Assembly (NCBI GenBank): GCA_013214025.1
Contig: JABSRN010000007.1
Span: 124,001-188,000, forward strand
DNA length: 64,000 nt
Direction: 5' to 3'
Source: Polyangiaceae bacterium
GTDB lineage: Bacteria > Myxococcota_A > Polyangia > Polyangiales > Polyangiaceae
Shown here: positions 1-64,000 of the stretch, piece after piece
Layout of the letters: the number at the start of each line of letters is the position of its first letter
Position numbering within the stretch: position 1 is the stretch's first letter
Program-made: the position numbers and the translations under genes
The notes under the pieces: generated by a model
What the model was told of the DNA's origin: nothing
Seen by the model: the letters and a program-made list of their open reading frames with translations, nothing else
Database searches by the model: none

Positions 1-54
1 CGCGTCCCGTCCGCTAGAGTAGCGATGAACGACAATCAGAGCTAGAAGCACGCG

Positions 55-486
55 GTGAGCGCCGCCACCCGCATCCGATCGCTGTGCCTGCTAGCGGCAG
101 CCACACCCCTCATCGGCTGCGGCCGACTTCAGACCCTGCGGGACTGCGACGAGCTCAGTTCAGCGGTCAACCCCCGGTTGGAGAAGATTGGCGCGACCAA
201 TTCCGATAGCTCTCCACGAACCGCTTCCAAGCTGGCCGCTGAATACGCGCAGCTGGCGGCACAGGTCGACAATCTGAGAAGCCGCAATTCGGAGCTGAGC
301 TCTCGCACTGCAGAATACTCAAAACTGCTTCACCAGGCCAGCCATGACCTCGCCATATTCGCCCAACCCCAATCCGACGTCGCTGCCGTTCCCGCAGCCT
401 CAAAAGAACTCCTCAGTCGACGGCTAGCGGATCTTCGAAACCGGGAACGGCACGTCATATTTCGAATCAACCGAATTTGCCGCTAG
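55..486 (+). CDS. Small predicted lipoprotein, coiled-coil, unknown function
   Basis: A 143-residue protein starting with GTG. The N-terminus is a basic stretch, a hydrophobic run and a lipobox-like LIGC, with the cysteine at residue 22, so it is probably lipidated. The mature part is polar, with heptad-like Leu/Ala stretches at about residues 60-95 that suggest a short coiled coil. It converges with the next gene, whose stop lies 17 bases away. No family was recognised. The left edge of the window hides its upstream context. Confidence 0.6.
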   Translation: MSAATRIRSLCLLAAATPLIGCGRLQTLRDCDELSSAVNPRLEKIGATNSDSSPRTASKLAAEYAQLAAQVDNLRSRNSELSSRTAEYSKLLHQASHDLAIFAQPQSDVAAVPAASKELLSRRLADLRNRERHVIFRINRICR

Positions 487-503
487 AGTTCGTCGGGACG
501 CGT

Positions 504-1688
504 TCACTTAACATCGCGAGGATTGCGCTGCGCCTCAAAGGTTCGCACGCTCCCCCATGCGTAGGTCAGTCGTTTTCTGTAGTGACTCCGCACGTCGCCG
601 CCGTACACCCACAGGTACTTCTTGTTCCTCCCCAAATGAACGGTCGGAGCGTATCGCCCGCTGGACGCCCAGTCCAACACTTCAATGCCCGAGGGGTTCT
701 CCCGGAGCACCAGCAGACCACAACGCCGAGCGTAAGAGGGTCCCGCACATCCGCCCGCTACTGTCAGTGGATCGTTCCCGATGGGCCGCCATTCCCAACG
801 CTTCCAGATGCGAAATTCGCTTGCCACCTTTACGTCACGCAGAGCTTTTCTTGGTAGCTCCCGGCGGATTTGGTCCGCCAACAGCTTGTCCGTATTCTTC
901 TTAAGCCAGAGCCCGGCCTTCCCGCTTACCGTCACGCTCACCTCTGCGCTGTTGCGTTCCCCGCTACAGCATCGGAACCCGGTAGTGCCCGACTTAGAGT
1001 CTGGTCCTTTCGGGATAGCGTTCGCGCAGCGGCCCGTAACCTGGCCATTCGGAGAGTTGCCGCCACGTAGGGTCACGCGCGGCTTCTTCGAACCCCGTCC
1101 CCATGGACTATCCGTCCACTCCCATACGCTGCCGTGCATATCGTGCACGCCAAATTCGCTCAGACAAGAGAAATGTAAACCACTGGGCAAGAGCTTTGGC
1201 TTCTGCCCAGTTTCACACGCCTCCGCAGAGTAGCGGTTACCATATTCGTAAACCGTGTTTTCCGGTCCCTTGCATGCCCGCTCCCACTCCAGCTCAGAAC
1301 AAAGCCTTTTGCTCTGTTCTTCGCATGCGGCCTTCGCCTCCCCCTGAACCATATTCGTGTGCGGAATCGCGCCCTCTTCATTCGGGTAGGCGAAAATGTC
1401 GATGAAGAAACCCTTCATCAACACTTGTTCCCCGGGCATTTCCTGATCGGCAATCCGGGGCAGCAGGCTCGGCGGCGTGCCGGCCACTAGCGGGCCCGGG
1501 GGGATCCAGACCATCCCCTTCGGCGCTGCCGGTGAAAGCTTCTTCCGTTCCCAGGGCGGAATCAACTCGGCGACGGACGCTGAGGCAGATGGAGTGGACG
1601 CGGCCTCTGGTGTGTCCTCCGAACACGCGATACCCCAGAGGGCGATCGAGATCCCTAAAATGAGGCATTTATAGCGTATTCTCGACAT
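504..1688 (-). CDS. Lipoprotein with formylglycine-generating-enzyme (SUMF1/FGE) domain
   Basis: A 394-residue protein. The start at 1688 gives a signal peptide ending in the lipobox GIAC; the frame is open seven codons further. The FGE-sulfatase fold is indicated by GMVWIPPG near residue 60, the Leu-Cys-Ser-Glu-Leu-Glu-Trp-Glu-Arg-Ala block, DMHGSVWEWT, RGGN, and a C-terminal GTTGFRCC. In this superfamily some members oxidise sulfatase cysteines, but many bacterial lipoprotein members only use the C-type-lectin-like fold for binding. A C-terminal extension of about 130 residues after the FGE domain is unassigned. Enzyme activity is not established. Confidence 0.8.
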   Translation of the reverse strand: MSRIRYKCLILGISIALWGIACSEDTPEAASTPSASASVAELIPPWERKKLSPAAPKGMVWIPPGPLVAGTPPSLLPRIADQEMPGEQVLMKGFFIDIFAYPNEEGAIPHTNMVQGEAKAACEEQSKRLCSELEWERACKGPENTVYEYGNRYSAEACETGQKPKLLPSGLHFSCLSEFGVHDMHGSVWEWTDSPWGRGSKKPRVTLRGGNSPNGQVTGRCANAIPKGPDSKSGTTGFRCCSGERNSAEVSVTVSGKAGLWLKKNTDKLLADQIRRELPRKALRDVKVASEFRIWKRWEWRPIGNDPLTVAGGCAGPSYARRCGLLVLRENPSGIEVLDWASSGRYAPTVHLGRNKKYLWVYGGDVRSHYRKRLTYAWGSVRTFEAQRNPRDVK

Positions 1689-1790
1689 CGGCTGTGCTGC
1701 AGCTAGCACGGTATTCCGGCGGAGGCGAAAGGCTCGCGCTCCCCCCCCTAGCTGTAGTGCGCTGTCAGCGCCGCGAGTAGGCCGTTGACG

Positions 1791-3179
1791 CTAATCGCTG
1801 CGTTCCCGCAGCTCTAACTCCTTCATCTTGAGTTGCAGGCCTTTGCGGGAAATCTTGAGCAAACGGGCAGCGTGAGTCACGTTGTTGTGTGTCTGTTCCA
1901 GCGCTCGAACAATCAGTTCACGCTCCAAGACAGATGTCGCTGCTTTCACCTGGGCTTTGAGGCCAACCCCCGGACTGGTCTGCCCAGCTGGCGGCGAGCG
2001 ATCTTGTCGAATGTCCGGAGGTAGGTTGTCAACGCTGAGCTCTGGCGTGTCACAAAACAACACGCTGCGCTCAATGACATTTTCTAGCTCGCGAATGTTT
2101 CCCGGCCAGGAATAGCCCAGCAATATCTCCGCCACCGCCGGCTCCATACCGTTGATGACCTTGCCCAGAGCCTCGCTGTATTTTTTCGTAAAGTGTTTGG
2201 CTAACAACAGGATGTCGTCCGCCCGCTCACGCAGCGGCGCCAAGGGCAGTGGCACCACATTCAGTCGGTAATACAGATCTTCTCTGAATGCGCCGGCGGC
2301 GATCTGCTGCTTGAGATCCGTATTGGTCGCCGCCACCAATCGTACGTTCACCTTATAGGTGCGAACCCCGCCCACTCGCTCGAACTCACGCTCTTGGAGC
2401 ACGCGGAGCAACTTCACCTGCATGTCGACGGGGATGGTACCGATTTCGTCTAAGAAGAGCGTGCCGCCGTTGGCGAGTTCGAAGCGACCCGGCTTCGCCG
2501 CGACGGCCCCGGTAAATGCCCCCCGTTCGTGACCGAAGAGCTCGCTCTCCATCAGGTCTCGCGGAATCGCCGCGCAGTTGACCTTGATGAACGGTTTGTG
2601 ACGGCGCGAGGAGTGCTCGTGCAGAGCGCGGGCGACGACTTCCTTGCCCGTCCCGCTCTCGCCCGTCAGAAGAACCGTGCTGGGAGTGTCCACGACCCGC
2701 TCAAGCACATCATACAGCTCGCGAATGGGGGCGCTGGTGCCGATAATCCCGAAACGTGTCTCGGGATTATCGGCCGAGACGTGTGTCGCCTCAATTTGGC
2801 TCAGATCGCCGACCCGCAAAGCTTTGCGGACAACCATGCGGACTTCATCTTGATCGAATGGTTTCGTGATGTAATCGAACGCGCCTGTCTTGAGTGCCTC
2901 GACCGCATTGTCGACCGTACCGTGCGCCGTGATGATGACAACCGGTAGCTGAGGCTCCAACACTGAGGCCTCACGCAGCAGTTGCATGCCGTCCACCTTC
3001 GGCATCTTCAAGTCGGAGATCACGAGATCAAAGTGGTGATCGGCTAGCATCTGCAGGCCCTGCTCACCGTCTTCGGCTGTGTGCACATCATAGCCATCAC
3101 GCGTTAGTTGTGCCGACAACACTCGCCGCAGATTTGGCTCGTCATCCACGACCAGCAGCTGTTTGCGCTCTGCACTCAT
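1791..3179 (-). CDS. NtrC-family sigma-54-dependent response regulator
   Basis: A 462-residue three-domain enhancer-binding protein. The N-terminal receiver has the acidic pair D12-D13, phosphoacceptor D56 and K106. The central AAA+ domain has Walker A GESGTGKE (173-180) and the sigma-54 contact loop GAFTGA (220-225), both intact. The C-terminal Fis-type helix-turn-helix contains HAARLLKISRKGLQ. It should activate sigma-54 promoters after phosphorylation. No cognate histidine kinase is adjacent. A strong Shine-Dalgarno, AGAGGAA, lies 6 bases before the ATG. No sigma-54 promoter was seen in the window, so targets are unknown. Confidence 0.95.
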   Translation of the reverse strand: MSAERKQLLVVDDEPNLRRVLSAQLTRDGYDVHTAEDGEQGLQMLADHHFDLVISDLKMPKVDGMQLLREASVLEPQLPVVIITAHGTVDNAVEALKTGAFDYITKPFDQDEVRMVVRKALRVGDLSQIEATHVSADNPETRFGIIGTSAPIRELYDVLERVVDTPSTVLLTGESGTGKEVVARALHEHSSRRHKPFIKVNCAAIPRDLMESELFGHERGAFTGAVAAKPGRFELANGGTLFLDEIGTIPVDMQVKLLRVLQEREFERVGGVRTYKVNVRLVAATNTDLKQQIAAGAFREDLYYRLNVVPLPLAPLRERADDILLLAKHFTKKYSEALGKVINGMEPAVAEILLGYSWPGNIRELENVIERSVLFCDTPELSVDNLPPDIRQDRSPPAGQTSPGVGLKAQVKAATSVLERELIVRALEQTHNNVTHAARLLKISRKGLQLKMKELELRERSD

Positions 3180-3222
3180 GATGTTCCTCTCGGCTTCGGC
3201 AGCGAGTCCACGAGATACGCGG

Positions 3223-4599
3223 CTAGTTGCTGCAGCGTGAGCCTTGCTCAGAACCCGGCAGTAGCGACGTGCAGTAGAATACCGCGACCTTATGGTTACC
3301 GGGAGCCCCGGCGATGATCACGTTTCGGTTGTCTGAGCGGCCCATCGCCAGACTCGCTCCCAAAAGGTCGCCACTCTCCGCGGACGAGAGCACACGGTGT
3401 TCGGTGAGCTGGTGTTTCGCCGAACCTTCCACATCGTAAACCAGCACCGCTCCCGCGCGTGATTCACCCAAAACGGTCATCTTCGGCGCCCCCACGATAA
3501 CTTCGCCGTCCCCATCGCCGTCTAGATCGCCGACGGCGAGCGCTGCGCCAAATTCAGACGACCCGCAACCGGACGTATTGATGCGTGAGCCGCAACCGAA
3601 GGACGTGATAAGCCCGCCCGCGGGCAGCGCGGCGGTCGAACATTCGACAGCACCCGACGGCGCCATCTGGTTGATCGCAGCGCCAGAAAATACGTAAACG
3701 AACTCCCCGTCGGCGACGACCAGTTCATCACCGGCAACGCCATCCACTGCGCCTGATGCGAGGGTTTGCCCGAAGCCACTCGGCCCCCCGAGGCAACCCA
3801 CCGGCACCACACCGGCAGCATCGTCACTGCGAAAAACCCACACATGGCCGGACTCGGGAGCCGCCACGGCGAACGCTCGGCCGCCTCCGGGCAGCCGGAT
3901 AGCCGCCACAGCTGCGCCGAAGTCGACCTCGGTTGCCGGCGCGACCAGCTCCACCGGAGTCATACTCATTGGCCTGTAGAACCACGCCAAGCCCTGGTCT
4001 TTCGCTCCCGCCACCAAGGCCGCCTCAACATCGGCATCCGACGAGAGCACCAACGGCACCGGGATATTGGAGTTCAAAGTCATCGGACCCTTGATCAGCT
4101 CGCTCACCACGGAGCTCGGGACCGGCAGCGTGTATTCTGTCCCGTCCTCACATCGAGCAATCAGCCCACGATCTCGGTCTCTGGCACCGTCGTCTGCCAG
4201 GCCAATGCCGAGCACAAAACACAATTCGGAGATCTCGCCGGTGATTTGTGCGCGCCCGAGCCCCGCTGGCGTATCCGCTAGAAAACAAATGTTGGCGCTC
4301 TGGACATCCCCCGAGCAGCTGCCGGTGTCCGTGGCGTCAGTGATCGGAGACTGCGCCACACCTAGGGAAAACGAGCCCGCCGGTGAGTGCTCGCCCGGAG
4401 ATCCGCCGACCAATACCGTCAATTTGTCCGAGCCGTTGGCTGCCACCGCCAGGGATACACCGAAGCCCCGAGACATCGAGTCCGGCTTCTCCAGCAATAC
4501 GACGGGCACGTCCTCCGAGTAGACGTCGAACTCCCGCCAGTCACAACCGAGTGTAGAAAGGCTCAGCAATCCCAGAGCTGTTAGTTGATGAAAGCGCAT
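3223..4599 (-). CDS. FG-GAP/integrin-like repeat lipoprotein
   Basis: A 458-residue protein beginning at the ATG that overlaps the upstream gene's stop by one base (TGATG), so the two are translationally coupled. The signal peptide ends in the lipobox TLGC. Mature repeats include GDLDGDGDGEVIVGAP and GAGVDELVVAD-like segments, matching FG-GAP beta-propeller blades that bind calcium through DxDxDG loops. Several cysteines are spread through the protein. The family is usually surface or periplasmic and takes part in binding. The specific ligand is unknown. The frame is open 33 codons further upstream, but the signal peptide fixes the start. Confidence 0.75.
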   Translation of the reverse strand: MRFHQLTALGLLSLSTLGCDWREFDVYSEDVPVVLLEKPDSMSRGFGVSLAVAANGSDKLTVLVGGSPGEHSPAGSFSLGVAQSPITDATDTGSCSGDVQSANICFLADTPAGLGRAQITGEISELCFVLGIGLADDGARDRDRGLIARCEDGTEYTLPVPSSVVSELIKGPMTLNSNIPVPLVLSSDADVEAALVAGAKDQGLAWFYRPMSMTPVELVAPATEVDFGAAVAAIRLPGGGRAFAVAAPESGHVWVFRSDDAAGVVPVGCLGGPSGFGQTLASGAVDGVAGDELVVADGEFVYVFSGAAINQMAPSGAVECSTAALPAGGLITSFGCGSRINTSGCGSSEFGAALAVGDLDGDGDGEVIVGAPKMTVLGESRAGAVLVYDVEGSAKHQLTEHRVLSSAESGDLLGASLAMGRSDNRNVIIAGAPGNHKVAVFYCTSLLPGSEQGSRCSN

Positions 4600-6302
4600 C
4601 AGAAGCTTCCTCCTACAAAAAATCCTGCGCCGCTGCCTGACGCGCGCGGCCCGAGCTGAAAACTGCCCCGTTCTTCCGGCTCTCTGGGTTTCCGCCATGC
4701 CTGGTCCCGACGCCGCGCCATGAGGTCTCGATGCCGGGGGCGATGTACCGAAACGGCCTTGCCACCCGTATGAGGTCGACGATTGAGCGGATCCTCAAAC
4801 TCCACAGATTTATCAGCCTTGTGCGACGACTCTGGAAGTGGATCGCGGATGAAGTTGTAGGTCGACAGTACTGCCAGCACCCCGCCGAGGACGAATCCAG
4901 CATCAGCTCCAGCGGCGAATAACTGTCCCTTCAAGACTCGGTCATCGTCCGCCGTCAGGATGCCGTTGGCGCCGTCTTTTTCTAACGCTTCCTTGAGATC
5001 TTCCGATTCGAGCCCGAGATACACACCAGCTCCTCCCGCTACTGCGCCAATGATCGCCTGGGTCCAGGCGGTGCCTCGAGGGAATCGGGGAATCAATTTC
5101 AGATGGATCGGCAATACCTTGCCAGCCGGGACGCGAATCAATTGCTCAAAATCTTTGCGACCCTCTGCGGTCACGGTAACGTTGTGTTGACCTGCAGTCG
5201 CGCGAAGGTCCAAGGGCGGCTCACCGCTCCGCCAGACGCCGGCCGCTTTGTCGTCGATGCGAACCTTCAGCACCGCCGCATCGCCGTCAATTCTGAGAAA
5301 ACCGTATCCGACGCGAGAGAGGCTCACCTCGACCTCTTTTTGCTCACCGTTCGTGAGCTCGAACTTGTGCTGAACCGGCTGGAACCCCGGAATTTCTACC
5401 AACACTTCGTGGGTGCCGGCTGGAACGAGTTCACCGTAAGGGGTCGTTCCCCATTCCGGTTTGCGCTTCTCAGGATCGTCCAAAAAGACGTGAGCCCCTT
5501 TGACGTTCGAGGACACCCGCAGGAAGGACATGAACACGCCCTGGGAGAGGTTCGCCTTGAAATGATAGACATGCCCCGGGGCCACATCGATATCCGTCTC
5601 GCTCACGTGGTAGTCGCGGAACTTGTCGATCACGATGTGATAGCGCCCTTCAGAAAGGGATAAGCTGGTGGGACTCCGCGTCTCCATGATTCGTTTCCAC
5701 CCCGGATGCCCTTCGCCGTACTTGAAGGTCTGTGCCCCAGGGCTCACTTTCTGGAACACGACCAACGGCGCCATCGCGGGCTCGGTTTCCACAACCACCA
5801 GGGAGCGGATCGAATCGGTTCCGTCCAGATCCAACTCGATGGGCGGCGGTGCAGCCGCTGTCGGCCCCGCATCTCCCGCGTCCGCTCCAGCATCCGAGGG
5901 GGTCACTGGTGTCAGGCGTTTGGCTGCGCGTATTCCCTCCAGCGCGGCCACTCGCGCGTGCACTTTTTCGATGTCTGGAGCCTTAGGATCGGCGCTCATG
6001 TAGCCCTGGAACTTGCCCAGCGCCCTATCGACATCTCCCGACTTTTGATAGGCGACACCAGCGTTGAACAAAAACGCGGAATACTTGTGCTTGGCGTAAC
6101 CGCTCTCGAACTCGGCGGCGGCCTCAGTGTGTTTACCCGCCACGAACAGGGCCAAGCCCCGCTCCATGTGTTCTCGAATCGATGCAAGCTTGCTCGTCGT
6201 GCTGGCGCTCTGGGCGCCCACAGTCTGGCCGATCAACGCTACAAGAATCATCAAACCGCCAAGCCACGCCCAGCGGACCCCCGTCAATTTTTGCTGCCTC
6301 AC
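4599..6302 (-). CDS. Secreted TPR and PEGA-domain protein
   Basis: About 567 residues from a likely GTG at 6302. The frame is open to 6458, but that extension is Arg/Gly-rich and precedes an obvious signal peptide (hydrophobic run LGGLMILVALIGQ). The mature N-terminus has TPR-like helices (residues ~40-110, with KHTEAAAEFESGY), then an Ala/Pro linker. PEGA-like beta domains follow (GYGFLRIDGDAAVLKVRIDD, and VPAGTHEVLVEIPGF). A hydrophobic glycine-rich segment near residue 430 may be membrane-inserted. PEGA domains are typical of myxobacterial surface proteins. It is coupled to the FG-GAP lipoprotein, which suggests a joint envelope assembly. The exact start is uncertain. Confidence 0.65.
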   Translation of the reverse strand: MRQQKLTGVRWAWLGGLMILVALIGQTVGAQSASTTSKLASIREHMERGLALFVAGKHTEAAAEFESGYAKHKYSAFLFNAGVAYQKSGDVDRALGKFQGYMSADPKAPDIEKVHARVAALEGIRAAKRLTPVTPSDAGADAGDAGPTAAAPPPIELDLDGTDSIRSLVVVETEPAMAPLVVFQKVSPGAQTFKYGEGHPGWKRIMETRSPTSLSLSEGRYHIVIDKFRDYHVSETDIDVAPGHVYHFKANLSQGVFMSFLRVSSNVKGAHVFLDDPEKRKPEWGTTPYGELVPAGTHEVLVEIPGFQPVQHKFELTNGEQKEVEVSLSRVGYGFLRIDGDAAVLKVRIDDKAAGVWRSGEPPLDLRATAGQHNVTVTAEGRKDFEQLIRVPAGKVLPIHLKLIPRFPRGTAWTQAIIGAVAGGAGVYLGLESEDLKEALEKDGANGILTADDDRVLKGQLFAAGADAGFVLGGVLAVLSTYNFIRDPLPESSHKADKSVEFEDPLNRRPHTGGKAVSVHRPRHRDLMARRRDQAWRKPREPEERGSFQLGPRASGSGAGFFVGGSF

Positions 6303-6625
6303 CCGCGGAACGATGCCCCCGAACCCCCCCACAATACAAGGCGCAAGATCACGAAGATCACGCAGCCGGCATCGCCCCAGGCCGTTGCCGGCTGCGCGAA
6401 AGAGGCCGTCCTCAGCCCCTCGCCCCCGAGAGGAGCGCCCACCAGCCGGCTTCAGCATCCAGTTTCCACTCTCAGCGGTGAGAATAGGCGGCTGACTGTT
6501 GCCCTGAGCACCCTGAGCGCCCCGAAGGCCCTCAATTGGGAGATTCCTCTCTCCTGCAAACTCTTTGGGGTTCAGAGCAAAGCAGTTCTATTCTAGTGTT
6601 ACCCCCACTAAAGGGTTCTTGACTC
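6303..6625. promoter_or_regulatory. Divergent intergenic region with one possible promoter
   Basis: About 320 bases separate the two divergent TPR genes. A weak sigma-70-like pair, TTGGGG (6565-6570) and TATTCT (6589-6594) with an 18-base spacer, could drive the rightward gene. AAAGGG at 6611-6616 is a plausible Shine-Dalgarno for the ATG at 6626. Nothing comparable was picked out for the leftward gene, whose uncertain start may extend into this region. No hairpin or repeat was seen. Confidence 0.3.
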
Positions 6626-7495
6626 ATGAGCACGTACTCTCAGCTTAGCGGCCCCAAGGCCTCCTTATCCGCCGTTACTGTGGGCGCGGTGCTCCTCATG
6701 AGCAGTATCAGCCACGCCCAGGCCCCCGCAGCTGACACGACAGTCGCCGGTTATCCAGCCTGTGCCGGGGCGCCGAGCGCCGCCGACACTGGAGCCGCGA
6801 AAGGCGCTTTTCAGGCAGGGCAGGCAGCGTTCAGCGAAGGGGACTACGCCCGCGCGATTCTATACTGGGAGGACGCCTATCGGCGAGACTGCACCGCCCA
6901 CAAGCTCTTGTTGAACCTCGCCCGCGCTTATGAATCGGACGGGCAACTACCCCACGCCATCCGTGCGCTGGAGACCTACAACTCCCGGAGCCCCGAATCG
7001 GCTGATGTCGCTGCCAACCAGCGCCGAATCGAGCGATTCCGCAAACAACTCGAGAACGCAGCGGCTCCGCCTCCGCCCGCGGCCCCCGCCGCAGTCAAGG
7101 AACCAAAACCGGCCGAAACGGTAACTCCCGAGGAGCCCAAAGACAGCGCTGGAAAGCGCCCGCTGCTCCCGCTTTACGTGGCAGGTGGCGGTTTCGTCGT
7201 GGGCGCTATTGGCGGTTTGCTTTTCCTCAGCGCCCAATCGGACATCACCGACGCCGAGAAAGCCTGCGGATCTGGCGGCCCGGAAGCCTGTGACAACAAC
7301 GCTGCTGTCGAGGCCGGTCAAGACGCCAACGACAGCGCCTGGCTGTGGGGAGCGGTCTCCATTATCGGATTCGTCGGCACGGCCGGCGGGGCCACGTGGT
7401 ATTTCCTCAGCGAGCCCGAGCCCACCACCAGCGCTCGGTTTACCCCTGTGCTGGGTCCCAAAGTCGCCGGCTTTTCGGTCAGCGGCAGCTTTTAA
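6626..7495 (+). CDS. TPR protein with signal peptide and one membrane span
   Basis: A 289-residue protein with an N-terminal signal sequence cleaving after SISHAQA. Two TPR-like helix pairs follow (AFQAGQAAFSEGDYARAILY and the stretch beginning LLLNLARAYESDGQ). Next come a Pro/Ala/Lys linker (150-180), a hydrophobic segment near residue 190 (LYVAGGGFVVGAIGGLLFLSA) and a second near residue 245. The layout (TPR, proline linker, paired hydrophobic segments, short beta tail ending SVSGSF) resembles the C-terminus of the divergent TPR/PEGA protein, which ends GAGFFVGGSF. They may be distant relatives. Its partner is unknown. Confidence 0.75.
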   Translation: MSTYSQLSGPKASLSAVTVGAVLLMSSISHAQAPAADTTVAGYPACAGAPSAADTGAAKGAFQAGQAAFSEGDYARAILYWEDAYRRDCTAHKLLLNLARAYESDGQLPHAIRALETYNSRSPESADVAANQRRIERFRKQLENAAAPPPPAAPAAVKEPKPAETVTPEEPKDSAGKRPLLPLYVAGGGFVVGAIGGLLFLSAQSDITDAEKACGSGGPEACDNNAAVEAGQDANDSAWLWGAVSIIGFVGTAGGATWYFLSEPEPTTSARFTPVLGPKVAGFSVSGSF

Positions 7496-7518
7496 GCACC
7501 CAACAGAAGCGTCCAGCT

Positions 7519-7890
7519 CTACTTGGCTGAAGGCGACGCCTTCGCGGGGGATTTCGGAACAGTCGGAGCGCCCGCAGATGAAGCCGGTGCCGCGTCGGCT
7601 GACGGAGCAGCGCCCTGATTCGGCGAGCGCAGTGGGGGCAGCGGCACCGACCCAGCCGGTGCCACTTGGCCATTTCCCCAGGTAGACACGGATGAAACGT
7701 CGGTATCTTCCGGGAACGTTCGCTGGATCCGGGCTTTAGAGACGGGTCTTGTTGGCATCAACGGGTCTCCATCGTCGGCCGACGGCGCGAACACATGAGG
7801 GCCTGGTTCAATCGGAGGCGGCGTTTCGCTGGAGGAGCCGCCACAGCCGACCAGCCCAAGGGCTGCCAACCAGGAAACGATACGTCGCAT
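7519..7890 (-). CDS. Short Pro/Ser/Ala-rich lipoprotein
   Basis: A 123-residue protein with a textbook lipoprotein start: MRRIVSWLAALGLVGCGGSS, with the lipobox cysteine at residue 16. The rest is low-complexity (Pro, Ser, Ala) with no recognised domain, as in disordered lipoprotein tethers. It converges on the preceding TPR gene with a 23-base gap and is divergent from ruvA. The family cannot be named. Confidence 0.55.
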   Translation of the reverse strand: MRRIVSWLAALGLVGCGGSSSETPPPIEPGPHVFAPSADDGDPLMPTRPVSKARIQRTFPEDTDVSSVSTWGNGQVAPAGSVPLPPLRSPNQGAAPSADAAPASSAGAPTVPKSPAKASPSAK

Positions 7891-8090
7891 GGGGCGGACC
7901 TAGCACGAGCCCACCTTTGGCTGGTCGATTTAGATCTCGCTCAACAGAATCTGGCGAATTTCCAAAGACACCCAGGTTGAGCTCCAAACACGCCTTCCCA
8001 CCGACCGGCGACTCGTCCCCACGCCCAATCACCATCCGCGCAATTGATCGTTGTCCAGGCGCGGGCGTACGGCTAGGTTCCGTCCGTCCC

Positions 8091-8690
8091 ATGATTGGCC
8101 GTTTGAGGGGTGAAATAGTCGACAAAGAGCCCAATGGTCGGGTGACTGTGGATGTGGGCGGCGTCGGCTACGACGTCTTGCTTCCCCTCGGGACCCTGGG
8201 GCGGGTCACGCCCGACAGCAATGGGCGAGTCACGTTGAGCATCCACACCAACGTCCGGGAGGACGCTCTGGATCTCTACGGCTTCGCGAACGAAACCGAC
8301 CGCCAGGTGTTCCGCCTGCTGGTTACGGTGCAGAACGTCGGTCCCAAGGTCGCAATGGCCGTAATGAGCGAACTGCCGAGCGCAGAGCTCTTCGCGGCGG
8401 TCGAAGCCAAGGACATCCCGCGTTTAAATAAGGTTCCCGGCGTGGGAAAGAAGACAGCGGAGCGTCTCGCGCTCGATCTCGCCGGCAAATTGCCTAGAAT
8501 CGACCCCAGTCCCACCGGCGTAGCAGTTGCCGCCGACAGCGGTGACGAGGGAAGGCTGATCAGCGCGCTCACGAACATGGGCTATCGCACCACCGAAGCT
8601 GAAAGGGCTGTAGAAGCCCTCGGGCCCCGGGTAGGGCGCGAGCCCCTGCCCGATCTGCTAAAAGCTGCCTTAGCCGAACTTTCCAACTGA
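8091..8690 (+). CDS. ruvA: Holliday junction branch migration protein RuvA
   Basis: 199 residues, the usual RuvA length. It starts MIGRLRGEIVDKEPNGRVTV, the conserved RuvA opening; the frame is open further upstream but no homology is expected there. The OB-fold domain covers about 1-64 (DVGGVGYDVLLP). Two helix-hairpin-helix motifs follow (LLVTVQNVGPKVAMAVMSEL and LNKVPGVGKKTAERLALDL). The C-terminal domain III (about 150-199) contacts RuvB. RuvA binds four-way junctions and loads the RuvB motor during recombinational repair. ruvB and ruvC are not adjacent, so the gene is separated from its usual operon. Confidence 0.97.
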   Translation: MIGRLRGEIVDKEPNGRVTVDVGGVGYDVLLPLGTLGRVTPDSNGRVTLSIHTNVREDALDLYGFANETDRQVFRLLVTVQNVGPKVAMAVMSELPSAELFAAVEAKDIPRLNKVPGVGKKTAERLALDLAGKLPRIDPSPTGVAVAADSGDEGRLISALTNMGYRTTEAERAVEALGPRVGREPLPDLLKAALAELSN

Positions 8691-8900
8691 ACCGAGAACT
8701 ACGTAAGTAGCTTCCGTCTCTGAACCCCGACTCCGCGGCCTCCCGACCGACACCCGAGCGAAGAACTCGTCCTTTCCTGCCCCTGACGCCGTAGACAAGG
8801 TTCCCGGGACCGGGCAGAGTGTCCTACTCTTAGGCAGGGGGCCTTGAGAGGTTTTCCGTCCGACCACATTGGCGTCCGACGATATGGAGCAACGCGAACC

Positions 8901-10031
8901 GTGATTACTTGTGACAAGTGCAGCAAAGAGAATCAGGACCACTACAAGTTCTGCCTGGGTTGTGGAGCGGAACTGCCGCGAGAAGCCGCAGCCAAGTCCT
9001 TCTCGGCAGCCACGCCGCCCCAAGGCGTAGCTGCTGTCGCCGCACCTGAAGCGACAGCAGCTCCAGGCGACATGGGTCAACAGCCCCCGCCCGATGGCAC
9101 CTTGGCATCCGCGGACGTCCCGGCGTCGCCGTCAGCCTCGCCAATTGCAGCGTCGGCTCCCCCGGCCGCAGCTCCGGCTGCGCCCGCCGCAGCAGCACCT
9201 GCCGCGTCAGCTCCACCAGCTGCCGCCCCCGCAGCGGCAGCTCCCGCCGCCGAAGGCGCAGCTCTCCCCTGTCCCCAGTGCGGGCACGAAAATCCGAACG
9301 GAAATCGCTTCTGTGCTTCCTGTGGCTACAACCTCAGCGCACTGCAAGCAGCCGCTCCAGCTGCGCCCGCCGCAGCTTCGGCGCCAGCACCCGCCTCTTC
9401 GATTCTACTCACCGCGCTGCGAGCGGACGGAAGCGAAGCGGGTACCTACCCCCTTCCCGATGGCGATACAGTTCCGGTGGGCCGCGACACGGGTTCTATC
9501 TTCGCCGGCGACAGCTACCTATCTCCTCGCCATGCCACCTTCCTGCGTCGCGAAGGTTCGCTCTCGATCAAGGACGAGGGTTCGTTGAATGGCGTTTACC
9601 TGAAGGTTCAACCACAAGTTCCCTGCCTTCTTGAGTTCGGCGATATCTTCCGAATCGGCCAAGAAATCGTTCGCTTTGAAGCGCTCAACGGTCAGGCCGA
9701 CGACAGTGACGGCGTCAGACGACTCGGGAGTCCTTCCAACGGATACATCGGTCGTCTAGCACTCGTCGTTGGACGAGACACGACGGGCAATGCGTTCCCT
9801 ATCCCCGATACCGGCGTGCACTGTGGTCGCGAACGAGGTGACATCCTCTTCTCCGAGGACGGTTACGTCTCCGGACTCCACTGCCGTATCGCTCCGGAAG
9901 CAGACGGCAAAGTTTACCTAACTGATGTCGGCAGTTCCAACGGCACCTTTGTGCGATTGAAGAACGAGCATCAGATCACAAGCGGTGACGTGCTGCTCAT
10001 GGGACAACAGCTGTTCCGCGTGGACATGTAG
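8901..10031 (+). CDS. Zinc-ribbon and double FHA-domain protein
   Basis: 376 residues from GTG 8901, with GGAG 11 bases upstream. It contains two CxxC...CxxC zinc ribbons (C4, C7, C18, C21 and again at about 124-141). They are separated by a long Ala/Pro linker, followed by a second linker and two FHA domains. The first FHA (about 190-258) has VPVGRDTG...SPRHATF...GSLNGVYL. The second (about 300-376) has HCGRERGD...SGLHCRI...GSSNGTFV. FHA domains read phosphothreonine, so the protein probably acts in Ser/Thr-kinase signalling. No kinase is nearby. It leads a run with the Nudix and ComF-like genes. Confidence 0.85.
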   Translation: MITCDKCSKENQDHYKFCLGCGAELPREAAAKSFSAATPPQGVAAVAAPEATAAPGDMGQQPPPDGTLASADVPASPSASPIAASAPPAAAPAAPAAAAPAASAPPAAAPAAAAPAAEGAALPCPQCGHENPNGNRFCASCGYNLSALQAAAPAAPAAASAPAPASSILLTALRADGSEAGTYPLPDGDTVPVGRDTGSIFAGDSYLSPRHATFLRREGSLSIKDEGSLNGVYLKVQPQVPCLLEFGDIFRIGQEIVRFEALNGQADDSDGVRRLGSPSNGYIGRLALVVGRDTTGNAFPIPDTGVHCGRERGDILFSEDGYVSGLHCRIAPEADGKVYLTDVGSSNGTFVRLKNEHQITSGDVLLMGQQLFRVDM

Positions 10032-10046
10032 CCGCGCGAGCCAGCC

Positions 10047-10454
10047 TTGTCTGATATCAGCGAGCTGCCTTCCATCCGGGTAGTCGCCGCGGTGATCGAA
10101 GACGACGGAAAATACCTCGTCACCCAACGCCAGCGCCACGCCGAGCTGCCGCTGCTATGGGAATTTCCTGGCGGACGAGTCGAAGAGGGCGAAGCCGACG
10201 AGGTCACCCTCCGACGGGAGGTGGAGTACCGACTCAACGTTTCCGTCAAAGTCGGAGCACTCCTGGGCTTCGTTACCCACAAGTACGTGAACTACTCGGT
10301 CGACCTCTACCTGTACCAGGCCCGTCTCGAAGAAGTCGATATCAACCCGACGCGTGTGCACGCCTTTCGCTGGATCTCCAGCGACGAATTCGACAACTAT
10401 CCATTCACACCCGCTGACGAAGCGTCCATGTCCGCCCTGCTCGGCATTAGCTAG
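10047..10454 (+). CDS. Nudix-family protein with degenerate Nudix box
   Basis: 135 residues from a TTG start 15 bases after the FHA gene. The MutT-like fold is clear (VVAAVIEDDGKYLVTQRQR, WEFPGGRVEEGE). In the Nudix box the glycine G43, E49 and R57-E58 are kept. The two metal-binding glutamates that follow (E56/E57 in MutT) are replaced by Y61 and R62, and the later Gly by N64. Canonical hydrolysis of nucleoside diphosphate derivatives is therefore doubtful. It could be a binding domain or pseudo-enzyme. The position between FHA and ComF genes suggests co-transcription. Confidence 0.85.
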   Translation: MSDISELPSIRVVAAVIEDDGKYLVTQRQRHAELPLLWEFPGGRVEEGEADEVTLRREVEYRLNVSVKVGALLGFVTHKYVNYSVDLYLYQARLEEVDINPTRVHAFRWISSDEFDNYPFTPADEASMSALLGIS

Positions 10455-10469
10455 CCCCCTAGCCCGCCC

Positions 10470-11306
10470 GTGGAACTTCGTATTGACGACGCCCCCAGCC
10501 CCAATTCTCAGCAGCCAGGATCCGCGCCGCACGAATCAACGCAACCGGTCAGGGCGATGGCCGAAGTCCAGTCTGTGGCCCCCCTGACAAACAATCGTCG
10601 GCGACTCTTCGTCGCGGCCGCGGCATTCGCTCAGCGACTCATTGCGCCCAGCTATTGCCAGCATTGCCACGACTATTGCCCCTCATCGAGACTCCTCTGT
10701 GATCGCTGTGGTCCCGCTCTCGACTCAGTCCCGCTCCCAGCGCCCAGCGAACTCGACGCGATACCAGTGTACAGCAGCGGACTCCACCAGGGGGTGCTCG
10801 CCCAATCGGTTCGAGCCCTCAAGTATTCGGGCGCCACCCATCTAGCGCAGCCCCTCGGGCAACGAATGCGCATGGCTCTCCCAGCAGCTCTGGCGCGCAT
10901 CGACGTCATCGTGCCGGTGCCGTTGCACGCCGTTCGCCTCGCCGAACGCGGCTACAATCAATCGGCCTTGCTCGCCCGCACGTTGGCAAAGGATCTCAGG
11001 ATACCGCTACTGGCGACCGCGCTTCGGAGACAACGCGCCACCCTGCCCCAAGCGCATCTAGGCAGGGAACAACGATGCGACAATCTGCGCCAAGCTTTTG
11101 CCCCCGCTGATATTACGCCTGGCTCACGACTGCTGCTCGTGGACGATGTAATCACTACCGGCAGCACCCTACGCTCCTGCAGCGACGCCCTGCGCCAGGC
11201 GGGTGGCCAGGTTGTCTGTATCCTCACCACCACCCAGGCCCCGCTGCCTCCGGCGGATGCTTCGCGAGCCCCAACGGATGCGTCGGTAGCCCTAGCGGTG
11301 CCGTGA
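10470..11306 (+). CDS. ComF-family phosphoribosyltransferase-like protein
   Basis: 278 residues from GTG 10470; an ATG at 10557 is an alternative start and gives a more usual length (249). The N-terminal zinc-finger-like part has CQHC and CDRC. The PRPP-binding loop LLLVDDVITTGSTL lies near residue 222, and the RGYNQSALLAR signature is present. ComF/GntX proteins are linked to DNA uptake in competent bacteria, with a conserved type I PRTase fold. No other competence gene is adjacent. An Ala/Pro-rich tail follows the domain. Confidence 0.88.
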   Translation: MELRIDDAPSPNSQQPGSAPHESTQPVRAMAEVQSVAPLTNNRRRLFVAAAAFAQRLIAPSYCQHCHDYCPSSRLLCDRCGPALDSVPLPAPSELDAIPVYSSGLHQGVLAQSVRALKYSGATHLAQPLGQRMRMALPAALARIDVIVPVPLHAVRLAERGYNQSALLARTLAKDLRIPLLATALRRQRATLPQAHLGREQRCDNLRQAFAPADITPGSRLLLVDDVITTGSTLRSCSDALRQAGGQVVCILTTTQAPLPPADASRAPTDASVALAVP

Positions 11307-11491
11307 AAGTGGACGAATTCCCCCACTGGATCCGGAGGCCTCTCCGCCAGCCGCTATCGGGAAAATCAGAGTAGCTGGCCGCGGCAGGCCGCCTTGAGTC
11401 AAAACCCCAATGACTTTGATTAGACCGCCCGAGACGCTAGGCTGCTGCTCGGACCGGTCCCAGCGGTCTCGCCGAATTCCGCCCTCGCATC

Positions 11492-12424
11492 ATGCCTCCC
11501 CCGCCTCTTCGCCGCCCATCCCAATGGATTCGATCGACGCTCGTCGCCGGCAGGCTCACCATTGGGCTCACTATTGGACTGGCGTCGGCATCGGGCTGCG
11601 CGCTGCTCGGCATTGGCATGCGCGGACCGTCCACGGTCGCCCAAGGACTCGAATACGAATCCGGCAATGAACATTTCGACACCTTTTTTGGCAAGTTGCA
11701 TGAGCAGCAGGTCGTGCTCGAAAAAACCATCAAAGCAGATGACGCGCTACGCAAGAATCTCGCCCTCTCCTTGGGATTGTCTCCCGGTACGGAAACAGCA
11801 GATCTCGGGATAGAGATACATCGTCGAGTGAACGACCTCGCAAGCAAGAGCGTGCACTTTGAGCTTCAAGCAGCGACGGACTCAGAGCCCGCCAGTCTCG
11901 AAGTGATGGGCGAAGAACCGTCATCCGCTGCGACTCGACTGGGCGCGAGCATTCAAGCTTCGCTGAACGCCGCCGAAGAAATCCGCGAGCAGATGAACCG
12001 TTCTGAATCCCTCGTCGCCAAGCTTGAGCCCCAAAGGCAAAGCCTCAGTGAGAAAGCACAATCCACCTTCTCCCGGCAAGGGCTCGCGAAACTCGCCGAA
12101 GTTGAAAAAAATCTAGAGGACGCAGCCGAGATCATCTCCGTGATAGGTGAACGCGCGAACAAATACTCCGCCACCGCCGTCACCCTCATCGAAACCTTGA
12201 CCGAGGCCGTCGCGCCCAGCGCCGAAGAGCCCGACAGCGCCGAAGAGCCCGAGCCGAAAGCCAAGCCGGCACCGGTGCATCGAAGGTTGCGTGTTCGCCC
12301 CGCTCCTAAAGCGACTCCGGCTGCGCAGGCGCCTGCCCCTGCACCGGTGGTGCCTGCCCCCGCCCCCGCGACTCCCCCGCCAGCGCCCGCGCCGAGCCCA
12401 GACGCCAACGACTTCGAACCCTGA
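11492..12424 (+). CDS. Lipoprotein with helical core and Pro/Ala tail
   Basis: 310 residues. A hydrophobic stretch ends in ASASGC, with the cysteine at residue 36, giving a likely lipoprotein with a longish n-region. Residues 45-235 are helical with coiled-coil character (for example EIREQMNRSESLVAKLEPQR). Residues 240-310 are a Pro/Ala/Glu-rich tail resembling a periplasm-spanning linker. No family was recognised. It converges with the dsbD-like gene 43 bases downstream. Confidence 0.65.
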   Translation: MPPPPLRRPSQWIRSTLVAGRLTIGLTIGLASASGCALLGIGMRGPSTVAQGLEYESGNEHFDTFFGKLHEQQVVLEKTIKADDALRKNLALSLGLSPGTETADLGIEIHRRVNDLASKSVHFELQAATDSEPASLEVMGEEPSSAATRLGASIQASLNAAEEIREQMNRSESLVAKLEPQRQSLSEKAQSTFSRQGLAKLAEVEKNLEDAAEIISVIGERANKYSATAVTLIETLTEAVAPSAEEPDSAEEPEPKAKPAPVHRRLRVRPAPKATPAAQAPAPAPVVPAPAPATPPPAPAPSPDANDFEP

Positions 12425-12467
12425 ACTGCCAGCAGGATGGAACGCTGCTTGGCCTGCAGCGAGCGCG

Positions 12468-13778
12468 CTACTCCACCGACCGAAGTTTCGCTAACATTTC
12501 GTCTGCCTCGACGAAATCTGTGAAGCGTGCGATCTCGATTCCAGTCGAATCAAACAGCACCACAGTCGGCAAGCCCCGAACCTTCAACTGGGACATAGCA
12601 GTCACCACTACCGGATCTTCGTCGTCCGTCGCGTCTACCTTCACCGCCAAAAAGCGACCGGCTTCCTGCTTTACGCGTTCGTCCGCGAAAGTGAATTTAT
12701 CGAGCTCCTTGCACGACGCGCACCACTGAGCCGTAAAATCTACAAGCAAGGGTCGCGATGACTCGACAGCTTTGACCTTCGCCTCGGCCACTGTGATGGC
12801 CTTCTCCCACTCCAGCGAACGCTCGGGCGTCAACGCGCCAAATACGAACTGCACCGCCCCCACGGAAACGAGCAGCACGCCCAGCCCCTTGGAAGCGCGA
12901 ACCCAACGGCTAGGGTCGTCGAAGGTCTTATGAACGGCACCCAGGGCGAGCCCGACCAGCGCGACCATCAGCGAGCCCGCTAGAAACGGTGTTGTCGGCT
13001 TGGCATATTGGGAGAGTATGCTAAACGGTCCCGCCAAAAAGTAGACGGCGACGATGAGCAAGATGATGCCCATCACGGACTTGATATGCATCATCCAGCG
13101 ACCGCTCTTCGGCAACTGAACCGCGAAGGCTCCCACTAAGAAAAATGGCAATCCCAGCCCGAGGGCGAAGGCTCCCATGGCTCCGGCGCCCATGAGCGCG
13201 CTCTGGGTGCTCGCGATCCACGCCAAGATGCCCGTGAGGAAGGGACCCGTGCAGGGCGCAGCGATGGGACCACAAACCAGACCCAGGACGAAGGCTCCGG
13301 CATGTCCACCGCCGCCCACGCCCGCCAGCTTGTTTTTGAGACCGGACGGCAAATCGAGATCGAAGGCGCCGAACATGGACGCTGCCATGACGAGGAACAA
13401 GGCCGAGATGCCACCGACCACCCATGGGCTCGACAGTACCGAACCGAACACGCTACCGCCCAAACCTGCCGCGACACCGAGCGGCACAAACATGGCAACG
13501 ATGCCCGCGACAAAGGCGGCCGCTAAGCCCGCCCCCTGCCAGCGGCTCTTGACCTCTTGAGCCCCGAACACACTGACGGTGACGGCGACCATGGGGTAGA
13601 CACAGGGAGTCAAGCTCACCAGCAGCCCACTACCGAAGGCCGCCAAGCCAGCGGCCAAGGGGCCTCGGGAGACCACTTCAGCGAAGCTCTCCTCGGCAGC
13701 CATTGCGGTGCCGGGAACAAAAAGGAACGCCAGCATCAAGCTGGAGACAAAAAGAGAGCGGTTGGGGCGTTTCTGCAT
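12468..13778 (-). CDS. DsbD-like thiol:disulfide interchange protein (CcdA membrane domain plus thioredoxin)
   Basis: 436 residues from ATG 13778. A signal peptide (ends TAMAAEE) precedes a CcdA/DsbD-type membrane domain of about eight spans. These carry the conserved LTPCVYPM and LVCGPIAAPCTGPF cysteine-proline motifs. A C-terminal thioredoxin domain carries the redox pair C353-x-x-C356 (WCASCKELDKF). It would move electrons from the cytoplasm to periplasmic thiols. Unlike E. coli DsbD, the N-terminal immunoglobulin-like alpha domain is absent, so the final acceptor must be a separate protein. The upstream open frame to 13934 overlaps the next gene and is not used. Confidence 0.93.
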   Translation of the reverse strand: MQKRPNRSLFVSSLMLAFLFVPGTAMAAEESFAEVVSRGPLAAGLAAFGSGLLVSLTPCVYPMVAVTVSVFGAQEVKSRWQGAGLAAAFVAGIVAMFVPLGVAAGLGGSVFGSVLSSPWVVGGISALFLVMAASMFGAFDLDLPSGLKNKLAGVGGGGHAGAFVLGLVCGPIAAPCTGPFLTGILAWIASTQSALMGAGAMGAFALGLGLPFFLVGAFAVQLPKSGRWMMHIKSVMGIILLIVAVYFLAGPFSILSQYAKPTTPFLAGSLMVALVGLALGAVHKTFDDPSRWVRASKGLGVLLVSVGAVQFVFGALTPERSLEWEKAITVAEAKVKAVESSRPLLVDFTAQWCASCKELDKFTFADERVKQEAGRFLAVKVDATDDEDPVVVTAMSQLKVRGLPTVVLFDSTGIEIARFTDFVEADEMLAKLRSVE

Positions 13779-13878
13779 GGGCGTCCGGGAAACCCTAACA
13801 CCCCCCTTGAGGGCGTTCGACCGACGGGAACTTTCACTTGGGAAAACGGTGTAGTCTGGCCGTAGGTTTCGCGAGTCC

Positions 13879-14655
13879 TTAAACTTCCGCCACTTGAGCG
13901 GTGTTATCGAGCTCCGCCAACAGAGATTCGGCACGCCGGATCTCGCCGCGGAGCGCCACTTCTAGCGCGAGACGACCGCCCTTGCTCCGGTTGATGAAAC
14001 GTTCCAGATAGCTACGAGCGGCTTCGAAATCGCCCTGCCGATGGGCCAATTCGCCCAGAACGAACTGACCATAACCCTGGCCACAGGGAGAATCTTCGAG
14101 CACTTCCCGCAGCTCGCTCAACGGCACCGACCCGCCGTCATCGTGTGCACGTTTCGCGAGCTCCAACTGCGCCGCATACAACGGTTTTTCCGTCGTTCCC
14201 CAGCGAAGCGCCCTTGAGAATGCGCCTACGGCTTGTTCCGACCGACCCATCAGGTACAGCACACTGCCGAGAGTCCAGAGGTGAAAGGCCCTGCGAGAGG
14301 CGGGACAGACGCGGCTGGCGATCCTGAGATGCGACAGGGCTGCACTCTCATCGCCTTCTCCGAGGCACGCTCGGGCAGCGTCCTGGCGCGCCACGTCTGG
14401 CATCACGCCGATGGCCACCATTTGTTCGGCGACCATACGTGCGTCCGAGAAGCGGCCTCCTTCCATCTGGGCCAGGTACAATTGCCGGCACAACATGGCC
14501 TCAGTTTCCTCGTCCAGACCGCGCAAAGACAGGCCGCGTTTTGCATAGTTGGCCCGTCCCACGCTTGTGCGGGCCAATGTGGCTTTGTGCAGCATGTCGG
14601 CTGCGGAAGGGACACCACGGGACTTCCCTGACTGGCTTCCCTGATGCCGTGACAT
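13879..14655 (-). CDS. TPR-repeat protein
   Basis: A 258-residue soluble protein with no signal peptide. Repeated helix pairs include ATLARTSVGRANYAKRGLSL, AALSHLRIASRVCPASRRAF, SEQAVGAFSRALRWG and GDFEAARSYLERFINRS. These match degenerate tetratricopeptide units that form a superhelical binding scaffold. It is transcribed in the same direction as the dsbD-like gene, about 100 bases upstream of that start. No catalytic motif was seen, and its partner is unknown. Confidence 0.75.
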   Translation of the reverse strand: MSRHQGSQSGKSRGVPSAADMLHKATLARTSVGRANYAKRGLSLRGLDEETEAMLCRQLYLAQMEGGRFSDARMVAEQMVAIGVMPDVARQDAARACLGEGDESAALSHLRIASRVCPASRRAFHLWTLGSVLYLMGRSEQAVGAFSRALRWGTTEKPLYAAQLELAKRAHDDGGSVPLSELREVLEDSPCGQGYGQFVLGELAHRQGDFEAARSYLERFINRSKGGRLALEVALRGEIRRAESLLAELDNTAQVAEV

Positions 14656-14770
14656 GCTCTAACTCTAGCAGTACCTGGACAAGCGTCCAGATTTCGGGCT
14701 CCATCCCGTCCAGCCTCCCCGGGGGCAAGTGCTCGACATCTTGGGCGTCCGCGCTGTAAAGCTCTCAGCC

Positions 14771-15103
14771 ATGCCCGTGCCCAGCCCCGCACCGCCACGA
14801 CCCTGGCGAGCTCTCCGAGTCGGGGCCGCGCCGATCGTCGCCCTCGTCGCCCTCGCCGGCTGCGGGCGACCGGCCACCGAAGAAGAGTGCGGACGGATCG
14901 TCGAGCGAATCACCAAGCTGGAGCTCGCTGAGGCCAAGATCGGTGATCCGAAGAACATCGCCGCGCAGGTCCAGCGCACGAAGTCCGCCCTCAAGGCGAC
15001 GGCGATGAAACAATGCGTGGGCCGGCGCATCACGGCCGCAGCTCTTCGCTGCGTCGACGAGGCGACCAGCGCCAACCACATCATCGAAGTCTGTTTCGAT
15101 TGA
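14771..15103 (+). CDS. Mini-lipoprotein, four-cysteine family, copy 1
   Basis: 110 residues from ATG 14771. The lipobox is LAGC. The mature part has a Cys shortly after a run of acids (EEECGRIVERITKLE), a KIGDP motif, then three further cysteines near the end (CVGRRI, LRCVDE, EVCFD). The four-cysteine spacing would allow two disulfides in the periplasm. The stop overlaps the next gene's ATG (TGATG). The following gene has the same architecture, so this is a tandem duplication. Function is unknown. Confidence 0.75.
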   Translation: MPVPSPAPPRPWRALRVGAAPIVALVALAGCGRPATEEECGRIVERITKLELAEAKIGDPKNIAAQVQRTKSALKATAMKQCVGRRITAAALRCVDEATSANHIIEVCFD

Positions 15104-15420
15104 TGACCCCGCGCTGGCGATACACCACCGCCGGATGGCTCAGCGTGGCTTTCTGCTGGCTAGCCGTCGCCTGCCACTCCGGGCCCACCCCCGAGCAGTG
15201 CGAGTTGCTCCTGGACCGCTACACGGAACTGTTGGTCAAGCAGGAGAATCCGAAAGTAGGCGATCCCGAACTACGCACCCGGAAAGAAGCGGCCCGCAGC
15301 CTCGCCGCCACCGATCCGAGCTTTGAGTTTTCCAGCTGCCAAAGGCGAGTCTCACGACGGCAATACGAGTGTGCGATGGCCGCTCCCACCGTAGACACGG
15401 TCGAGCGATGTCTGCTCTAG
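15103..15420 (+). CDS. Mini-lipoprotein, four-cysteine family, copy 2
   Basis: 105 residues. The ATG overlaps the upstream stop by one base. The signal peptide ends in a lipobox-like AVAC. Mature features parallel copy 1: PEQCELLLDRYTELL, KVGDPELR, then Cys at SSCQRR, YECAMA and ERCLL. Identity is low but the cysteine order and the K-x-G-D-P motif agree. It is presumably exported with copy 1 as a pair. The next gene, mutS2, begins about 40 bases later, but a functional link is not implied. Confidence 0.75.
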   Translation: MTPRWRYTTAGWLSVAFCWLAVACHSGPTPEQCELLLDRYTELLVKQENPKVGDPELRTRKEAARSLAATDPSFEFSSCQRRVSRRQYECAMAAPTVDTVERCLL

Positions 15421-15463
15421 ACCGAAACGCTTGGGCGATGCTCTTCCGTCGTGGGACGTCCCC

Positions 15464-17878
15464 GTGAATTCGCCATCCTCAACTCATGCACGACAGAACC
15501 ATCTGCCCGAAAAAACCCAACGAGATTTAGAGTGGGGCCCGCTCTTGAAAAATATCGCTCGGGGCTGTGCGGGAGAACCCGGGCGTCGCAGAATAGAAAG
15601 TCTTGCCCTGGCTAACAGTCCCAGCGAGGCCACCCGCCGCGTGCGTCTAGCTAGGAGCGCGCTGGCACTACTCGTCGAAGATTTAGCCCTTCCAACGATC
15701 AGCATCTCACCGTTGGAACTCACCCTGGATGAGCTCGCCGTTGGACGCAGCCTACTGGGAGAACAGTTACGGGAACTCGCCACGACCATCCGCGGTGCGT
15801 CAAAATTTGCCAGTTACGCCAGAACTCATCAGGCAGTTCATCCAACGTTTTGCGAAGAGTTTCTCTTTGACACCACGCTGAATGAACTAGCCAAAGAGAT
15901 CGCTCACTGCATCGGCGATGACAACGAAGTCCTCGACCGAGCCTCGGACGAACTCGGACGCGCGCGGCAAGCCTTCTCCGAAGTGCGCCGAGATCTCATC
16001 GTTCGACTCAAGCGCGTGCTGAACAAGCAAGGCGAAGCGATGTCCGGGGATTTTTACACCGAACGAGACGGCCGCTACGTCGTTCCCGTTCGGGCAGACG
16101 CTCCCTTCCGCGTTGAGGGCATCATCTTGGGGTCGAGCGGTTCTGGGCAAACGCTCTACGTAGAGCCCAAGGAAACCACGGCACTGGGCAACCGATTGCG
16201 AGTTGAGGCAGCCAACGTAGAACGAGAATGCGCAAGGGTGCTGACCCGTCTGAGCAGCTTGGTGAAATCCCAACTGCCGGCCCTTCGGGAGGCCTTCGAA
16301 ACCTGCGTTCGAGGCGACGTGCTCGGCGCGATTAGTGGCTGGGCCATGCGGACTGAATCGATTGCCGTCGAAGCCAGTGATTCGGCCACCCTAAACCTCG
16401 AGAAATTCCGTCACCCGCTCCTACTGGACGGAGAGACAGCTGTTGTCGCCAACGATTTGAGATTGGGGGAGGGCGCGGGAGTGGTGTTTTCCGGCCCGAA
16501 CGCGGGAGGCAAGACCGTTTCGCTCAAATGCCTGGGGCTGGCCGCGCTGATGGTGCGTGCCGGGTTGCCCATTCCCGCCGGGCCCGGCTCCGTGGTGGGG
16601 TGGTTCGAAATCGTGCTCACGGACATCGGCGACGAGCAATCCATCGAACGATCGCTTTCCACCTTTAGCGCTCAAGTCGTTCGCATCTCGGAGTTCATCG
16701 CCGCCAGCCAACAGGGGGTACTGATCTTGCTCGACGAGCTCGCTGGAGGCACGGATCCCACTGAGGGCGCATCCCTCGCTATCGCCATTCTCGAAGAGCT
16801 GACAGCTCGGGGGGCGAGCGTTGCCGTCACGACCCACTACGACCAGTTGAAACAACTAGGCGCCCGCTCGCCCCGATTCGAAAATGCCTCAGTCGGCTTC
16901 GACTCCGTCGAGATGCAACCCACCTACGAAGTGACGTTCGGCGTTCCCGGGGCGTCCAGCGCCCTGATGGTGGCCTCCCACTACGGAATCGAGCGCGAGA
17001 TCTTAGACCGCGCCGAAACCCTATTGGGTGAGGAAAATCGCGCCCAACGCCAGTTGCTTCAGCAACTGGAGAGCGAACGACAGCGGGCCCAGCAATCGCG
17101 CTTGGATACCGAGACGGAAGCGACTCAACAACGCGAAGCCTCCGATCGCCTCCGCTCCCAAGAGCAGGTAGCGCACGACCTGGCCCAATCCACTTTACGA
17201 CGGGATTCTACCGCCCTTGGCGCCGAGCTCCAGGCCGCTCGGCGCCAGCTCCGTGACGCTCAAGAAAAAATTCGCACAGCCGAGAATGATTCCGAAATCC
17301 GAGTCGCCACGCAACTCATCGAACAAGCGAGCGGCAAGCTCGCCATCGGTAGCTCTGTCGAGAAAGCCACCCGGGTGGAACCGCAAGCCAAGCAACCCAA
17401 CGTCAGCTTGGTGGTAGGCGCCCAAGTCTACGTGGAACGTATCGGCGCCAAGGCGAAGATCATCGAAGCCGCGCGCCGGGGTACCGTCAAGATCGCGGTG
17501 GGTTCGATGACGATGAAGGTCAAGCTCAGCGAAATCCGGGGGCTCCAAGGAGCCCCGCCAGCCGCGGCGAAAACAAGTGCCCGGAAGCCTTCCAAGCGAC
17601 TCGCCGCGAGCGCCCAAGACTCCGTACGCACAGAGCGAAATACGGTCGACCTCCGCGGCATACGCGTAGAAGCGGGACTCACGCTTGTGGAAGAATTTGT
17701 GGACCGAATGCTCACCGAAGGAGAGGACGCGGGCTTCGTCCTGCACGGACATGGAACGGGCGCGATGAGAGATGCGGTGCGCGAATATCTAGCGACTTGC
17801 GCCTACGTGGCTTCTTCCATCCCCGCCGACAAAGCGAGCGGTGGCGACGCCTTCACTGTGTTCACGCTCAAGTCGTGA
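15464..17878 (+). CDS. mutS2: MutS2-family ATPase with Smr domain
   Basis: About 804 residues from GTG 15464 (TTG 15431 is an alternative start); typical MutS2 length. Walker A GPNAGGKT is at about 344-351, with Walker B LILLDELAGGTDPTEG near 420. A coiled-coil region (about 525-630) follows, then a C-terminal Smr nuclease domain beginning NTVDLRGIRVE with the HGHGTG signature. MutS2 lacks the mismatch-recognition domain. In other bacteria it suppresses recombination or rescues collided ribosomes through its Smr domain. All key motifs are intact. Confidence 0.95.
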   Translation: MNSPSSTHARQNHLPEKTQRDLEWGPLLKNIARGCAGEPGRRRIESLALANSPSEATRRVRLARSALALLVEDLALPTISISPLELTLDELAVGRSLLGEQLRELATTIRGASKFASYARTHQAVHPTFCEEFLFDTTLNELAKEIAHCIGDDNEVLDRASDELGRARQAFSEVRRDLIVRLKRVLNKQGEAMSGDFYTERDGRYVVPVRADAPFRVEGIILGSSGSGQTLYVEPKETTALGNRLRVEAANVERECARVLTRLSSLVKSQLPALREAFETCVRGDVLGAISGWAMRTESIAVEASDSATLNLEKFRHPLLLDGETAVVANDLRLGEGAGVVFSGPNAGGKTVSLKCLGLAALMVRAGLPIPAGPGSVVGWFEIVLTDIGDEQSIERSLSTFSAQVVRISEFIAASQQGVLILLDELAGGTDPTEGASLAIAILEELTARGASVAVTTHYDQLKQLGARSPRFENASVGFDSVEMQPTYEVTFGVPGASSALMVASHYGIEREILDRAETLLGEENRAQRQLLQQLESERQRAQQSRLDTETEATQQREASDRLRSQEQVAHDLAQSTLRRDSTALGAELQAARRQLRDAQEKIRTAENDSEIRVATQLIEQASGKLAIGSSVEKATRVEPQAKQPNVSLVVGAQVYVERIGAKAKIIEAARRGTVKIAVGSMTMKVKLSEIRGLQGAPPAAAKTSARKPSKRLAASAQDSVRTERNTVDLRGIRVEAGLTLVEEFVDRMLTEGEDAGFVLHGHGTGAMRDAVREYLATCAYVASSIPADKASGGDAFTVFTLKS

Positions 17879-18151
17879 CTCATCGCCCAGGCGGCGCGGT
17901 GCCGGGCCGGCCGAAAAATCGAGGCCAGCACGCGGCGGCTTCGCGCTAGGCGCGCCTAGGCTCGAGGACATCATGGCCGCGGGAGAATGTTCCAGATCGG
18001 AGCGCCACGGCTCTGACGCCTGGATGAGCCTGGCAAGGCGCAGAAACATTGGGGTTTCTTGCGCCCCGGAGGATCCCGGGGGCCTCGCCCCTCGGTGTGC
18101 GAAACTTTCATAAACGCCCCCCCCAGTGGGTTCTGTGGCTACACTTCCCCC

Positions 18152-18601
18152 ATGGCCCCCCGACAAAAACGACTACTCCTGGTCGAGGACAATCCGCTCG
18201 TCGCCCGTGGGCTAGCGCGCAGATTGTCTCACCGTTTCGAAGTCTCGCAACGGAGCACGGCAGCCGCCGCGATGGCAGAGACCGAGCGATTTGATCTCGG
18301 CGTATTCGACATCGACTTGCCCGACGGTGATGGCGTCAGTGTTGCCCAAGTCCTCGCTCAACGCGGAACGGTGACCAAACTTCTGTTTTTCAGCGGCTGC
18401 ACCCAATCGTTTACGATCAGCCGAGCCTCGCAGGTGGGCACATTTCTCGGCAAGGAAGCTGGGGTGGAAGCATTGTTTTCACTGATCGACGAACTCGCAG
18501 GGAGCGACTCCGGAAAAGCAGAGCCCGCCAAGAGTTCGGCGGTCAGTTCGCGAACGAGACCGATCGGGCAAGAGGATCTGCCTCGCGGCTGCGTCCGCTA
18601 G
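18152..18601 (+). CDS. Stand-alone receiver-domain protein with disordered tail
   Basis: 149 residues from ATG 18152. A CheY-like receiver covers residues ~5-115: LLLVEDNP gives the acidic pair, FDIDLPDGDG carries the phosphoacceptor aspartate, and FFSGC holds the switch residue. The usual Lys-Pro near the end of the fold is replaced by LGKEAG, so only the lysine remains. The last ~30 residues are Ser/Arg/Pro-rich with no output domain. It could act as a phosphate sink or bind a partner. No kinase is adjacent. Confidence 0.8.
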   Translation: MAPRQKRLLLVEDNPLVARGLARRLSHRFEVSQRSTAAAAMAETERFDLGVFDIDLPDGDGVSVAQVLAQRGTVTKLLFFSGCTQSFTISRASQVGTFLGKEAGVEALFSLIDELAGSDSGKAEPAKSSAVSSRTRPIGQEDLPRGCVR

Positions 18602-18650
18602 CTCTCTACTCGCGCCGGCTCAGCGAGCATGCCTGACAGGGTGCCGACGC

Positions 18651-19220
18651 CTAGGCCAGCGGACGTTCCATGTAAGTGACCATATCGGGCACCTCGTAGC
18701 GCTCGCTGTAGTGGGTCACGCGAAATCCAAGCCTGCGGTAGTAGGGTCGATTGTCAGGCTGTTGAGAACGGACGGAGATCTTCAATTGCTCACAGCCCAA
18801 GGATTCGCTGATCTCCACCAGGTGCTCGACCAGGGCCGCTCCAATACCGCGCCCCTGAAAATCGGGCAGAACAAACATGCGCTCAAAGCTCAGCGAAGCG
18901 CCCGCTTCCCCCTGGCGCTTCGCCGCGAGCGCCTCCGCAATCACCAGCCCCCGGGGCGCCTCTGGGCAGCGAAGTCTCACCCCGCCCACTAGCATCCACG
19001 ACTCCGCAGAATCGGACGCGGGGGACGATTGAGCTTCAACCAACACGCCAGCACCCAACGCCAAGGCGCGCCGAACGTCCTGTTCCGTCTCCGTTAGGGC
19101 GCTCGAAGGCAGCGGATATCTCCTATATTCGGCGAAACCGAGCATCATCAGCCGATGCATGACCGCTGCCTGCTCGGAGTCGATCCACCGATATCGCAGG
19201 ACAAGTGGCTCTGCGCCCAT
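18651..19220 (-). CDS. GNAT-family N-acetyltransferase
   Basis: 189 residues from ATG 19220. The acetyl-CoA-binding motif A is FVLPDFQGRGIGAALVEHLV (QGRGIG phosphate loop), followed by the motif-B-like RPYYRRLGFRV. The N-terminal half (VLRYRWIDSEQAAVMHRLMM) is divergent. The substrate cannot be predicted. It starts 5 bases after the stop of a small membrane protein, so the two are probably co-transcribed. The open frame continues upstream across that gene but is not credible. Confidence 0.88.
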   Translation of the reverse strand: MGAEPLVLRYRWIDSEQAAVMHRLMMLGFAEYRRYPLPSSALTETEQDVRRALALGAGVLVEAQSSPASDSAESWMLVGGVRLRCPEAPRGLVIAEALAAKRQGEAGASLSFERMFVLPDFQGRGIGAALVEHLVEISESLGCEQLKISVRSQQPDNRPYYRRLGFRVTHYSERYEVPDMVTYMERPLA

Positions 19221-19225
19221 GCCAG

Positions 19226-19519
19226 TCAGTCCCCGACATCCAACATCATGCCCAACAAGCCGTCGAGGGCAGAGACACCAAAGAGGATCGCGAGGCCGAA
19301 ACATGCCCCCATGGGAAGACCCAGCAGCCAACCCCGAGATTTGCCGTAGTGGACAGGCACGGCCAGCACCGAAAACATAACGATCGCCACCCACAGACTC
19401 GCGTTATTCCAGCAACGCGCCCGGCGGGCCGGAGATAGCCGGGCGATATCCCGCCGAAGCCACCAGACCAGTGTTCCGATGAGCAGGGCCTGAACCAGGA
19501 AAAATCTCAGAATCAGCAC
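19226..19519 (-). CDS. Small membrane protein, probably three spans
   Basis: 97 residues with hydrophobic segments at about 3-20 (LRFFLVQALLIGTLVWWL), 42-57 (LWVAIVMFSVLAVPV) and 66-92 (LLGLPMGACFGLAILFG). The basic RRDIARLSPARRAR loop follows the first span, so that loop is likely cytoplasmic. It lies directly upstream of the GNAT gene on the same strand. No family was recognised. Confidence 0.6.
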   Translation of the reverse strand: MLILRFFLVQALLIGTLVWWLRRDIARLSPARRARCWNNASLWVAIVMFSVLAVPVHYGKSRGWLLGLPMGACFGLAILFGVSALDGLLGMMLDVGD

Positions 19520-19660
19520 GGGACCTAGGTAAATCTACCCGAAGCCGGCAGAACAGTCCGCCCTGGAGAGCGAGCGGCGTCTAATGCGGCACTTTGACCA
19601 CCAAAGTGGGCGATCCGTTGGGAATAGAAGCCATCTGATCATTGTCCACCGTGGTGCGTT

Positions 19661-19674
19661 CGCGATATATCGCG
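19661..19674. promoter_or_regulatory. 14-bp perfect palindrome upstream of the Bat operon
   Basis: CGCGATATATCGCG is fully self-complementary and lies 26 bases before the moxR start. It also contains a candidate -10 (GATATA), with TTGTCC at 19642-19647 spaced 16 bases away. It could be an operator overlapping the promoter. No second copy was seen near other genes in the window. Confidence 0.4.
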
Positions 19675-19699
19675 CCATCAACTCCCGGAGTGAATCACC

Positions 19700-20686
19700 A
19701 TGCAAGATGTCCGCGCCCTGAACGAACTGGTCGCGCGCGAGAGCGCGTTCGTCGACGACCTGTTCAGCGAAGTATCCAAAGTCGTCGTCGGTCAGCGCTA
19801 CATGATCGAAAGAATCCTGATCGGCCTTCTGACCGGGGGCCATGTGCTTTTGGAAGGTGTGCCGGGGCTGGCCAAAACCCTGACGGTCCGCACGATCTGC
19901 GAGGCCATCTCAGCCGAGTTCTCCCGCGTGCAGTTCACACCGGATTTGTTGCCTGCCGATCTGACGGGGACCGTGATCTACAGCCAACAGACTGGCGAGT
20001 TCAAAAGCAAGCTGGGCCCCATTTTTGCCAACCTAGTCCTGGCGGACGAAATCAACCGCGCCCCAGCCAAGGTGCAGAGCGCCCTGCTGGAAGCGATGGC
20101 TGAAGGACAGGTCACCATCGGCGACACCACCTACCCGCTTCCGGTCCCCTTCGTCGTGATGGCAACTCAGAACCCCATCGAGCAGGAGGGAACCTACCCC
20201 CTGCCGGAAGCCCAGATCGACCGCTTCATGCTGATGATCAAAGTCGGCTACCCGAGTCGAGAGGAAGAACGCCTCGTCATGGATCGCATGACCAGCACGG
20301 TGAAGCCCACCATTCGGCCTATTGTCACCACCCAACAGCTGCTGCGCGCTCGCGATGTGGTGCGGGATGTGTACTGCGATGATCGCGTCAAGAACTACAT
20401 CATTGATATCGTGCTAGCGACCCGCGACCCCGAATCTTGCGGCCTGAGAGAATTGGGTCCGTTGATTGAGTATGGGGCGAGCCCAAGGGCTAGTATTGCC
20501 CTGAATCTCGCGGCGCGCGCCCACGCCTTCCTGCAACACCGTGGCTACGTAACGCCCGAAGACATCAAGGCGGTCGGACCCGACGTGCTTCGTCACCGCT
20601 TGGTGGTCAGCTACGAGGCAGAAGCAGAGGAAGTCACACCCGAAGATATCGTTCGTAAGGTGTTTGAGGTCGTCGAAGTCCCCTGA
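19700..20686 (+). CDS. MoxR-family AAA+ ATPase
   Basis: 328 residues, the typical MoxR length. The Walker A variant is GVPGLAKT, Walker B is VLADEINRAP, and sensor-1 is VMATQNPIEQEGTYPLPEAQ with the second-region arginines. MoxR ATPases act as chaperones for vWA proteins. The neighbourhood (DUF58, then vWA genes) is the conserved Bat layout. It is the first gene of a long coupled operon. The palindrome 26 bases upstream may regulate it. Confidence 0.96.
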   Translation: MQDVRALNELVARESAFVDDLFSEVSKVVVGQRYMIERILIGLLTGGHVLLEGVPGLAKTLTVRTICEAISAEFSRVQFTPDLLPADLTGTVIYSQQTGEFKSKLGPIFANLVLADEINRAPAKVQSALLEAMAEGQVTIGDTTYPLPVPFVVMATQNPIEQEGTYPLPEAQIDRFMLMIKVGYPSREEERLVMDRMTSTVKPTIRPIVTTQQLLRARDVVRDVYCDDRVKNYIIDIVLATRDPESCGLRELGPLIEYGASPRASIALNLAARAHAFLQHRGYVTPEDIKAVGPDVLRHRLVVSYEAEAEEVTPEDIVRKVFEVVEVP

Positions 20687-21608
20687 GGCACTGAAGCAAC
20701 CGAGGCAAGCACGTATCCGAGGCAATGTGATCCCCAAAGACCTGCTCAAAGCGCTGCGCAAGATCGAAATATCGACCAAGCGGCTCGCCACCGAGCAGCT
20801 GTCGGGCGACTACACGTCCGTATTTAAGGGACAGGGTCTCGCTTTTCGTGAGGTCCGGCAATATCAAGCCGGCGACGATGTGCGCAACATCGACTGGAAC
20901 GTGAGCGCTCGTAGCAACGACGCGTACGTCAAGGTGTTCGATGAAGAACGCGAGATGACCGTAATGCTGGTGGTCGACATCTCCCGCAGCGGAAAATTTG
21001 GCACACGAGGCGCCACCAAATCTCGCGTGGCCGCCGAGGTCGCGGCCCTCTGCGCGTTCAGCGCTATCAAACACAACGATCGCGTCGGGCTCATCCTCTG
21101 CACAGACCAGGTCGAAAAAATCGTGCCGCCCAAGAAGGGCGAAAAACACGCCATGAGGGTGGTCCGCGAAATCCTCGGCGCCGAGCCCGAGCACAGCGGA
21201 ACCGATCTGAACGCTGCACTAGAAAGCCTCTACAAGGCGGTCAAGCGGCGCAGCGTCACGCTAGTGATCAGTGATTACTTTACCCAGGGCTACGAACATA
21301 GTCTGAGCCTCGCGGCGTCTCGGCACGATGTCATTCCTATCCTCCTGTCCGATCCTCGCGATCTAGAATTGCCCAACGTCGGTCTCGCGAACTTTTCCGA
21401 TCTAGAAACCGGAGAGGAAGTTCTCGTCGATACCAGTAGTGCGGAGGTCAGAGAACACTACGCGGCGAGCATGCGGGCTTTGCGCGAGCAACAAGTCGCG
21501 ATGTTTCGCAAGTTGGGTTTGGATCATTGCGTCGTCAACACGGACGAACCCTATGTCAGCCCTTTGCGCGCTCTGTTCCGGCGACGCGCGCGGAGAGCCC
21601 ACCGATGA
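20664..21608 (+). CDS. DUF58 (vWA-like) protein of the Bat operon
   Basis: 314 residues if the TTG overlapping moxR by 23 bases is used. A GTG at 20727 (GAGG upstream) is the other candidate and would give 293. The DUF58 signature FREVRQYQAGDDVRNIDWNV is present, followed by a von Willebrand-like fold containing VVDISRSG (MIDAS DxSxS). This family binds MoxR and is needed for envelope stress or oxygen tolerance in several bacteria. Its stop overlaps the next gene's start (ATGA). Confidence 0.93.
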   Translation: MRSSKSPEALKQPRQARIRGNVIPKDLLKALRKIEISTKRLATEQLSGDYTSVFKGQGLAFREVRQYQAGDDVRNIDWNVSARSNDAYVKVFDEEREMTVMLVVDISRSGKFGTRGATKSRVAAEVAALCAFSAIKHNDRVGLILCTDQVEKIVPPKKGEKHAMRVVREILGAEPEHSGTDLNAALESLYKAVKRRSVTLVISDYFTQGYEHSLSLAASRHDVIPILLSDPRDLELPNVGLANFSDLETGEEVLVDTSSAEVREHYAASMRALREQQVAMFRKLGLDHCVVNTDEPYVSPLRALFRRRARRAHR

Positions 21609-22750
21609 AACAGCTCGCAATCTGCGCCATAGCCCTCGCCACCCCGCTCACGCTTCAGAGCGCCCGCGCCCAGGATTCCGGTGCGGCTCGGCCCCCCATG
21701 TCTTCGCCTATCGCGACGAGCCGCGCTGTGTCCCCAAAGATCGCCGCCGAGGCGCCCACCTGCCAGCGCTACATCCCCGAAGGCTCGGTAGCGCCGAAAA
21801 TGACGGCGACATTCCCAGATCGCGGCCTGAGTGGATACGCCCTCTGGCTCGAACTGGAGATCCAACACGATACGGGCGTCTCCGTTCTGCCCGGTGGCTT
21901 CGAGACACAGCTCCGAGGCGCCGAAGCTAAATCCATCGAGCAGGCGGGTTTCGCGCTCACCGATCCCAAAGGCTATGCGTCACCGTCAATCGAAACCAGC
22001 GACGGCCCGTCTGGACGTCGCTTGAGCAAGGTGAGGATCGCGGTCATCGCATTGCCCAAAAAGGCGGGTCGAGCTCAACTGACGCTTCCGGCCTTTCCCA
22101 TCGCGATGACTCGCGGAAGCGGGGAGGTCATTACCCTGTGCACGCAGCCCCACAGGATCATCATCGAAGATCCGGTCGCCAACGAGTCCGACCCTAAGCC
22201 TCATTCCAATCCACAGCCCCAACGCCAACTGGAGCAATGGTCCGCCATGCGCAACGCGGTGCTCGGCGGCTTGATGGCGCTCGCCGTTGGCGGGCTGCTA
22301 GCCTGGTTGATTCACCTCTGGCGAAAGCGCGAACGGCCGGTGGCCCCCGCGCCCCCCGCCCGTCCCCCTTGGGAAACCGCATTGGAGAGTCTCGACCGTC
22401 TTCGACGCGGAGCGATGGAAAGCGACGATGACCGAAAACAGCAGTACGATCACATTTCCCACGCCGTGCGCCGCTACTTGGGCGATCGCTACGATTTCGA
22501 TGGCCTCGAAAGCACCACGGCGGAAATCCTAGAAGGCTGCGAGCAGATTCATCCACGAATTGGCCCGCTCGAAGACATCGCCCACTTCCTTCAGTCGGTG
22601 GACGTCGTCAAATTCGCGAATGCCACCCCCACCGAGGCCGAGTGCCATGTGCTCCTGGAGCGCGGCCTCGCGATCGTCAGGCAAACCGTGCCATCGCCCA
22701 GTGCCGAAGTCGATCCAACGGTCGACGCAGAAGCAGAGCCACGCCCATGA
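21605..22750 (+). CDS. DUF4381-like single-span membrane protein of the Bat operon
   Basis: 381 residues. It has a signal peptide (MKQLAICAIALATPLTLQSA), a ~190-residue periplasmic beta-rich part and a single span near residue 220 (LGGLMALAVGGLLAWLIHLW). The cytoplasmic helical domain that follows (PWETALESLDRLR...HAVRRYLGDRYDFDGLESTT) is typical of proteins between DUF58 and BatA genes. Start and stop overlap both neighbours by ATGA, so it is co-translated with them. Its role within the Bat complex is not established. Confidence 0.82.
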   Translation: MKQLAICAIALATPLTLQSARAQDSGAARPPMSSPIATSRAVSPKIAAEAPTCQRYIPEGSVAPKMTATFPDRGLSGYALWLELEIQHDTGVSVLPGGFETQLRGAEAKSIEQAGFALTDPKGYASPSIETSDGPSGRRLSKVRIAVIALPKKAGRAQLTLPAFPIAMTRGSGEVITLCTQPHRIIIEDPVANESDPKPHSNPQPQRQLEQWSAMRNAVLGGLMALAVGGLLAWLIHLWRKRERPVAPAPPARPPWETALESLDRLRRGAMESDDDRKQQYDHISHAVRRYLGDRYDFDGLESTTAEILEGCEQIHPRIGPLEDIAHFLQSVDVVKFANATPTEAECHVLLERGLAIVRQTVPSPSAEVDPTVDAEAEPRP

Positions 22751-23919
22751 CGAGAGTCCGCTCGAAGCGTCCCCTGTCCTCGTGGAGGGTCCTGAGCATC
22801 CTCAGCCTGACCATTCTGATTAGCTTGATTGGGCTGAGCTATTCCTATTTTGGACTGGAGGACGGTTGGCAGGGGATCAGCTGGGATCAACCTCAACTGC
22901 TGTTCGCCGCGCTGGTCCTCCCCTTCGTTCTGTGGCGCGGCACCGTGGGCGAAGACAGACGAAACCCGCGCATCATGATAGGAACAGTCGCTCCCCTACT
23001 GAGAAGCCCGGGGGGGTTACGGCTAAAGTTCCGAGACTGGCCGGGCATCTTGCGCACTGTTGGCCTCGGCCTGCTCATCGTGTCCCTGGCGCGGCCTATC
23101 AGCACCATCTACCCCGATACCAGCGAGGAAGAGGGCATCGACGTCGTACTCGTACTCGATCTCTCCGGTTCGATGGCGGCGGTGATCGACAAATTCCCAG
23201 AAGATCTGCGGAGACTACTGCCCCCCAAGGCTCCGGGCCTCCGCCCCACACGGCTGGATGCTGCCAAGGCCGTAATATTGGACTTCATTGGTCGCCGGAA
23301 GAGCGATCGCATAGGGGTTGTCGTATTCGGCAAAGCAGCCTACGTGCTCTCCCCGCCCACCCTGGACTACCAACTGCTGAGCACCCTGGTCAGCAAGATG
23401 GAACTCGATCTGATCGATGGCTCGTCTACGGTCATCGGTGACGCACTGGGCGTTGCCGTCGCTCGTCTCCGTAAGGGCACCGCCAAGAGTCGAGCCATCA
23501 TCTTGCTCACCGACGGAGACAACAAAGGGGGCGGGATCGCACCAGAGTACGCCGCAAAACTCGCAACGGTAGTGGGAGCCAAGGTGTTTCCGATTCAAAT
23601 CGGTGACGGCGACACCGCCGAGCTTCAACAAGGCTTCGATCTATTTGGCAACCCACGTTACGCGCAGGTTGATTTCCCGGTAAACCCTACCTTGCTCGAA
23701 AAGATTGCGTATATGACCTCGGGGCAGATGTACGTTGCCAACGACGCCGAAGCCCTGAGAGCCAGCCTGCATGACGTGCTGGACCAGTTGGAGAAGACTA
23801 GTTTCGAGGCCACCGTATCGAGCTTCCTCGATCTGTATCGATTCTTTCTGCTCCCCGGCGTGTTGTTGATCGCCCTCGACGCTATTCTCCGAACCCTCGT
23901 CTTTCGGAGGTTCCCGTGA
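22747..23919 (+). CDS. batA: BatA-like von Willebrand factor A membrane protein
   Basis: 390 residues. It begins with a membrane span (ILSLTILISLIGLSYSYFG) and another near 55-75. A vWA domain has the MIDAS VLVLDLSGSM and the later TDGDNKGGG. There is a C-terminal span (FFLLPGVLLIALDAIL). BatA family proteins sit in the inner membrane with the vWA domain facing the periplasm. The start overlaps the upstream stop, and the ~28-base gap to the next gene still implies one transcript. Confidence 0.9.
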   Translation: MTRVRSKRPLSSWRVLSILSLTILISLIGLSYSYFGLEDGWQGISWDQPQLLFAALVLPFVLWRGTVGEDRRNPRIMIGTVAPLLRSPGGLRLKFRDWPGILRTVGLGLLIVSLARPISTIYPDTSEEEGIDVVLVLDLSGSMAAVIDKFPEDLRRLLPPKAPGLRPTRLDAAKAVILDFIGRRKSDRIGVVVFGKAAYVLSPPTLDYQLLSTLVSKMELDLIDGSSTVIGDALGVAVARLRKGTAKSRAIILLTDGDNKGGGIAPEYAAKLATVVGAKVFPIQIGDGDTAELQQGFDLFGNPRYAQVDFPVNPTLLEKIAYMTSGQMYVANDAEALRASLHDVLDQLEKTSFEATVSSFLDLYRFFLLPGVLLIALDAILRTLVFRRFP

Positions 23920-23947
23920 ACCACCATTGTAGCAGCAAGGCCCGACG

Positions 23948-26041
23948 ATGAAGTTTGCTGAGAGCCATTGGCTATTCGGTGTGGCCTTGTCCATCGTTCT
24001 CACAGCCGTGATCGTCTATGGCACCGCTAAAATGGTGCGAGCCAAAAAGCAGTTTGGCGATCTGGCTATGGTGAATGCACTGGTCCCTGACGCATCGGGT
24101 CGGCGCCGAGCGCTCAAGGCGATTTTCCTCATTCTCGCCGTCGCCCTTTCATTCATCGGACTGGCGCAACCGCAGTACGGCCGCGGCTCTCGATTGATCC
24201 CCTCGACCAATCTCGATTGCGTCATCGTGCTCGACTACTCCAAGAGCATGTATGCACGCGATGTGAGCCCCTCGCGCACCGAGCGAGCCAAGGCCGAAGT
24301 CACGCGGATGCTACGTGCCTTGCCCGGGGCACGATTCGGCGCCGTCGCCTTTGCCGGTGAGCCCGTCAGTTTCCCGCTCACCAGCGATTCGCCCGCCATC
24401 GCTCAGTTCTTCCGCCAGTTAGAGCCCAACGATATGCCCGTGGGTGGCACGGCCATCGCACGGGCCATCGACTCGGCCTTGAAGTTGTTCGAAGGGGACA
24501 AGAGTCGAAATCACCGCAAGGTCATCGTGCTCGTCACCGACGGAGAAGATCTAGAAGGCGATCCGGTCGCGCTGGCGCAGTCGGGGGCGAGGCTTGGCGT
24601 CACCATCCACGTAGTCCAAATCGGCGGGCGCACTCCAGAAAGCATTCCCGAGGTCGATGAATCCGGCTCCTTCGGTCGCCCCCGGCTGGACGAAAACGGA
24701 CGACCCCTGATGACCTCTCTGTCAGCGGAAGGCGAAGCTCAGCTGACAGAAATCGCGCGAGTCGCCAACGGCGAGATCATCCGAAGCGAGCGAGGCAGCA
24801 CCGGCATCGAGCGCATCACCAGCGAGATGAAACGCATGATGACCGCCGAACTCTCCGAACGGGTAGAGACAGTCTATGCGGACGTCTACTTCTATCCGGT
24901 GGGCTTGGCTGTACTGTTGCTCGTTCTTGAGGTATTCCTAAGTGCCTCGAGTGGCGGTCGCTCCAGTGAACCTTTGCCACCGCCCACGAAGCCGAGCGCC
25001 CGGGCCCGACTGTCCCGCACTGGACGGCGACGAAAATCCGAAGACCGAGGCGAAAAAACCCTTGCTGCCAGTCTCTGCCTGTTACTGAGCTTTGGCTGCA
25101 ACGAGTTCGACAAGCTGTTCGAACGCAATTCACCCGTCGTGGACCGGGCGATTGCCAGCTATGTGGCAGCCGACGCAGGCGGTGCCGCCCACCTACTGCA
25201 ACAGTATTTATCTACCGGGCAATGCACAGATGGGCACTTGGGCGCACCCCAGTCCCTTCACGAAAAAGGCTCGGCCAGTTTCGATCTGAGCCTCGCGCTG
25301 TTCAAGATCGGAGAACGCTACGGTCAAGAATTCGGGCACGCCGCGGCGGCTCCAGTACCCGCCGCGATGGCTCCGGGACAGGCGCCGTCAAGTCCGCCAG
25401 CCCCCGGCCCCGATCCTGCGGATCTGACCCACCGAAGCCATGAGGTCGATTGTGCTCTCGGTCTGAGCCGAGCGATCGCCAAAGACGGCTCCCATCCCTA
25501 TACACTCCGCGCCCGCGCCTACTATCTGTCCGGCAACCTGGAGTTCTTACGTTTTAACTACCGAGAAGCCATCGAGCACTACGACGAAGCCCTCAAGCTG
25601 ATTCCGGCAGAAGTCGGTGATGCCGGAGATGTCACTGGTCGACACGCCGCACACAATCGCGCCATCGCCCAACGACGTGTGGAAGACGAGCCAGAGCCAC
25701 CAGACGCAGGAGCGGATGCGGAGCCAGGGGATTCTGGTGACGGAGAAGGCGACGGCGGAAACGAGACCAATCCCGATGGCGCCGCGCCCCAGGGCGACTC
25801 CGGATCTGACAAATCGGATCCCAAGGACTCGGACGATTCCCAAGACGAAGACAACAAACCCCAGCCGTCTCCCTCCGCGGCGCCCTCATCAGTCCCCCCT
25901 CCCAGTGCGGCACCGCCTCCAGCTGAGCCACCCAGTTCCTCCAGTCAGGACCAACGCATGTTGGACATGCTGGAAGACGCCGAAATGCTCAACCTGTTCC
26001 ATGGTCGACTACGTAAAGTGAAACCGTCGGAGGACAAGTGA
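23948..26041 (+). CDS. batB: BatB-like vWA protein fused to a TPR (BatC-like) half
   Basis: 697 residues, much longer than a BatB alone (~330). N-terminal spans lie at about 8-28 and 58-75. The vWA domain has MIDAS VIVLDYSKSM and LVTDGEDLEG. A third span is near 316-335 (GLAVLLLVLEVFLSASS). After an Arg-rich stretch, a hydrophobic run ending SLCLLLSFGC (Cys384) looks like a second export signal. TPR-like repeats follow (YREAIEHYDEALKLIPAE near 540), then a long Asp/Pro/Ser-rich tail. No stop or usable start separates the halves. Its last bases overlap batD (GTGA). Confidence 0.88.
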   Translation: MKFAESHWLFGVALSIVLTAVIVYGTAKMVRAKKQFGDLAMVNALVPDASGRRRALKAIFLILAVALSFIGLAQPQYGRGSRLIPSTNLDCVIVLDYSKSMYARDVSPSRTERAKAEVTRMLRALPGARFGAVAFAGEPVSFPLTSDSPAIAQFFRQLEPNDMPVGGTAIARAIDSALKLFEGDKSRNHRKVIVLVTDGEDLEGDPVALAQSGARLGVTIHVVQIGGRTPESIPEVDESGSFGRPRLDENGRPLMTSLSAEGEAQLTEIARVANGEIIRSERGSTGIERITSEMKRMMTAELSERVETVYADVYFYPVGLAVLLLVLEVFLSASSGGRSSEPLPPPTKPSARARLSRTGRRRKSEDRGEKTLAASLCLLLSFGCNEFDKLFERNSPVVDRAIASYVAADAGGAAHLLQQYLSTGQCTDGHLGAPQSLHEKGSASFDLSLALFKIGERYGQEFGHAAAAPVPAAMAPGQAPSSPPAPGPDPADLTHRSHEVDCALGLSRAIAKDGSHPYTLRARAYYLSGNLEFLRFNYREAIEHYDEALKLIPAEVGDAGDVTGRHAAHNRAIAQRRVEDEPEPPDAGADAEPGDSGDGEGDGGNETNPDGAAPQGDSGSDKSDPKDSDDSQDEDNKPQPSPSAAPSSVPPPSAAPPPAEPPSSSSQDQRMLDMLEDAEMLNLFHGRLRKVKPSEDK

Positions 26042-27951
26042 GGGCGCTGTCCGCTTGCCTAATCGCTAGTGCACAACTCGTCGCGACATCCGCCGCGGCC
26101 ACCGTGACTTTGGAAGTCAGCGCACCGGGCGAGGCCGAAGTGCGGCAAGCCTTTCGCGTGAAGCTGATCGCACTCAGCGATAGCCAGGAATCCATTTCCA
26201 GCCCTCGACTGCAGGTGGCTCCTGACTTCACAGTGTCCGGCCCCAGTGTTGGCAGCTCCCAAAGCGTCTCCTTCGTGAACGGGAGTTTTACAAGACAGAG
26301 GGGCATTCAGGCTACTTGGATCGTGACTCCTCAAAGTACCGGTACCTTCATATTGGGTCCCGCTACCGTGCACGCGAGCGGCAACACCAGCAAGACCAAT
26401 CGCTTCAAGATTCGCGTAGTCAAAGCCGGCAGCGGCCCCGCACAAACACGCCGCCAACGCTGGCCGTTCGGAACATTGGCCCCCTTTGGTGGACGGCCGG
26501 GAGCACGGGATCCCTTCGGTGGGCTTTCACCGCGCAGACGACTCGTCGCCGCTCCCGCCGAGTATCAAGTCGATAGCGCCGGAGATCCGATTGCATTCCT
26601 TCAAAGTCGTGTGCGTCCAGCTCGCGTGGTGGTTGGCCAGCAGGTGAGCTTCGCCGTGTACGCCTACGGCTCGCGCGGACGGTTTCAAGAAAGCGCGCCC
26701 AAGGAAGCGAGCCGCCCCGACTTTTTCGCATTCCCTATCCTTGATTACTCGGCGCGAGAGCCCCGCTACGAGATCGATATCGACGGGGCCCAATACGTGA
26801 CCCAGCGAATTCGCGAAACCGCCCTGTTTCCACTTAAAACAGGGCGCCTCGAGATAGGGGCCATGAGCATGGCCTTCGCCGGACGAAACTACCGTCGCCC
26901 CACGACTCAGCAGATCGAGCGCAGCTCGGCGCCAATTAGTGTAGAAGTCATCGAGCCACCCGTTGACGGGCGTCCCGCGGGGTACCGCTTAGGAGACGTG
27001 GGCCGATACAGCGTCACGGCGAAGGTGGCGCCCCAGCTTATTGAGCAGGGGGATGCGATACGTGTCCGCATCCAAATCAGCGGAACAGGGAACGTCCCTC
27101 GTTCGCTCCTCCTGCCGGAACAAGCGGGTATCATTTGGCCCAAACCCAACCTGAGCGAACAAATCGATATCAAGCAAGGCCAGGTACAGGGCTCGCGCAC
27201 ACTAGAGTTCGTCGTCACGCCCCCTCGCTCCGGTGCGATCGATCTCGGGAGTGCGACGCTCCCCTTTTACGACCCAGGCAGGCGACGATATGGGATCGCG
27301 AGTGTGTCCCTGGGCCGGATCCATGTCGCGCCCAGCAGCACCAGCACGCCGGTAGATCCGTCGGCCTCCGATAGCGCGGGTCCCGATCAGGCGGAGCCCA
27401 AGAATGGCGTCGATGCTCGAAGATCACTCGCGAAAATGACCGCTGTCCGAGCTGCGGTCAGCCCGACCCGAGAAGCTCGTCGCTACCTGAGCGAGCAGCT
27501 GTCGCTGTGGCTCGGTATCTGGCTACTGCCGGCACTCGTGCTCGTCCTGCGGAGGGGGCAACAAACGGCGACCAGGTGGCGGCAGTCCAGAAAAATAGGC
27601 GCCGGCGCCAAACCCCACGAGGCGCGTTCGGCTCTGGACCGCGCCCGCACCGCCGCTCGCGACGGGGAGACGGCCGCTGTGGCCAAAGCTATCGAACGCG
27701 CGATCTACGCCAGCATAGAACACCTTTGCGGAGTGCGCGGGCGAGCGCTGTTGCTCGATGATCTCGCCGATGTGCTCCAGCACGAGGGCATGCAAGAGAC
27801 GCTGGCCGTCGAATGCGCGCGCTGTCTTCGGGAGGCCGATGCGCTGCGCTATGGCGCCGGGGCGGCGAGCGCTGACGAGCTCGTCAGCGCGGCGGAACAG
27901 TGCGTCGGCACACTGCTCGACAGCAGCGCGCACTGGGGGCACGGCGGATGA
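26038..27951 (+). CDS. batD: BatD-family aerotolerance protein
   Basis: 637 residues from GTG 26038, overlapping the previous stop. A signal peptide (ACLIASAQLVATSAAA) is followed by repeated beta-sandwich domains of the BatD (oxygen tolerance) type, including QATWIVTPQSTGTFILGPAT and a FFAFPILDYSAREPRYEID block. There is one C-terminal span (LWLGIWLLPALVLVLRR, near 495) and a cytoplasmic helical tail. BatD forms the periplasmic part of the Bat complex. The operon order (vWA, vWA-TPR, BatD) matches other bacteria. Confidence 0.9.
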   Translation: MRALSACLIASAQLVATSAAATVTLEVSAPGEAEVRQAFRVKLIALSDSQESISSPRLQVAPDFTVSGPSVGSSQSVSFVNGSFTRQRGIQATWIVTPQSTGTFILGPATVHASGNTSKTNRFKIRVVKAGSGPAQTRRQRWPFGTLAPFGGRPGARDPFGGLSPRRRLVAAPAEYQVDSAGDPIAFLQSRVRPARVVVGQQVSFAVYAYGSRGRFQESAPKEASRPDFFAFPILDYSAREPRYEIDIDGAQYVTQRIRETALFPLKTGRLEIGAMSMAFAGRNYRRPTTQQIERSSAPISVEVIEPPVDGRPAGYRLGDVGRYSVTAKVAPQLIEQGDAIRVRIQISGTGNVPRSLLLPEQAGIIWPKPNLSEQIDIKQGQVQGSRTLEFVVTPPRSGAIDLGSATLPFYDPGRRRYGIASVSLGRIHVAPSSTSTPVDPSASDSAGPDQAEPKNGVDARRSLAKMTAVRAAVSPTREARRYLSEQLSLWLGIWLLPALVLVLRRGQQTATRWRQSRKIGAGAKPHEARSALDRARTAARDGETAAVAKAIERAIYASIEHLCGVRGRALLLDDLADVLQHEGMQETLAVECARCLREADALRYGAGAASADELVSAAEQCVGTLLDSSAHWGHGG

Positions 27952-28823
27952 CTACGTGCTTTCGTCATCGCCAACTCCTCGCCATTCTGCTCAGCTGCGG
28001 GATCTTTCTCGCGTCGGGACTGTATGCTCACCTGGGCTCGGCCACAATAATGGCCCCCCCGGTTCACCAGACCGACGATGAGCTATTCCAAGCGGCCGCA
28101 AACGCTCTTGAAGAGTCCTCCCCCGAACTCGCGATCCGCAACCTAGAGCTACTGCTCGATCGCGGGAAGGTCGGCGTGAACGCCAGCTACAACCTGGCGT
28201 CTGCCTATCTCCGGCGCGCCAGTACAGAGGGCGCACAACCCGGCGACTTGGGACGGGCGGTGGCAGCATTGGAGCAAGGGCATTTGCTCGACCCCAGCGA
28301 GACAGAGATGCAACGACTCGCCGAACGAGCGCGCGTCACCATCCTAAGGGAGCGGAGCCAGCTGGGGCGCTCCCCGGTTCAGATCGAGCCCAGTCTCGGT
28401 CACGCGCTCACCTCACTGCTGGAAGAGAACAGCTGGGTGCACTTGGCCCTCGCCGGAGCCCTGGCGCTCACCTTCGGCTTGGTAGGAATGATTTGGTCCC
28501 GCGCCAGTACAGCCCGATTGTCTGGAGCGATCGCCAGCGCGATGGGAGCGCTCTGTCTGATCGCCGGCACCGCAGGAGCGCTGAACGCGCGAGAATTTCG
28601 TCTCGGGACGGAGGTGGCTGTGGTCATCACAGTGGATGCGCGAGTCCTCGACGAACAAGGGCGTAGCAGCGATGTCGGGCAAGGCGCGCTGCGGCAATCG
28701 TCCATTCCGGAGGGGAGCCGTGTCTACATCCAAGAGCGAATCGGCAATTTGACGCGAGTGCTCTGGGGTAGCGACGAGACATGGCTTCACGCCAATGCGC
28801 TGAGAATACTCAAACGCCCTTGA
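27948..28823 (+). CDS. BatE-like TPR-SH3 membrane protein
   Basis: 291 residues; its ATG overlaps batD's stop (ATGA). It has a signal or membrane anchor at residues 8-26, a TPR region (30-130, with LELLLDRGKVGVNASYNLAS) and two membrane spans at about 160-180 and 190-210. A C-terminal SH3-like beta domain ends WLHANALRILK. This TPR-2TM-SH3 layout is the last gene in several Bat operons. Terminator not seen downstream. Confidence 0.78.
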   Translation: MTTCFRHRQLLAILLSCGIFLASGLYAHLGSATIMAPPVHQTDDELFQAAANALEESSPELAIRNLELLLDRGKVGVNASYNLASAYLRRASTEGAQPGDLGRAVAALEQGHLLDPSETEMQRLAERARVTILRERSQLGRSPVQIEPSLGHALTSLLEENSWVHLALAGALALTFGLVGMIWSRASTARLSGAIASAMGALCLIAGTAGALNAREFRLGTEVAVVITVDARVLDEQGRSSDVGQGALRQSSIPEGSRVYIQERIGNLTRVLWGSDETWLHANALRILKRP

Positions 28824-28950
28824 AACTCAGGGATTTAGCTCACTCCCCGCGCCCCAGGTCGTGAGCGGCTCATGCCGCAGAGCGTCTCGCTAGCCCAGCG
28901 CGCTCGGGGCCCCCGAACTCGCGAATCCCTGAGCGTGGTAGCATTAGCAG

Positions 28951-29532
28951 GTGTGGGTACGACGCTCTGCCATTCGCCCCGTCCCTGAATACGCACGTAT
29001 CGGTCGCGCTGCGATCGAGTGCGTTCGCCAGCAAATGACCGAAGATGAGCAGAGCGCCCGCGATCAGTTGGATCTCGCCTTCGATCATTTTGAGCGCCAC
29101 CAGCCACAGCTCGCAGCCCACATCGGAGAAACCCTCGGTCGGCCCCTAGACGAGACCGCCCTGGCCTTGGGTTATTTCCTGAGCTTGTCCGTGTGGCTCG
29201 TGTTTGAGCGAGCGCTACCCCAACGGCTCGATGCCGTGACAACCAGTGAACTCCAAAGCACCATCGAGTTGATCGCCCTGGACGAGGAACTACGGCGCGC
29301 AGATCCGGCCGAAGCGATCGATACCGAGGACATCGTCGCCATGGAGCAACCGGAAGTTCTCGCTTTCGTGCATGAGCATGTCGACGCCACCCTAGAAGCC
29401 CACGCCGACGGGATCGATGTAGACGACGTACACGAGATCTATCATGTGATCCTCGTGCAGATCCTTGCGCTGTCCTACGCAGTCCGGCGGCCCAAGGGCT
29501 TTCCCATCGGCAAGAGCGAAATGCTCGCGTAG
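28951..29532 (+). CDS. Conserved-looking hypothetical protein
   Basis: 193 residues from GTG 28951; an ATG at 29035 is an alternative start. It is an acidic, mostly helical protein with a moderately hydrophobic helix (LGYFLSLSVWLVFERALPQR) and several repeats of acidic dipeptides. No recognised domain. It lies downstream of the Bat operon on the same strand after a 127-base gap and converges with the TerB-like gene. Real coding is supported by its even, neighbour-like codon use and absence of competing frames. Confidence 0.6.
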   Translation: MWVRRSAIRPVPEYARIGRAAIECVRQQMTEDEQSARDQLDLAFDHFERHQPQLAAHIGETLGRPLDETALALGYFLSLSVWLVFERALPQRLDAVTTSELQSTIELIALDEELRRADPAEAIDTEDIVAMEQPEVLAFVHEHVDATLEAHADGIDVDDVHEIYHVILVQILALSYAVRRPKGFPIGKSEMLA

Positions 29533-29548
29533 CGATCGACGCTACCGC

Positions 29549-29580
29549 ATCGAGTGCTCAGGAAATCGAGTGCTCAGGAA
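29549..29580. repeat. Two tandem copies of a 16-bp unit at the 3' end of the TerB-like gene
   Basis: ATCGAGTGCTCAGGAA occurs at 29549-29564 and immediately again at 29565-29580. The second copy covers the stop codon of the TerB-like gene (29574-29576). A simple tandem duplication by slippage explains it. It lies between two converging genes, and no hairpin is implied. Confidence 0.8.
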
Positions 29581-30053
29581 ATCGTTTCCGCCCGGCGCTT
29601 CGCGGCGGCAGCCAGTCGCTCGCCGATGATGAGTCGCACCTTCACCAGGTCGTAGCGATCTGGGCGGTCCCCCTCGTCCATCATCGCGACCTCTTGAGCG
29701 ATGCTATCGGCATGAGCTCGCGGACGGGGTGGAAGCTTGAGCGCCTCGCCCAGCTGACCCAGCGCTTCTGATTCATCGCTCGTCACCTTGCCGTCGAGAC
29801 GGGTCATCCACGCCGCCACCGAGTAGACAAACAATCGATCTTCCTTACTCAGAGCGCTCAGATCGATTGTTCCGATCTGTACCGGCTCCTTGCACGCGTT
29901 TTCGATGGCGGTGACTTCGTCGAATTCGAGCCCCTCTTCGAGAGCCGTACGAACGATAGCGTCAGCTTCATCGCGGTCGAGCGTGCCGTCAGCCCAGCCG
30001 ATCGCCGCCAGTGCGATAAAAACGTCTTGCCCCAACTTGGTTTTTTCAGCCAT
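29574..30053 (-). CDS. TerB-like domain protein
   Basis: 159 residues, all helical. Two paired acidic segments resemble TerB-fold metal sites: AAIGWADGTLDRDEADAIV and AAWMTRLDGKVTSDESEAL. Both show the D-G-x-x-x-x-D/E-E pattern seen in TerB and DnaJ-associated TerB domains. The family is linked to tellurite resistance or stress, but many single-domain members have no known role. Shine-Dalgarno AAAGG lies 8 bases before the ATG. No other ter gene is present. Confidence 0.78.
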   Translation of the reverse strand: MAEKTKLGQDVFIALAAIGWADGTLDRDEADAIVRTALEEGLEFDEVTAIENACKEPVQIGTIDLSALSKEDRLFVYSVAAWMTRLDGKVTSDESEALGQLGEALKLPPRPRAHADSIAQEVAMMDEGDRPDRYDLVKVRLIIGERLAAAAKRRAETIS

Positions 30054-30212
30054 CTCCGCGCCTTTGCTAAGCCCCGGTAATCGCGGGCTCGGAAGGGTCG
30101 GGTTCTATCACAAGCGAGCACGCGATCTGCCGCTGGATTTAAGCGGGCTGGCCCATCGCCGACGCATCAGACCTTGCCTCCACCAACAGCATCGACCACC
30201 CTCGGAGACTCG

Positions 30213-30461
30213 ATGGCTGAAATATCCATGCTCTATTTCGCTGGTCTGCGCGACCTCTTGGGAATCGAGAGCGAGACGCTACAGATCCCCCAAGGCTCAA
30301 ATATCGCTGCTCTTCAGGCCATATTGCTGAAGGCACACCCAACGCTAGAGGGGCATCTGGAGAGCGTGCGCTTCGCCAGAAACGAGGAATTCGCCACCAA
30401 TGAGGACGTGCTCAGTCCGGGCGATACGGTCGCTTTGATTCCACCCGTGACGGGCGGATAG
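30213..30461 (+). CDS. MoaD/ThiS-family sulfur-carrier protein
   Basis: 82 residues from ATG 30213, with GGAG 7 bases upstream. It has the beta-grasp ubiquitin-like fold: MLYFAGLRDLLGIESETLQI at the start, LSPGDTVALIPPVTGG at the end. The C-terminal Gly-Gly is the site that is adenylated and thiocarboxylated in MoaD, which supplies sulfur for molybdopterin. MoaE, MoeB or thi genes are not adjacent, so the specific pathway (molybdopterin or thiamine) is inferred from the MoaD-like sequence only. Confidence 0.9.
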   Translation: MAEISMLYFAGLRDLLGIESETLQIPQGSNIAALQAILLKAHPTLEGHLESVRFARNEEFATNEDVLSPGDTVALIPPVTGG

Positions 30462-30522
30462 AAATGCTCCTGCGCCGCGATGGTCCAGAACCCAGCGGAC
30501 GTCAGATGACAGCCCCAAGCAA

Positions 30523-30924
30523 TCAGGTCTTTCCGGTCAGGACTTTCCGGATCTTGCCGAGCAGCTCGTCGATCTTGAAGGGCTTCGTAATGTAGTGTCG
30601 AGCACCCGCTTGGATGCCCTGAATCACTTCTGTGGGGCGCCCGCGAGCGGTCAAAAAGATAATCGGAATAGACTTTAGGTCCGCCGCGTCTTTCATAGCG
30701 GCGGCAATCGCGAAACCGTCCATGCCCGGCAGGTTTACGTCCAGCAAGACAAGATCTGGGGATTGCTCGCGAACGGCAGTCAGCGCCTCGGTGCCGTTGT
30801 CACATAGCGAGACCTGGAATTGTGCCTGCAGGGCCCGTGACAGTAACTGTCGGATGGAAGGATCATCCTCCACCACCAAGACTCGCTTGGGGGCTCCTCC
30901 GGCCGAACTCGGTACGCCACTCAT
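30523..30924 (-). CDS. Single-domain response regulator (CheY-like)
   Basis: 133 residues from ATG 30924; the frame is open 19 codons further but without a receiver feature. The receiver is complete: VLVVEDDPS (acidic pair), LVLLDVNLPGMDG (phosphoacceptor), IIFLTARG (Thr switch) and YITKPFKIDELL (Lys-Pro). There is no output domain. It likely signals by protein contact, for example with a kinase or motility protein that is not in the window. It is transcribed away from the RNase HII-like gene. Confidence 0.9.
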   Translation of the reverse strand: MSGVPSSAGGAPKRVLVVEDDPSIRQLLSRALQAQFQVSLCDNGTEALTAVREQSPDLVLLDVNLPGMDGFAIAAAMKDAADLKSIPIIFLTARGRPTEVIQGIQAGARHYITKPFKIDELLGKIRKVLTGKT

Positions 30925-31103
30925 CTGCCTTGGATTACCACGGATCCTCCGGCAATCGAACACCGACGAAAGTTCCGCCAAACGATGGGAATCGCCCTAG
31001 TTTTCGTTCAGGCCACGAGGGCCGGCCCAGCGCCCGGTCGCCGCCGAAGTGGGGATATCGCGAGCGCACCATCAGTGCAGCCAACCGAGTAGGCTCCGCC
31101 CCG

Positions 31104-32126
31104 ATGGTGTTGCGAATCGGCACGGACGAAAATGGCCTCGGCTCACGGCTGGGGCCGATGATCGTGACCGCCGTTTCGGCCAACGCCACGACATCCGGCG
31201 AACGCCTGATGACCCGCAAGCTGCCCGCGCGACTTCGGCGGGATCTCGACGATTCGAAACGGCTCGTCAGCCACCACAACATCGCCCTAGGGGAAGCCTG
31301 GAGCCGTGCCCTGGTGGGGCCGCACGCCAAGAACCCGAGCGCGCTCTTTGATGCGCTCAGCTTCGAGGGCATCAAAGAGCTCACCACCCGCTGCCCCCGG
31401 CACATCAAGAAGCAGTGCTGGGGCGTACGGGCAACGACTTTTCAGGCAGATGACGAGCTGATGGAACGAATCGTCGGGCACGTCGATTACTTGAACAACC
31501 GAGGCGTCCAACTTCGACGCGCCACCAGTAGCGTCTTGTGTGCGAAACGACTGAACGACGAACGCGCGGACGGGGAGAACCGTTTCACTTCAGATCTTCA
31601 CGCGATGGAGCGGATGATCATTTCAGTGCGCGAAGACAGCGATGAAGACGTCCTGGCCATCTGCGGCAAGGTGGGCGGCATCGGGGACTATTCCAAGTTC
31701 TTCGGCCCGCTGTCGGGCAGGCTCCATTCCGTTCTAAAACAGGAGCGGGCCGAGAGCATCTATCACTTCCCGGGACTCGGCGAGCTTCGCTTCCTGCGAG
31801 ACGCCGACGCCGCGGATCCCCTGGTGATGCTCGCATCCCTGATCGGCAAATACGTCAGGGAGCTCCTAATGAGCCAGATTACGGGGTTTTATCAAGCTCG
31901 CATCCCCAGCGCTCCCAACGCCAGCGGCTACCACGATCCGGTGACCGCCAAATTCGTCCAACTGACCAAAAAGCAGCGAACGGAACTACGCATCAGCGAT
32001 GAGTGTTTCGAGCGCTTCGGTCCGAAGAATCCGAGTCAAAAAGTGACGAAAGCGCCCCGGCGCGCTAGAAGCGCGGCGACCCGCCAGTCCGGCACATTGC
32101 CCGGCCTTGAGTCTCACCACAAATGA
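31104..32126 (+). CDS. Divergent RNase HII-like protein
   Basis: 340 residues from ATG 31104. The order of RNase HII landmarks is kept. IGTDENGLGSRLGPMIVTAV matches the DExGxG start (D8, E9). DLDDSKRLV matches the DSKxL block. DADAADPLVMLASLIGKYVR resembles the D-x-S-A-A-A-S-I-x-A-K-x-x-R segment (D233 or D235). SGYHDPVTAKFVQL resembles GYGT..H. The middle catalytic Asp aligns with C187 in VLAICGK, so activity is uncertain. The length exceeds typical RNase HII (~200), with about 110 extra residues in the middle and a basic tail. Its stop overlaps the MATE start (ATGA). Confidence 0.7.
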   Translation: MVLRIGTDENGLGSRLGPMIVTAVSANATTSGERLMTRKLPARLRRDLDDSKRLVSHHNIALGEAWSRALVGPHAKNPSALFDALSFEGIKELTTRCPRHIKKQCWGVRATTFQADDELMERIVGHVDYLNNRGVQLRRATSSVLCAKRLNDERADGENRFTSDLHAMERMIISVREDSDEDVLAICGKVGGIGDYSKFFGPLSGRLHSVLKQERAESIYHFPGLGELRFLRDADAADPLVMLASLIGKYVRELLMSQITGFYQARIPSAPNASGYHDPVTAKFVQLTKKQRTELRISDECFERFGPKNPSQKVTKAPRRARSAATRQSGTLPGLESHHK

Positions 32127-33586
32127 CCGACTCCTCCGTGAGCAGCGAAACCATCCCGCCCGAGAGTACCCAGCGAATCCTCAACGGGAACCTGGCTGTC
32201 GAGGTCGCGCGTTTTGGCTTTCCGCTGGCCCTCGGCATGGGTCTCCAGACCACCTTCAACCTGGTGGACTTGTACATCATCGGTCAGATCGAGGGCGAGC
32301 TCGGAACCGCTAGCGTCGGAGCCATCGGGATTTGCGACAACCTCGCGTCTCTCGGCACGATCATGAGCTACGGCCTGTCCATCGCCACTGGCGTAATCCT
32401 CAGCCGGAAGCAGGGGGAAGGCGATGACAGCGGTGTGCACCGCGTCGCCTGGCAATCCATTTTGATGCTGACGGCAATGGCCGCGGTGTGTGGATTGTTC
32501 GGCGTGCTGGGCGCCGAATTCTTCATGTACGACGTCATGGGCGCCAAGGGCCAAGTCGCCGCCCTCGGCACCGACTACCTGCGAGTGGTGATGGGAGGCA
32601 GTGGTACGATGTTCCTGCTGCTACATCTGGTCACGCTCCAACGTGCCCTCGGCAGCAGCAAAACTCCCATCGCGATGTTGCTCATCGCCAACGTCTTCAA
32701 CTTCGTCTTAGCCGTGCTCATGGTGTACGGCCCTGGCGAAGCCCCCGAAATATTTTCTTGGGGACCGCCCATCGCCGAAGCCCTGGGCATTCCCAGAATG
32801 GAACTCGTCGGAGCCGCCTGGGCCACCGTGCTGGCTCGCGTGTTCGCCCTGGTCCCGACCCTCGTGGTTGTGATCTGGCGCTACGAGTTGTTCCGCAAAA
32901 AACACCGCTCGCCGATCAACCCGGGCATCATGAAACAGCTTTGGGAACTGGGCTGGCCCACCAGCACCCAACTCGTGGCACGTATCATCGCCATGCTCGT
33001 GGTGCACTCCTTTGTGGCCCGAGCCTTCACCACCGAGACGGACCAATCCGCGTCCACGGCTCTGGGCGTGGTGCTGCGACTCGAAACCATGGCCCTGTTT
33101 GTTGGACTGGGCTGGGGCAGCGCCTCCCAAACCTATATGGGCCAAAACATGGGAGCCGGGCAGTTGGACCGCGCTAAAGCTAGCGGCTGGTACGCCGCCG
33201 GTTACGACGCCGTCATGATGGCAGGGCTGGCGGTGATCTACGTCAGCTACGGCCCGCAGATCGTCAGTTTTTTCGAAGACGATCCCCGGGTGGTCGGTAT
33301 CGCCGTCGAATATCTAAAGTGGGTCGCCCCGAGCTATGTCGGTCTAGGTGTCGGCATCGTGCTCGGGTCAGCCATTCAAGGCGCCGGTGCCACCTTCTAC
33401 AGCTTGGTGCTCGACGTCTCTGTGGTCTTGGCCTTCCAGTTACCGCTCTGCGCCCTCGTCGTGTTCGGCCTGGAGCTCGAGCAGTACCGGCTATGGCAAG
33501 TCGTCGCGACGACTTACGTCTGCTCGGCGGTGGTCTACATCTTCAGCTACCGCCGCGGGACGTACCTGAAAACCCAGCTCGCGTAG
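32123..33586 (+). CDS. MATE-family cation/drug antiporter
   Basis: 487 residues with about 12 membrane spans in two homologous halves. N-terminal MATE signatures include FPLALGMGLQTTFNLVDLYI and SYGLSIATGVILSRKQGE. The second half repeats this (VLRLETMALFVGLGWGSASQ, YMGQNMGAGQLDRAKASGWY). MATE proteins export cationic compounds with Na+ or H+ counter-flow. The start overlaps the RNase HII-like stop. The coupling is curious because the functions look unrelated. No regulator is adjacent. Confidence 0.93.
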   Translation: MTDSSVSSETIPPESTQRILNGNLAVEVARFGFPLALGMGLQTTFNLVDLYIIGQIEGELGTASVGAIGICDNLASLGTIMSYGLSIATGVILSRKQGEGDDSGVHRVAWQSILMLTAMAAVCGLFGVLGAEFFMYDVMGAKGQVAALGTDYLRVVMGGSGTMFLLLHLVTLQRALGSSKTPIAMLLIANVFNFVLAVLMVYGPGEAPEIFSWGPPIAEALGIPRMELVGAAWATVLARVFALVPTLVVVIWRYELFRKKHRSPINPGIMKQLWELGWPTSTQLVARIIAMLVVHSFVARAFTTETDQSASTALGVVLRLETMALFVGLGWGSASQTYMGQNMGAGQLDRAKASGWYAAGYDAVMMAGLAVIYVSYGPQIVSFFEDDPRVVGIAVEYLKWVAPSYVGLGVGIVLGSAIQGAGATFYSLVLDVSVVLAFQLPLCALVVFGLELEQYRLWQVVATTYVCSAVVYIFSYRRGTYLKTQLA

Positions 33587-33605
33587 CCCAGCCGGGGAAC
33601 ACCGG

Positions 33606-35258
33606 CTATCGACCGTGTCCCGGACCCAAGATGTGGGGCCACGCCTGCCGAACTTTCCAGTCACGGCCGACGTGGGGCTCGTGATGACACTTCGAGCACA
33701 GGCTCTGAGGAGGCCGAACCGGCTCCTGGGAATCCGGCTCGGCAGCATGCCGGCTGAGAGGCCCGTGACAAACCTCGCACTGCACGTCCTTTAGCTGGTC
33801 CACAAAGGTCACCGTGGAGCCTCCTGGCTTTTCGTAGCCCGTGACGTGGCAGCTCACGCAATCGAGATTGAACTGCTTGTGGTCACGGGAGAGCGTCTCG
33901 TAGGCGCGGGCGTGGGACGTCGTCTTCCAAAAAGTGACGGCTTCTTCGTGGCATTGATTGCAGGCCGAGATACCCGCGTAGGAACTGTGTCCATCAGCGA
34001 CCGGCTCTGGCTTTCTATCGGCGAAGGCCTCGCGGTTATGATTGTTCACGCGTTGGTAGTAATCGCTCATGCGTGCAGCGACAGCCTTGTCCATTCCGGA
34101 GGATTCCCGCACCATCGCCAGCTCGTAGCGAAAAAAACTGCCACTCTTAGGGGCGACCGGTGACGCCATCTTTCCCAGCTGCGTTTTGAGCTGCGCCAGC
34201 TCGAGTTCCCTAGCCGCCAGATCGTTGCCAGTCACCGCTCCGTTGGACTTCCATCGGGCGATACGCTTTTCCAAGATTGATTGACGACGTTCGATGCTCT
34301 GTTTCTGTTCGGCTTGGTCCAGACCCGCCGCGTCTTGGAAGGTCATTTTGCCATCGCGGACGAACAGGTCCAACACGCTCAGGGCTTGCAAATGGTTCGG
34401 CGGCTGTACCACCACTGTATTGCCCACTCGAACCGCCGGTAAGGGCGCGTCATTGGCCTCGCCGCGATCCAACTGCTTACCCAGTACAAACACATGAAAT
34501 CCGGGAACGCTTTCTACAAGACGTAGCGCTTCGCCGCGCTTCATCGCGAGCAGGGCGATGAGCACCTTGGCGCCCCCCGCCTTCAGGGCCTTTCGAGCTT
34601 GCACCAAGGCGGCCTTCGGATCCGACGAGCTCACCCCCTCGGGCAGATCCGTCTCGCCCAATGCGCTGATCCCGGTGAGACCCACGCGCAAACCACCCCG
34701 ATCGATGATTTGCGTCGACTGGATGCCGGGGCCCGTGAGGTTGGCGGCAAGCAGTGCGGCCCGACTGCTCTGCTGCAGCGAAGCTAATGTTGATAGCCCC
34801 CCCGCAAAATCGTTCACCCCGGGCGCCCAGGCGACCAAGTCTAGATCGGCGAAGGAATCGGCGATCGACTGCGCCTTCCAAACATCCTGTTGGCGCCGCG
34901 CAGCTTCGAGCTTCGGATCACGGAAAAACATCGGACCTGCGGCAAGCATGAGCGAACTCTCCGCGCCCTTCTCACTTTGCCGAAGCAGTGCGGCGGCATG
35001 GTCGAGCCCACCCAGCATGTCTTTTACGCAGCCGCAGGGTTCCATCGCACCGGCCAAGCTCGACACCACATGGATACGCAAGGTGGGCTTCACGTCTGCT
35101 GTCGCAGGAGCGCTCGGAGCGGAAGTCTTCTGGCAACCGACCACCGCAATTCCGTTCGCCCCGATACCGAACATCAAGCTGCCCGCAAGCCACAGCGTCC
35201 TGGGAAGCCGCGTCCCGGAAGCCGACCCAAAACCAAAATCCAAAAAAGACCGCGACAT
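33606..35258 (-). CDS. Tetraheme lipoprotein with metallophosphatase-like N-terminus
   Basis: 550 residues. A signal sequence ends in a lipobox (AVVGC), so the protein is probably anchored in the outer membrane. The N-terminal ~230 residues start with HVVSSLAGAMEPCGCVKDML and resemble the 5'-nucleotidase/metallophosphatase fold, but a full metal-binding set was not identified. A helical linker follows, then four heme motifs: C433NQCH, C467VSCH, C494EVCH and C521SKCH, like a cytochrome c554-type module. It may carry electrons at the cell surface. It converges with the MATE gene 19 bases away. No cytochrome maturation gene was seen. Confidence 0.85.
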   Translation of the reverse strand: MSRSFLDFGFGSASGTRLPRTLWLAGSLMFGIGANGIAVVGCQKTSAPSAPATADVKPTLRIHVVSSLAGAMEPCGCVKDMLGGLDHAAALLRQSEKGAESSLMLAAGPMFFRDPKLEAARRQQDVWKAQSIADSFADLDLVAWAPGVNDFAGGLSTLASLQQSSRAALLAANLTGPGIQSTQIIDRGGLRVGLTGISALGETDLPEGVSSSDPKAALVQARKALKAGGAKVLIALLAMKRGEALRLVESVPGFHVFVLGKQLDRGEANDAPLPAVRVGNTVVVQPPNHLQALSVLDLFVRDGKMTFQDAAGLDQAEQKQSIERRQSILEKRIARWKSNGAVTGNDLAARELELAQLKTQLGKMASPVAPKSGSFFRYELAMVRESSGMDKAVAARMSDYYQRVNNHNREAFADRKPEPVADGHSSYAGISACNQCHEEAVTFWKTTSHARAYETLSRDHKQFNLDCVSCHVTGYEKPGGSTVTFVDQLKDVQCEVCHGPLSRHAAEPDSQEPVRPPQSLCSKCHHEPHVGRDWKVRQAWPHILGPGHGR

Positions 35259-35313
35259 TTCAGGCTCTTCTCTTAGCCTGAATGCTGCGCGATGGCATCG
35301 GAAACGACAAATC

Positions 35314-36777
35314 TCAAGGACTAGGAACGAAGGGCAGCATGGTCTTGATGTCTTCGTCGTTAAACTTCAACTGCAATCCAACAAAGTAATCGCGTCGATC
35401 GAAGCTCAGAATGTCGTCCACGCCCCACAACAGCGACAAGCGATTCACGAAGGCGTAACCCAGGGACACACGCCAGCGGGGCTGCGCCGTCTCGCCGAAG
35501 CCGAATAAATCTTGGCGGAGCTCAAACGCGTCGTCCAACAATAGGAGATCGAGCCCCGCGCCGCCGGTAGATTCCTTGATACCGAAGCGCCCCACCAGCG
35601 GTCCAAATCGCTGGGCAAACATCAGAGAAAAACGAAAATCGTTCGTGGTAACGCTGCGAATCTCTCGGTAGGTGGGCGGGTCGTTGGGGTTCGTGGTGTC
35701 GACATCCACCTGCTCGATGCGGGTCAGGCCTCGCGGGTCGTTGATCAATTCAATGGAATAGTATTTGTCTTCCCGAGGTTGCAGGCGCAGCTCCACGAAG
35801 GTCTTCACCGTTGAGGTGCGGAACTGATAGTCGCCGCGCAATACCACGATGGTCTTGAGTCGGTTGATGCCGCCCAACAAGCTGTTGACGCTCTGGGCAA
35901 CACCTTCCACCTCGTTGATGAGTTTCTCGTCGTTACTCAGGCGCCCCAGGGTTCCCTCACCGGCTTCCAATCGGTCCGACGCCTTTTCCAGATTGGCCAG
36001 CGTCCGTTCGAGACTGCTGCTCGCACGATCAATCTTTTCGATCATGCCCCGAACCTCACCGGAGGCGCCTGCTTCCCCGCCTTGTACGCCGGCCACCAGA
36101 GTCCGGATCTCTTCGGTCGTGACCCGAACGTTTTCGAGAATTCGCTGAACCTCCGGCTCGCCCCTGACCGAGACCCGCTCCACCGTGCTCAAAATACTTC
36201 GGATCGCTCCGCGGTTCTCCCGGACGGTTTCGTTGAGGGCCCGCGTCACCTCCGCCAAGTTCGCCAGCGTCTCCGCTAGTTGCGCCTTGCCCTCTTCGCT
36301 ACCTATCGAGTCCGCTAAGGCGGAGGCCACCAGCTCGATCTTTTTCGCGATCTTCGAAACATCCTGCAACACGTCGTCCGTGGTCGCAGATTTCACGATG
36401 ACCATGATCTGATCGCCGTCCTTCAGCTTTCGGCGCCCTTCTGTGCCCTGGGCTACTTTCAGGAAGTACTCACCCAAGAGATTGCCCGAGCTCTTGGCGA
36501 CGGATGCGTCCTCGAATAACTCGACGTCGTCTTTGACCCGAATGTCGATGCGCGCCTTGCCTTTGTGCAAACGAATGCTCTGCACACGCCCAATGGGAAT
36601 GCCGGCGGTGCGCACCTGCGAAAGCTTCGATATGCCGACCGCATCATCGACGATCGCATAAACCACGTAGCCGTCGTCCGAGCCGCCCTTATTCACAAAG
36701 CGGTAGATCATCGTGCCCGCGACGACCAAGACCACCGTGAAGAGGCCAACTTTGGTTGCGGTCGCGGTTCGACTCAT
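35314..36777 (-). CDS. MCE (MlaD-like) protein with a barrel-like C-terminal domain
   Basis: 487 residues from ATG 36777. One N-terminal span (residues ~9-27) precedes the MCE domain (KVGLFTVVLVVAGTMIYRF, DDAVGISKLSQVRTAGIPIG). A long helical region (~120-290) follows, rich in Glu/Leu and reminiscent of the needle-like helices of MlaD/LetB relatives. The last ~190 residues are beta-rich (TIVVLRGDYQFRTSTVKTFV, RWRVSLGYAFVNRLSLLWGV) and end with a short aromatic-Pro tail. MCE proteins move lipids between membranes. No mlaE or mlaF is adjacent. The start at 36810 is an alternative. Confidence 0.87.
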   Translation of the reverse strand: MSRTATATKVGLFTVVLVVAGTMIYRFVNKGGSDDGYVVYAIVDDAVGISKLSQVRTAGIPIGRVQSIRLHKGKARIDIRVKDDVELFEDASVAKSSGNLLGEYFLKVAQGTEGRRKLKDGDQIMVIVKSATTDDVLQDVSKIAKKIELVASALADSIGSEEGKAQLAETLANLAEVTRALNETVRENRGAIRSILSTVERVSVRGEPEVQRILENVRVTTEEIRTLVAGVQGGEAGASGEVRGMIEKIDRASSSLERTLANLEKASDRLEAGEGTLGRLSNDEKLINEVEGVAQSVNSLLGGINRLKTIVVLRGDYQFRTSTVKTFVELRLQPREDKYYSIELINDPRGLTRIEQVDVDTTNPNDPPTYREIRSVTTNDFRFSLMFAQRFGPLVGRFGIKESTGGAGLDLLLLDDAFELRQDLFGFGETAQPRWRVSLGYAFVNRLSLLWGVDDILSFDRRDYFVGLQLKFNDEDIKTMLPFVPSP

Positions 36778-36994
36778 ACGCTCGCGAATTCCTAACCCCT
36801 GGGCTCCCATCGTCGAGGCTGCCCTGACGGATTGAGGCTGCCCTGAAAGATTGTAGTGACCCTTGCCGGTGCAAAGTACCAAAGCGCTGCCCCGAGGTCG
36901 ACCAACGGGAGGAATTAACCAACGAAAGCTGCCAGAACATGGCCCTGGGTGCAAAACTGACCGAACCTGCCGCCGCGCCGACACCCAAGTCCTC

Positions 36995-38287
36995 TTGCCT
37001 TCCGCCCCCCGCCACCGCCCCAGCCCCTTTCTGCTTCTGGCTATTGGGTGCGTCTTCAGCACGTGGGCATGCGGACCCACTCTGCACGAGCAACACAATC
37101 AGTCCCCCAGCGTAGCGGGCGCCAACTGGGGCGAGACTTCTCCCGTTTCGACGCCGCTACAAGCCCCTCGCGGTGGCTGGGCTGTGAGCACTCAATCGCC
37201 CACTCCCGGCCCAGACCTCGGGGTCCTGGAGGCTCAATTGGCATCCCAATGCCCCCGAGAAGAGGGCAGCCTCACTCGGGTCGCACGCCAAATCTTGGAG
37301 CGTGAGAACGGCGAAGAGCCCTCCCTTAACTCCTCGGAAATCGATTTTGCGATGCGCGCCGCGGGCTCGCCCCACGTCTGGCCCCGGGCCTGGACACTCC
37401 GCGGAAGTCCCATAGGGGAAGCGGATTCCGTCGCTCGATTCAAACGCTGGCTCCACAGCGATCCGGGGCCGGGAGAAATCCGCTGCGGCGTGGCCGTTCA
37501 CCGGGAGCAGGGCCAACCCACAAGCATTGCCGTGCTGGTGGTCAACGCACTCGCGGATCTTCGGCCCGTACCGACCCAGATTCCACCAGGTCGCTGGATC
37601 GATCTACGAGCCACCTCACTGGTGGAGCTATCGAATGCCAAGCTGGTGGTACTCGGACCCCAAGGGGCACCCCGTTCGCTGCCCACCACCCTCCGTGGCC
37701 AAGAGATATTCGCCCGAGTGCGAATCGATCGTCCGGGGGCATGGCAGCTACAGCTACTCACCAACGTGGAATCAGGACCGCGCCCCGTGCTGGAAGCCCG
37801 GGTGTACGCCGGCCAGCAGCCACCGGCACGGCTCGAAGACGCCCCGGCACCCGGCGAGCAGAGCGTCGGAGCCTCAAGCGACCCGATAGCTCAACTCACG
37901 TCCATGGTAGCTGCCCTTAGAACAGCCGAACGGCTGACCAGCCTGCATCGAGACAGTCGACTGGACCGGATCGCCCAACAACACGCGGAGGCCATGCGCG
38001 CGACAGCGCAACTGGGGCACGACGTTGGAGACGGAAACCCAGCAGATCGACTGGTTGACGCCGGGATAGTGGCCCGTTTCAACGGCGAAAACGTGGCCCG
38101 CGCGCGTTCGGTGAAAGGCGCTCATCGAGCGCTTTGGGCGAGTCCCTCCCACCGCGCCAACTTACTACACGAAGCATTTACGGCCATCGGCGTTGGTGTG
38201 GCGGCTGACCAACGGGGCGGTGTCTGGGTTTGCGAAACCTTCGCCGATTTCGGCCTTGCTGGAACGCCACACCGTAGCTCCCCATAG
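36995..38287 (+). CDS. Lipoprotein with CAP/SCP (PR-1-like) domain
   Basis: 430 residues if it starts at TTG 36995, which gives a signal peptide ending in the lipobox STWAC. The frame is open to another TTG at 36863, but that stretch lacks a signal. A beta-rich middle (100-290) is unassigned. The C-terminal CAP domain (about 295-425) is recognisable: LRTAERLTSLHRDSRLDRIA, HDVGDGNPADRLVDAG, SPSHRANLLHEAFTAIGVGV. CAP proteins are secreted; some bind lipids or act as proteases. No clear Shine-Dalgarno supports the start. Confidence 0.75.
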   Translation: MPSAPRHRPSPFLLLAIGCVFSTWACGPTLHEQHNQSPSVAGANWGETSPVSTPLQAPRGGWAVSTQSPTPGPDLGVLEAQLASQCPREEGSLTRVARQILERENGEEPSLNSSEIDFAMRAAGSPHVWPRAWTLRGSPIGEADSVARFKRWLHSDPGPGEIRCGVAVHREQGQPTSIAVLVVNALADLRPVPTQIPPGRWIDLRATSLVELSNAKLVVLGPQGAPRSLPTTLRGQEIFARVRIDRPGAWQLQLLTNVESGPRPVLEARVYAGQQPPARLEDAPAPGEQSVGASSDPIAQLTSMVAALRTAERLTSLHRDSRLDRIAQQHAEAMRATAQLGHDVGDGNPADRLVDAGIVARFNGENVARARSVKGAHRALWASPSHRANLLHEAFTAIGVGVAADQRGGVWVCETFADFGLAGTPHRSSP

Positions 38288-38411
38288 AACTGCAAATTCA
38301 CCGTTATCCGACCGGATATCTTTCACTTAGTGCCCAGCTAAAGTACCGTTCTACGCTGTGGGAACTGTGAAAATGACGGGGCTTATCCGTCAAAATGGAG
38401 ACTGACGCACC

Positions 38412-40100
38412 ATGCGGAACCGCCTGCTTATTCTGGCCTCATTGGTCTTTGTCTTAGCTCTGTCCGGGACGGCCAGCGCGCAACAAACCACCTTTTACCT
38501 AGAGCGGATCCAGCCCGCTGGTGCCCCCGACGATGGCATCACGGTCATACGACCCTACATGTCGGAGAAGACCCGGTTCTACGCCAACCTGTCCGGGGGC
38601 GGCACCCTCGGCTCCCTTCGAGCGCGAAACATCGCCAGCCCGCAGGAGGCGACTCGGATCGATGATCCGATGGAGCACCAGGGAACGATGTGGCTCACAG
38701 GAGGCGCCGAGTTCATTCAGTTGATCGCCGTCCAGGTCCAGTTGCCCATTGGCATCCTTGCCGGAGGCGGAGCGGATCCCACCGAGAGTATTGACAACAT
38801 CAACGGCTTGGACCGCGGAGCAGCCGGGCACGATCTGCGCATGGACGTTCGCGTACAAGCGTTCCAGTCCGACAACCGACTGCTGCGCCTCGGCGGCGGC
38901 GTCACCCAGTGGTTCCCCACAGGCAACTCGATTCGCTTCGCCAGTGATGACGAACCCACCACGCGAATCTACGTCAACGGCGAATTCGATTTTAAAGACT
39001 TCTTGCTCGCCGGTGATATCGGGCCGCACTTTCGTCCCGACGGCTTGAGCCTTGGCACCCTCAACATCACCGACGAGCTGCGTTTCGCGAGTGGCGCCTA
39101 CGTGTTTTTGCGCGACGGTGAGTACCGCCTCGGCGGCGAGCTCTGGGGCACCACGGGCATGGGCTCAGACCGCAACGACGAGTCCACGTTCTTCTCCGGG
39201 CAGCACACCGCTGTTGAGTGGATGGCGAACATTCGCTTCCCCTTCACCAAGACGAAAAAGTGGTACCTGCAAGGCGGTGGCGGAACACGCCTCACCGACG
39301 GCTACGGTGCCGCCAACTTCCGCGTCTTTGCCACCGTCGGCACCTGGACGCCACTGACCGACGCAGCTCCCCGCTCCAACGCGCGTCACCGTCGTGCCCC
39401 CGAGGTGTCGATGCACGATAAGGACACGGACGGTGACGGTTACCCCGACTCCATCGATCTGTGCCCGACCATCAAGGAGGACGGCAAGCCGCCGCGCCCG
39501 GATGATGGCTGCCCCGCCCCCCGCGACCGCGACGGCGACGGCATCTACGATCACGAAGACAAGTGCCCTGATGATCCAGAGGACATCGACGGCATCGAAG
39601 ATCACGATGGCTGCCCGGAAACTGACGCCGACGGCGACGGCATCCTCGACGTCGATGACGCCTGTCCCACGGTCAAGGGCGTGAAGACGAAGGATCCGAA
39701 GACCAACGGTTGCCCCAAGAAGAAGGTGAAACACTTCATCGAAGAAGAGGGCGAACTCAAACTGCTCGAGCCGATTCAGTTCGAGTACGCCAAGGACACC
39801 ATCAAGAAGGTCAGTTTCCCGATCCTCGACGACGTCGTGGAACTGCTCATGACGCGACCTGACGTGCGCATGGCCATCCACGGGCACACGGACTCCATGG
39901 GCGGCAAATGGTTCAACTTGCGACTGAGCAAGTCGCGAGCCAAAGCCGTAATGGATTACCTCGTCGGCAAGGGCGTCCGAAGGGGTCGTCTGGAGTCCGA
40001 GGGCTTCGGCCCCAACAAGCCGAAGGCTGACAACAGCACCGAGGCAGGTCGCGCTCGCAACCGTCGCGTCGAGTTCCGTATTCTCGAAGACGACGACTGA
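38412..40100 (+). CDS. OmpA-family protein with thrombospondin type-3 repeats
   Basis: 562 residues with GGAG 11 bases before the ATG. A cleavable signal ends TASAQQ. The N-terminal ~300 residues are beta-rich, consistent with an outer-membrane barrel. Residues ~336-420 hold acidic TSP3 calcium loops (DKDTDGDGYPDSIDLCPT, DRDGDGIYDHEDKCPDDP, DADGDGILDVDDACPT). The C-terminal OmpA domain (~445-560) has HGHTDSMGGKWFNLRLS and the RARNRRVEFRI end that binds peptidoglycan. It anchors the outer membrane to the wall. A terminator follows at 40141. Confidence 0.96.
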   Translation: MRNRLLILASLVFVLALSGTASAQQTTFYLERIQPAGAPDDGITVIRPYMSEKTRFYANLSGGGTLGSLRARNIASPQEATRIDDPMEHQGTMWLTGGAEFIQLIAVQVQLPIGILAGGGADPTESIDNINGLDRGAAGHDLRMDVRVQAFQSDNRLLRLGGGVTQWFPTGNSIRFASDDEPTTRIYVNGEFDFKDFLLAGDIGPHFRPDGLSLGTLNITDELRFASGAYVFLRDGEYRLGGELWGTTGMGSDRNDESTFFSGQHTAVEWMANIRFPFTKTKKWYLQGGGGTRLTDGYGAANFRVFATVGTWTPLTDAAPRSNARHRRAPEVSMHDKDTDGDGYPDSIDLCPTIKEDGKPPRPDDGCPAPRDRDGDGIYDHEDKCPDDPEDIDGIEDHDGCPETDADGDGILDVDDACPTVKGVKTKDPKTNGCPKKKVKHFIEEEGELKLLEPIQFEYAKDTIKKVSFPILDDVVELLMTRPDVRMAIHGHTDSMGGKWFNLRLSKSRAKAVMDYLVGKGVRRGRLESEGFGPNKPKADNSTEAGRARNRRVEFRILEDDD

Positions 40101-40140
40101 GAGCCACCCCAACAGCTGAGCAGCCCGCTCGGCTAGGAAA

Positions 40141-40167
40141 CAGCCCGCCTGCTAGGTGGGCTGTTTT
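40141..40167 (+). terminator. Rho-independent terminator of the OmpA gene
   Basis: CAGCCCGCC (40141-40149) pairs with GGTGGGCTG (40155-40163) as a 9-bp stem containing one G-T pair, with a 5-base loop and TTTT directly after. It lies 40 bases past the ompA-like stop. Confidence 0.85.
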
Positions 40168-40284
40168 CGTTTGTGGGGACAGCTGCCGCCTCGGTGAGCG
40201 CCCAGGTCAACGCCTCCGTCAGCGCCGCAGGGCCTCGAGGTCGGGCAGCGCGTCCGGACGCGGCACAAACAAGACTGGCACAAA

Positions 40285-40315
40285 CAAAACAACGCCTGCA
40301 GACGAGCTACAGGCG
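40285..40315 (-). terminator. Rho-independent terminator of rpmG
   Basis: On the minus strand, CGCCTGTAG pairs with CTGCAGGCG (one T-G pair; 40293-40315) with a 5-base loop. It is followed in the minus direction by a T-rich stretch, TTGTTTTG (40285-40292). It lies about 50 bases past the rpmG stop (40363). The opposed OmpA terminator is 118 bases away. Confidence 0.75.
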
Positions 40316-40362
40316 CAGTTAATCAGAGCTTGGCTTCGGGCAGCCGCTCCGGGTCGTGAAGA

Positions 40363-40533
40363 CTATTTACTATGGGGAGGCATCTTCGCCTCCTTGAACA
40401 ACACGTGCTGACGAACCTTGGGATCGTACTTCTTCAGTTCAAGCTTTCCGGTTTGGGTGCGCTTGTTCTTGGTGGTGTAGTAGATGAAGCCAGTTCCAGC
40501 GGAGGAAACCAGACGGATGTTTTCACGGGCCAT
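40363..40533 (-). CDS. rpmG: 50S ribosomal protein L33 (zinc-free form)
   Basis: 56 residues from ATG 40533: [20 protein letters not shown], then [20 protein letters not shown] and [10 protein letters not shown]. This is L33 in the form without the CxxC zinc motifs. It belongs to the large ribosomal subunit near the E site. Its open frame runs six codons upstream, but those lack the L33 start. A terminator at 40285-40315 ends the transcript. No tRNA or secE is nearby. Confidence 0.95.
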
Positions 40534-40982
40534 AGGGGCGGGAAGTAACACGGCCCTTCCCGGGCTGGCAAGCCCACTTCAGATCCGCTGACTGAACCCC
40601 TGGGCAAGCCGTCCCGAGGCTCCCCGGATATCAACAGGACGTCTCACCGCTCCAGCCTCAGCGCAATTTCGGCCCAATGCCCAGTTTGTCGTGGTACGCC
40701 GCTCGGGTTTCAGCCCGGGACACGCCGCCTGCTGCCAGCTCCGTGAGCCGACGAAATGCAGCATATTTGGGGGATCGACGGAGCCCCATTATGCAAGTCT
40801 TGCTGGCCATGGCGCCGGCACCGGGTTCCGTGAAAAAGCCTGTTAAACTTTCGACATTTGCGGCTTGACGACCCCCGGTGGGCGTGGCTGATTCCCCGCC
40901 CCCGCAGCTCGATCCGAGCATCCGGGAAGCTTTTTCCGGAGCGCGTCCAGCGCCCGGCCACCCCCGCCCCAAGAGGCAATTC
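40534..40982. other. Gap between divergent rpmG and rpmH with no confident gene
   Basis: 449 bases. Frames exist on both strands but none is convincing. The best is a minus-strand stretch at 40658-40810 encoding 50 basic residues (begins MASKTCIMGLRRSPKYAAFR), which has no good Shine-Dalgarno. A possible -35 for rpmH, TTGACG (40865-40870), has only a poor -10 partner. The rpmH Shine-Dalgarno AGAGG is at 40972-40976. No DnaA-box cluster was seen. Confidence 0.5.
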
Positions 40983-41135
40983 ATGAAACGCACTTATCAG
41001 CCCAGCAACGTCAGCCGCCTGCGAACCCATGGCTTCCGCAAGCGCAACAAGACCCGTGGCGGCCAGAACATCCTCAAGAACCGTCGTCGTAAGGGTCGTT
41101 GGTCCTTGTCGGTGAGCGCCGGCAATAAGAAATAG
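40983..41135 (+). CDS. rpmH: 50S ribosomal protein L34
   Basis: 50 residues: [20 protein letters not shown], followed by the conserved Arg/Lys-rich block that ends [17 protein letters not shown]. It starts at 40983 with AGAGG upstream. The gene order rpmH-rnpA-yidD-yidC-jag is the classical conserved block. Length is slightly above the usual ~44-46 residues because of a short C-terminal extension. Confidence 0.96.
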
Positions 41136-41137
41136 TC

Positions 41138-41557
41138 GTGGACCGCGCCCGACCTGAAGGTCGGTACCGCAAATCGGCGCGTGTTCGTAAACGGGCGGAG
41201 TACTTGCTGGTTCAGCAGGACGGCCGCCGAGTCACCACGCGCCACTTCGTACTGCTTTGTTACGCGCGCCCGATATCGGATCCGGCGCGCCCTCGCCTCG
41301 GCATCACTGCTTCTCGGAAGGTTGGAATCGCTATCGTGCGGAACCGCGCAAAACGACTCGTCCGTGAGTCTTTTCGATCGACATCAGGACTCTGGAGTCC
41401 TGGGCTCGATCTCGTGGTCATTGTGCGTCGCGCCCTCACCGACATGAAGCTGGATGACGTCACGGCCGAGCTGCTCGCCCATCGCCGCATCATCGAGAAG
41501 AAGAGCCAACAGGCCTTTGACGACCTACGCGTCCGGCAATCACCGACCCCCGCCTGA
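41138..41557 (+). CDS. rnpA: Ribonuclease P protein component
   Basis: 139 residues from GTG 41138, two bases after rpmH. Conserved features: an N-terminal Arg-rich region, GITASRKVGIAIVRNRAKRL with the RNR motif, and VIVRRAL. It partners with the RNA subunit to cut the 5' leader of tRNA precursors. The RNA gene is not visible in this window. It fits the usual place after rpmH. Confidence 0.95.
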   Translation: MDRARPEGRYRKSARVRKRAEYLLVQQDGRRVTTRHFVLLCYARPISDPARPRLGITASRKVGIAIVRNRAKRLVRESFRSTSGLWSPGLDLVVIVRRALTDMKLDDVTAELLAHRRIIEKKSQQAFDDLRVRQSPTPA

Positions 41558-41560
41558 TCC

Positions 41561-42064
41561 ATGAAGCACGGCATGCCCACCAGGTTCCCGCTGCTGCCCC
41601 AAGGCTCCGTGCCGACCCGTGCTCTCCGAATCACCACGCTAGCTGAAGACCGGCCTAGCAGCAGCGGCGAACAAGCCCCAATCCTGACGCAGCACACCGA
41701 AGCTGTCACGCCAACGCCAAGCACCGCCAGGCAACTCGTGTCCCATCTTCATGCCGCGATCAGCCTGCTCCTGCTCGGCTTGATTCGTGTCTATCAGCTG
41801 ACGATATCTCCCTTATTCGGCCCCTGCTGCCGCTTTGCACCGAGCTGCTCGCACTATGCCGCAGCCGCGATCCGCAGCCGTGGCCCGTGGGTAGGCGGAT
41901 TCCTCGCCATCAAGCGCATACTCCGCTGCAATCCCCTGTTCGCCGGCGGCTACGATCCTCCGCCCCCAGCGCAGAAGGGCTTGGGCTCCGCTCATGCCAG
42001 CGTTCTTGCCACGACGCCGGCGGTTCACTCTACCGCCGTTCGACCGCCACTTGGGGGCAACTGA
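41561..42064 (+). CDS. yidD: Membrane protein insertion efficiency factor YidD, extended
   Basis: 167 residues. The YidD core (about 62-128) is clear: LLGLIRVYQLTISPLFGPCC, RFAPSCSHYAAAAI, then LAIKRILRCNPLFAGGYDPP. YidD normally has 70-90 residues. Here ~60 residues precede the core and ~40 follow, mostly low-complexity. An internal start (for example a GTG/TTG near the core) might be the true one. Position between rnpA and yidC is standard. Confidence 0.92.
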   Translation: MKHGMPTRFPLLPQGSVPTRALRITTLAEDRPSSSGEQAPILTQHTEAVTPTPSTARQLVSHLHAAISLLLLGLIRVYQLTISPLFGPCCRFAPSCSHYAAAAIRSRGPWVGGFLAIKRILRCNPLFAGGYDPPPPAQKGLGSAHASVLATTPAVHSTAVRPPLGGN

Positions 42065-42072
42065 GAAAGACT

Positions 42073-43779
42073 ATGGAAGGCCTCCTACGCGCCCTGATTT
42101 TCGCCGGTATCGGCGTCGCCATGTACTTCGTGTTCAACGGCGATCCGAGTGCGGAGATCAGCCGCCAGCCGATTTTCAAGACCTTCCACGAGGTAGCGGG
42201 AAAGGGAACGCCCGAGACCTCCTGTACGCTTTGGACTCCGGAGTTTCGGGCGACCTTCGCCTCCCGGGGCGCCGGCATCACCTCCTATCGCTTGCTGACG
42301 GCCAAGTACCAGCATGACGATGAAGGCCTCGATCTAGCGACCACTCCAGATCTCGAACTGGACCGCTCTCTTCGTTTCCATTTCAGGAACCCGGCCGTAG
42401 CCGCACCAGGGAAACAGGAGTGGAACGCCAACTTCGACCTCGTCAATTGGACGCTAGTCCGTAGTGAAGCCAAACTTTGCGAGTTCCATTACCAGGACGA
42501 GAAGGTCGAGCTCGCCAAGACCCTGCGCACCACCGAGCAGCCCTACGAGATCGAAGTCACCGCCAGCATCAAGAACCTGGCTGACAAGACTCTGCCCCAC
42601 GCTCTCAGCGTGAGCACCGCCGCCTGGCGTTATCAGCACGAGGTCGAAGGTAAATTCGGGCGCATCAGCCCGTACATCACGAGCGTCGAGTGCATTCCCG
42701 TCACTGGCGACGAAGAGCGCAAGCTGCCGGACGAGTTCGAACCGGACGATTTCGCGGACGACCAACTCTTCCGCCACTCGGCACTGCATCGAGGCGACTG
42801 GATGCAGCCCCAGGGCGAACCCGCCTTCACGGCGGTGACCAACGCCTACTTCGCCCAGGCCCTCGTTCCGCTGAAATCTGCCAAAGCTCCGGTTTGCCAG
42901 CTGCAGATCGACGAACGAATTGACCCGCGCTCCAACGCCAACAGCGGCTCGATTTACCGAGCCCGACTGGCCTACCCGGAGCGCGATCTGAAGCCGGGGG
43001 AGTCCACCGAATACTCCGTACTGAGCTTCATCGGCCCCAAGGAACGTCTGGTTCTGGCCTCCGCCGGCAAAGGCGAACACCAGCTCGACAAACTGATCGA
43101 TCTCGGGTTCTTCACGGCCATCGCCAAGGTGCTCGTCAACTTCTTGCTCACGGTCTACGGCCTCTTCCCGAACTGGGGTGTCGCCATCATCGTGCTCACC
43201 GTGACGGCTCGCTTCCTGCTGTTCCCGCTGTCTCTGCCCAGCATCAAGAACATGATTCGCATGCGCGAACTCAAACCAGACATGGACGCCCTGAACGAGA
43301 AATTCAAGGACGACCCGCAGCAAAAGGGCCTCGCCCAAATGGAGCTGTGGAAGAAGGAAGGCGTGAACCCCTTCAAGGGCTGCCTCCCCCAGCTCGCCAG
43401 CATGCCGGTTTGGTTCGCGCTCTATCGCACGCTGCAGTCCGCGGTCGAGCTCTACAACATCCCCTTCCTCTGGTTCCCAGACCTGTCCGAGCCGGATCCC
43501 TACTTCGTGCTGCCGCTGATCATCGGCGTCGTATTCTTCCTCCAGCAGAAACTCATGCCGATGCAGGGCGGGGATCCCATGCAGCAGAAGATGATGATGT
43601 ACTTTATGCCCGGCATGTTCACCGTGTTCATGCTGTTCCTACCGGCAGGGCTGGGCGTGTACATGTTCACCAACAGCTTGCTCGCCATCACCCAACAGCA
43701 GGTGGTCGAGTGGCACACAAAACGAAGCACCGGGCTGAACCGCGACGGCAGCACCGGGTCAAAGAAAGCGGAGAGCTAA
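42073..43779 (+). CDS. yidC: Membrane protein insertase YidC
   Basis: 568 residues from ATG 42073, with GAGAAAGA 4-9 bases upstream. N-terminal span RALIFAGIGVAMYFVF, a large periplasmic domain (about 40-330), then the five-span core. Core motifs include LIDLGFFTAIAKVLVNFLLT, NWGVAIIVLTVTARFLLFPL, and MPVWFALYRTLQSAVELYNI. It inserts and folds inner-membrane proteins, alone or with SecYEG. Long Gram-negative form with intact core. Confidence 0.97.
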   Translation: MEGLLRALIFAGIGVAMYFVFNGDPSAEISRQPIFKTFHEVAGKGTPETSCTLWTPEFRATFASRGAGITSYRLLTAKYQHDDEGLDLATTPDLELDRSLRFHFRNPAVAAPGKQEWNANFDLVNWTLVRSEAKLCEFHYQDEKVELAKTLRTTEQPYEIEVTASIKNLADKTLPHALSVSTAAWRYQHEVEGKFGRISPYITSVECIPVTGDEERKLPDEFEPDDFADDQLFRHSALHRGDWMQPQGEPAFTAVTNAYFAQALVPLKSAKAPVCQLQIDERIDPRSNANSGSIYRARLAYPERDLKPGESTEYSVLSFIGPKERLVLASAGKGEHQLDKLIDLGFFTAIAKVLVNFLLTVYGLFPNWGVAIIVLTVTARFLLFPLSLPSIKNMIRMRELKPDMDALNEKFKDDPQQKGLAQMELWKKEGVNPFKGCLPQLASMPVWFALYRTLQSAVELYNIPFLWFPDLSEPDPYFVLPLIIGVVFFLQQKLMPMQGGDPMQQKMMMYFMPGMFTVFMLFLPAGLGVYMFTNSLLAITQQQVVEWHTKRSTGLNRDGSTGSKKAES

Positions 43780-43807
43780 CCACTCATCCAAACGAAAGGT
43801 ACGAGCA

Positions 43808-44425
43808 ATGAGCGAGTCCAAAAGCGCAAACGAAGTCGAAGACAACTGGGACGAAGAGGAAGCCACCGAAGAAAGTGGTTCCGAGGAAAGCAACACCGAA
43901 GAGGGCGCTTCAGAGCGGGATGCTGCCCAAGGGGACGCCGAAGAGCACTACAGTACGGACGACGAGCGTTCGCTGAGTGCCCACGAGTTCCTCACCGAAG
44001 TAATCGATCAGATGGAGATGGACTGCGACGTCCAGCTCCGCCGACCGAGCGAAGAACAGTCCTCCGACATCCGCCTGGAAATCAGCGGGCCCGATGCCGG
44101 CCGAATCATTGGCAAACGGGGACAAGTACTGAGCGCCCTTCAATTCCTCTGCAACCGAGCGCAGAATCGACCCGGCGAGGAACGCCGCTACATTACGGTG
44201 GACGCCGAAGGCTACCGCAGCCGTCGCGACGACTCCTTGGCCACCATGGCGCGCCGCCTCGGCAAAAAAGCCGTCACCGACGGCAAGATCATCACTTTTG
44301 AGCCGATGAATCCCCGTGACCGCCGGGTCGTGCACCTAGCCCTCGCCAAGTTCGAAGGCGTGATCACCAAGAGTGAAGGCGACGGCGACGATCGCCGCGT
44401 GCAGATCATTCCCGTCAAACGCTAG
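43808..44425 (+). CDS. jag: Jag/KhpB-like RNA-binding protein (KH and R3H domains)
   Basis: 205 residues. An acidic N-terminal tail (~1-58; Glu/Asp/Ser-rich) replaces the usual Jag-N domain. A KH domain (~60-135, with SGPDAGRIIGKRGQVLSALQ and the GxxG loop) and an R3H domain (~140-205, LGKKAVTDGKIITFEPMNPR) follow. Such proteins bind RNA and influence cell elongation. The location after yidC is standard. The hairpin at 44431 follows. Confidence 0.94.
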   Translation: MSESKSANEVEDNWDEEEATEESGSEESNTEEGASERDAAQGDAEEHYSTDDERSLSAHEFLTEVIDQMEMDCDVQLRRPSEEQSSDIRLEISGPDAGRIIGKRGQVLSALQFLCNRAQNRPGEERRYITVDAEGYRSRRDDSLATMARRLGKKAVTDGKIITFEPMNPRDRRVVHLALAKFEGVITKSEGDGDDRRVQIIPVKR

Positions 44426-44430
44426 GGCAT

Positions 44431-44469
44431 TGTCCGCCCCTGCACTGGAGTGGGCGGACACATCGTTTT
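44431..44469 (+). terminator. Probable terminator after jag
   Basis: TGTCCGCCC (44431-44439) pairs perfectly with GGGCGGACA (44452-44460) over 9 bp with a 12-base loop. A T-tract (GTTTT) follows only after four or five bases, so efficiency may be modest. It sits 6 bases past the jag stop. Confidence 0.6.
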
Positions 44470-44487
44470 CGCAGGTTCCCTGGGGTG

Positions 44488-44517
44488 CCGATGCAACCCA
44501 GGCCGATGCAACCCAGG
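44488..44517. repeat. Perfect 15-bp tandem repeat, two copies
   Basis: CCGATGCAACCCAGG occurs at 44488-44502 and directly again at 44503-44517 in the jag-LpoB intergenic region. It is noncoding and consistent with slippage. Confidence 0.85.
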
Positions 44518-44813
44518 TGCTGCACCCTTGCCGATCTGGCTGTTGGCGCCACTGTTGACCCGCCTTCACGTGCGAGAGCCGGTCCCAATGCGTAAAAGCG
44601 CGGGTTGTGCGACTCTGCCCGTACGGAAACCTTCCCTCTCCGCCCGAATAAGCGCGCGAATCGGGCGATTCGACCGGCTAGATGAGGGTTTTGGGCGAAA
44701 TGGTCCCCTTCTCGCGCGAGCTGTAGAACACTTCTGGCGGGAGATGCGTCTAGCTCCCTGAGTGGAGTCCCGAAGCGGACACCCTCTGCACTCTTGCACA
44801 CGAAGGACAGCTC

Positions 44814-45410
44814 ATGCTCCGACAACGTCTCTCACTGGCACTCCTCATCACCGTCACCGCTTTGAGTACGGGTTGCGGCCCCTCAGTCGTACGCGGCTCC
44901 GACGTGGAGGGCTTGGATGACGAAGCTTTCGGGACGGGTCTCGACCGCCGAGATCTCGAGACGATGTTGAACAAGAACATGAAAGCCATGCAGTCGTCGG
45001 CCGTCATCGCTCGTTGGCAAAAGGAGGAGCGCCCCGCTCTCGCCGTACTTCGCATTCGCAATGAGACTAGCGAACACATCGACAGCGCGCTGCAAGCCAT
45101 GATCAGCGACATCGAGACCATCATGATCAACGCCGGCCACGTTCGCGTGATCAGCCAAGAGAGCCAGCCCGGCCTTGTCGAAGAGGTGCGGCGGCAACAC
45201 TCCGGCGCCTTCGATCCCTCCCAGGTTTCCAAATGGGGCAAACAAGTTGGCGCCCGCTACTTCATCACCGGCAAGGTCTTCTCCGTCGATGAACGTAAAG
45301 AGGACGAACGCCGGGTTCAGTACTTCCTGTTCATGCAAGTCTTGGATGCGGAAACTGGAGATATCTTGTTTCAGAACAAGACCAGTGTGACCAAAGCTAT
45401 CGTCAACTAA
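44814..45410 (+). CDS. LpoB-like penicillin-binding-protein activator lipoprotein
   Basis: 198 residues. Signal peptide ends in lipobox STGC. Mature sequence resembles LpoB/YcfM: ARWQKEERPALAVLRIRNET, DSALQAMISDIETIMINAGH, VRVISQESQ, and GARYFITGKVFSVDE. LpoB activates the class A penicillin-binding protein PBP1b from the outer membrane. Followed at once by a COG3014-type lipoprotein, a pairing known elsewhere. No PBP is in the window, so the target is inferred. Confidence 0.82.
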   Translation: MLRQRLSLALLITVTALSTGCGPSVVRGSDVEGLDDEAFGTGLDRRDLETMLNKNMKAMQSSAVIARWQKEERPALAVLRIRNETSEHIDSALQAMISDIETIMINAGHVRVISQESQPGLVEEVRRQHSGAFDPSQVSKWGKQVGARYFITGKVFSVDERKEDERRVQYFLFMQVLDAETGDILFQNKTSVTKAIVN

Positions 45411-45432
45411 AGCCGCTACCCCTTTCCTCACG

Positions 45433-47106
45433 GTGCCAGCTCTGCAGTCTCCCTCGCCCTACCGACATTTCGGCGGGCTTGCGCTGATAGCTCTCGTTAG
45501 CTGCGCCTGTTCGGGGCACGCAGCACGAACCGAGGCCGCCCGCAGCGCCCTCGACGCCAGAGACGCCGACGGGGCCATCGCGGCTCTCAATGAAGAGCTT
45601 GACGTCAAGACCGCCGAGGATTTGCCCGACGACGTCAGTGGCGACAACACCCTTTTGTTGCTCGATCGCGCCATGATCTTGCAGCAGATCGGGAAGCTAA
45701 AACTCTCGAGCCGCGATCTCGAGATCGCCGACAAACAAATCGAACTGCTCGATCTCTCGTCTAGCGCCGCGGACGATATCGGAAAATACATCTTCTCCGA
45801 CGACACCGGTCCCTACCAGGCACCTGCCTACGAAAAACTTCTGATCAACACGACCAACATCGCCAACTACCTGATGCGCGGCGATTTGAACGGCGCCCGC
45901 ATCGAAGCCCGACGGCTCGCGGTGATGCAGAAGTACCTACGAGACCGCGATGATCCCAGCCTGTCCATGAGCGCACCGGGTAGCTACCTGGCAGGCTTCA
46001 CCTTCGAACGCAGCAACGAACCCCAAGAGGCCCTGCGCTTCTACGACGAAGCCCTACAGTTTGTACCCTTCGCTAGCCTTGAAGAGCCGGTGAAACGCCT
46101 CAGCCAACGAGCCTCCTATCGCTCCCCGCGGATCAACAAGATCCTCGGTATCCCCACACCTGCCGCCAAAAAGCCGGAGAAAGGCTCCCAGACAGCTACC
46201 AAAGGCTCCACGCCCCCATCACCCCAGGCTACGAAAAACAGCAGCTCCAAGGCACGGCCCGCCGATCCACCAAAGAACACGGCGTCCAAGAACACGGCGT
46301 CCAAAGGCTCCTCCTCTGATTCTTCTGCCGGTACGGCGTCTGGGACGAAAAAGGCATCCGCCGGGTCGACCACCAAACGTTTTACTGACGTGCAGACAAA
46401 ACCGGCGACGCCTGGTACGCCCCTCGGGGGCTCAGCAAACCCGAAATCCAACCCGCAGCCGATCACTGGCACGGAACAAGCCGCATCAGCTGACGTGCCT
46501 CCCGCCGAAGTGTTGGTCATCGTCAACTTCGGACGCGTGCCGGCAAAAAAGGCCGAACGCATCCCCATCGGTCTCGCCCTCACCTATGCGTCCGGCGCCA
46601 TCAGTCACCACGACCGACGAAAAGCCAATATGCTGGCAGCCCAGGGTTTAGTCACCTGGATCAACTACCCAAGCTTGGGCAGAGCCCGCGGTAAATACTC
46701 GGTACCGAAATTCTTCGTCAATGGACACCAGCGACGACTCGAAGGGGCTCTGGCCGTGGACCGAGAAGCGGCGCGGGCCTGGGATGCCGCCAAGGGGCGA
46801 ATCATCGCGAGCGCGATTACCCGAATGATCGCCCGCCTGGTCGCCGGCGAGGCCACCCGCAGAATCAGCGGTGGCGGCTTGCTTGGCTTCTTACTGAGCC
46901 TCACGACCCAGGCAACGCTGAGTGCCGCCGACACGCCGGACACCCGTAGCTGGGGCACCCTGCCCGCCCGCATCGCCATCGGGCGTGTCACGCTGCCACC
47001 GGGTACTCACACCATTCAGCTGGGCGCCCGCGGAGCGGAAGATCGGCAGACCCTTACCCTAGAACCCGGTGGTTGGGCGGTGTTGGGACTCACGGTCCTG
47101 TACTGA
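45433..47106 (+). CDS. COG3014-like lipoprotein accompanying LpoB
   Basis: 557 residues from GTG 45433, 22 bases after the LpoB-like stop. A signal sequence with lipobox-like VSCAC is followed by a helical TPR-like region (35-220; for example APAYEKLLINTTNIANYLMR and EPQEALRFYDEALQFVP). A Ser/Thr/Lys/Pro-rich linker (235-335) leads to a C-terminal beta-rich domain with TYASGAISHHDRRKANM. The layout and neighbour match COG3014 lipoproteins that sit beside LpoB. Function beyond that association is unknown. Confidence 0.78.
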   Translation: MPALQSPSPYRHFGGLALIALVSCACSGHAARTEAARSALDARDADGAIAALNEELDVKTAEDLPDDVSGDNTLLLLDRAMILQQIGKLKLSSRDLEIADKQIELLDLSSSAADDIGKYIFSDDTGPYQAPAYEKLLINTTNIANYLMRGDLNGARIEARRLAVMQKYLRDRDDPSLSMSAPGSYLAGFTFERSNEPQEALRFYDEALQFVPFASLEEPVKRLSQRASYRSPRINKILGIPTPAAKKPEKGSQTATKGSTPPSPQATKNSSSKARPADPPKNTASKNTASKGSSSDSSAGTASGTKKASAGSTTKRFTDVQTKPATPGTPLGGSANPKSNPQPITGTEQAASADVPPAEVLVIVNFGRVPAKKAERIPIGLALTYASGAISHHDRRKANMLAAQGLVTWINYPSLGRARGKYSVPKFFVNGHQRRLEGALAVDREAARAWDAAKGRIIASAITRMIARLVAGEATRRISGGGLLGFLLSLTTQATLSAADTPDTRSWGTLPARIAIGRVTLPPGTHTIQLGARGAEDRQTLTLEPGGWAVLGLTVLY

Positions 47107-47137
47107 TTGCCGAATGACTCGCTCCCCGTCAGGAGAC

Positions 47138-49114
47138 TCACTCAGATTTTTTGACGTAGCGCCCACCATCGTAGTGGTAGTGCAGCGCCGGCAGCTCCCT
47201 CCACGGTACCGGCAGGGGCTCCAAGCCACCGTAGGGGTGACGATCGACCGGGAAGGGGTAATTTTTCCGGGACCAGCCGATGGCGCGCCCGGGGTGTAGC
47301 TCGATATCGAAGCCGTTGTCGGACTTGGTAAAGCGCAGGGTCGCGATGATCGCGTTCTTGCCCAAGCTGCGACCAGTCTCCGCGGCGAAGATCCGCTGGA
47401 TGCCGCCGCTGCTCACCTTGTAAACGAAGAACGCATGTCGAGAGACCACGTCGCCGCCACGCTTCTTGCTAGCGCGAGCGTGAATGATGCCACGAACGAT
47501 GATCTCCGCCTTGCCGTCACCGGTGATATCCCGAGCCGTCACATCTTTGATGTGAGAGGCCTCTTTTACGCCCATGGTGGTGTAAGCGTAGCTGTTGCCG
47601 TTTTTGTAGCCTTTGCCGAACACAACCAGATCCTTACCGTGCACCAACACCCGTTCGGTTTGCTGGTCAGCAGCGACGTCGGTCACGAAGTCGAAACTCG
47701 CACGGCTCTTACCGAGCCCGCGGTCTTGTCGGTAGAGCCCGTAGACCCGGTCGAGAAGTTCGTCCACCGAGGGCGGGCGCGGAGGCGGCGGCCCGTCACG
47801 CCGACTGGAGCCCGGAGAGCCACCGGTACTGGACGAACTCGATGAGCGCGACGCAGTCATCTTGCGTCGACCTCGCCGGGGACGCGACATCTTCGGCTGC
47901 CAATGTTTGTCGTTCTCGCTTGAAAAGGTATCGCCGTCCCACTCGTAGGTGCGCACCTCGACTTTGGACCAAGGCATGATCGCGGACTTCATGCCGGCGG
48001 CCTTCGGCTCGTCATAGGTCTTCGGATCCACCCCCGTCACCTTGCCCTGGGACACGATGATGGCCAGCGACTTTCCGGTTTTAATCTGCAGCTTGTTCTG
48101 AATCGACAAGTCCGGGGTGTAAATCCCCAGCTCTTGCTGGAGCGCCACAAAGGGTTCGTCGCTGCCGCTCGGCACACTGAGCACCTGCAGCACATCGCGA
48201 TGGTTAGGCCCCTCAGTGAACTTGAGCCGAAGCACGATCTCTTTGCGGGAGTCGCCGGTCAGCTCCATCAGTTTGAGGCTCTTGACGGCATGGGCGCTGT
48301 CGACCGCCAAGTCACGAAAGAAGAACTGATTGCCGCGGCGATACTGAGAGCCGGCGATCGTGAGGTATTTATCGTAGACCGCCACACTCTCCCAAGTGCC
48401 GCTGCCCGAGACATTCCCAAAGACTTCAAACTTGGGTTCCGCCCGTAGGTTTCGCGCCTGCACCAAACCCGTGTCGATCGCGTACTCCGCGTCCAGCAAT
48501 ACGCGGGGCATGGCTTTGCCGCGCGATTTGCTAGTGGCGATAATGCCCCGACCCGCGTCCGAGTAACGCAAGGCTCCTCGCAAGCCAACGCGAACCCATC
48601 GCGCATCCGGGAAAGCACGCCACGGGATTGATGCCTCGAAGACGTAGCCACCGCGACTGGGGGCTTCCACAATTTTTGCGCCGGAGATCTTGCGATCGCC
48701 TATCTTGACGGCACCGCCAATGCGGCCCGGCTCGCCCGCGTAGAGCTTCACTTCGTAGGTCTTGTAGCTACCGCTTGCCGTCGGAAAGGCCAGTACCAAG
48801 GAAGCGTAGTCCTCGGAGCCACCGTAACCCCGGGTGCGCACAAATTTTGAGTCTTTTACGTCCATGGCGACGTAGACGTTCTTCTTGTCGAAGCCGATCA
48901 TGCCACTGGCACTAGCGCCAGCTCGTCCCTTCATGCGGGAGCTCAGCTTCGTCATGCGCCCGGGCCACTCCCGGAGCATTCCGTCTACCCGAAGCTTTTT
49001 CCCCGCTAAGGGCAATACCTCAACACGACTCTCCCCGGCGAGTGCGGTGCCGGTCAGAGGCGTACCGGCGAGACAAACAAACAGGAGCCCAATGACTTGG
49101 TGTGCGCGCCGCAT
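47138..49114 (-). CDS. Secreted CBM9-like/propeller-like protein, unknown function
   Basis: 658 residues with a signal peptide ending GTALAGE. An N-terminal domain (about 30-220) resembles carbohydrate-binding module 9 or DOMON-like folds: KLRVDGMLREWPGRM at its start and a conserved GLRGALRYSDAG end. The remainder has FG-GAP-like strands (VTARDITGDGKAEIIVRGII) interrupted by a Ser/Pro/Gly linker (about 415-455). No catalytic motif was recognised. It could bind surface glycans. It is separated by only 6 bases from the PspA gene on the same strand. Confidence 0.7.
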   Translation of the reverse strand: MRRAHQVIGLLFVCLAGTPLTGTALAGESRVEVLPLAGKKLRVDGMLREWPGRMTKLSSRMKGRAGASASGMIGFDKKNVYVAMDVKDSKFVRTRGYGGSEDYASLVLAFPTASGSYKTYEVKLYAGEPGRIGGAVKIGDRKISGAKIVEAPSRGGYVFEASIPWRAFPDARWVRVGLRGALRYSDAGRGIIATSKSRGKAMPRVLLDAEYAIDTGLVQARNLRAEPKFEVFGNVSGSGTWESVAVYDKYLTIAGSQYRRGNQFFFRDLAVDSAHAVKSLKLMELTGDSRKEIVLRLKFTEGPNHRDVLQVLSVPSGSDEPFVALQQELGIYTPDLSIQNKLQIKTGKSLAIIVSQGKVTGVDPKTYDEPKAAGMKSAIMPWSKVEVRTYEWDGDTFSSENDKHWQPKMSRPRRGRRKMTASRSSSSSSTGGSPGSSRRDGPPPPRPPSVDELLDRVYGLYRQDRGLGKSRASFDFVTDVAADQQTERVLVHGKDLVVFGKGYKNGNSYAYTTMGVKEASHIKDVTARDITGDGKAEIIVRGIIHARASKKRGGDVVSRHAFFVYKVSSGGIQRIFAAETGRSLGKNAIIATLRFTKSDNGFDIELHPGRAIGWSRKNYPFPVDRHPYGGLEPLPVPWRELPALHYHYDGGRYVKKSE

Positions 49115-49120
49115 CCCGGT

Positions 49121-49945
49121 TCAGCCTTTGGTGACGAGTGCTCGTTGCTCTTCTGCTTCGAGTTCGGCCAAGGCCGCAGCAAGTTCGTCTTGTTCGGCGT
49201 CATCCAGAGCGTCAGCCGCGGAGCTGGTGTCCACCCGGACCTCGGCTGTGGGTGCGGGGGCTGCCTCGGGGGGGGCCAATCCCATCTTGCGCTTAAGGGC
49301 AGCCAAATCGTCGTCTGCGCCGGCGCTGCCTTCTAGCTCACTAAACTTTCGGGCGAGCACGTCGCCTGCGCCCTCTTCAGCCATCTCCGCTGAGGCTTCC
49401 GCCTGGGCCTCGATGTCGTCAACCTTGGCCTCCATGCGCTCGAAGGCGGCAAAAGCGCTATTGCTCTTCATGCCGCTCATTGTCTCGTGAATGGACTGCT
49501 GGGCCTCGGCGCGCTTCTTGCGAGCGATGAGCACGGATTTTTTTCGCTTGGCCTCTTCGATCTTGGCGTTCAGAGCGCGCAGAGCGAGCTTGAGCTGATC
49601 GACCGAAGCCTTCTGCTTCTGCCACTGATCACGGTACACTCCGCACAACTCCTGATGCTCTTTCATCCGGAGCAGCGCTTCCTTGGCGAGATTGTCGTCC
49701 CCCGCCTTCACCGCCAGCATCGCCTTGCGTTCCCACTCGCCAGTGGTCACAGCCTCTCGGTCGAACTGCTTCTGCAGCTTTTTCTCATCCGCGATGGCCT
49801 GAGCCACCTGCCTTTTCGCCTCGCCGAGCTGGGTACCCATATCGAGAATGATCTGCGTGAGCATCTTCTCCGGATCTTCGGCGCCACTGATCAGGTCGTT
49901 AACGTTGGATCGAAGTATTCGAGCGAGTCGTGCAAAGAATCCCAT
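49121..49945 (-). CDS. pspA: PspA/IM30-family envelope stress protein
   Basis: 274 residues. Starts MGFFARLARILRSNVNDLIS, followed by DPEKMLTQIILDMGTQLGEA, the classic PspA opening that makes amphipathic helix contact with the membrane. The rest is long alpha-helical hairpins. A C-terminal Ala/Glu-rich tail extends the usual 220-230 residues by ~40. PspA protects membrane integrity and can form ESCRT-III-like rods. No pspBC or pspF is adjacent. It is co-directional with the CBM9-like gene 6 bases away. Confidence 0.93.
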   Translation of the reverse strand: MGFFARLARILRSNVNDLISGAEDPEKMLTQIILDMGTQLGEAKRQVAQAIADEKKLQKQFDREAVTTGEWERKAMLAVKAGDDNLAKEALLRMKEHQELCGVYRDQWQKQKASVDQLKLALRALNAKIEEAKRKKSVLIARKKRAEAQQSIHETMSGMKSNSAFAAFERMEAKVDDIEAQAEASAEMAEEGAGDVLARKFSELEGSAGADDDLAALKRKMGLAPPEAAPAPTAEVRVDTSSAADALDDAEQDELAAALAELEAEEQRALVTKG

Positions 49946-50004
49946 AACTACTCAGGCGCGGAAACGCGCTTCCTTCCGGGGGCTGTGGCCACACCGGTCA
50001 GTGC

Positions 50005-50061
50005 GGCGTAGGCAATTCGGTGGGGCGTAGGCAATTTGATGCGGCGTAGGCAATGCTGCGT
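50005..50061. repeat. Three 19-bp imperfect tandem repeats
   Basis: GGCGTAGGCAAT starts at 50005, 50024 and 50043, giving a 19-base period. The rest of each unit diverges (TCGGTGG, TTGATGC, GCTGCGT). It lies just upstream of pspA (start 49945), in its 5' flank. Possible simple expansion or a protein-binding array. Confidence 0.75.
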
Positions 50062-50064
50062 CCG

Positions 50065-50451
50065 TCAGATCAACGCGCGTAGCGCGGGTACATGTTCAGC
50101 GATCGCCAAATCAACGTCGGCAAGCACTGCTTCTAGTTCATTGAGATCCAGGCTCGCCAACTCCAAGGCCGCATTCAGCGTAATACTGTCACCCTGGATC
50201 CCGTAGGCGGCATGGATGAGATCCGAAGCGTTCAGCTCCAGCAGCCGGCGGAGCAATTTAGCCCCCGCCGCATCCCCCGCGGGTGCCGCCCCAATCTCCA
50301 CCTGGACCACCAACACGGGGTCCGCGAGCCGCAGAGCAGCCGGCGGAGCAGCGCCGCCCAGGGCGATCAAGAACGTGCCTTCCGACACCTTTTCGAATCG
50401 CCGACCGAGCCGGACAAGTTGAACTTCCAGTTCCTCGTCGTTCGCAATCAT
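50065..50451 (-). CDS. YbjN/CesT-like small protein
   Basis: 128 residues from ATG 50451 (ATG 50463 adds four residues). An alpha/beta fold with LEVQLVRLGRRFEKVSEGTF then DPVLVVQVEIG and RRLLELNASDLIHAAYGIQG. This pattern resembles YbjN or type III chaperone (CesT) folds, which regulate or bind protein partners. No secretion system is visible. It lies upstream of pspA on the same strand with the 19-bp repeats between. Confidence 0.7.
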   Translation of the reverse strand: MIANDEELEVQLVRLGRRFEKVSEGTFLIALGGAAPPAALRLADPVLVVQVEIGAAPAGDAAGAKLLRRLLELNASDLIHAAYGIQGDSITLNAALELASLDLNELEAVLADVDLAIAEHVPALRALI

Positions 50452-50567
50452 AAGCCCCACCACAGTACCATGGCTCTGGGGGCCAGCCGCACCTCGCGCA
50501 AGGTCCAGAATGGGGCCTCCGGTCCATCAATTGACGATTTTTCCCGGCAAAACAGCAATTTCTAGCG

Positions 50568-50596
50568 TTGACAGTCCCGATCGAGCTTGAGAGAGT
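50568..50596 (+). promoter_or_regulatory. Probable promoter of the tRNA-Ser pair
   Basis: A perfect -35 TTGACA at 50568-50573 is followed after 17 bases by GAGAGT (50591-50596), a weak -10. The tRNA begins 8 bases later at 50604, which fits a short leader. No terminator separates the two tRNAs. Confidence 0.45.
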
Positions 50597-50603
50597 CCGC
50601 CGC

Positions 50604-50690
50604 GGAGAGGTGTCCGAGTGGCCGAAGGTGCCTGATTCGAAATCAGGTGTGGGGGCAACCCTACCGTGGGTTCGAATCCCACTCTCTCCG
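50604..50690 (+). tRNA. tRNA-Ser (anticodon CGA)
   Basis: 87 bases. The acceptor GGAGAGG pairs with TCTCTCC (the last pair is G-T), and G is the discriminator. The anticodon stem CCTGA/TCAGG encloses the loop TTCGAAA with anticodon CGA (50638-50640), reading UCG. The long variable arm (typical of Ser) contains GGGGGCAACCCT. The T arm GTGGG/CCCAC holds TTCGAAT. The 3' CCA is not encoded here. Confidence 0.97.
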
Positions 50691-50759
50691 CTAGGGTAGA
50701 CAGGAACAATAGCCAAGCAAGAATCAAATAATTCGAGTTCCTAAACTCAGTAAGTCTTA

Positions 50760-50902
<143 letters not shown>

Positions 50903-50921
50903 CTGTACCTCCAGGGTTCGA

Positions 50922-50965
50922 GCGTTTTTGGAAAGTTCCAGCAAGCTGGAGCTTTCCAAAAACGC
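50922..50965. repeat. 20-bp inverted repeat, one mismatch
   Basis: The arm 50922-50941 pairs with 50946-50965, with one G-T, and a 4-base loop CAAG. It begins 20 bases after the tRNA-derived palindrome. It has no T-tract of terminator type directly after either arm. Confidence 0.9.
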
Positions 50966-51169
50966 CTACGGTCGAGACGCCCCTGCGGCTCGTCGCGCCA
51001 AAGGCGCGAGTCCATCCCACTCCCCCCAGTCTTTAGCCCAGCCCCACCCCTCGCCCAGACTGGGTTCAGCAACGCACCCTCACGTCCGAAACCTACGCCC
51101 TCTGCCATAATGCGCGCACCGCATATCTCGTGTGGACGGGGCCAATGAGAAAAACAGAAGCCCCGCGGC

Positions 51170-52360
51170 TCAACCAGCATTGAGTGCCGCCGTTCGATGA
51201 GCCCGAAGCCACCACCACGCCGCGAACCCGACCACCGGCATGCTGAGGGCGAGACAACCGAGGGCCCAATGGTTCCCGTGTCGATCAATGGCGACGCCCA
51301 CTGCAGGGCCGAGCGCGAGGAACGTCAGCCGAAACACCAAACTGCGAAGGGAGAGGAATCCGGCTCGATCCTCGGAAGGAATTAGACGATTTTCCGCATG
51401 GTGCAGCGCAGGTCCGAACACGCCTCTCATGAGCGTCAAACAGAAATACCAAGCGAATCCGAACATCCCGTAACTCAGCGCAAGCCCCCCGTAGCCCAGA
51501 GCGATGAGGCCCACGCAGGCTAACATCGTGGGCAGGAAACCCAAGCGCTCCGCGATGCGTTCGCTGTAGAGTGACGCGATCGCCACCGTGTAGTTCGCCA
51601 CCGCCCACAGCGGACCGATCCACTCCGCTGATAGGCCTGCCTCGGTCGCGTACAGGGGGACAATCCAGACGGGTAGGAATGCCGCCATACCCAGCACGAT
51701 GGTGAAGCCGACCACAGCGCTGAGGTGGTGATTGTCCACCACCATATGTCGGACCATCCCGCGAATTTTTTTCCAGTGGCTGGTGGGCGCCGCGCGCCCC
51801 CGAGAGGGCTCCACTAATCGCCACGCGATCGCCAAGTTCAGGAGCCACATGACGGATTGCACGGCGAAGGGCAGCTGTGGCGACGCTAGGTAGAGCATTC
51901 CCGCGACCAGTGCCGCCGTCCCTTCGCAGCTTTGCCCCCAGAATCGAACGCGTCCGTTCCAGCGAGCGAAGCTTTGTTCGTCGTCCATATCCGAAAGCGA
52001 CTCGTACATGAGCGCGCTATCGCAGCCTGAGGCCATGGCGATGCCGACTCCCAGAATCGCCTCTGACACGATCACGCCCGGCAGACTGTCAGAGCAGGAG
52101 TAAGCAACCCAGCCGATGAAACTCAAAACGGAAGATACAATCAGCGTGCGCCGATAGCCCATACGATCCGCGACATAGCCCGAGGGGAACTCGAAAATGG
52201 CCATGGTGAAGCCGAAGAATGCTTGAACCAGCATGATCTCCGTCATGCTCAAGCCAACATCGTGTTTCCAGAACAGCGTCATGATGCTGACTGGAAACAG
52301 CGTCATCTGCACCCCATGGAACGCCACGAGGAGGCGCGGGTTGGATTCGACGGAACGCAT
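51170..52360 (-). CDS. Major facilitator superfamily transporter
   Basis: 396 residues with about 12 membrane spans. The MFS loop 2-3 signature is GYVADRMGYRRTLIVSSVLS. A TM4-like region (SEAILGVGIAMASGCDSALM) resembles multidrug or sugar MFS proteins of the 'YfkF/Tet' type. The substrate cannot be deduced. Stop lies at 51170, just past the hairpin-rich segment. No regulator is adjacent. Confidence 0.88.
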   Translation of the reverse strand: MRSVESNPRLLVAFHGVQMTLFPVSIMTLFWKHDVGLSMTEIMLVQAFFGFTMAIFEFPSGYVADRMGYRRTLIVSSVLSFIGWVAYSCSDSLPGVIVSEAILGVGIAMASGCDSALMYESLSDMDDEQSFARWNGRVRFWGQSCEGTAALVAGMLYLASPQLPFAVQSVMWLLNLAIAWRLVEPSRGRAAPTSHWKKIRGMVRHMVVDNHHLSAVVGFTIVLGMAAFLPVWIVPLYATEAGLSAEWIGPLWAVANYTVAIASLYSERIAERLGFLPTMLACVGLIALGYGGLALSYGMFGFAWYFCLTLMRGVFGPALHHAENRLIPSEDRAGFLSLRSLVFRLTFLALGPAVGVAIDRHGNHWALGCLALSMPVVGFAAWWWLRAHRTAALNAG

Positions 52361-52495
52361 GGGAGAAAATCCGGAACGATCGGCGGGGCAGTCCGCGCCA
52401 TCAGGGGAGGCGTGCCATACGCGCTTCTGCCAACGGGCGGTAGGCTATCGCTATGCTGTGAACAAAGGGCCTGAAACCGCTCGGTGATGTTCGAA

Positions 52496-52921
52496 TCAGA
52501 CGGCCTCAGCCGCGGCCTTGAGTTCGCGGTTGAGCTGGTTGTAGTCGCGAGTCATCGTGGGGACAGCGAGAGCTGCGAACACGTTGGCGATTCCGGAGAA
52601 ACGTTCGTAGTGCACAAAGCGCACCCCGCCAGACTCCAGCGGCTCCAGGTGGTAGCCGTGACTCCCCATGAGGATTCCCGGCAAGCCACCGGTCCATAGG
52701 ATCTTCGAGCGACCGTCGAACTCAACGAGAGTGACGCCAACCCCCAGGAGGAGCCCCCCCAGACGTAGGCGCAACTTCATGCGACCGCCGACATGCCGCG
52801 GGCCATCGAGACCGACAAAAATTTCACTCCAGCGATCCCAGTTCGTGCTGTCGTCAATCAACGCCCAGACTGTTTCCGCTGAGGCGTTGATATCAATCTG
52901 GGTTTCGACGGCTTGTCCCAT
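52496..52921 (-). CDS. SRPBCC (START-like) domain protein
   Basis: 141 residues: ETQIDINASAETVWALIDDS, NWDRWSEIFVGLDG, then a helix-grip fold ending MTRDYNQLNRELKAAAE. Typical of polyketide cyclase/dehydrase family proteins with a hydrophobic ligand cavity. The ligand is unknown. It is 135 bases upstream of the MFS gene in the same direction, possibly co-transcribed. Confidence 0.85.
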   Translation of the reverse strand: MGQAVETQIDINASAETVWALIDDSTNWDRWSEIFVGLDGPRHVGGRMKLRLRLGGLLLGVGVTLVEFDGRSKILWTGGLPGILMGSHGYHLEPLESGGVRFVHYERFSGIANVFAALAVPTMTRDYNQLNRELKAAAEAV

Positions 52922-53116
52922 GGTGAGAGGAGCGTATCAGTCGCTTCGGTTCCCGGTACAGCCATACCTAGCGATATCAGAGCGGACTTGAATCATCGAG
53001 TGCACCGATTCGCTAGGCGGGTCCAAAGAGATGAGGGTTTCGGATTTATGGACTCGCCAGAGCTGTCGGCTGCCTGCGCTTCCCTCGTCCGCCGGGTCTG
53101 CTCAATCTATCGAGGC

Positions 53117-53605
53117 TCAAACTGCAGTTCGTTCTGTTGAACTCCGGGGCGGCGGGCCCGGTGCCGTGTCAGAAGCTGATTCCTCTTGGGTGGACTTCAG
53201 CCACTCGTGTGCCAGTTCTTCCGTGGCAAATATCTTCACTGGAATCACCGGTTGAGCGATCCAAAAAATTGCCGTCAGCACTCCTCTCCAGACTGCGCCA
53301 TCTGCCACATAACCCGCGCGTACAATAGCGCGCTTGATCAACATCTTGTGGTCGCCACGCCATTTTCCATAAGCCCCTCGAAGAGGAGCATCGGAAATAG
53401 TGAGGCCCGTCAGATCAACGATGAGGAGAATGGGTTCGTCGAAACTAGCCAGCCATTTGGCGATACCGTCCAACACACCGCGCAGCTCGGCCAGTGACGG
53501 CGCACCGCCAATGGTGCAAACGTGAATGCCCGGTGAGAGTATGTATCGCGTCGGGCGGTACACAGCGAATGCGGGTGACGTTACTGACACATCGGGCTGT
53601 GCCAT
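53117..53605 (-). CDS. STAS/SpoIIAA-like protein
   Basis: 162 residues from ATG 53605. Fold cues: AVYRPTRYILSPGIHVCTIG, LRGVLDGIAKWLASFDEPIL, then LIVDLTGLTISDAPLRGAYG, resembling SpoIIAA-like STAS domains, although the fit is not strong. A C-terminal Pro/Ser/Thr tail follows. The start codon lies in the second arm (in mRNA order) of an 18-bp inverted repeat (53591-53643), and the Shine-Dalgarno GGGAGGA lies in the loop. The frame is open to 53710, but that reading has no signal or domain. Confidence 0.6.
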   Translation of the reverse strand: MAQPDVSVTSPAFAVYRPTRYILSPGIHVCTIGGAPSLAELRGVLDGIAKWLASFDEPILLIVDLTGLTISDAPLRGAYGKWRGDHKMLIKRAIVRAGYVADGAVWRGVLTAIFWIAQPVIPVKIFATEELAHEWLKSTQEESASDTAPGPPPRSSTERTAV

Positions 53606-53643
53606 GTCCTGAGTCCTCCCACAGAGACATGGCACAGCCCGAT
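53591..53643 (-). promoter_or_regulatory. 18-bp inverted repeat around the STAS-like start codon
   Basis: ATCGGGCTGTGCCATGTC (53591-53608) and its exact reverse complement (53626-53643) flank a 17-base loop. On the minus strand the start ATG (53605-53603) is inside the second arm, and GGGAGGA is in the loop 9 bases before it. An mRNA hairpin would hold the start codon in double strand. Alternatively it is a protein-binding operator. Confidence 0.7.
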
Positions 53644-53746
53644 TTCTGAACTCCGCGACACGCGCCGCCGGGCTCCACCGCGGCGCCCGGCCACCCTGCA
53701 TCTTCCCCACCGCCGCGGCGAACCAAGTGACCGATGTCGCGTTCCC

Positions 53747-53995
53747 TCACGCCGCACACACCAAGGTCTGTCGCGCGCCGCTCGCCACCAAGAGTCCTGA
53801 GAAAGTGAGCCCCAAATGGTTCCCTTGAACGAGGCCCCGATGCCGCAAGCGAGCCAGTACAGGGCGGACCCGATCCGGTACCTGCCCCACCGCCGTACAT
53901 AGGTCGTCCAGGCAGGGGCGCCGTCCTAGCTCGGCGTGAAGAAGGTAGAGTTCGGAGAGCAGAAACTGGGCACTGGCGCCTGATGTGTTGTTCAT
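53747..53995 (-). CDS. Small winged-helix-like protein
   Basis: 82 residues from ATG 53995. A helix-turn-helix pattern is visible: LHAELGRRPCLDDLCTAVGQ, VPDRVRPVLARLRHRGLVQG, then a wing (LGLTFSGLLV). Resembles MarR/LexA-style winged helices without a full family match. The frame is open upstream to 54166, across the start of the divergent EamA-like gene, which argues for 53995. It may regulate itself or that neighbour. Confidence 0.6.
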   Translation of the reverse strand: MNNTSGASAQFLLSELYLLHAELGRRPCLDDLCTAVGQVPDRVRPVLARLRHRGLVQGNHLGLTFSGLLVASGARQTLVCAA

Positions 53996-54126
53996 ATGCA
54001 CTGGATACCTGAGCAGTAAAACATGGGCCAAATTAACTGTCCTCTTGTTCAGTGCTATTCTTCCCGCATTCATCTGGTGTGAGGGGATGTAGGTAGAACG
54101 CCGGCCCTGGCGCTGGTAAGCCATGC

Positions 54127-54495
54127 ATGGCGCAACGATTTCGAATCGTGCAAACCCCGCTCGCATCCGTGCTCATGTTCCTTGGCGCGTCCGTCTTCGG
54201 CGCGTTGGGCCAGTTTTTGTACAAGGCGGGGGCTGCAGCGGCCACAGGCGGTCCGACGAGCTACCTGCTTAACCCGCAGCTGCTGAGCGGAGTCGGCTGT
54301 TACACCGCCGTCATGGTGCTGTTTGTGGCCGCTTTCAAGCGGGGCGGATCCCTCAGCGTGCTGTACCCGGTCTACGCGAGCACCTTCATCTTCGCCGCCA
54401 TCATCAGCTACTTCGCCTTCGGCACGCCCATCAAGGCGGTCAACGTGCTCGGCATGGGGCTGCTGGTTGCCGGCATGTTCTGTATGGGGCGCTGA
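54127..54495 (+). CDS. Small four-span membrane transporter (EamA/SMR-like)
   Basis: 122 residues, four hydrophobic segments (LASVLMFLGASVFGALGQFL, LSGVGCYTAVMVLFVAAF, VLYPVYASTFIFAAIIS, VLGMGLLVAGMFC). The LSVLYPVYAS motif resembles DMT/EamA halves and SMR proteins, which work as dimers. Three bases separate it from the CDP-alcohol transferase, so it belongs to the phospholipid operon. It may flip a lipid precursor, but this is inference. Confidence 0.8.
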   Translation: MAQRFRIVQTPLASVLMFLGASVFGALGQFLYKAGAAAATGGPTSYLLNPQLLSGVGCYTAVMVLFVAAFKRGGSLSVLYPVYASTFIFAAIISYFAFGTPIKAVNVLGMGLLVAGMFCMGR

Positions 54496-54498
54496 AGC

Positions 54499-55176
54499 GT
54501 GGCGGAAGCTCCCTACGAAGCTCCCGACCGAAGGCCGCTAACCAGCCGCGGATTTGCCGTGTTCCAGGCGCTCGCCACCACCTTGGTGCGGCGGGGCGTC
54601 TCGCCGAACGTCATATCGACGTGCAGCATCGCGTTCGCCATGGTGGCAGCGGGCGCACTGCTCGGCACGTTGAGCTGCGACGCCGCCTTCGAACGCGGCT
54701 TATGGCTGGTCGCAGCGGGGGGCATCCAACTTCGGCTGGTGGCGAATCTGTTGGACGGCATGGTGGCCGTGGAGTCTGGCCAGGCGTCTCCCCTGGGAGA
54801 GCTGTTCAACGAAATCCCGGACCGGATCTCCGACATCACCGTACTGGTCGCGCTCGGCTTCGTCAGCGGCAGCCACGTGCACCTCGGCTACTCCGCCGCC
54901 TTGCTGTCCGTTTTCGTCGCCTACGTGCGCGCGATGGGGGGCTTGGCCGGCGCCGGACAAGTGTTCTCCGGATTGATGGGCAAGCCCCACCGGATGTTCA
55001 TCGTCACGGTTCTCTGCTTATTTCAGGGTTTCGCCCCCGCCAGCTGGCAAGTCGCTCTCTTGCCCCACGACATCGCAGCTCCCGGTTTTGCGCTCGGAGT
55101 GATCTGCCTCGGTTGCCTGGTCACGGCGTTCGGGCGGCTCAGCCAGATCGCAGACAAGCTGAGCGCTACCCAGTGA
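54499..55176 (+). CDS. CDP-alcohol phosphatidyltransferase-like protein with altered motif
   Basis: 225 residues from GTG 54499, several membrane spans. The CDP-OH-P motif (DxxDGxxARx8GxxxDxxxD) is present but changed: the first Asp is N83, D86-G87 and A90 are kept, Arg is V91, G100 is kept, the third Asp is N104 and D108 is kept. This resembles the E. coli YnbA-type relatives rather than classical PgsA. Phospholipid head-group transfer is still the best guess. Stop overlaps the cdsA-like start by one base. Confidence 0.82.
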   Translation: MAEAPYEAPDRRPLTSRGFAVFQALATTLVRRGVSPNVISTCSIAFAMVAAGALLGTLSCDAAFERGLWLVAAGGIQLRLVANLLDGMVAVESGQASPLGELFNEIPDRISDITVLVALGFVSGSHVHLGYSAALLSVFVAYVRAMGGLAGAGQVFSGLMGKPHRMFIVTVLCLFQGFAPASWQVALLPHDIAAPGFALGVICLGCLVTAFGRLSQIADKLSATQ

Positions 55177-56120
55177 TGCCGGAATTCGCCATCAGCGCGG
55201 ATCCCATTTTCGGGACCTACGCGCTGTGGGTCGGCACGCTACTGGCGATCGCTGGCGTGATTCTGTTCGTCCTCGGGACTCTACTCAAGCGGGACGTGAG
55301 TCAGGTCTGGCTGACCTATCGCGGGTGGCTGATCATGATCCCAACATTGTTCGGCACTGTCATGTTGGGACGTACCGCCAGCGTACTGGGCGTCGCCGCG
55401 CTTTCGGTCGTCAGCTTCAAAGAGTTCGCGCGCGCCACCGGCCTGTACAAGGACTGGTGGCACACATGCACCGTCTATCTAGGCATCGCCGGCTTGGCAA
55501 TCGCCACGCTGTTGCCCGATCCGACAACTGGCGCGAACGGTTGGCACGGCCTATTTCGGACAATGCCCGTCTACGTGATCGCTCTGCTGATGATCATTCC
55601 CGTCATCCGCAACAAGACGGACGGCCAACTGCAGCAAGTCTCCTTGTCGATTGTCGGCTTCGCTTATATGGGCTGGATGTTCGGGCACCTGGGCTTCCTC
55701 GCCAACTCGCCCCATTTTCACGGCTATGTCGCCTATCTCATTTTCGCGGTCGAAATCAATGACATCGCAGCGTTCACCTTCGGCAAAGCCTTCGGCAAAC
55801 ACCAACTCCGTAGTAACGTCAGTCCTAGCAAGACCGTGGAGGGCGCACTCGGAGCGCTTGCCGTAGCGATGGCACTGCCCTGGGTTCTGCATTTTTCGTT
55901 CCCCCATTTCGGCACCACCGAACTCATCCTCACCGGTCTCATTGTGGGTATCGGAGGCCAATTGGGTGATCTCACCCTCAGCTTCATCAAACGGGATCTC
56001 GGCGTGAAAGATATGGGGCAATCCATCCCCGGTCACGGCGGCTTCCTCGACCGCGTCGACAGTCTGATCATCGTGGGGCCGCTATTTTTTCACATGGATC
56101 GCTGGTTCCACGGGATCTAG
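55176..56120 (+). CDS. CdsA-like phosphatidate cytidylyltransferase
   Basis: 314 residues with seven or eight spans. The CDS signature is intact: SFIKRDLGVKDMGQSIPGHG, then GFLDRVDS. It makes CDP-diacylglycerol from phosphatidate and CTP at the inner membrane. Start TGATG-overlaps the CDP-alcohol transferase and the PlsC fusion begins 11 bases after its stop, so the three are one operon. It resembles YnbB more than housekeeping CdsA (inference from neighbours). Confidence 0.93.
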   Translation: MPEFAISADPIFGTYALWVGTLLAIAGVILFVLGTLLKRDVSQVWLTYRGWLIMIPTLFGTVMLGRTASVLGVAALSVVSFKEFARATGLYKDWWHTCTVYLGIAGLAIATLLPDPTTGANGWHGLFRTMPVYVIALLMIIPVIRNKTDGQLQQVSLSIVGFAYMGWMFGHLGFLANSPHFHGYVAYLIFAVEINDIAAFTFGKAFGKHQLRSNVSPSKTVEGALGALAVAMALPWVLHFSFPHFGTTELILTGLIVGIGGQLGDLTLSFIKRDLGVKDMGQSIPGHGGFLDRVDSLIIVGPLFFHMDRWFHGI

Positions 56121-56131
56121 GGGCAAGTGCT

Positions 56132-57493
56132 GTGACGATGGAACCCTGGAGATATTCTCCGGCTGCGGACATTGACTCGACACTGCCCGAGCGCTTTCGC
56201 TCCTTTCCGCGCGAGCCCCACCTCTGGATGTATGTGCTGCGCTTCGTCGCCGCCCTGGTGATGCGTACCTGGGTCCGAATCTGGCATCGCCTGGAAATCC
56301 ATGGCGCCGAACACCTTCCCCAAGACGGTTCCTTCGTGCTCGTGTGTAATCACCAAAGTCACCTCGACATGCCGTGCTTGGGTGCAGCTCTTCCCATCAG
56401 CTGGATCCATCGCGCCTTTCCCGCGGTCGCCGCTGACTATTTCTTCAACAACGGACCGCGCAGTGCCTTCTTCGCCATCATGATCAACGCGCTCCCCTTC
56501 GAACGCGAAGGCGACACCGATCAGAGCCTTCAGCTCTGCCGGGAATTGCTGCAATCTGACGGCAACATCCTGATGATTTTCCCCGAAGGCACGCGCAGTC
56601 AGTCTGGCTCGGTCGGTCGATTTCGTTCGGGTATCGGTCGGCTAGTTGAAGGCAGTGATGTATTGGTCGTGCCCTGCCACTTGGACGGCGCCCACCGGGC
56701 CTTTCCGAAAGGCGCCGTGATTCCGAGACCCGTCAAGCTGAAACTGCGTATCGGCGAGCCGCGGGATTACTCCGCGCACCAAACGGGACGCGAGACGGTC
56801 GCTCAAATCAGTCGAGATCTGGAATCAGCTGTCCGTGCCCTCGGCATCGGTGCCCCTTCGAAAACACAGAAATATCGCGCCCGGACACCGAAGAACGCAC
56901 GAAACTCACCCGGCCGGCGGCTGCCCGGCTCTCGCGGCTCTCGCGACACCGTCGTCATGGCACCTCCCGTGAGCATATGGATTGCCGGGGATGTGTGCGA
57001 CAACCCTCCCGTGACCAACAACGACACTCTACGACGAGTTCGCTACGCCTTCGACTTCAGTGATTCGAAGATGATGCAACTGTTTGAGCTTGGGGGTCGA
57101 GAGGTAAGCCGCGCTGAGCTCAGCGACTGGCTAAAGCGCGACGACAACCCCGACTTTCAGCCATGCAGCGACGTCGTGTTAGCAACATTTTTGAACGGCT
57201 TGATCGTCGACCGCCGGGGACGACGGGAGGGTCCCCAACCAGAGCCGGAGACGCGGCTCAACAACAATCTGGTGCTCACGAAGATCAAGATCGCGTTGAG
57301 CTTGCGCAGCGAAGACCTCGTCGAGATCCTCCAGTTGGCCGCCTACGGCATCAGCCAGCACGAGCTCAGCGCGTTTTTTCGCCGCCCGGGGCATCGCCAG
57401 TTCCGTGAATGCCAGGATCAAATCCTGCGGCGCTTTCTGCAGGGCCTCCAGATTAAGTACCGCAACCAAGACCCACCGCCGCCCACCGATTGA
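56132..57493 (+). CDS. PlsC-like acyltransferase fused to a DUF1456 (YehS-like) domain
   Basis: 453 residues from GTG 56132 (ATG 56138 alternative). The N-terminal PlsC half has NHQSHLD (H74, D79) and FPEGTRS (150-156), the catalytic HX4D and substrate motifs of 1-acylglycerol-3-phosphate acyltransferases. A basic linker (~245-290) leads to a DUF1456 domain (294-445) with its two repeats (NNDTLRRVRYAFDFSDSKMM; NNNLVLTKIKIALSLRSEDL). No stop separates them, but a GTG at 57011 could give a separate DUF1456 product. Confidence 0.9.
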   Translation: MTMEPWRYSPAADIDSTLPERFRSFPREPHLWMYVLRFVAALVMRTWVRIWHRLEIHGAEHLPQDGSFVLVCNHQSHLDMPCLGAALPISWIHRAFPAVAADYFFNNGPRSAFFAIMINALPFEREGDTDQSLQLCRELLQSDGNILMIFPEGTRSQSGSVGRFRSGIGRLVEGSDVLVVPCHLDGAHRAFPKGAVIPRPVKLKLRIGEPRDYSAHQTGRETVAQISRDLESAVRALGIGAPSKTQKYRARTPKNARNSPGRRLPGSRGSRDTVVMAPPVSIWIAGDVCDNPPVTNNDTLRRVRYAFDFSDSKMMQLFELGGREVSRAELSDWLKRDDNPDFQPCSDVVLATFLNGLIVDRRGRREGPQPEPETRLNNNLVLTKIKIALSLRSEDLVEILQLAAYGISQHELSAFFRRPGHRQFRECQDQILRRFLQGLQIKYRNQDPPPPTD

Positions 57494-57532
57494 ACGGCCC
57501 CTTCGACCTCGGACAGCCGAGCAGTGTAGTCC

Positions 57533-58393
57533 CTACGCCCCCGCGAGCCCCTGCCAGAGGAATCCACCAATTAAGCGCAGGGCGAGAACCGTGAGCACCA
57601 GCTTGTACAAGACGACGAAACGTCGCTCGCTGACCCGGGTGAGCAACCATTTGCCAACATAGGTGCCACCGATGGCTGCGGCGCCCATAGGAATGATGAG
57701 CGTCGCTTGATGAGCAAAATCGAAAGCGGGTACACTACGCGTGGTCAGCAAGGCCGGGTACAGCCCGGAGAACGCCGCAATCTTTAGCAGGTGCAAATAG
57801 GCTTGGCAGGCGGCCTTGGTAGCGATGACTTCCCGCTTGCTGAAACTCGGGCGCAAAAAGAACGGGGCAATCATGGGGCCCACTGCGCCGACAATCACGC
57901 CTATAGTCCCCCCCACAGCCCCTGCGAAGGCGAAGGATCCTCGCTCGGAGAGTCGGGTGAAAGCGAACTTCGGGAGCCACACCGACATGATGATCATCAG
58001 ACCCATGGCACCCCGCACGGCTGTCGAGTCGAGTCCCTCCAGCCAACGGAGGCCGAGCAGGGGTCCAGGCAACGCGATCCCTGCAAGAACCCAAAACGCA
58101 GCCGTCCGCACATGATGTCGGTGGGCGACAACTCGCGAAGCATTCGCGACCAGCTGCACCGCCGCATGCACCGGAACCACGAGCCAGGGGTCCAAGCCGG
58201 AAAAGAGCATAATCGCGAGCAAGAGGGTCCCGCCCGCCATGCCAATGACGCCCGATAGCGTCGCGCTCAGTAGCGTTCCCAGCACCAGGAGTGAGAGAAG
58301 GGACGCCGATGCCACCCATCCGAGATACGCCCCCGGGCTCAGGCTGACAAGTGCTGTTCCGATTCCGGCTCCAGGCTCATGCGCCGAGCCCAC
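57533..58393 (-). CDS. TauE/SafE-family membrane permease
   Basis: 286 residues with about eight spans. TauE-type repeats: LSATLSGVIGMAGGTLLLAI near the N-terminus, GGTIGVIVGAVGPMIAPFFL in the second half. The family exports sulfite, sulfoacetate or other organosulfur anions. The substrate is not indicated here. It is on the opposite strand to the phospholipid operon (convergent, 40-base gap) and downstream of the hydrolase. Confidence 0.9.
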   Translation of the reverse strand: MGSAHEPGAGIGTALVSLSPGAYLGWVASASLLSLLVLGTLLSATLSGVIGMAGGTLLLAIMLFSGLDPWLVVPVHAAVQLVANASRVVAHRHHVRTAAFWVLAGIALPGPLLGLRWLEGLDSTAVRGAMGLMIIMSVWLPKFAFTRLSERGSFAFAGAVGGTIGVIVGAVGPMIAPFFLRPSFSKREVIATKAACQAYLHLLKIAAFSGLYPALLTTRSVPAFDFAHQATLIIPMGAAAIGGTYVGKWLLTRVSERRFVVLYKLVLTVLALRLIGGFLWQGLAGA

Positions 58394-58424
58394 GCCACCT
58401 CAGCCTGTCGCGCCCCGCGACAGC

Positions 58425-59397
58425 TCACAGAGCGGAGTTGAGAAAGTCGGTAAGACACATGACCAGTGAGTTCATCACCGGTAGATCCGGATCGGCGTAC
58501 GCACGCTGCTGCGATGCTGGATCCAACGTGGCCTCTTTCAGTACGTGGCTCATTCCGTCGACCAGGCAAAGCCCGGCTGTCGGAAGCGCCGATGCCAGGG
58601 CGTCAGCGTCGGCGATGGGCACCTGGATATCCGACGTACCCGCTGCAATCAAGACAGGGTCTTGAAGCCGCGTAATCTCCACACGAGGATCATAGGAGAA
58701 CCATGAGCGCAGGTACGGCTGGACAGAGGGGCGGAACACCGCCGCTAACTCCCGGGGCACCGTCTCCACGGTCTCGCCAGCCAGAATGCGTGCGAGTATG
58801 TCCAGCGCAGATTGCTGCGAGTCACCGCTTAATTGAGTGCTCAATTGCTCGCTCAGCAGTTCATCCGCAGGCCTTCCGACGCCCGCCAAAGAAACAAACG
58901 CCGCGGCCCCCGTTCTTTCAGCTGCGACCATGGCTATCAGCGAACCTTCGCTGTGACCGAGCAAAACAATGGCGCCGAAACGGGGATCTGCGGCTAGCTG
59001 CGAATGCCATAAAACCAGATCATCAATATAATCGTCGAAACGTAGAGAGGCCTCGTCGGTCACGGTTCCGACGCTCTCGCCCACGCCACGTTTATCGTAA
59101 CGAAGCGAAGCCGGCCTGGCCCAGCTCTGTGGCGAGCAAGGCCAAGCTATCGTTGTCAGCCGTCCCGAGGGCACTGTTGCCGTCTCTGTCGGTTGGGCCT
59201 GAGCCCGCGTGGAACAACACCAATGGCATGCCGTCGGTTGCGCCATCCGGTAGCTGGACGGTTCCAAACAACGTGCCTTCCGCGATCTGCAGGGTCACCT
59301 CTTCGCTGCCCGGCGCATAGGGCCCTGCCAAGTCTTCGCCACAACCCCAACCTAGGCAGCCAAGGACGCACGCTACGAACCAGTGTGGACTAAACAT
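58425..59397 (-). pseudogene. Frameshifted alpha/beta-hydrolase lipoprotein
   Basis: Two adjacent frames make up one protein. From 59397 a lipoprotein signal (MFSPHWFVACVLGCLGWGCG) leads into GTLFGTVQLPDGATDGMPLV, the start of an alpha/beta hydrolase, ending at a TAA (59092-59094). The continuation RYDKRGVGESVG, with nucleophile elbow GHSEGS and the His near the C-terminus (DGMSHV), is in the next frame, running to 58425. The shift falls near 59095-59112, at the repeat GAAGCGAAGC. It may be an assembly error, a true mutation or programmed shift. Confidence 0.75.
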
Positions 59398-59600
59398 CTG
59401 TGAGCTGAACAAGTCCGGATCCCCCAAGGACACGCCCTCCAAGCTACCACAGTGATTGGATAGTGCCCGGCACCGAGCAAAGCTCTTCTCCCGCCGTGCG
59501 CGGTCTCCGGGCCGGGTGTTGACCCCCATTGACGGGCTGGACTACCGTTCGAATCCGGCAGAGAGTTCAGCCTCCCGCCGTTACCCAGCCCCCAACGCGC

Positions 59601-60593
59601 ATGCCCCCCCCGTTCAACGTCATGCTCTCTTCCGCCGGCCACCGCGTCGCGCTGATGAACTGCTTCCGAGAGGCTCTGACCACGCTGAAGCTCGACGGAG
59701 AACTGCTGGCAGTGGATCTGTCGCGCTATTCTTCCGCATACCAACTCGCCGATAGATCCTGGACGGTACCTCGTGCCACAGCTCCAGAATTCATTCCGCG
59801 CATGTTAGAGATTTGCGAACGCGAAGCAGTTTCACTGCTGGTACCCACCATCGACGTAGAAGCCGAAACTCTGTCGGCCAATCGCGAAGCATTCACCAAG
59901 ATCGGTACCCACGTGATGATTTCCGCCCCGGAAGTCATCCGCATCGCCAGCGACAAGGTGCTTACTCACAAGTGGCTCAGCGAAGAAGGGCTCGACACTC
60001 CTCGACAGGGCTCCGTGGCCGACGTCCTGTCCGCGCCGGCGGACTGGAGCTATCCTCTCATTGCGAAACCGGTAAACGGAAGCTGCTCCATCGGGGTCGA
60101 GGTCGTGCATAACGCGGAGGAACTGAGTCACGCCTCTCGCGACGAGGCGTACATCGTTCAGAGTATCGCCCCCGGGGTGGAATACACCGTCAGTGTCTAC
60201 GCAAACCGAGGCGGCCAAGCGCTGTGCGCGGTCCCACGTGAGCGGCTGGAAGTACGAAACGGCGAAGTCTTCAAAGCCCGTGCGGTGCGAAACGCCGCCA
60301 TCGAAGAGCTCGCCTGCCGCGTCATCAATCGCCTCCCGGGCGCCTCCGGTGTGCTCAACGTTCAGATCTTCCACGATGCAAAAACGGGCGAGTTGAACAT
60401 CATCGAGATCAATCCACGATTCGGCGGCGGCTACCCCCTCGCCTGGCACGCCGGCGCACGCTATCCCCAGTGGCTGATTGAGGAGCTCCGAGGGCTTCCG
60501 TCGAGCGCCTCGGCTAACGGCTGGACCGGCGGGATGGTGATGCTGCGCTACGACGACGCCGTATTTGTGCCCGCCGGCGCCGTACAATCATGA
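59601..60593 (+). CDS. ATP-grasp ligase (carbamoyl-phosphate-synthase-like)
   Basis: 330 residues from ATG 59601 (an ATG at 59622 gives a similar protein). Features: a pre-ATP-grasp domain (NVMLSSAGHRVALMNCFREA), LTHKWLSEEGLDTP, ATP-binding YPLIAKPVNGSCSIGVEVV, and NIIEINPRFGGGYPLA with the metal-binding Glu/Asn. Such proteins join a carboxylate to an amine via acyl-phosphate. Stop overlaps the HAD gene (ATGA). Substrate unknown; the family recurs in polysaccharide loci. Confidence 0.9.
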   Translation: MPPPFNVMLSSAGHRVALMNCFREALTTLKLDGELLAVDLSRYSSAYQLADRSWTVPRATAPEFIPRMLEICEREAVSLLVPTIDVEAETLSANREAFTKIGTHVMISAPEVIRIASDKVLTHKWLSEEGLDTPRQGSVADVLSAPADWSYPLIAKPVNGSCSIGVEVVHNAEELSHASRDEAYIVQSIAPGVEYTVSVYANRGGQALCAVPRERLEVRNGEVFKARAVRNAAIEELACRVINRLPGASGVLNVQIFHDAKTGELNIIEINPRFGGGYPLAWHAGARYPQWLIEELRGLPSSASANGWTGGMVMLRYDDAVFVPAGAVQS

Positions 60594-61264
60594 GCACCGC
60601 CTGCGTCGTATGGGATATCGACGACACTTTGTATTTGGAACGAAGCTACGCGCGCAGTGGCTTCATCGCGGTGGGAGCTTGGGCGACCGACCGTCTCGGT
60701 GTTGACGGCCTGGGCGATATTTGTTGGGAACGCTTCGAAGCGGGGAGCCGAGGGCGTATTTTCAACGAAGCGCTTGAGGCACTGACAGTCGAGGCAACCC
60801 CGGAGTTGATCGCTGAGACCGTCGGAGTCTACCGCGAGCACGAGCCAAACATTGTCCTGCTGCCGGACGCCGGCCGCGCAGTGCAGGCTTTACGCAACGC
60901 AGGAATTGCGATGGCCGCCATCACCGACGGCCCAACCTCCAGCCAGCGCGCGAAGGTGAAAGCTCTGGGAGTGAATCGCTTCGCCGATCCGGTGCTGGTC
61001 ACTGGCGACTACGGCCCAGGATTTGGCAAACCACATCCCAGGGCCTTCCGCGACGTGGAGGACCATCTCAAGTTGACGGGGGAGCAACTCGCATACGTGG
61101 CGGACAATCCGGCCAAGGACTTCGTTTCTCCCCGACAGCTCGGCTGGCGGACTGTCCGCATCCGGCGCACCGGAGGGCTCCATGCTGAGGTAGCCGGCGG
61201 CTCAGACATCGACGTCGAGCTCAGCTGTCTGGACGAGCTGCTGCCCGTGCTAGGAATAAGCTAA
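60590..61264 (+). CDS. HAD-superfamily hydrolase
   Basis: 224 residues, starting within the ATP-grasp stop. HAD motif I is VWDIDDTLY (two Asp), motif II AAITDGPTSSQ, motif III GKPHP (Lys) and motif IV VADNPAKDF. A helical cap domain sits after motif I. It is a phosphatase or phosphoglycolate-like enzyme. The next gene's ATG overlaps its TAA (TAATG), so the three-gene cassette is translationally coupled. Confidence 0.92.
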   Translation: MSTACVVWDIDDTLYLERSYARSGFIAVGAWATDRLGVDGLGDICWERFEAGSRGRIFNEALEALTVEATPELIAETVGVYREHEPNIVLLPDAGRAVQALRNAGIAMAAITDGPTSSQRAKVKALGVNRFADPVLVTGDYGPGFGKPHPRAFRDVEDHLKLTGEQLAYVADNPAKDFVSPRQLGWRTVRIRRTGGLHAEVAGGSDIDVELSCLDELLPVLGIS

Positions 61265-62439
61265 TGCAACGTCTCAGTCAGACCCCGCTCGAACAGTTTA
61301 CGGTAGGTTGCCTGGTCGCCCGAGACCATTGCGACACCGACCGCCTTCGAGAGTTGTACGAAAGCATCAGTGATGATGAGCTAGTGTTCGACTTCGCTCG
61401 GAAGAATCGCGCCACTAGCACCATCGGCTCTCGTCTCGTTCAATTGTACGGTGCCGATGCTGTGACGACGCAATGGCACGACGCTATCGCTGATGTCGGC
61501 AGCACCATCCAGGAGTACATGGATGAAACGGACCGCGTAGCGACATTGCTAGCCACAGAGGGCATATCGCTGATCGCGCTCAAGAACTCCGGCATCACTC
61601 GCGGGCTCTATCGTTACCCCGCCGAAAGCCCCATGGGAGACGTCGACGTTCTGGTCTCCCGCGGGCGCATACGCGACGCCCACAAATTATTGACGGAAGA
61701 TGGCTACCGCCTAGGCCTTCAGTCGACCGCCAGCGGGCAGGACGGAGAGCTGGAAGCGATGCTGGCCGAAGGCGGAACCGAATACGGCAAAGAGCTGCCT
61801 AGCGGAAAAAACTTGTGGTTCGAGGTCCAGTGGCGTCCGGTGTCCGGACGCTGGATACAACCCGACCAAGAACCCGACGGCGACGAGTTGATTGCCCGCT
61901 CCGTGGCCATCGAAGGTTCCGACATTCGCCTCCTGGCACCCTTGGATAACCTCATCCAAGTCTGCCTGCACACCGCGAAACACACGTACGTTCGCGCGCC
62001 CGGCCTCCGGCTCCACACCGACGTGGATCGCATCGTGCGTTACAACAAAATCGATTGGACCGCGTTCACCATGAAAGCGCGCGAACTGCACGTCACCACC
62101 GCCGTGTATTTTTCTCTCGCCATCCCCGAGGCACTGATGGGCACGCCCATACCCGAAGCCGTTCTGACGGCGCTGCGCCCCCCCCATTGGAAACGAGAAT
62201 TCATGGCGAATTCACTCCGCCGTGCGGGTCTATTTGACGCCGATGCACCCAAGTTCAATCGCGCCGAATACATCCTGTTCGTCGCGATGCTCTACGAGAG
62301 CATCGAGGAATTAGGCCGGGGAATGCTCCCCAGCTATGAACAGATGGCCGATCGCTATCAGATCACTAGTAAGGCCCAACTGCCAGGCGCCTGGGGCCGG
62401 CGTTTGGTCGATCTGACCTGGCGCCGGGGCAAAACATAG
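61264..62439 (+). CDS. Nucleotidyltransferase-fold protein (NTP_transf_5-like)
   Basis: 391 residues. The nucleotidyltransferase signature lies at about 100-140: ISLIALKNSGITRGLYRYPA and MGDVDVLVSRGRIRDA (Asp-x-Asp metal pair). The C-terminal half is mixed helix and beta with no extra domain seen. NTP_transf_5 proteins are mostly uncharacterised and occur in cell-surface and peptide-modifying clusters. It is coupled to the HAD gene. It may transfer a nucleotide to the ATP-grasp product (inference). Confidence 0.82.
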   Translation: MQRLSQTPLEQFTVGCLVARDHCDTDRLRELYESISDDELVFDFARKNRATSTIGSRLVQLYGADAVTTQWHDAIADVGSTIQEYMDETDRVATLLATEGISLIALKNSGITRGLYRYPAESPMGDVDVLVSRGRIRDAHKLLTEDGYRLGLQSTASGQDGELEAMLAEGGTEYGKELPSGKNLWFEVQWRPVSGRWIQPDQEPDGDELIARSVAIEGSDIRLLAPLDNLIQVCLHTAKHTYVRAPGLRLHTDVDRIVRYNKIDWTAFTMKARELHVTTAVYFSLAIPEALMGTPIPEAVLTALRPPHWKREFMANSLRRAGLFDADAPKFNRAEYILFVAMLYESIEELGRGMLPSYEQMADRYQITSKAQLPGAWGRRLVDLTWRRGKT

Positions 62440-62503
62440 CGACAGCTAAACAGTGATCGCGGATCGTCCGTGTCTTCCGCCCGCCAGCTGTTAGGGTCTC
62501 CGG

Positions 62504-63535
62504 GTGTCTGGCTTTCGCATCTTCAGCATCGGGAATATCCCTGTTCACCTGAGCCCTTGGTTCATTCTCATTCTCCTTTACTGGACCATGAGCGGGAACG
62601 CGCAGGACGGCCTCATCTGGGGAGTTGTCGTTACCTTCAGCATCCTGGTTCATGAGCTAGGGCACGCCGGAGTCGCCCAAAGCTACAAACTACAGCCCAG
62701 CATTCTGCTACACGGGCTCGGGGGGCTCTGCTCACATCAACCCGCCTCCCGTCCGCGTCACGAGGCACTGATCATCGCTGCCGGGCCCGGCGCCGGCTTA
62801 GTCCTGGGCTGCCTGACATTCGCATTTGCGTTTTCCGACATCGAAATCGGTCAGTCCGCGCAAGCTAAGCTGATTCAAAATCGGGTGGTTACGAATCTAC
62901 TGTTGGTCAATTTTTTCTGGTCATTCGTAAACCTAGTGCCATTGTGGCCGCTGGACGGCGGACAGCTGTTCCGCCTGTTCCTTCACCGCTTCACCAAGCC
63001 CGGACGGGCCGATAAGATCACCCATCAGGTCGGCCTGATGGTGGCCCTTGTCTGGGTTGGCATCGGCTATTACTTCCAAGAGATGTTCCTCATGATGCTC
63101 GGTGGGTACCTGGGTTATCTCAACTACCAGGCCATGCAGGGCGAGTCCCGGCAACGTGCGCCAGCCGTCGTTCGAGCGGATCCTCAGTCTCTGGATCTGT
63201 TGAAGCGTGCCCAGGCGGCGTTCGCAAAAGAAGACTACGCGAATGCTGCTCGTTGCGCAGAACAGCTTCGCTCGGATGGGCACCTGCCGGGCCACGTCAT
63301 GGCTAAGGTTTGGAACATTCTCGCGATATCCAGTGCCCGAAGCGGCGAACACCGACAGGCGCTTTCCTACTTGAAGCGTGCACCCGAAACGGCGGAATCC
63401 GTTGAAGCGACCATCGAGTGTTTGCATATGCTCGGCCGCGACGACGAGCTGCAGTCCTTGCTTCGCTCCGATTCCTTCCGAAAACTCGGCAAGACACGGC
63501 GGAGCGAAATTCTTCGCGTTCTCAACAGCGACTGA
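62504..63535 (+). CDS. Site-2-protease-like (M50) membrane protein with TPR tail
   Basis: 343 residues from GTG 62504. M50 zinc site H50-E-L-G-H54 in the span GVVVTFSILVHELGHAG, and LVPLWPLDGGQ near 150 provides the third ligand. About five spans, then a cytoplasmic or periplasmic TPR-like region (~220-335) (LLKRAQAAFAKEDYANAARC). S2P cut membrane-bound regulators. The TPR tail might recruit substrate. The gap from the cassette is 64 bases. Confidence 0.9.
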   Translation: MSGFRIFSIGNIPVHLSPWFILILLYWTMSGNAQDGLIWGVVVTFSILVHELGHAGVAQSYKLQPSILLHGLGGLCSHQPASRPRHEALIIAAGPGAGLVLGCLTFAFAFSDIEIGQSAQAKLIQNRVVTNLLLVNFFWSFVNLVPLWPLDGGQLFRLFLHRFTKPGRADKITHQVGLMVALVWVGIGYYFQEMFLMMLGGYLGYLNYQAMQGESRQRAPAVVRADPQSLDLLKRAQAAFAKEDYANAARCAEQLRSDGHLPGHVMAKVWNILAISSARSGEHRQALSYLKRAPETAESVEATIECLHMLGRDDELQSLLRSDSFRKLGKTRRSEILRVLNSD

Positions 63536-63611
63536 CGGCGATCGATATAGGCCGACGGTCAGTCCCCCCGAAGCTTCATCGCATTCCGAAACATTGCGTT
63601 ATGCTCATATC

Positions 63612-64000
63612 GTGAGCGGATACCTACACGGCAGCGACCGAGAGACTTCCCGACTCTTTGAACAGGCGGCTTACCTACGGCAGTGGTTCGCTCCTCACTG
63701 GACCCTCCCCGATTCAGGTACCGTCCTAGAGGTCGGTTGCGGTGTCGGAGCACAGACGGCTTGGCTGCTCGAACAACACCCGGCCCTCCAATTTCATTGC
63801 ATCGACGCCAATCCAGATCAGATTGAAATAGCGCGAACTACTCTGCAGCCCTTTGTTGCACAAGGGCGAGCCACCATCGACTGCCTGGACGTCGTCGACA
63901 TTGCACCCAATCATCAATTCGATGGCGCCCTGTTTATATGGGTGCTGGAACATGTGCCAGACGCCCTCGAAGCGTTGGTCGCGTCCGGACGGGCACTAAA
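63612..64000 (+). CDS. SAM-dependent methyltransferase, truncated by window edge
   Basis: 129 complete residues visible from GTG 63612 up to the window's right edge, with no stop. Motif I VLEVGCGVGAQTAWLLEQ binds the SAM nucleoside; IDANPDQIEIAR follows as the acidic ribose-binding motif; ALFIWVLEHVPD is motif-III-like. Class I Rossmann methyltransferase (Methyltransf_25 type). Substrate unknown. Confidence 0.88.
   Translation, partial: MSGYLHGSDRETSRLFEQAAYLRQWFAPHWTLPDSGTVLEVGCGVGAQTAWLLEQHPALQFHCIDANPDQIEIARTTLQPFVAQGRATIDCLDVVDIAPNHQFDGALFIWVLEHVPDALEALVASGRAL

Follow-up and report, generated by a model that had tools for sequence, protein, structure and literature searches.

A YnbA-YnbB-PlsC gene set with an Asn/Asn transferase motif and an in-frame DUF1456 domain in a Polyangiaceae bacterium

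Described relatives and layout of the locus

The closest described relative of the locus analyzed here is the ynbA-ynbB pair of Escherichia coli. Overproduction of YnbB is reported to raise the level of MPIase, while YnbB is no substitute for CdsA in phospholipid synthesis (PMC6362211). Likewise, E. coli YnbB has been described as restoring MPIase and not phospholipids (PMC7018664). Compound I (GlcNAc-PP-DAG) is produced by partially purified CdsA8 (PMC6362211), an argument that its synthesis there does not require YnbA, and ynbA is not named in the text of the same paper. Judged by title, the literature yielded no reported product or function for E. coli YnbA and nothing on the gene cluster discussed below, and we found no account of an operon that joins a CDP-alcohol phosphatidyltransferase, a lysophospholipid acyltransferase, and a phosphatidate cytidylyltransferase. 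A second point of reference is phosphatidylinositol-phosphate (PIP) synthase, in which D68, D71, D89, and D93 are reported to form a site for two metals, which D89 bridges in one chain (PMC6506517), and R155 and R195 to bind inositol phosphate (PMC4634129).

The present locus lies in a 64,000-nucleotide stretch of DNA from a Polyangiaceae bacterium (the window) and consists of four open reading frames (Table 1). Their tight coupling, proposed in a first-pass annotation, was borne out: the YnbA-type gene begins with GTG after a gap of 3 nt, its end overlaps the start of the YnbB-type gene by 1 nt (TGATG), and 11 nt separate the latter from the PlsC frame. The proposed likeness to E. coli ynbAB also held, with 29% identity to YnbA over 91 aa, 44% to YnbB over 118 aa, and the same 1-nt overlap, and the HX4D (HQSHLD) and FPEGTR motifs of PlsC are intact as had been claimed. 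The EamA-like carrier was indeed found as an open reading frame at its assigned place, but its family label is under threshold (PF00892, 14.9 bits against a Pfam cut-off of 28.2). A PADLOC scan for a defence system gave no match at an E value of 0.01, and a promoter and terminator scan of the locus was uninformative.

Table 1. Features of the locus in window coordinates, with Pfam bit scores (G032 and G386, genomes from the same order and the same class, respectively)
Feature	Position	Strand	Remarks
EamA/SMR-like small membrane protein, 122 aa	54127..54495	+	PF00892 under cut-off; relatives in G032 and G386
YnbA-type CDP-alcohol phosphatidyltransferase, N83/N104 for motif aspartates 1 and 3	54499..55176	+	PF01066 (CDP-OH_P_transf), 27.9 bits, cut-off 22
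YnbB-type CDP-diacylglycerol synthase, signature intact	55176..56120	+	PF01148 (CTP_transf_1), 184.5 bits, above cut-off; C-terminal CdsA signature at residue 269
PlsC-type lysophosphatidic acid acyltransferase domain, residues 1-238	56132..56845	+	PF01553 (Acyltransferase), 87.8 bits, above cut-off; G032 orthologue
55-codon linker, PlsC to DUF1456	56846..57010	+	Codon usage at low end of coding
Tandem DUF1456 (YehS-like)	57011..57493	+	Two PF07308 repeats, 180.1 bits, above cut-off; GTG 57011 aligns with the start codon of free-standing homologues

The genome has two PF01148 matches, the YnbB-type gene and one other CdsA (C97), together with 14 PF01553 and 10 PF01066 matches. Given this second CdsA and the many other acyltransferases and CDP-alcohol transferases, the locus is not the sole phospholipid set of its host. 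The window does not hold the only CdsA and PlsC of the genome, the case that would have told against a special pathway.

Distribution of the YnbA-YnbB-PlsC set

Among the 183 genomes of the order, a YnbB-type CdsA at an E value of 1e-60 was found in two, the window's own and G032. In the latter, all four genes recur in unchanged order, with identities of 77% (EamA-like), 56% (YnbA-type), 69% (YnbB-type), and 59% (PlsC). Elsewhere in the class, G386 has two tandem EamA-like genes, followed by genes for a ligase-ACP-PlsC protein (domains assigned by eye), for a CdsA, and for a YnbA-type enzyme; its EamA-like proteins are 35 to 39% identical to that of the window and 38% identical to each other. 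In the window's class, three genomes thus pair the set with an EamA-like gene. A search of 377 sampled genomes of the phylum for YnbA-type proteins at an E value of 1e-15 listed no match besides the window and G386; G032, though it carries a YnbA-type gene, is absent among the matches listed in that search. Hence, the set is rare and patchy in the window's order and class.

In other bacteria, the same enzymes recur. When the CDP-alcohol transferase of the window was used as a tblastn query, 161 of 72,556 plasmid records matched. Eleven plasmid records were opened, nine of which are annotated at the site (the Vibrio and Proteus records are unannotated there), and in all nine, one of them reached through CdsA, the transferase gene is grouped with those for a phosphatidate cytidylyltransferase and a lysophospholipid acyltransferase. 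The three lie side by side, although a small extra gene intervenes in one record. Three gene orders occur, and such sets are found in Pseudomonadota and in a Bacteroides. YnbA-type matches at an E value of 1e-12 were obtained in 38 of 398 Pseudomonadota genomes; at the 30 loci fetched, flanks of about 1.5 kb contained CdsA in 20, PlsC in 14, and at least one of these in 23. The idea of new parts added to an ynbAB-like core is not supported, since PlsC is a usual partner of YnbA and YnbB elsewhere.

The junction between PlsC and DUF1456

As the first-pass annotation had noted, PlsC runs into DUF1456 without a stop, in one frame of 453 codons (56132 to 57493), so that the sequence as it stands would yield a fused protein. 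Conceivably, this is a real functional fusion of the lineage, in which DUF1456 serves as a docking, sensing, or control module of the acyltransferase, a reading that we consider rather unlikely. The length of the stop-free frame speaks for it, as does the Arg/Pro/Ser-rich composition of the linker, which could serve as a flexible tether. Moreover, GTG 57011 lacks a clear ribosome-binding site, unlike the same GTG in another genome (G002), which is preceded by GAGGAG, and this favors translation of the fusion. However, when the bases of the 165-nt linker were shuffled, 26% of 20,000 trials were free of in-frame stops. With three frames to choose from, we infer that chance would leave about one such junction in 12 both open and in frame, so that an open frame by itself is weak evidence of fusion.

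The linker itself scores -0.23 bits per codon in a codon usage measure whose training set is small and includes the same genes, against a mean of 0.28 and a minimum of -0.05 for coding windows of 55 codons and an off-frame mean of -0.39. Its G+C content is flat over the three codon positions (0.62, 0.64, and 0.67). The signal is weaker with a synonymous-only measure, which places 9 of 180 coding windows at the level of the linker or below. Further points against a functional fusion come from the homologues. The start of free-standing DUF1456 proteins aligns with V294, encoded by GTG 57011, in seven of seven rows, the window included. Likewise, the PlsC of the sister operon in G032 stops after 236 aa at RALG, whereas the window continues with RALGIGAPSK at the equivalent place.

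No match outside the window spans both domains. The fusion was found nowhere else among 108 genomes of the family. In the 183 genomes of the order, none of the 11 DUF1456 matches outside the window extends into the PlsC domain (query residues 1 to 238), and the one PlsC match is that in G032. In 398 Pseudomonadota, 106 DUF1456 rows and 14 PlsC rows (hand count) include none that covers both; one DUF1456 row (G867) starts from query residue 226 and is interrupted by a stop, and three lie in open frames of 487 to 765 codons with no PlsC match reported there (G892, G888, and G731). Seven further genomes were taken from matches of a contig scan, which used the fused protein as query and one pattern from the linker and has poor recall for PlsC; no fusion was seen in these. 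Three minus-strand loci (L014, L066, and L067), judged by match range and open-frame length, have frames of 251 to 314 codons, too short for both domains. We also found no account in the literature that pairs PlsC with DUF1456. The fusion as a conserved architecture is thereby not supported in the sets searched. So far, it is a one-genome event, and it may have arisen accidentally through the lack of a stop codon.

A model of DUF1456 built from seven sequences is all-helical (pLDDT 87.7). Among solved structures, the sequence search gave one weak match (E value of 0.18), and Foldseek gave none at an E value of 0.001 or better, with calmodulins at the head of the list and poor rmsd. In a second structure search, 21 of 22 rows were regulators or their complexes by title, all of low Z (5.3 at best), mainly phage repressors and XRE-type regulators. 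A tandem helix-turn-helix is a possible reading of the model.

The Asn/Asn motif and a putative lipid side branch

The term YnbA-type, as derived in the present analysis, refers to a CDP-OH_P_transf domain whose motif positions 1 and 3 are both Asn; the window's transferase has such a domain, and its gene adjoins that of a CdsA paralogue. Its motif reads N83-x2-D86-G...G-x3-N104-x3-D108 instead of the canonical D-x2-DG...G-x3-D-x3-D, which confirms the replacement of two aspartates by Asn that had been described. In the fuller pattern DxxDGxxAR...GxxxDxxxD, AR is also replaced by AV. The canonical motif is seen in E. coli PgsA and, by eye, in a PgsA-like and a PssA-like protein among the other PF01066 members of the genome, with DxxDG and Asp at position 3. 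Asn occupies both positions in 45 of 45 homologues (15/15 and 30/30), E. coli YnbA among them, although these were collected because they resemble the window protein or its neighbor, which biases the sample toward the same motif. N83, D86, N104, D108, K162, R165, and R213 are invariant in this set. A sequencing error as the source of the motif change is thus ruled out, and the change is not a peculiarity of the locus, as had been supposed, but an old, fixed signature of the YnbA family.

A profile of 13 family members found PIP synthases first among solved structures (M. tuberculosis PgsA1, 6h53, E value of 1.3e-14), and all 13 match the NCBIfam models for archaetidylinositol- and phosphatidylinositol-phosphate synthase, while the window protein scores far below the cut-offs of both models (for the PIP synthase equivalog, 49 of 170 bits). 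In the alignment to the M. tuberculosis enzyme, the two Asn fall on D68 and D89, R165 and R213 on R155 and R195, and the equivalents of D71, D93, R155, and R195 are invariant in 45/45. Since the phosphate-binding arginines of PIP synthase are kept, the acceptor of YnbA-type enzymes probably carries a phosphate, and the Asn pair would be expected to change the metal site and make it less acidic. Loss of R109 in 10/45 homologues and of R144, the equivalent of K135, in 11/45 implies that conservation of the acceptor pocket is incomplete.

The D62N variant of M. jannaschii PSS is reported to have lost activity without rescue by added Mg (PMC8633023). We read D62 as motif Asp 3, so that YnbA might be inactive or might do other chemistry. 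Following this reasoning, the YnbA-type protein could be an inactive scaffold for YnbB, the cassette making only CDP-diacylglycerol or supporting the synthesis of an MPIase-like lipid. The reported functioning of E. coli YnbB for MPIase (PMC6362211, PMC7018664) would fit this, as would the Asn in place of two of the four metal-binding aspartates throughout the family. Still, the other motif residues and the phosphate-binding arginines are invariant, although a protein acting only as a scaffold could do without them, and we regard this possibility as unlikely.

On balance, we favor, with some confidence, a dedicated CDP-diacylglycerol side branch beside the housekeeping CdsA, PgsA, and PssA, probably with a phosphorylated acceptor, and a DUF1456 gene that is most likely a normally separate neighbor. 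Points against the side branch are the loss of activity in the D62N variant, the restoration of MPIase and not phospholipids reported for E. coli YnbB (PMC7018664), the altered acceptor pocket with the low PIP synthase score, and the under-threshold EamA label. This retains the ynbAB likeness and the additional phospholipid set of the earlier interpretation and drops its new parts, its locus-specific Asn residues, and its conserved fusion. Judging from the enzyme families, PlsC would acylate lysophosphatidic acid to phosphatidic acid, the YnbB-type enzyme would convert this to CDP-diacylglycerol, and the YnbA-type enzyme would transfer the phosphatidyl group to a phosphate-bearing acceptor. 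The EamA-like protein at the head of the cassette may transport either a precursor or the finished lipid through the membrane. The product is probably a minor membrane lipid. DUF1456 would share the PlsC frame because no stop codon intervenes, and free DUF1456 started at GTG 57011 is perhaps made besides the fusion. That a sequencing or assembly error deleted the PlsC stop is quite improbable, for although the genome is a draft of 184 contigs and the fusion is seen in it only, the frame continues unbroken from PlsC through the linker into DUF1456, and a slip of one base close to the PlsC end would only shift the stop to 56970 or 57061.

A more specific proposal, which we rate as a long shot, is that YnbA-type enzymes perform a chemistry of their own within the CDP-alcohol transferase fold. 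In this scheme, a sugar- or polyol-phosphate attacks through its phosphate, which the two PIP-synthase arginines hold, to yield a pyrophosphate-linked diacylglycerol lipid. If so, the YnbA-type product would resemble GlcNAc-PP-DAG, the MPIase precursor, and the less acidic metal site would go well with an anionic attacker, for which a strong base is unnecessary. YnbA would receive its CDP-diacylglycerol from YnbB, and this would account for the service of YnbB to MPIase and not to bulk phospholipid. More generally, the Asn pair and the fixed arginines across Pseudomonadota, a Bacteroides, and the window's phylum offer a testable idea about acceptor and metal, and the recurring set points to a minor phospholipid branch of a kind that routine lipidomics may have missed. 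The cassette is ordinary-looking and poorly understood; its notable part is the family-wide motif change.

In comparison with known systems, the DUF1456 portion has the two PF07308 repeats and the start of its free-standing YehS-like homologues, except that it lies in frame behind PlsC. The YnbA-type protein shares D71, D93, R155, and R195 with M. tuberculosis PgsA1, whereas D68 and D89 are Asn and R137 is not kept. The sets of Pseudomonadota and the Bacteroides, annotated without function, place the same three enzymes side by side, but their gene order varies and their tables contain neither an EamA-like first gene nor DUF1456. Finally, ynbABCD of E. coli likewise joins an Asn/Asn CDP-alcohol transferase to a CdsA paralogue, but it includes ynbC and ynbD and has neither a PlsC nor an EamA-like gene.

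The surroundings of the operon

Upstream of the operon, the short divergent ORF has a winged-helix-like look by eye and is possibly a regulator; a Pfam scan of its longer form (53747-54166) returned no match. The second of the two tRNA-Ser genes, which are spaced 156 nt apart, is followed by a perfect inverted repeat (33 nt, 2-nt loop), and within this repeat the 3' end of the tRNA recurs as a reversed copy. This repeat may be a terminator, an attachment-site remnant, or an assembly fold-back. Just beyond the window, both CDP-alcohol transferase matches fall within a single ORF, and their motifs appear degenerate by eye.

Coordinates of features around the operon and in a related operon
Feature	Location	Strand	Remark
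tRNA-Ser genes (cga, gga) and inverted repeat	window 50604-50902
Short divergent ORF	window 53747-53995	-	upstream of operon
ORF (~490 aa), two CDP-alcohol transferase matches	G000:C152:192581-193504 (L043/L060)		just outside window
927-aa protein with PlsC	L081:5803-8586	-	G386, related operon

PlsC in related gene sets

In G386, a genome of the same class, PlsC forms the C-terminal portion of the 927-aa protein, which looks like an acyl ligase-ACP-PlsC. In Azospirillum sp. B510 (L076), a single run of overlapping genes carries the YnbA-YnbB-PlsC cassette behind genes for a TetR regulator and for an acyl-[ACP]-phospholipid O-acyltransferase.
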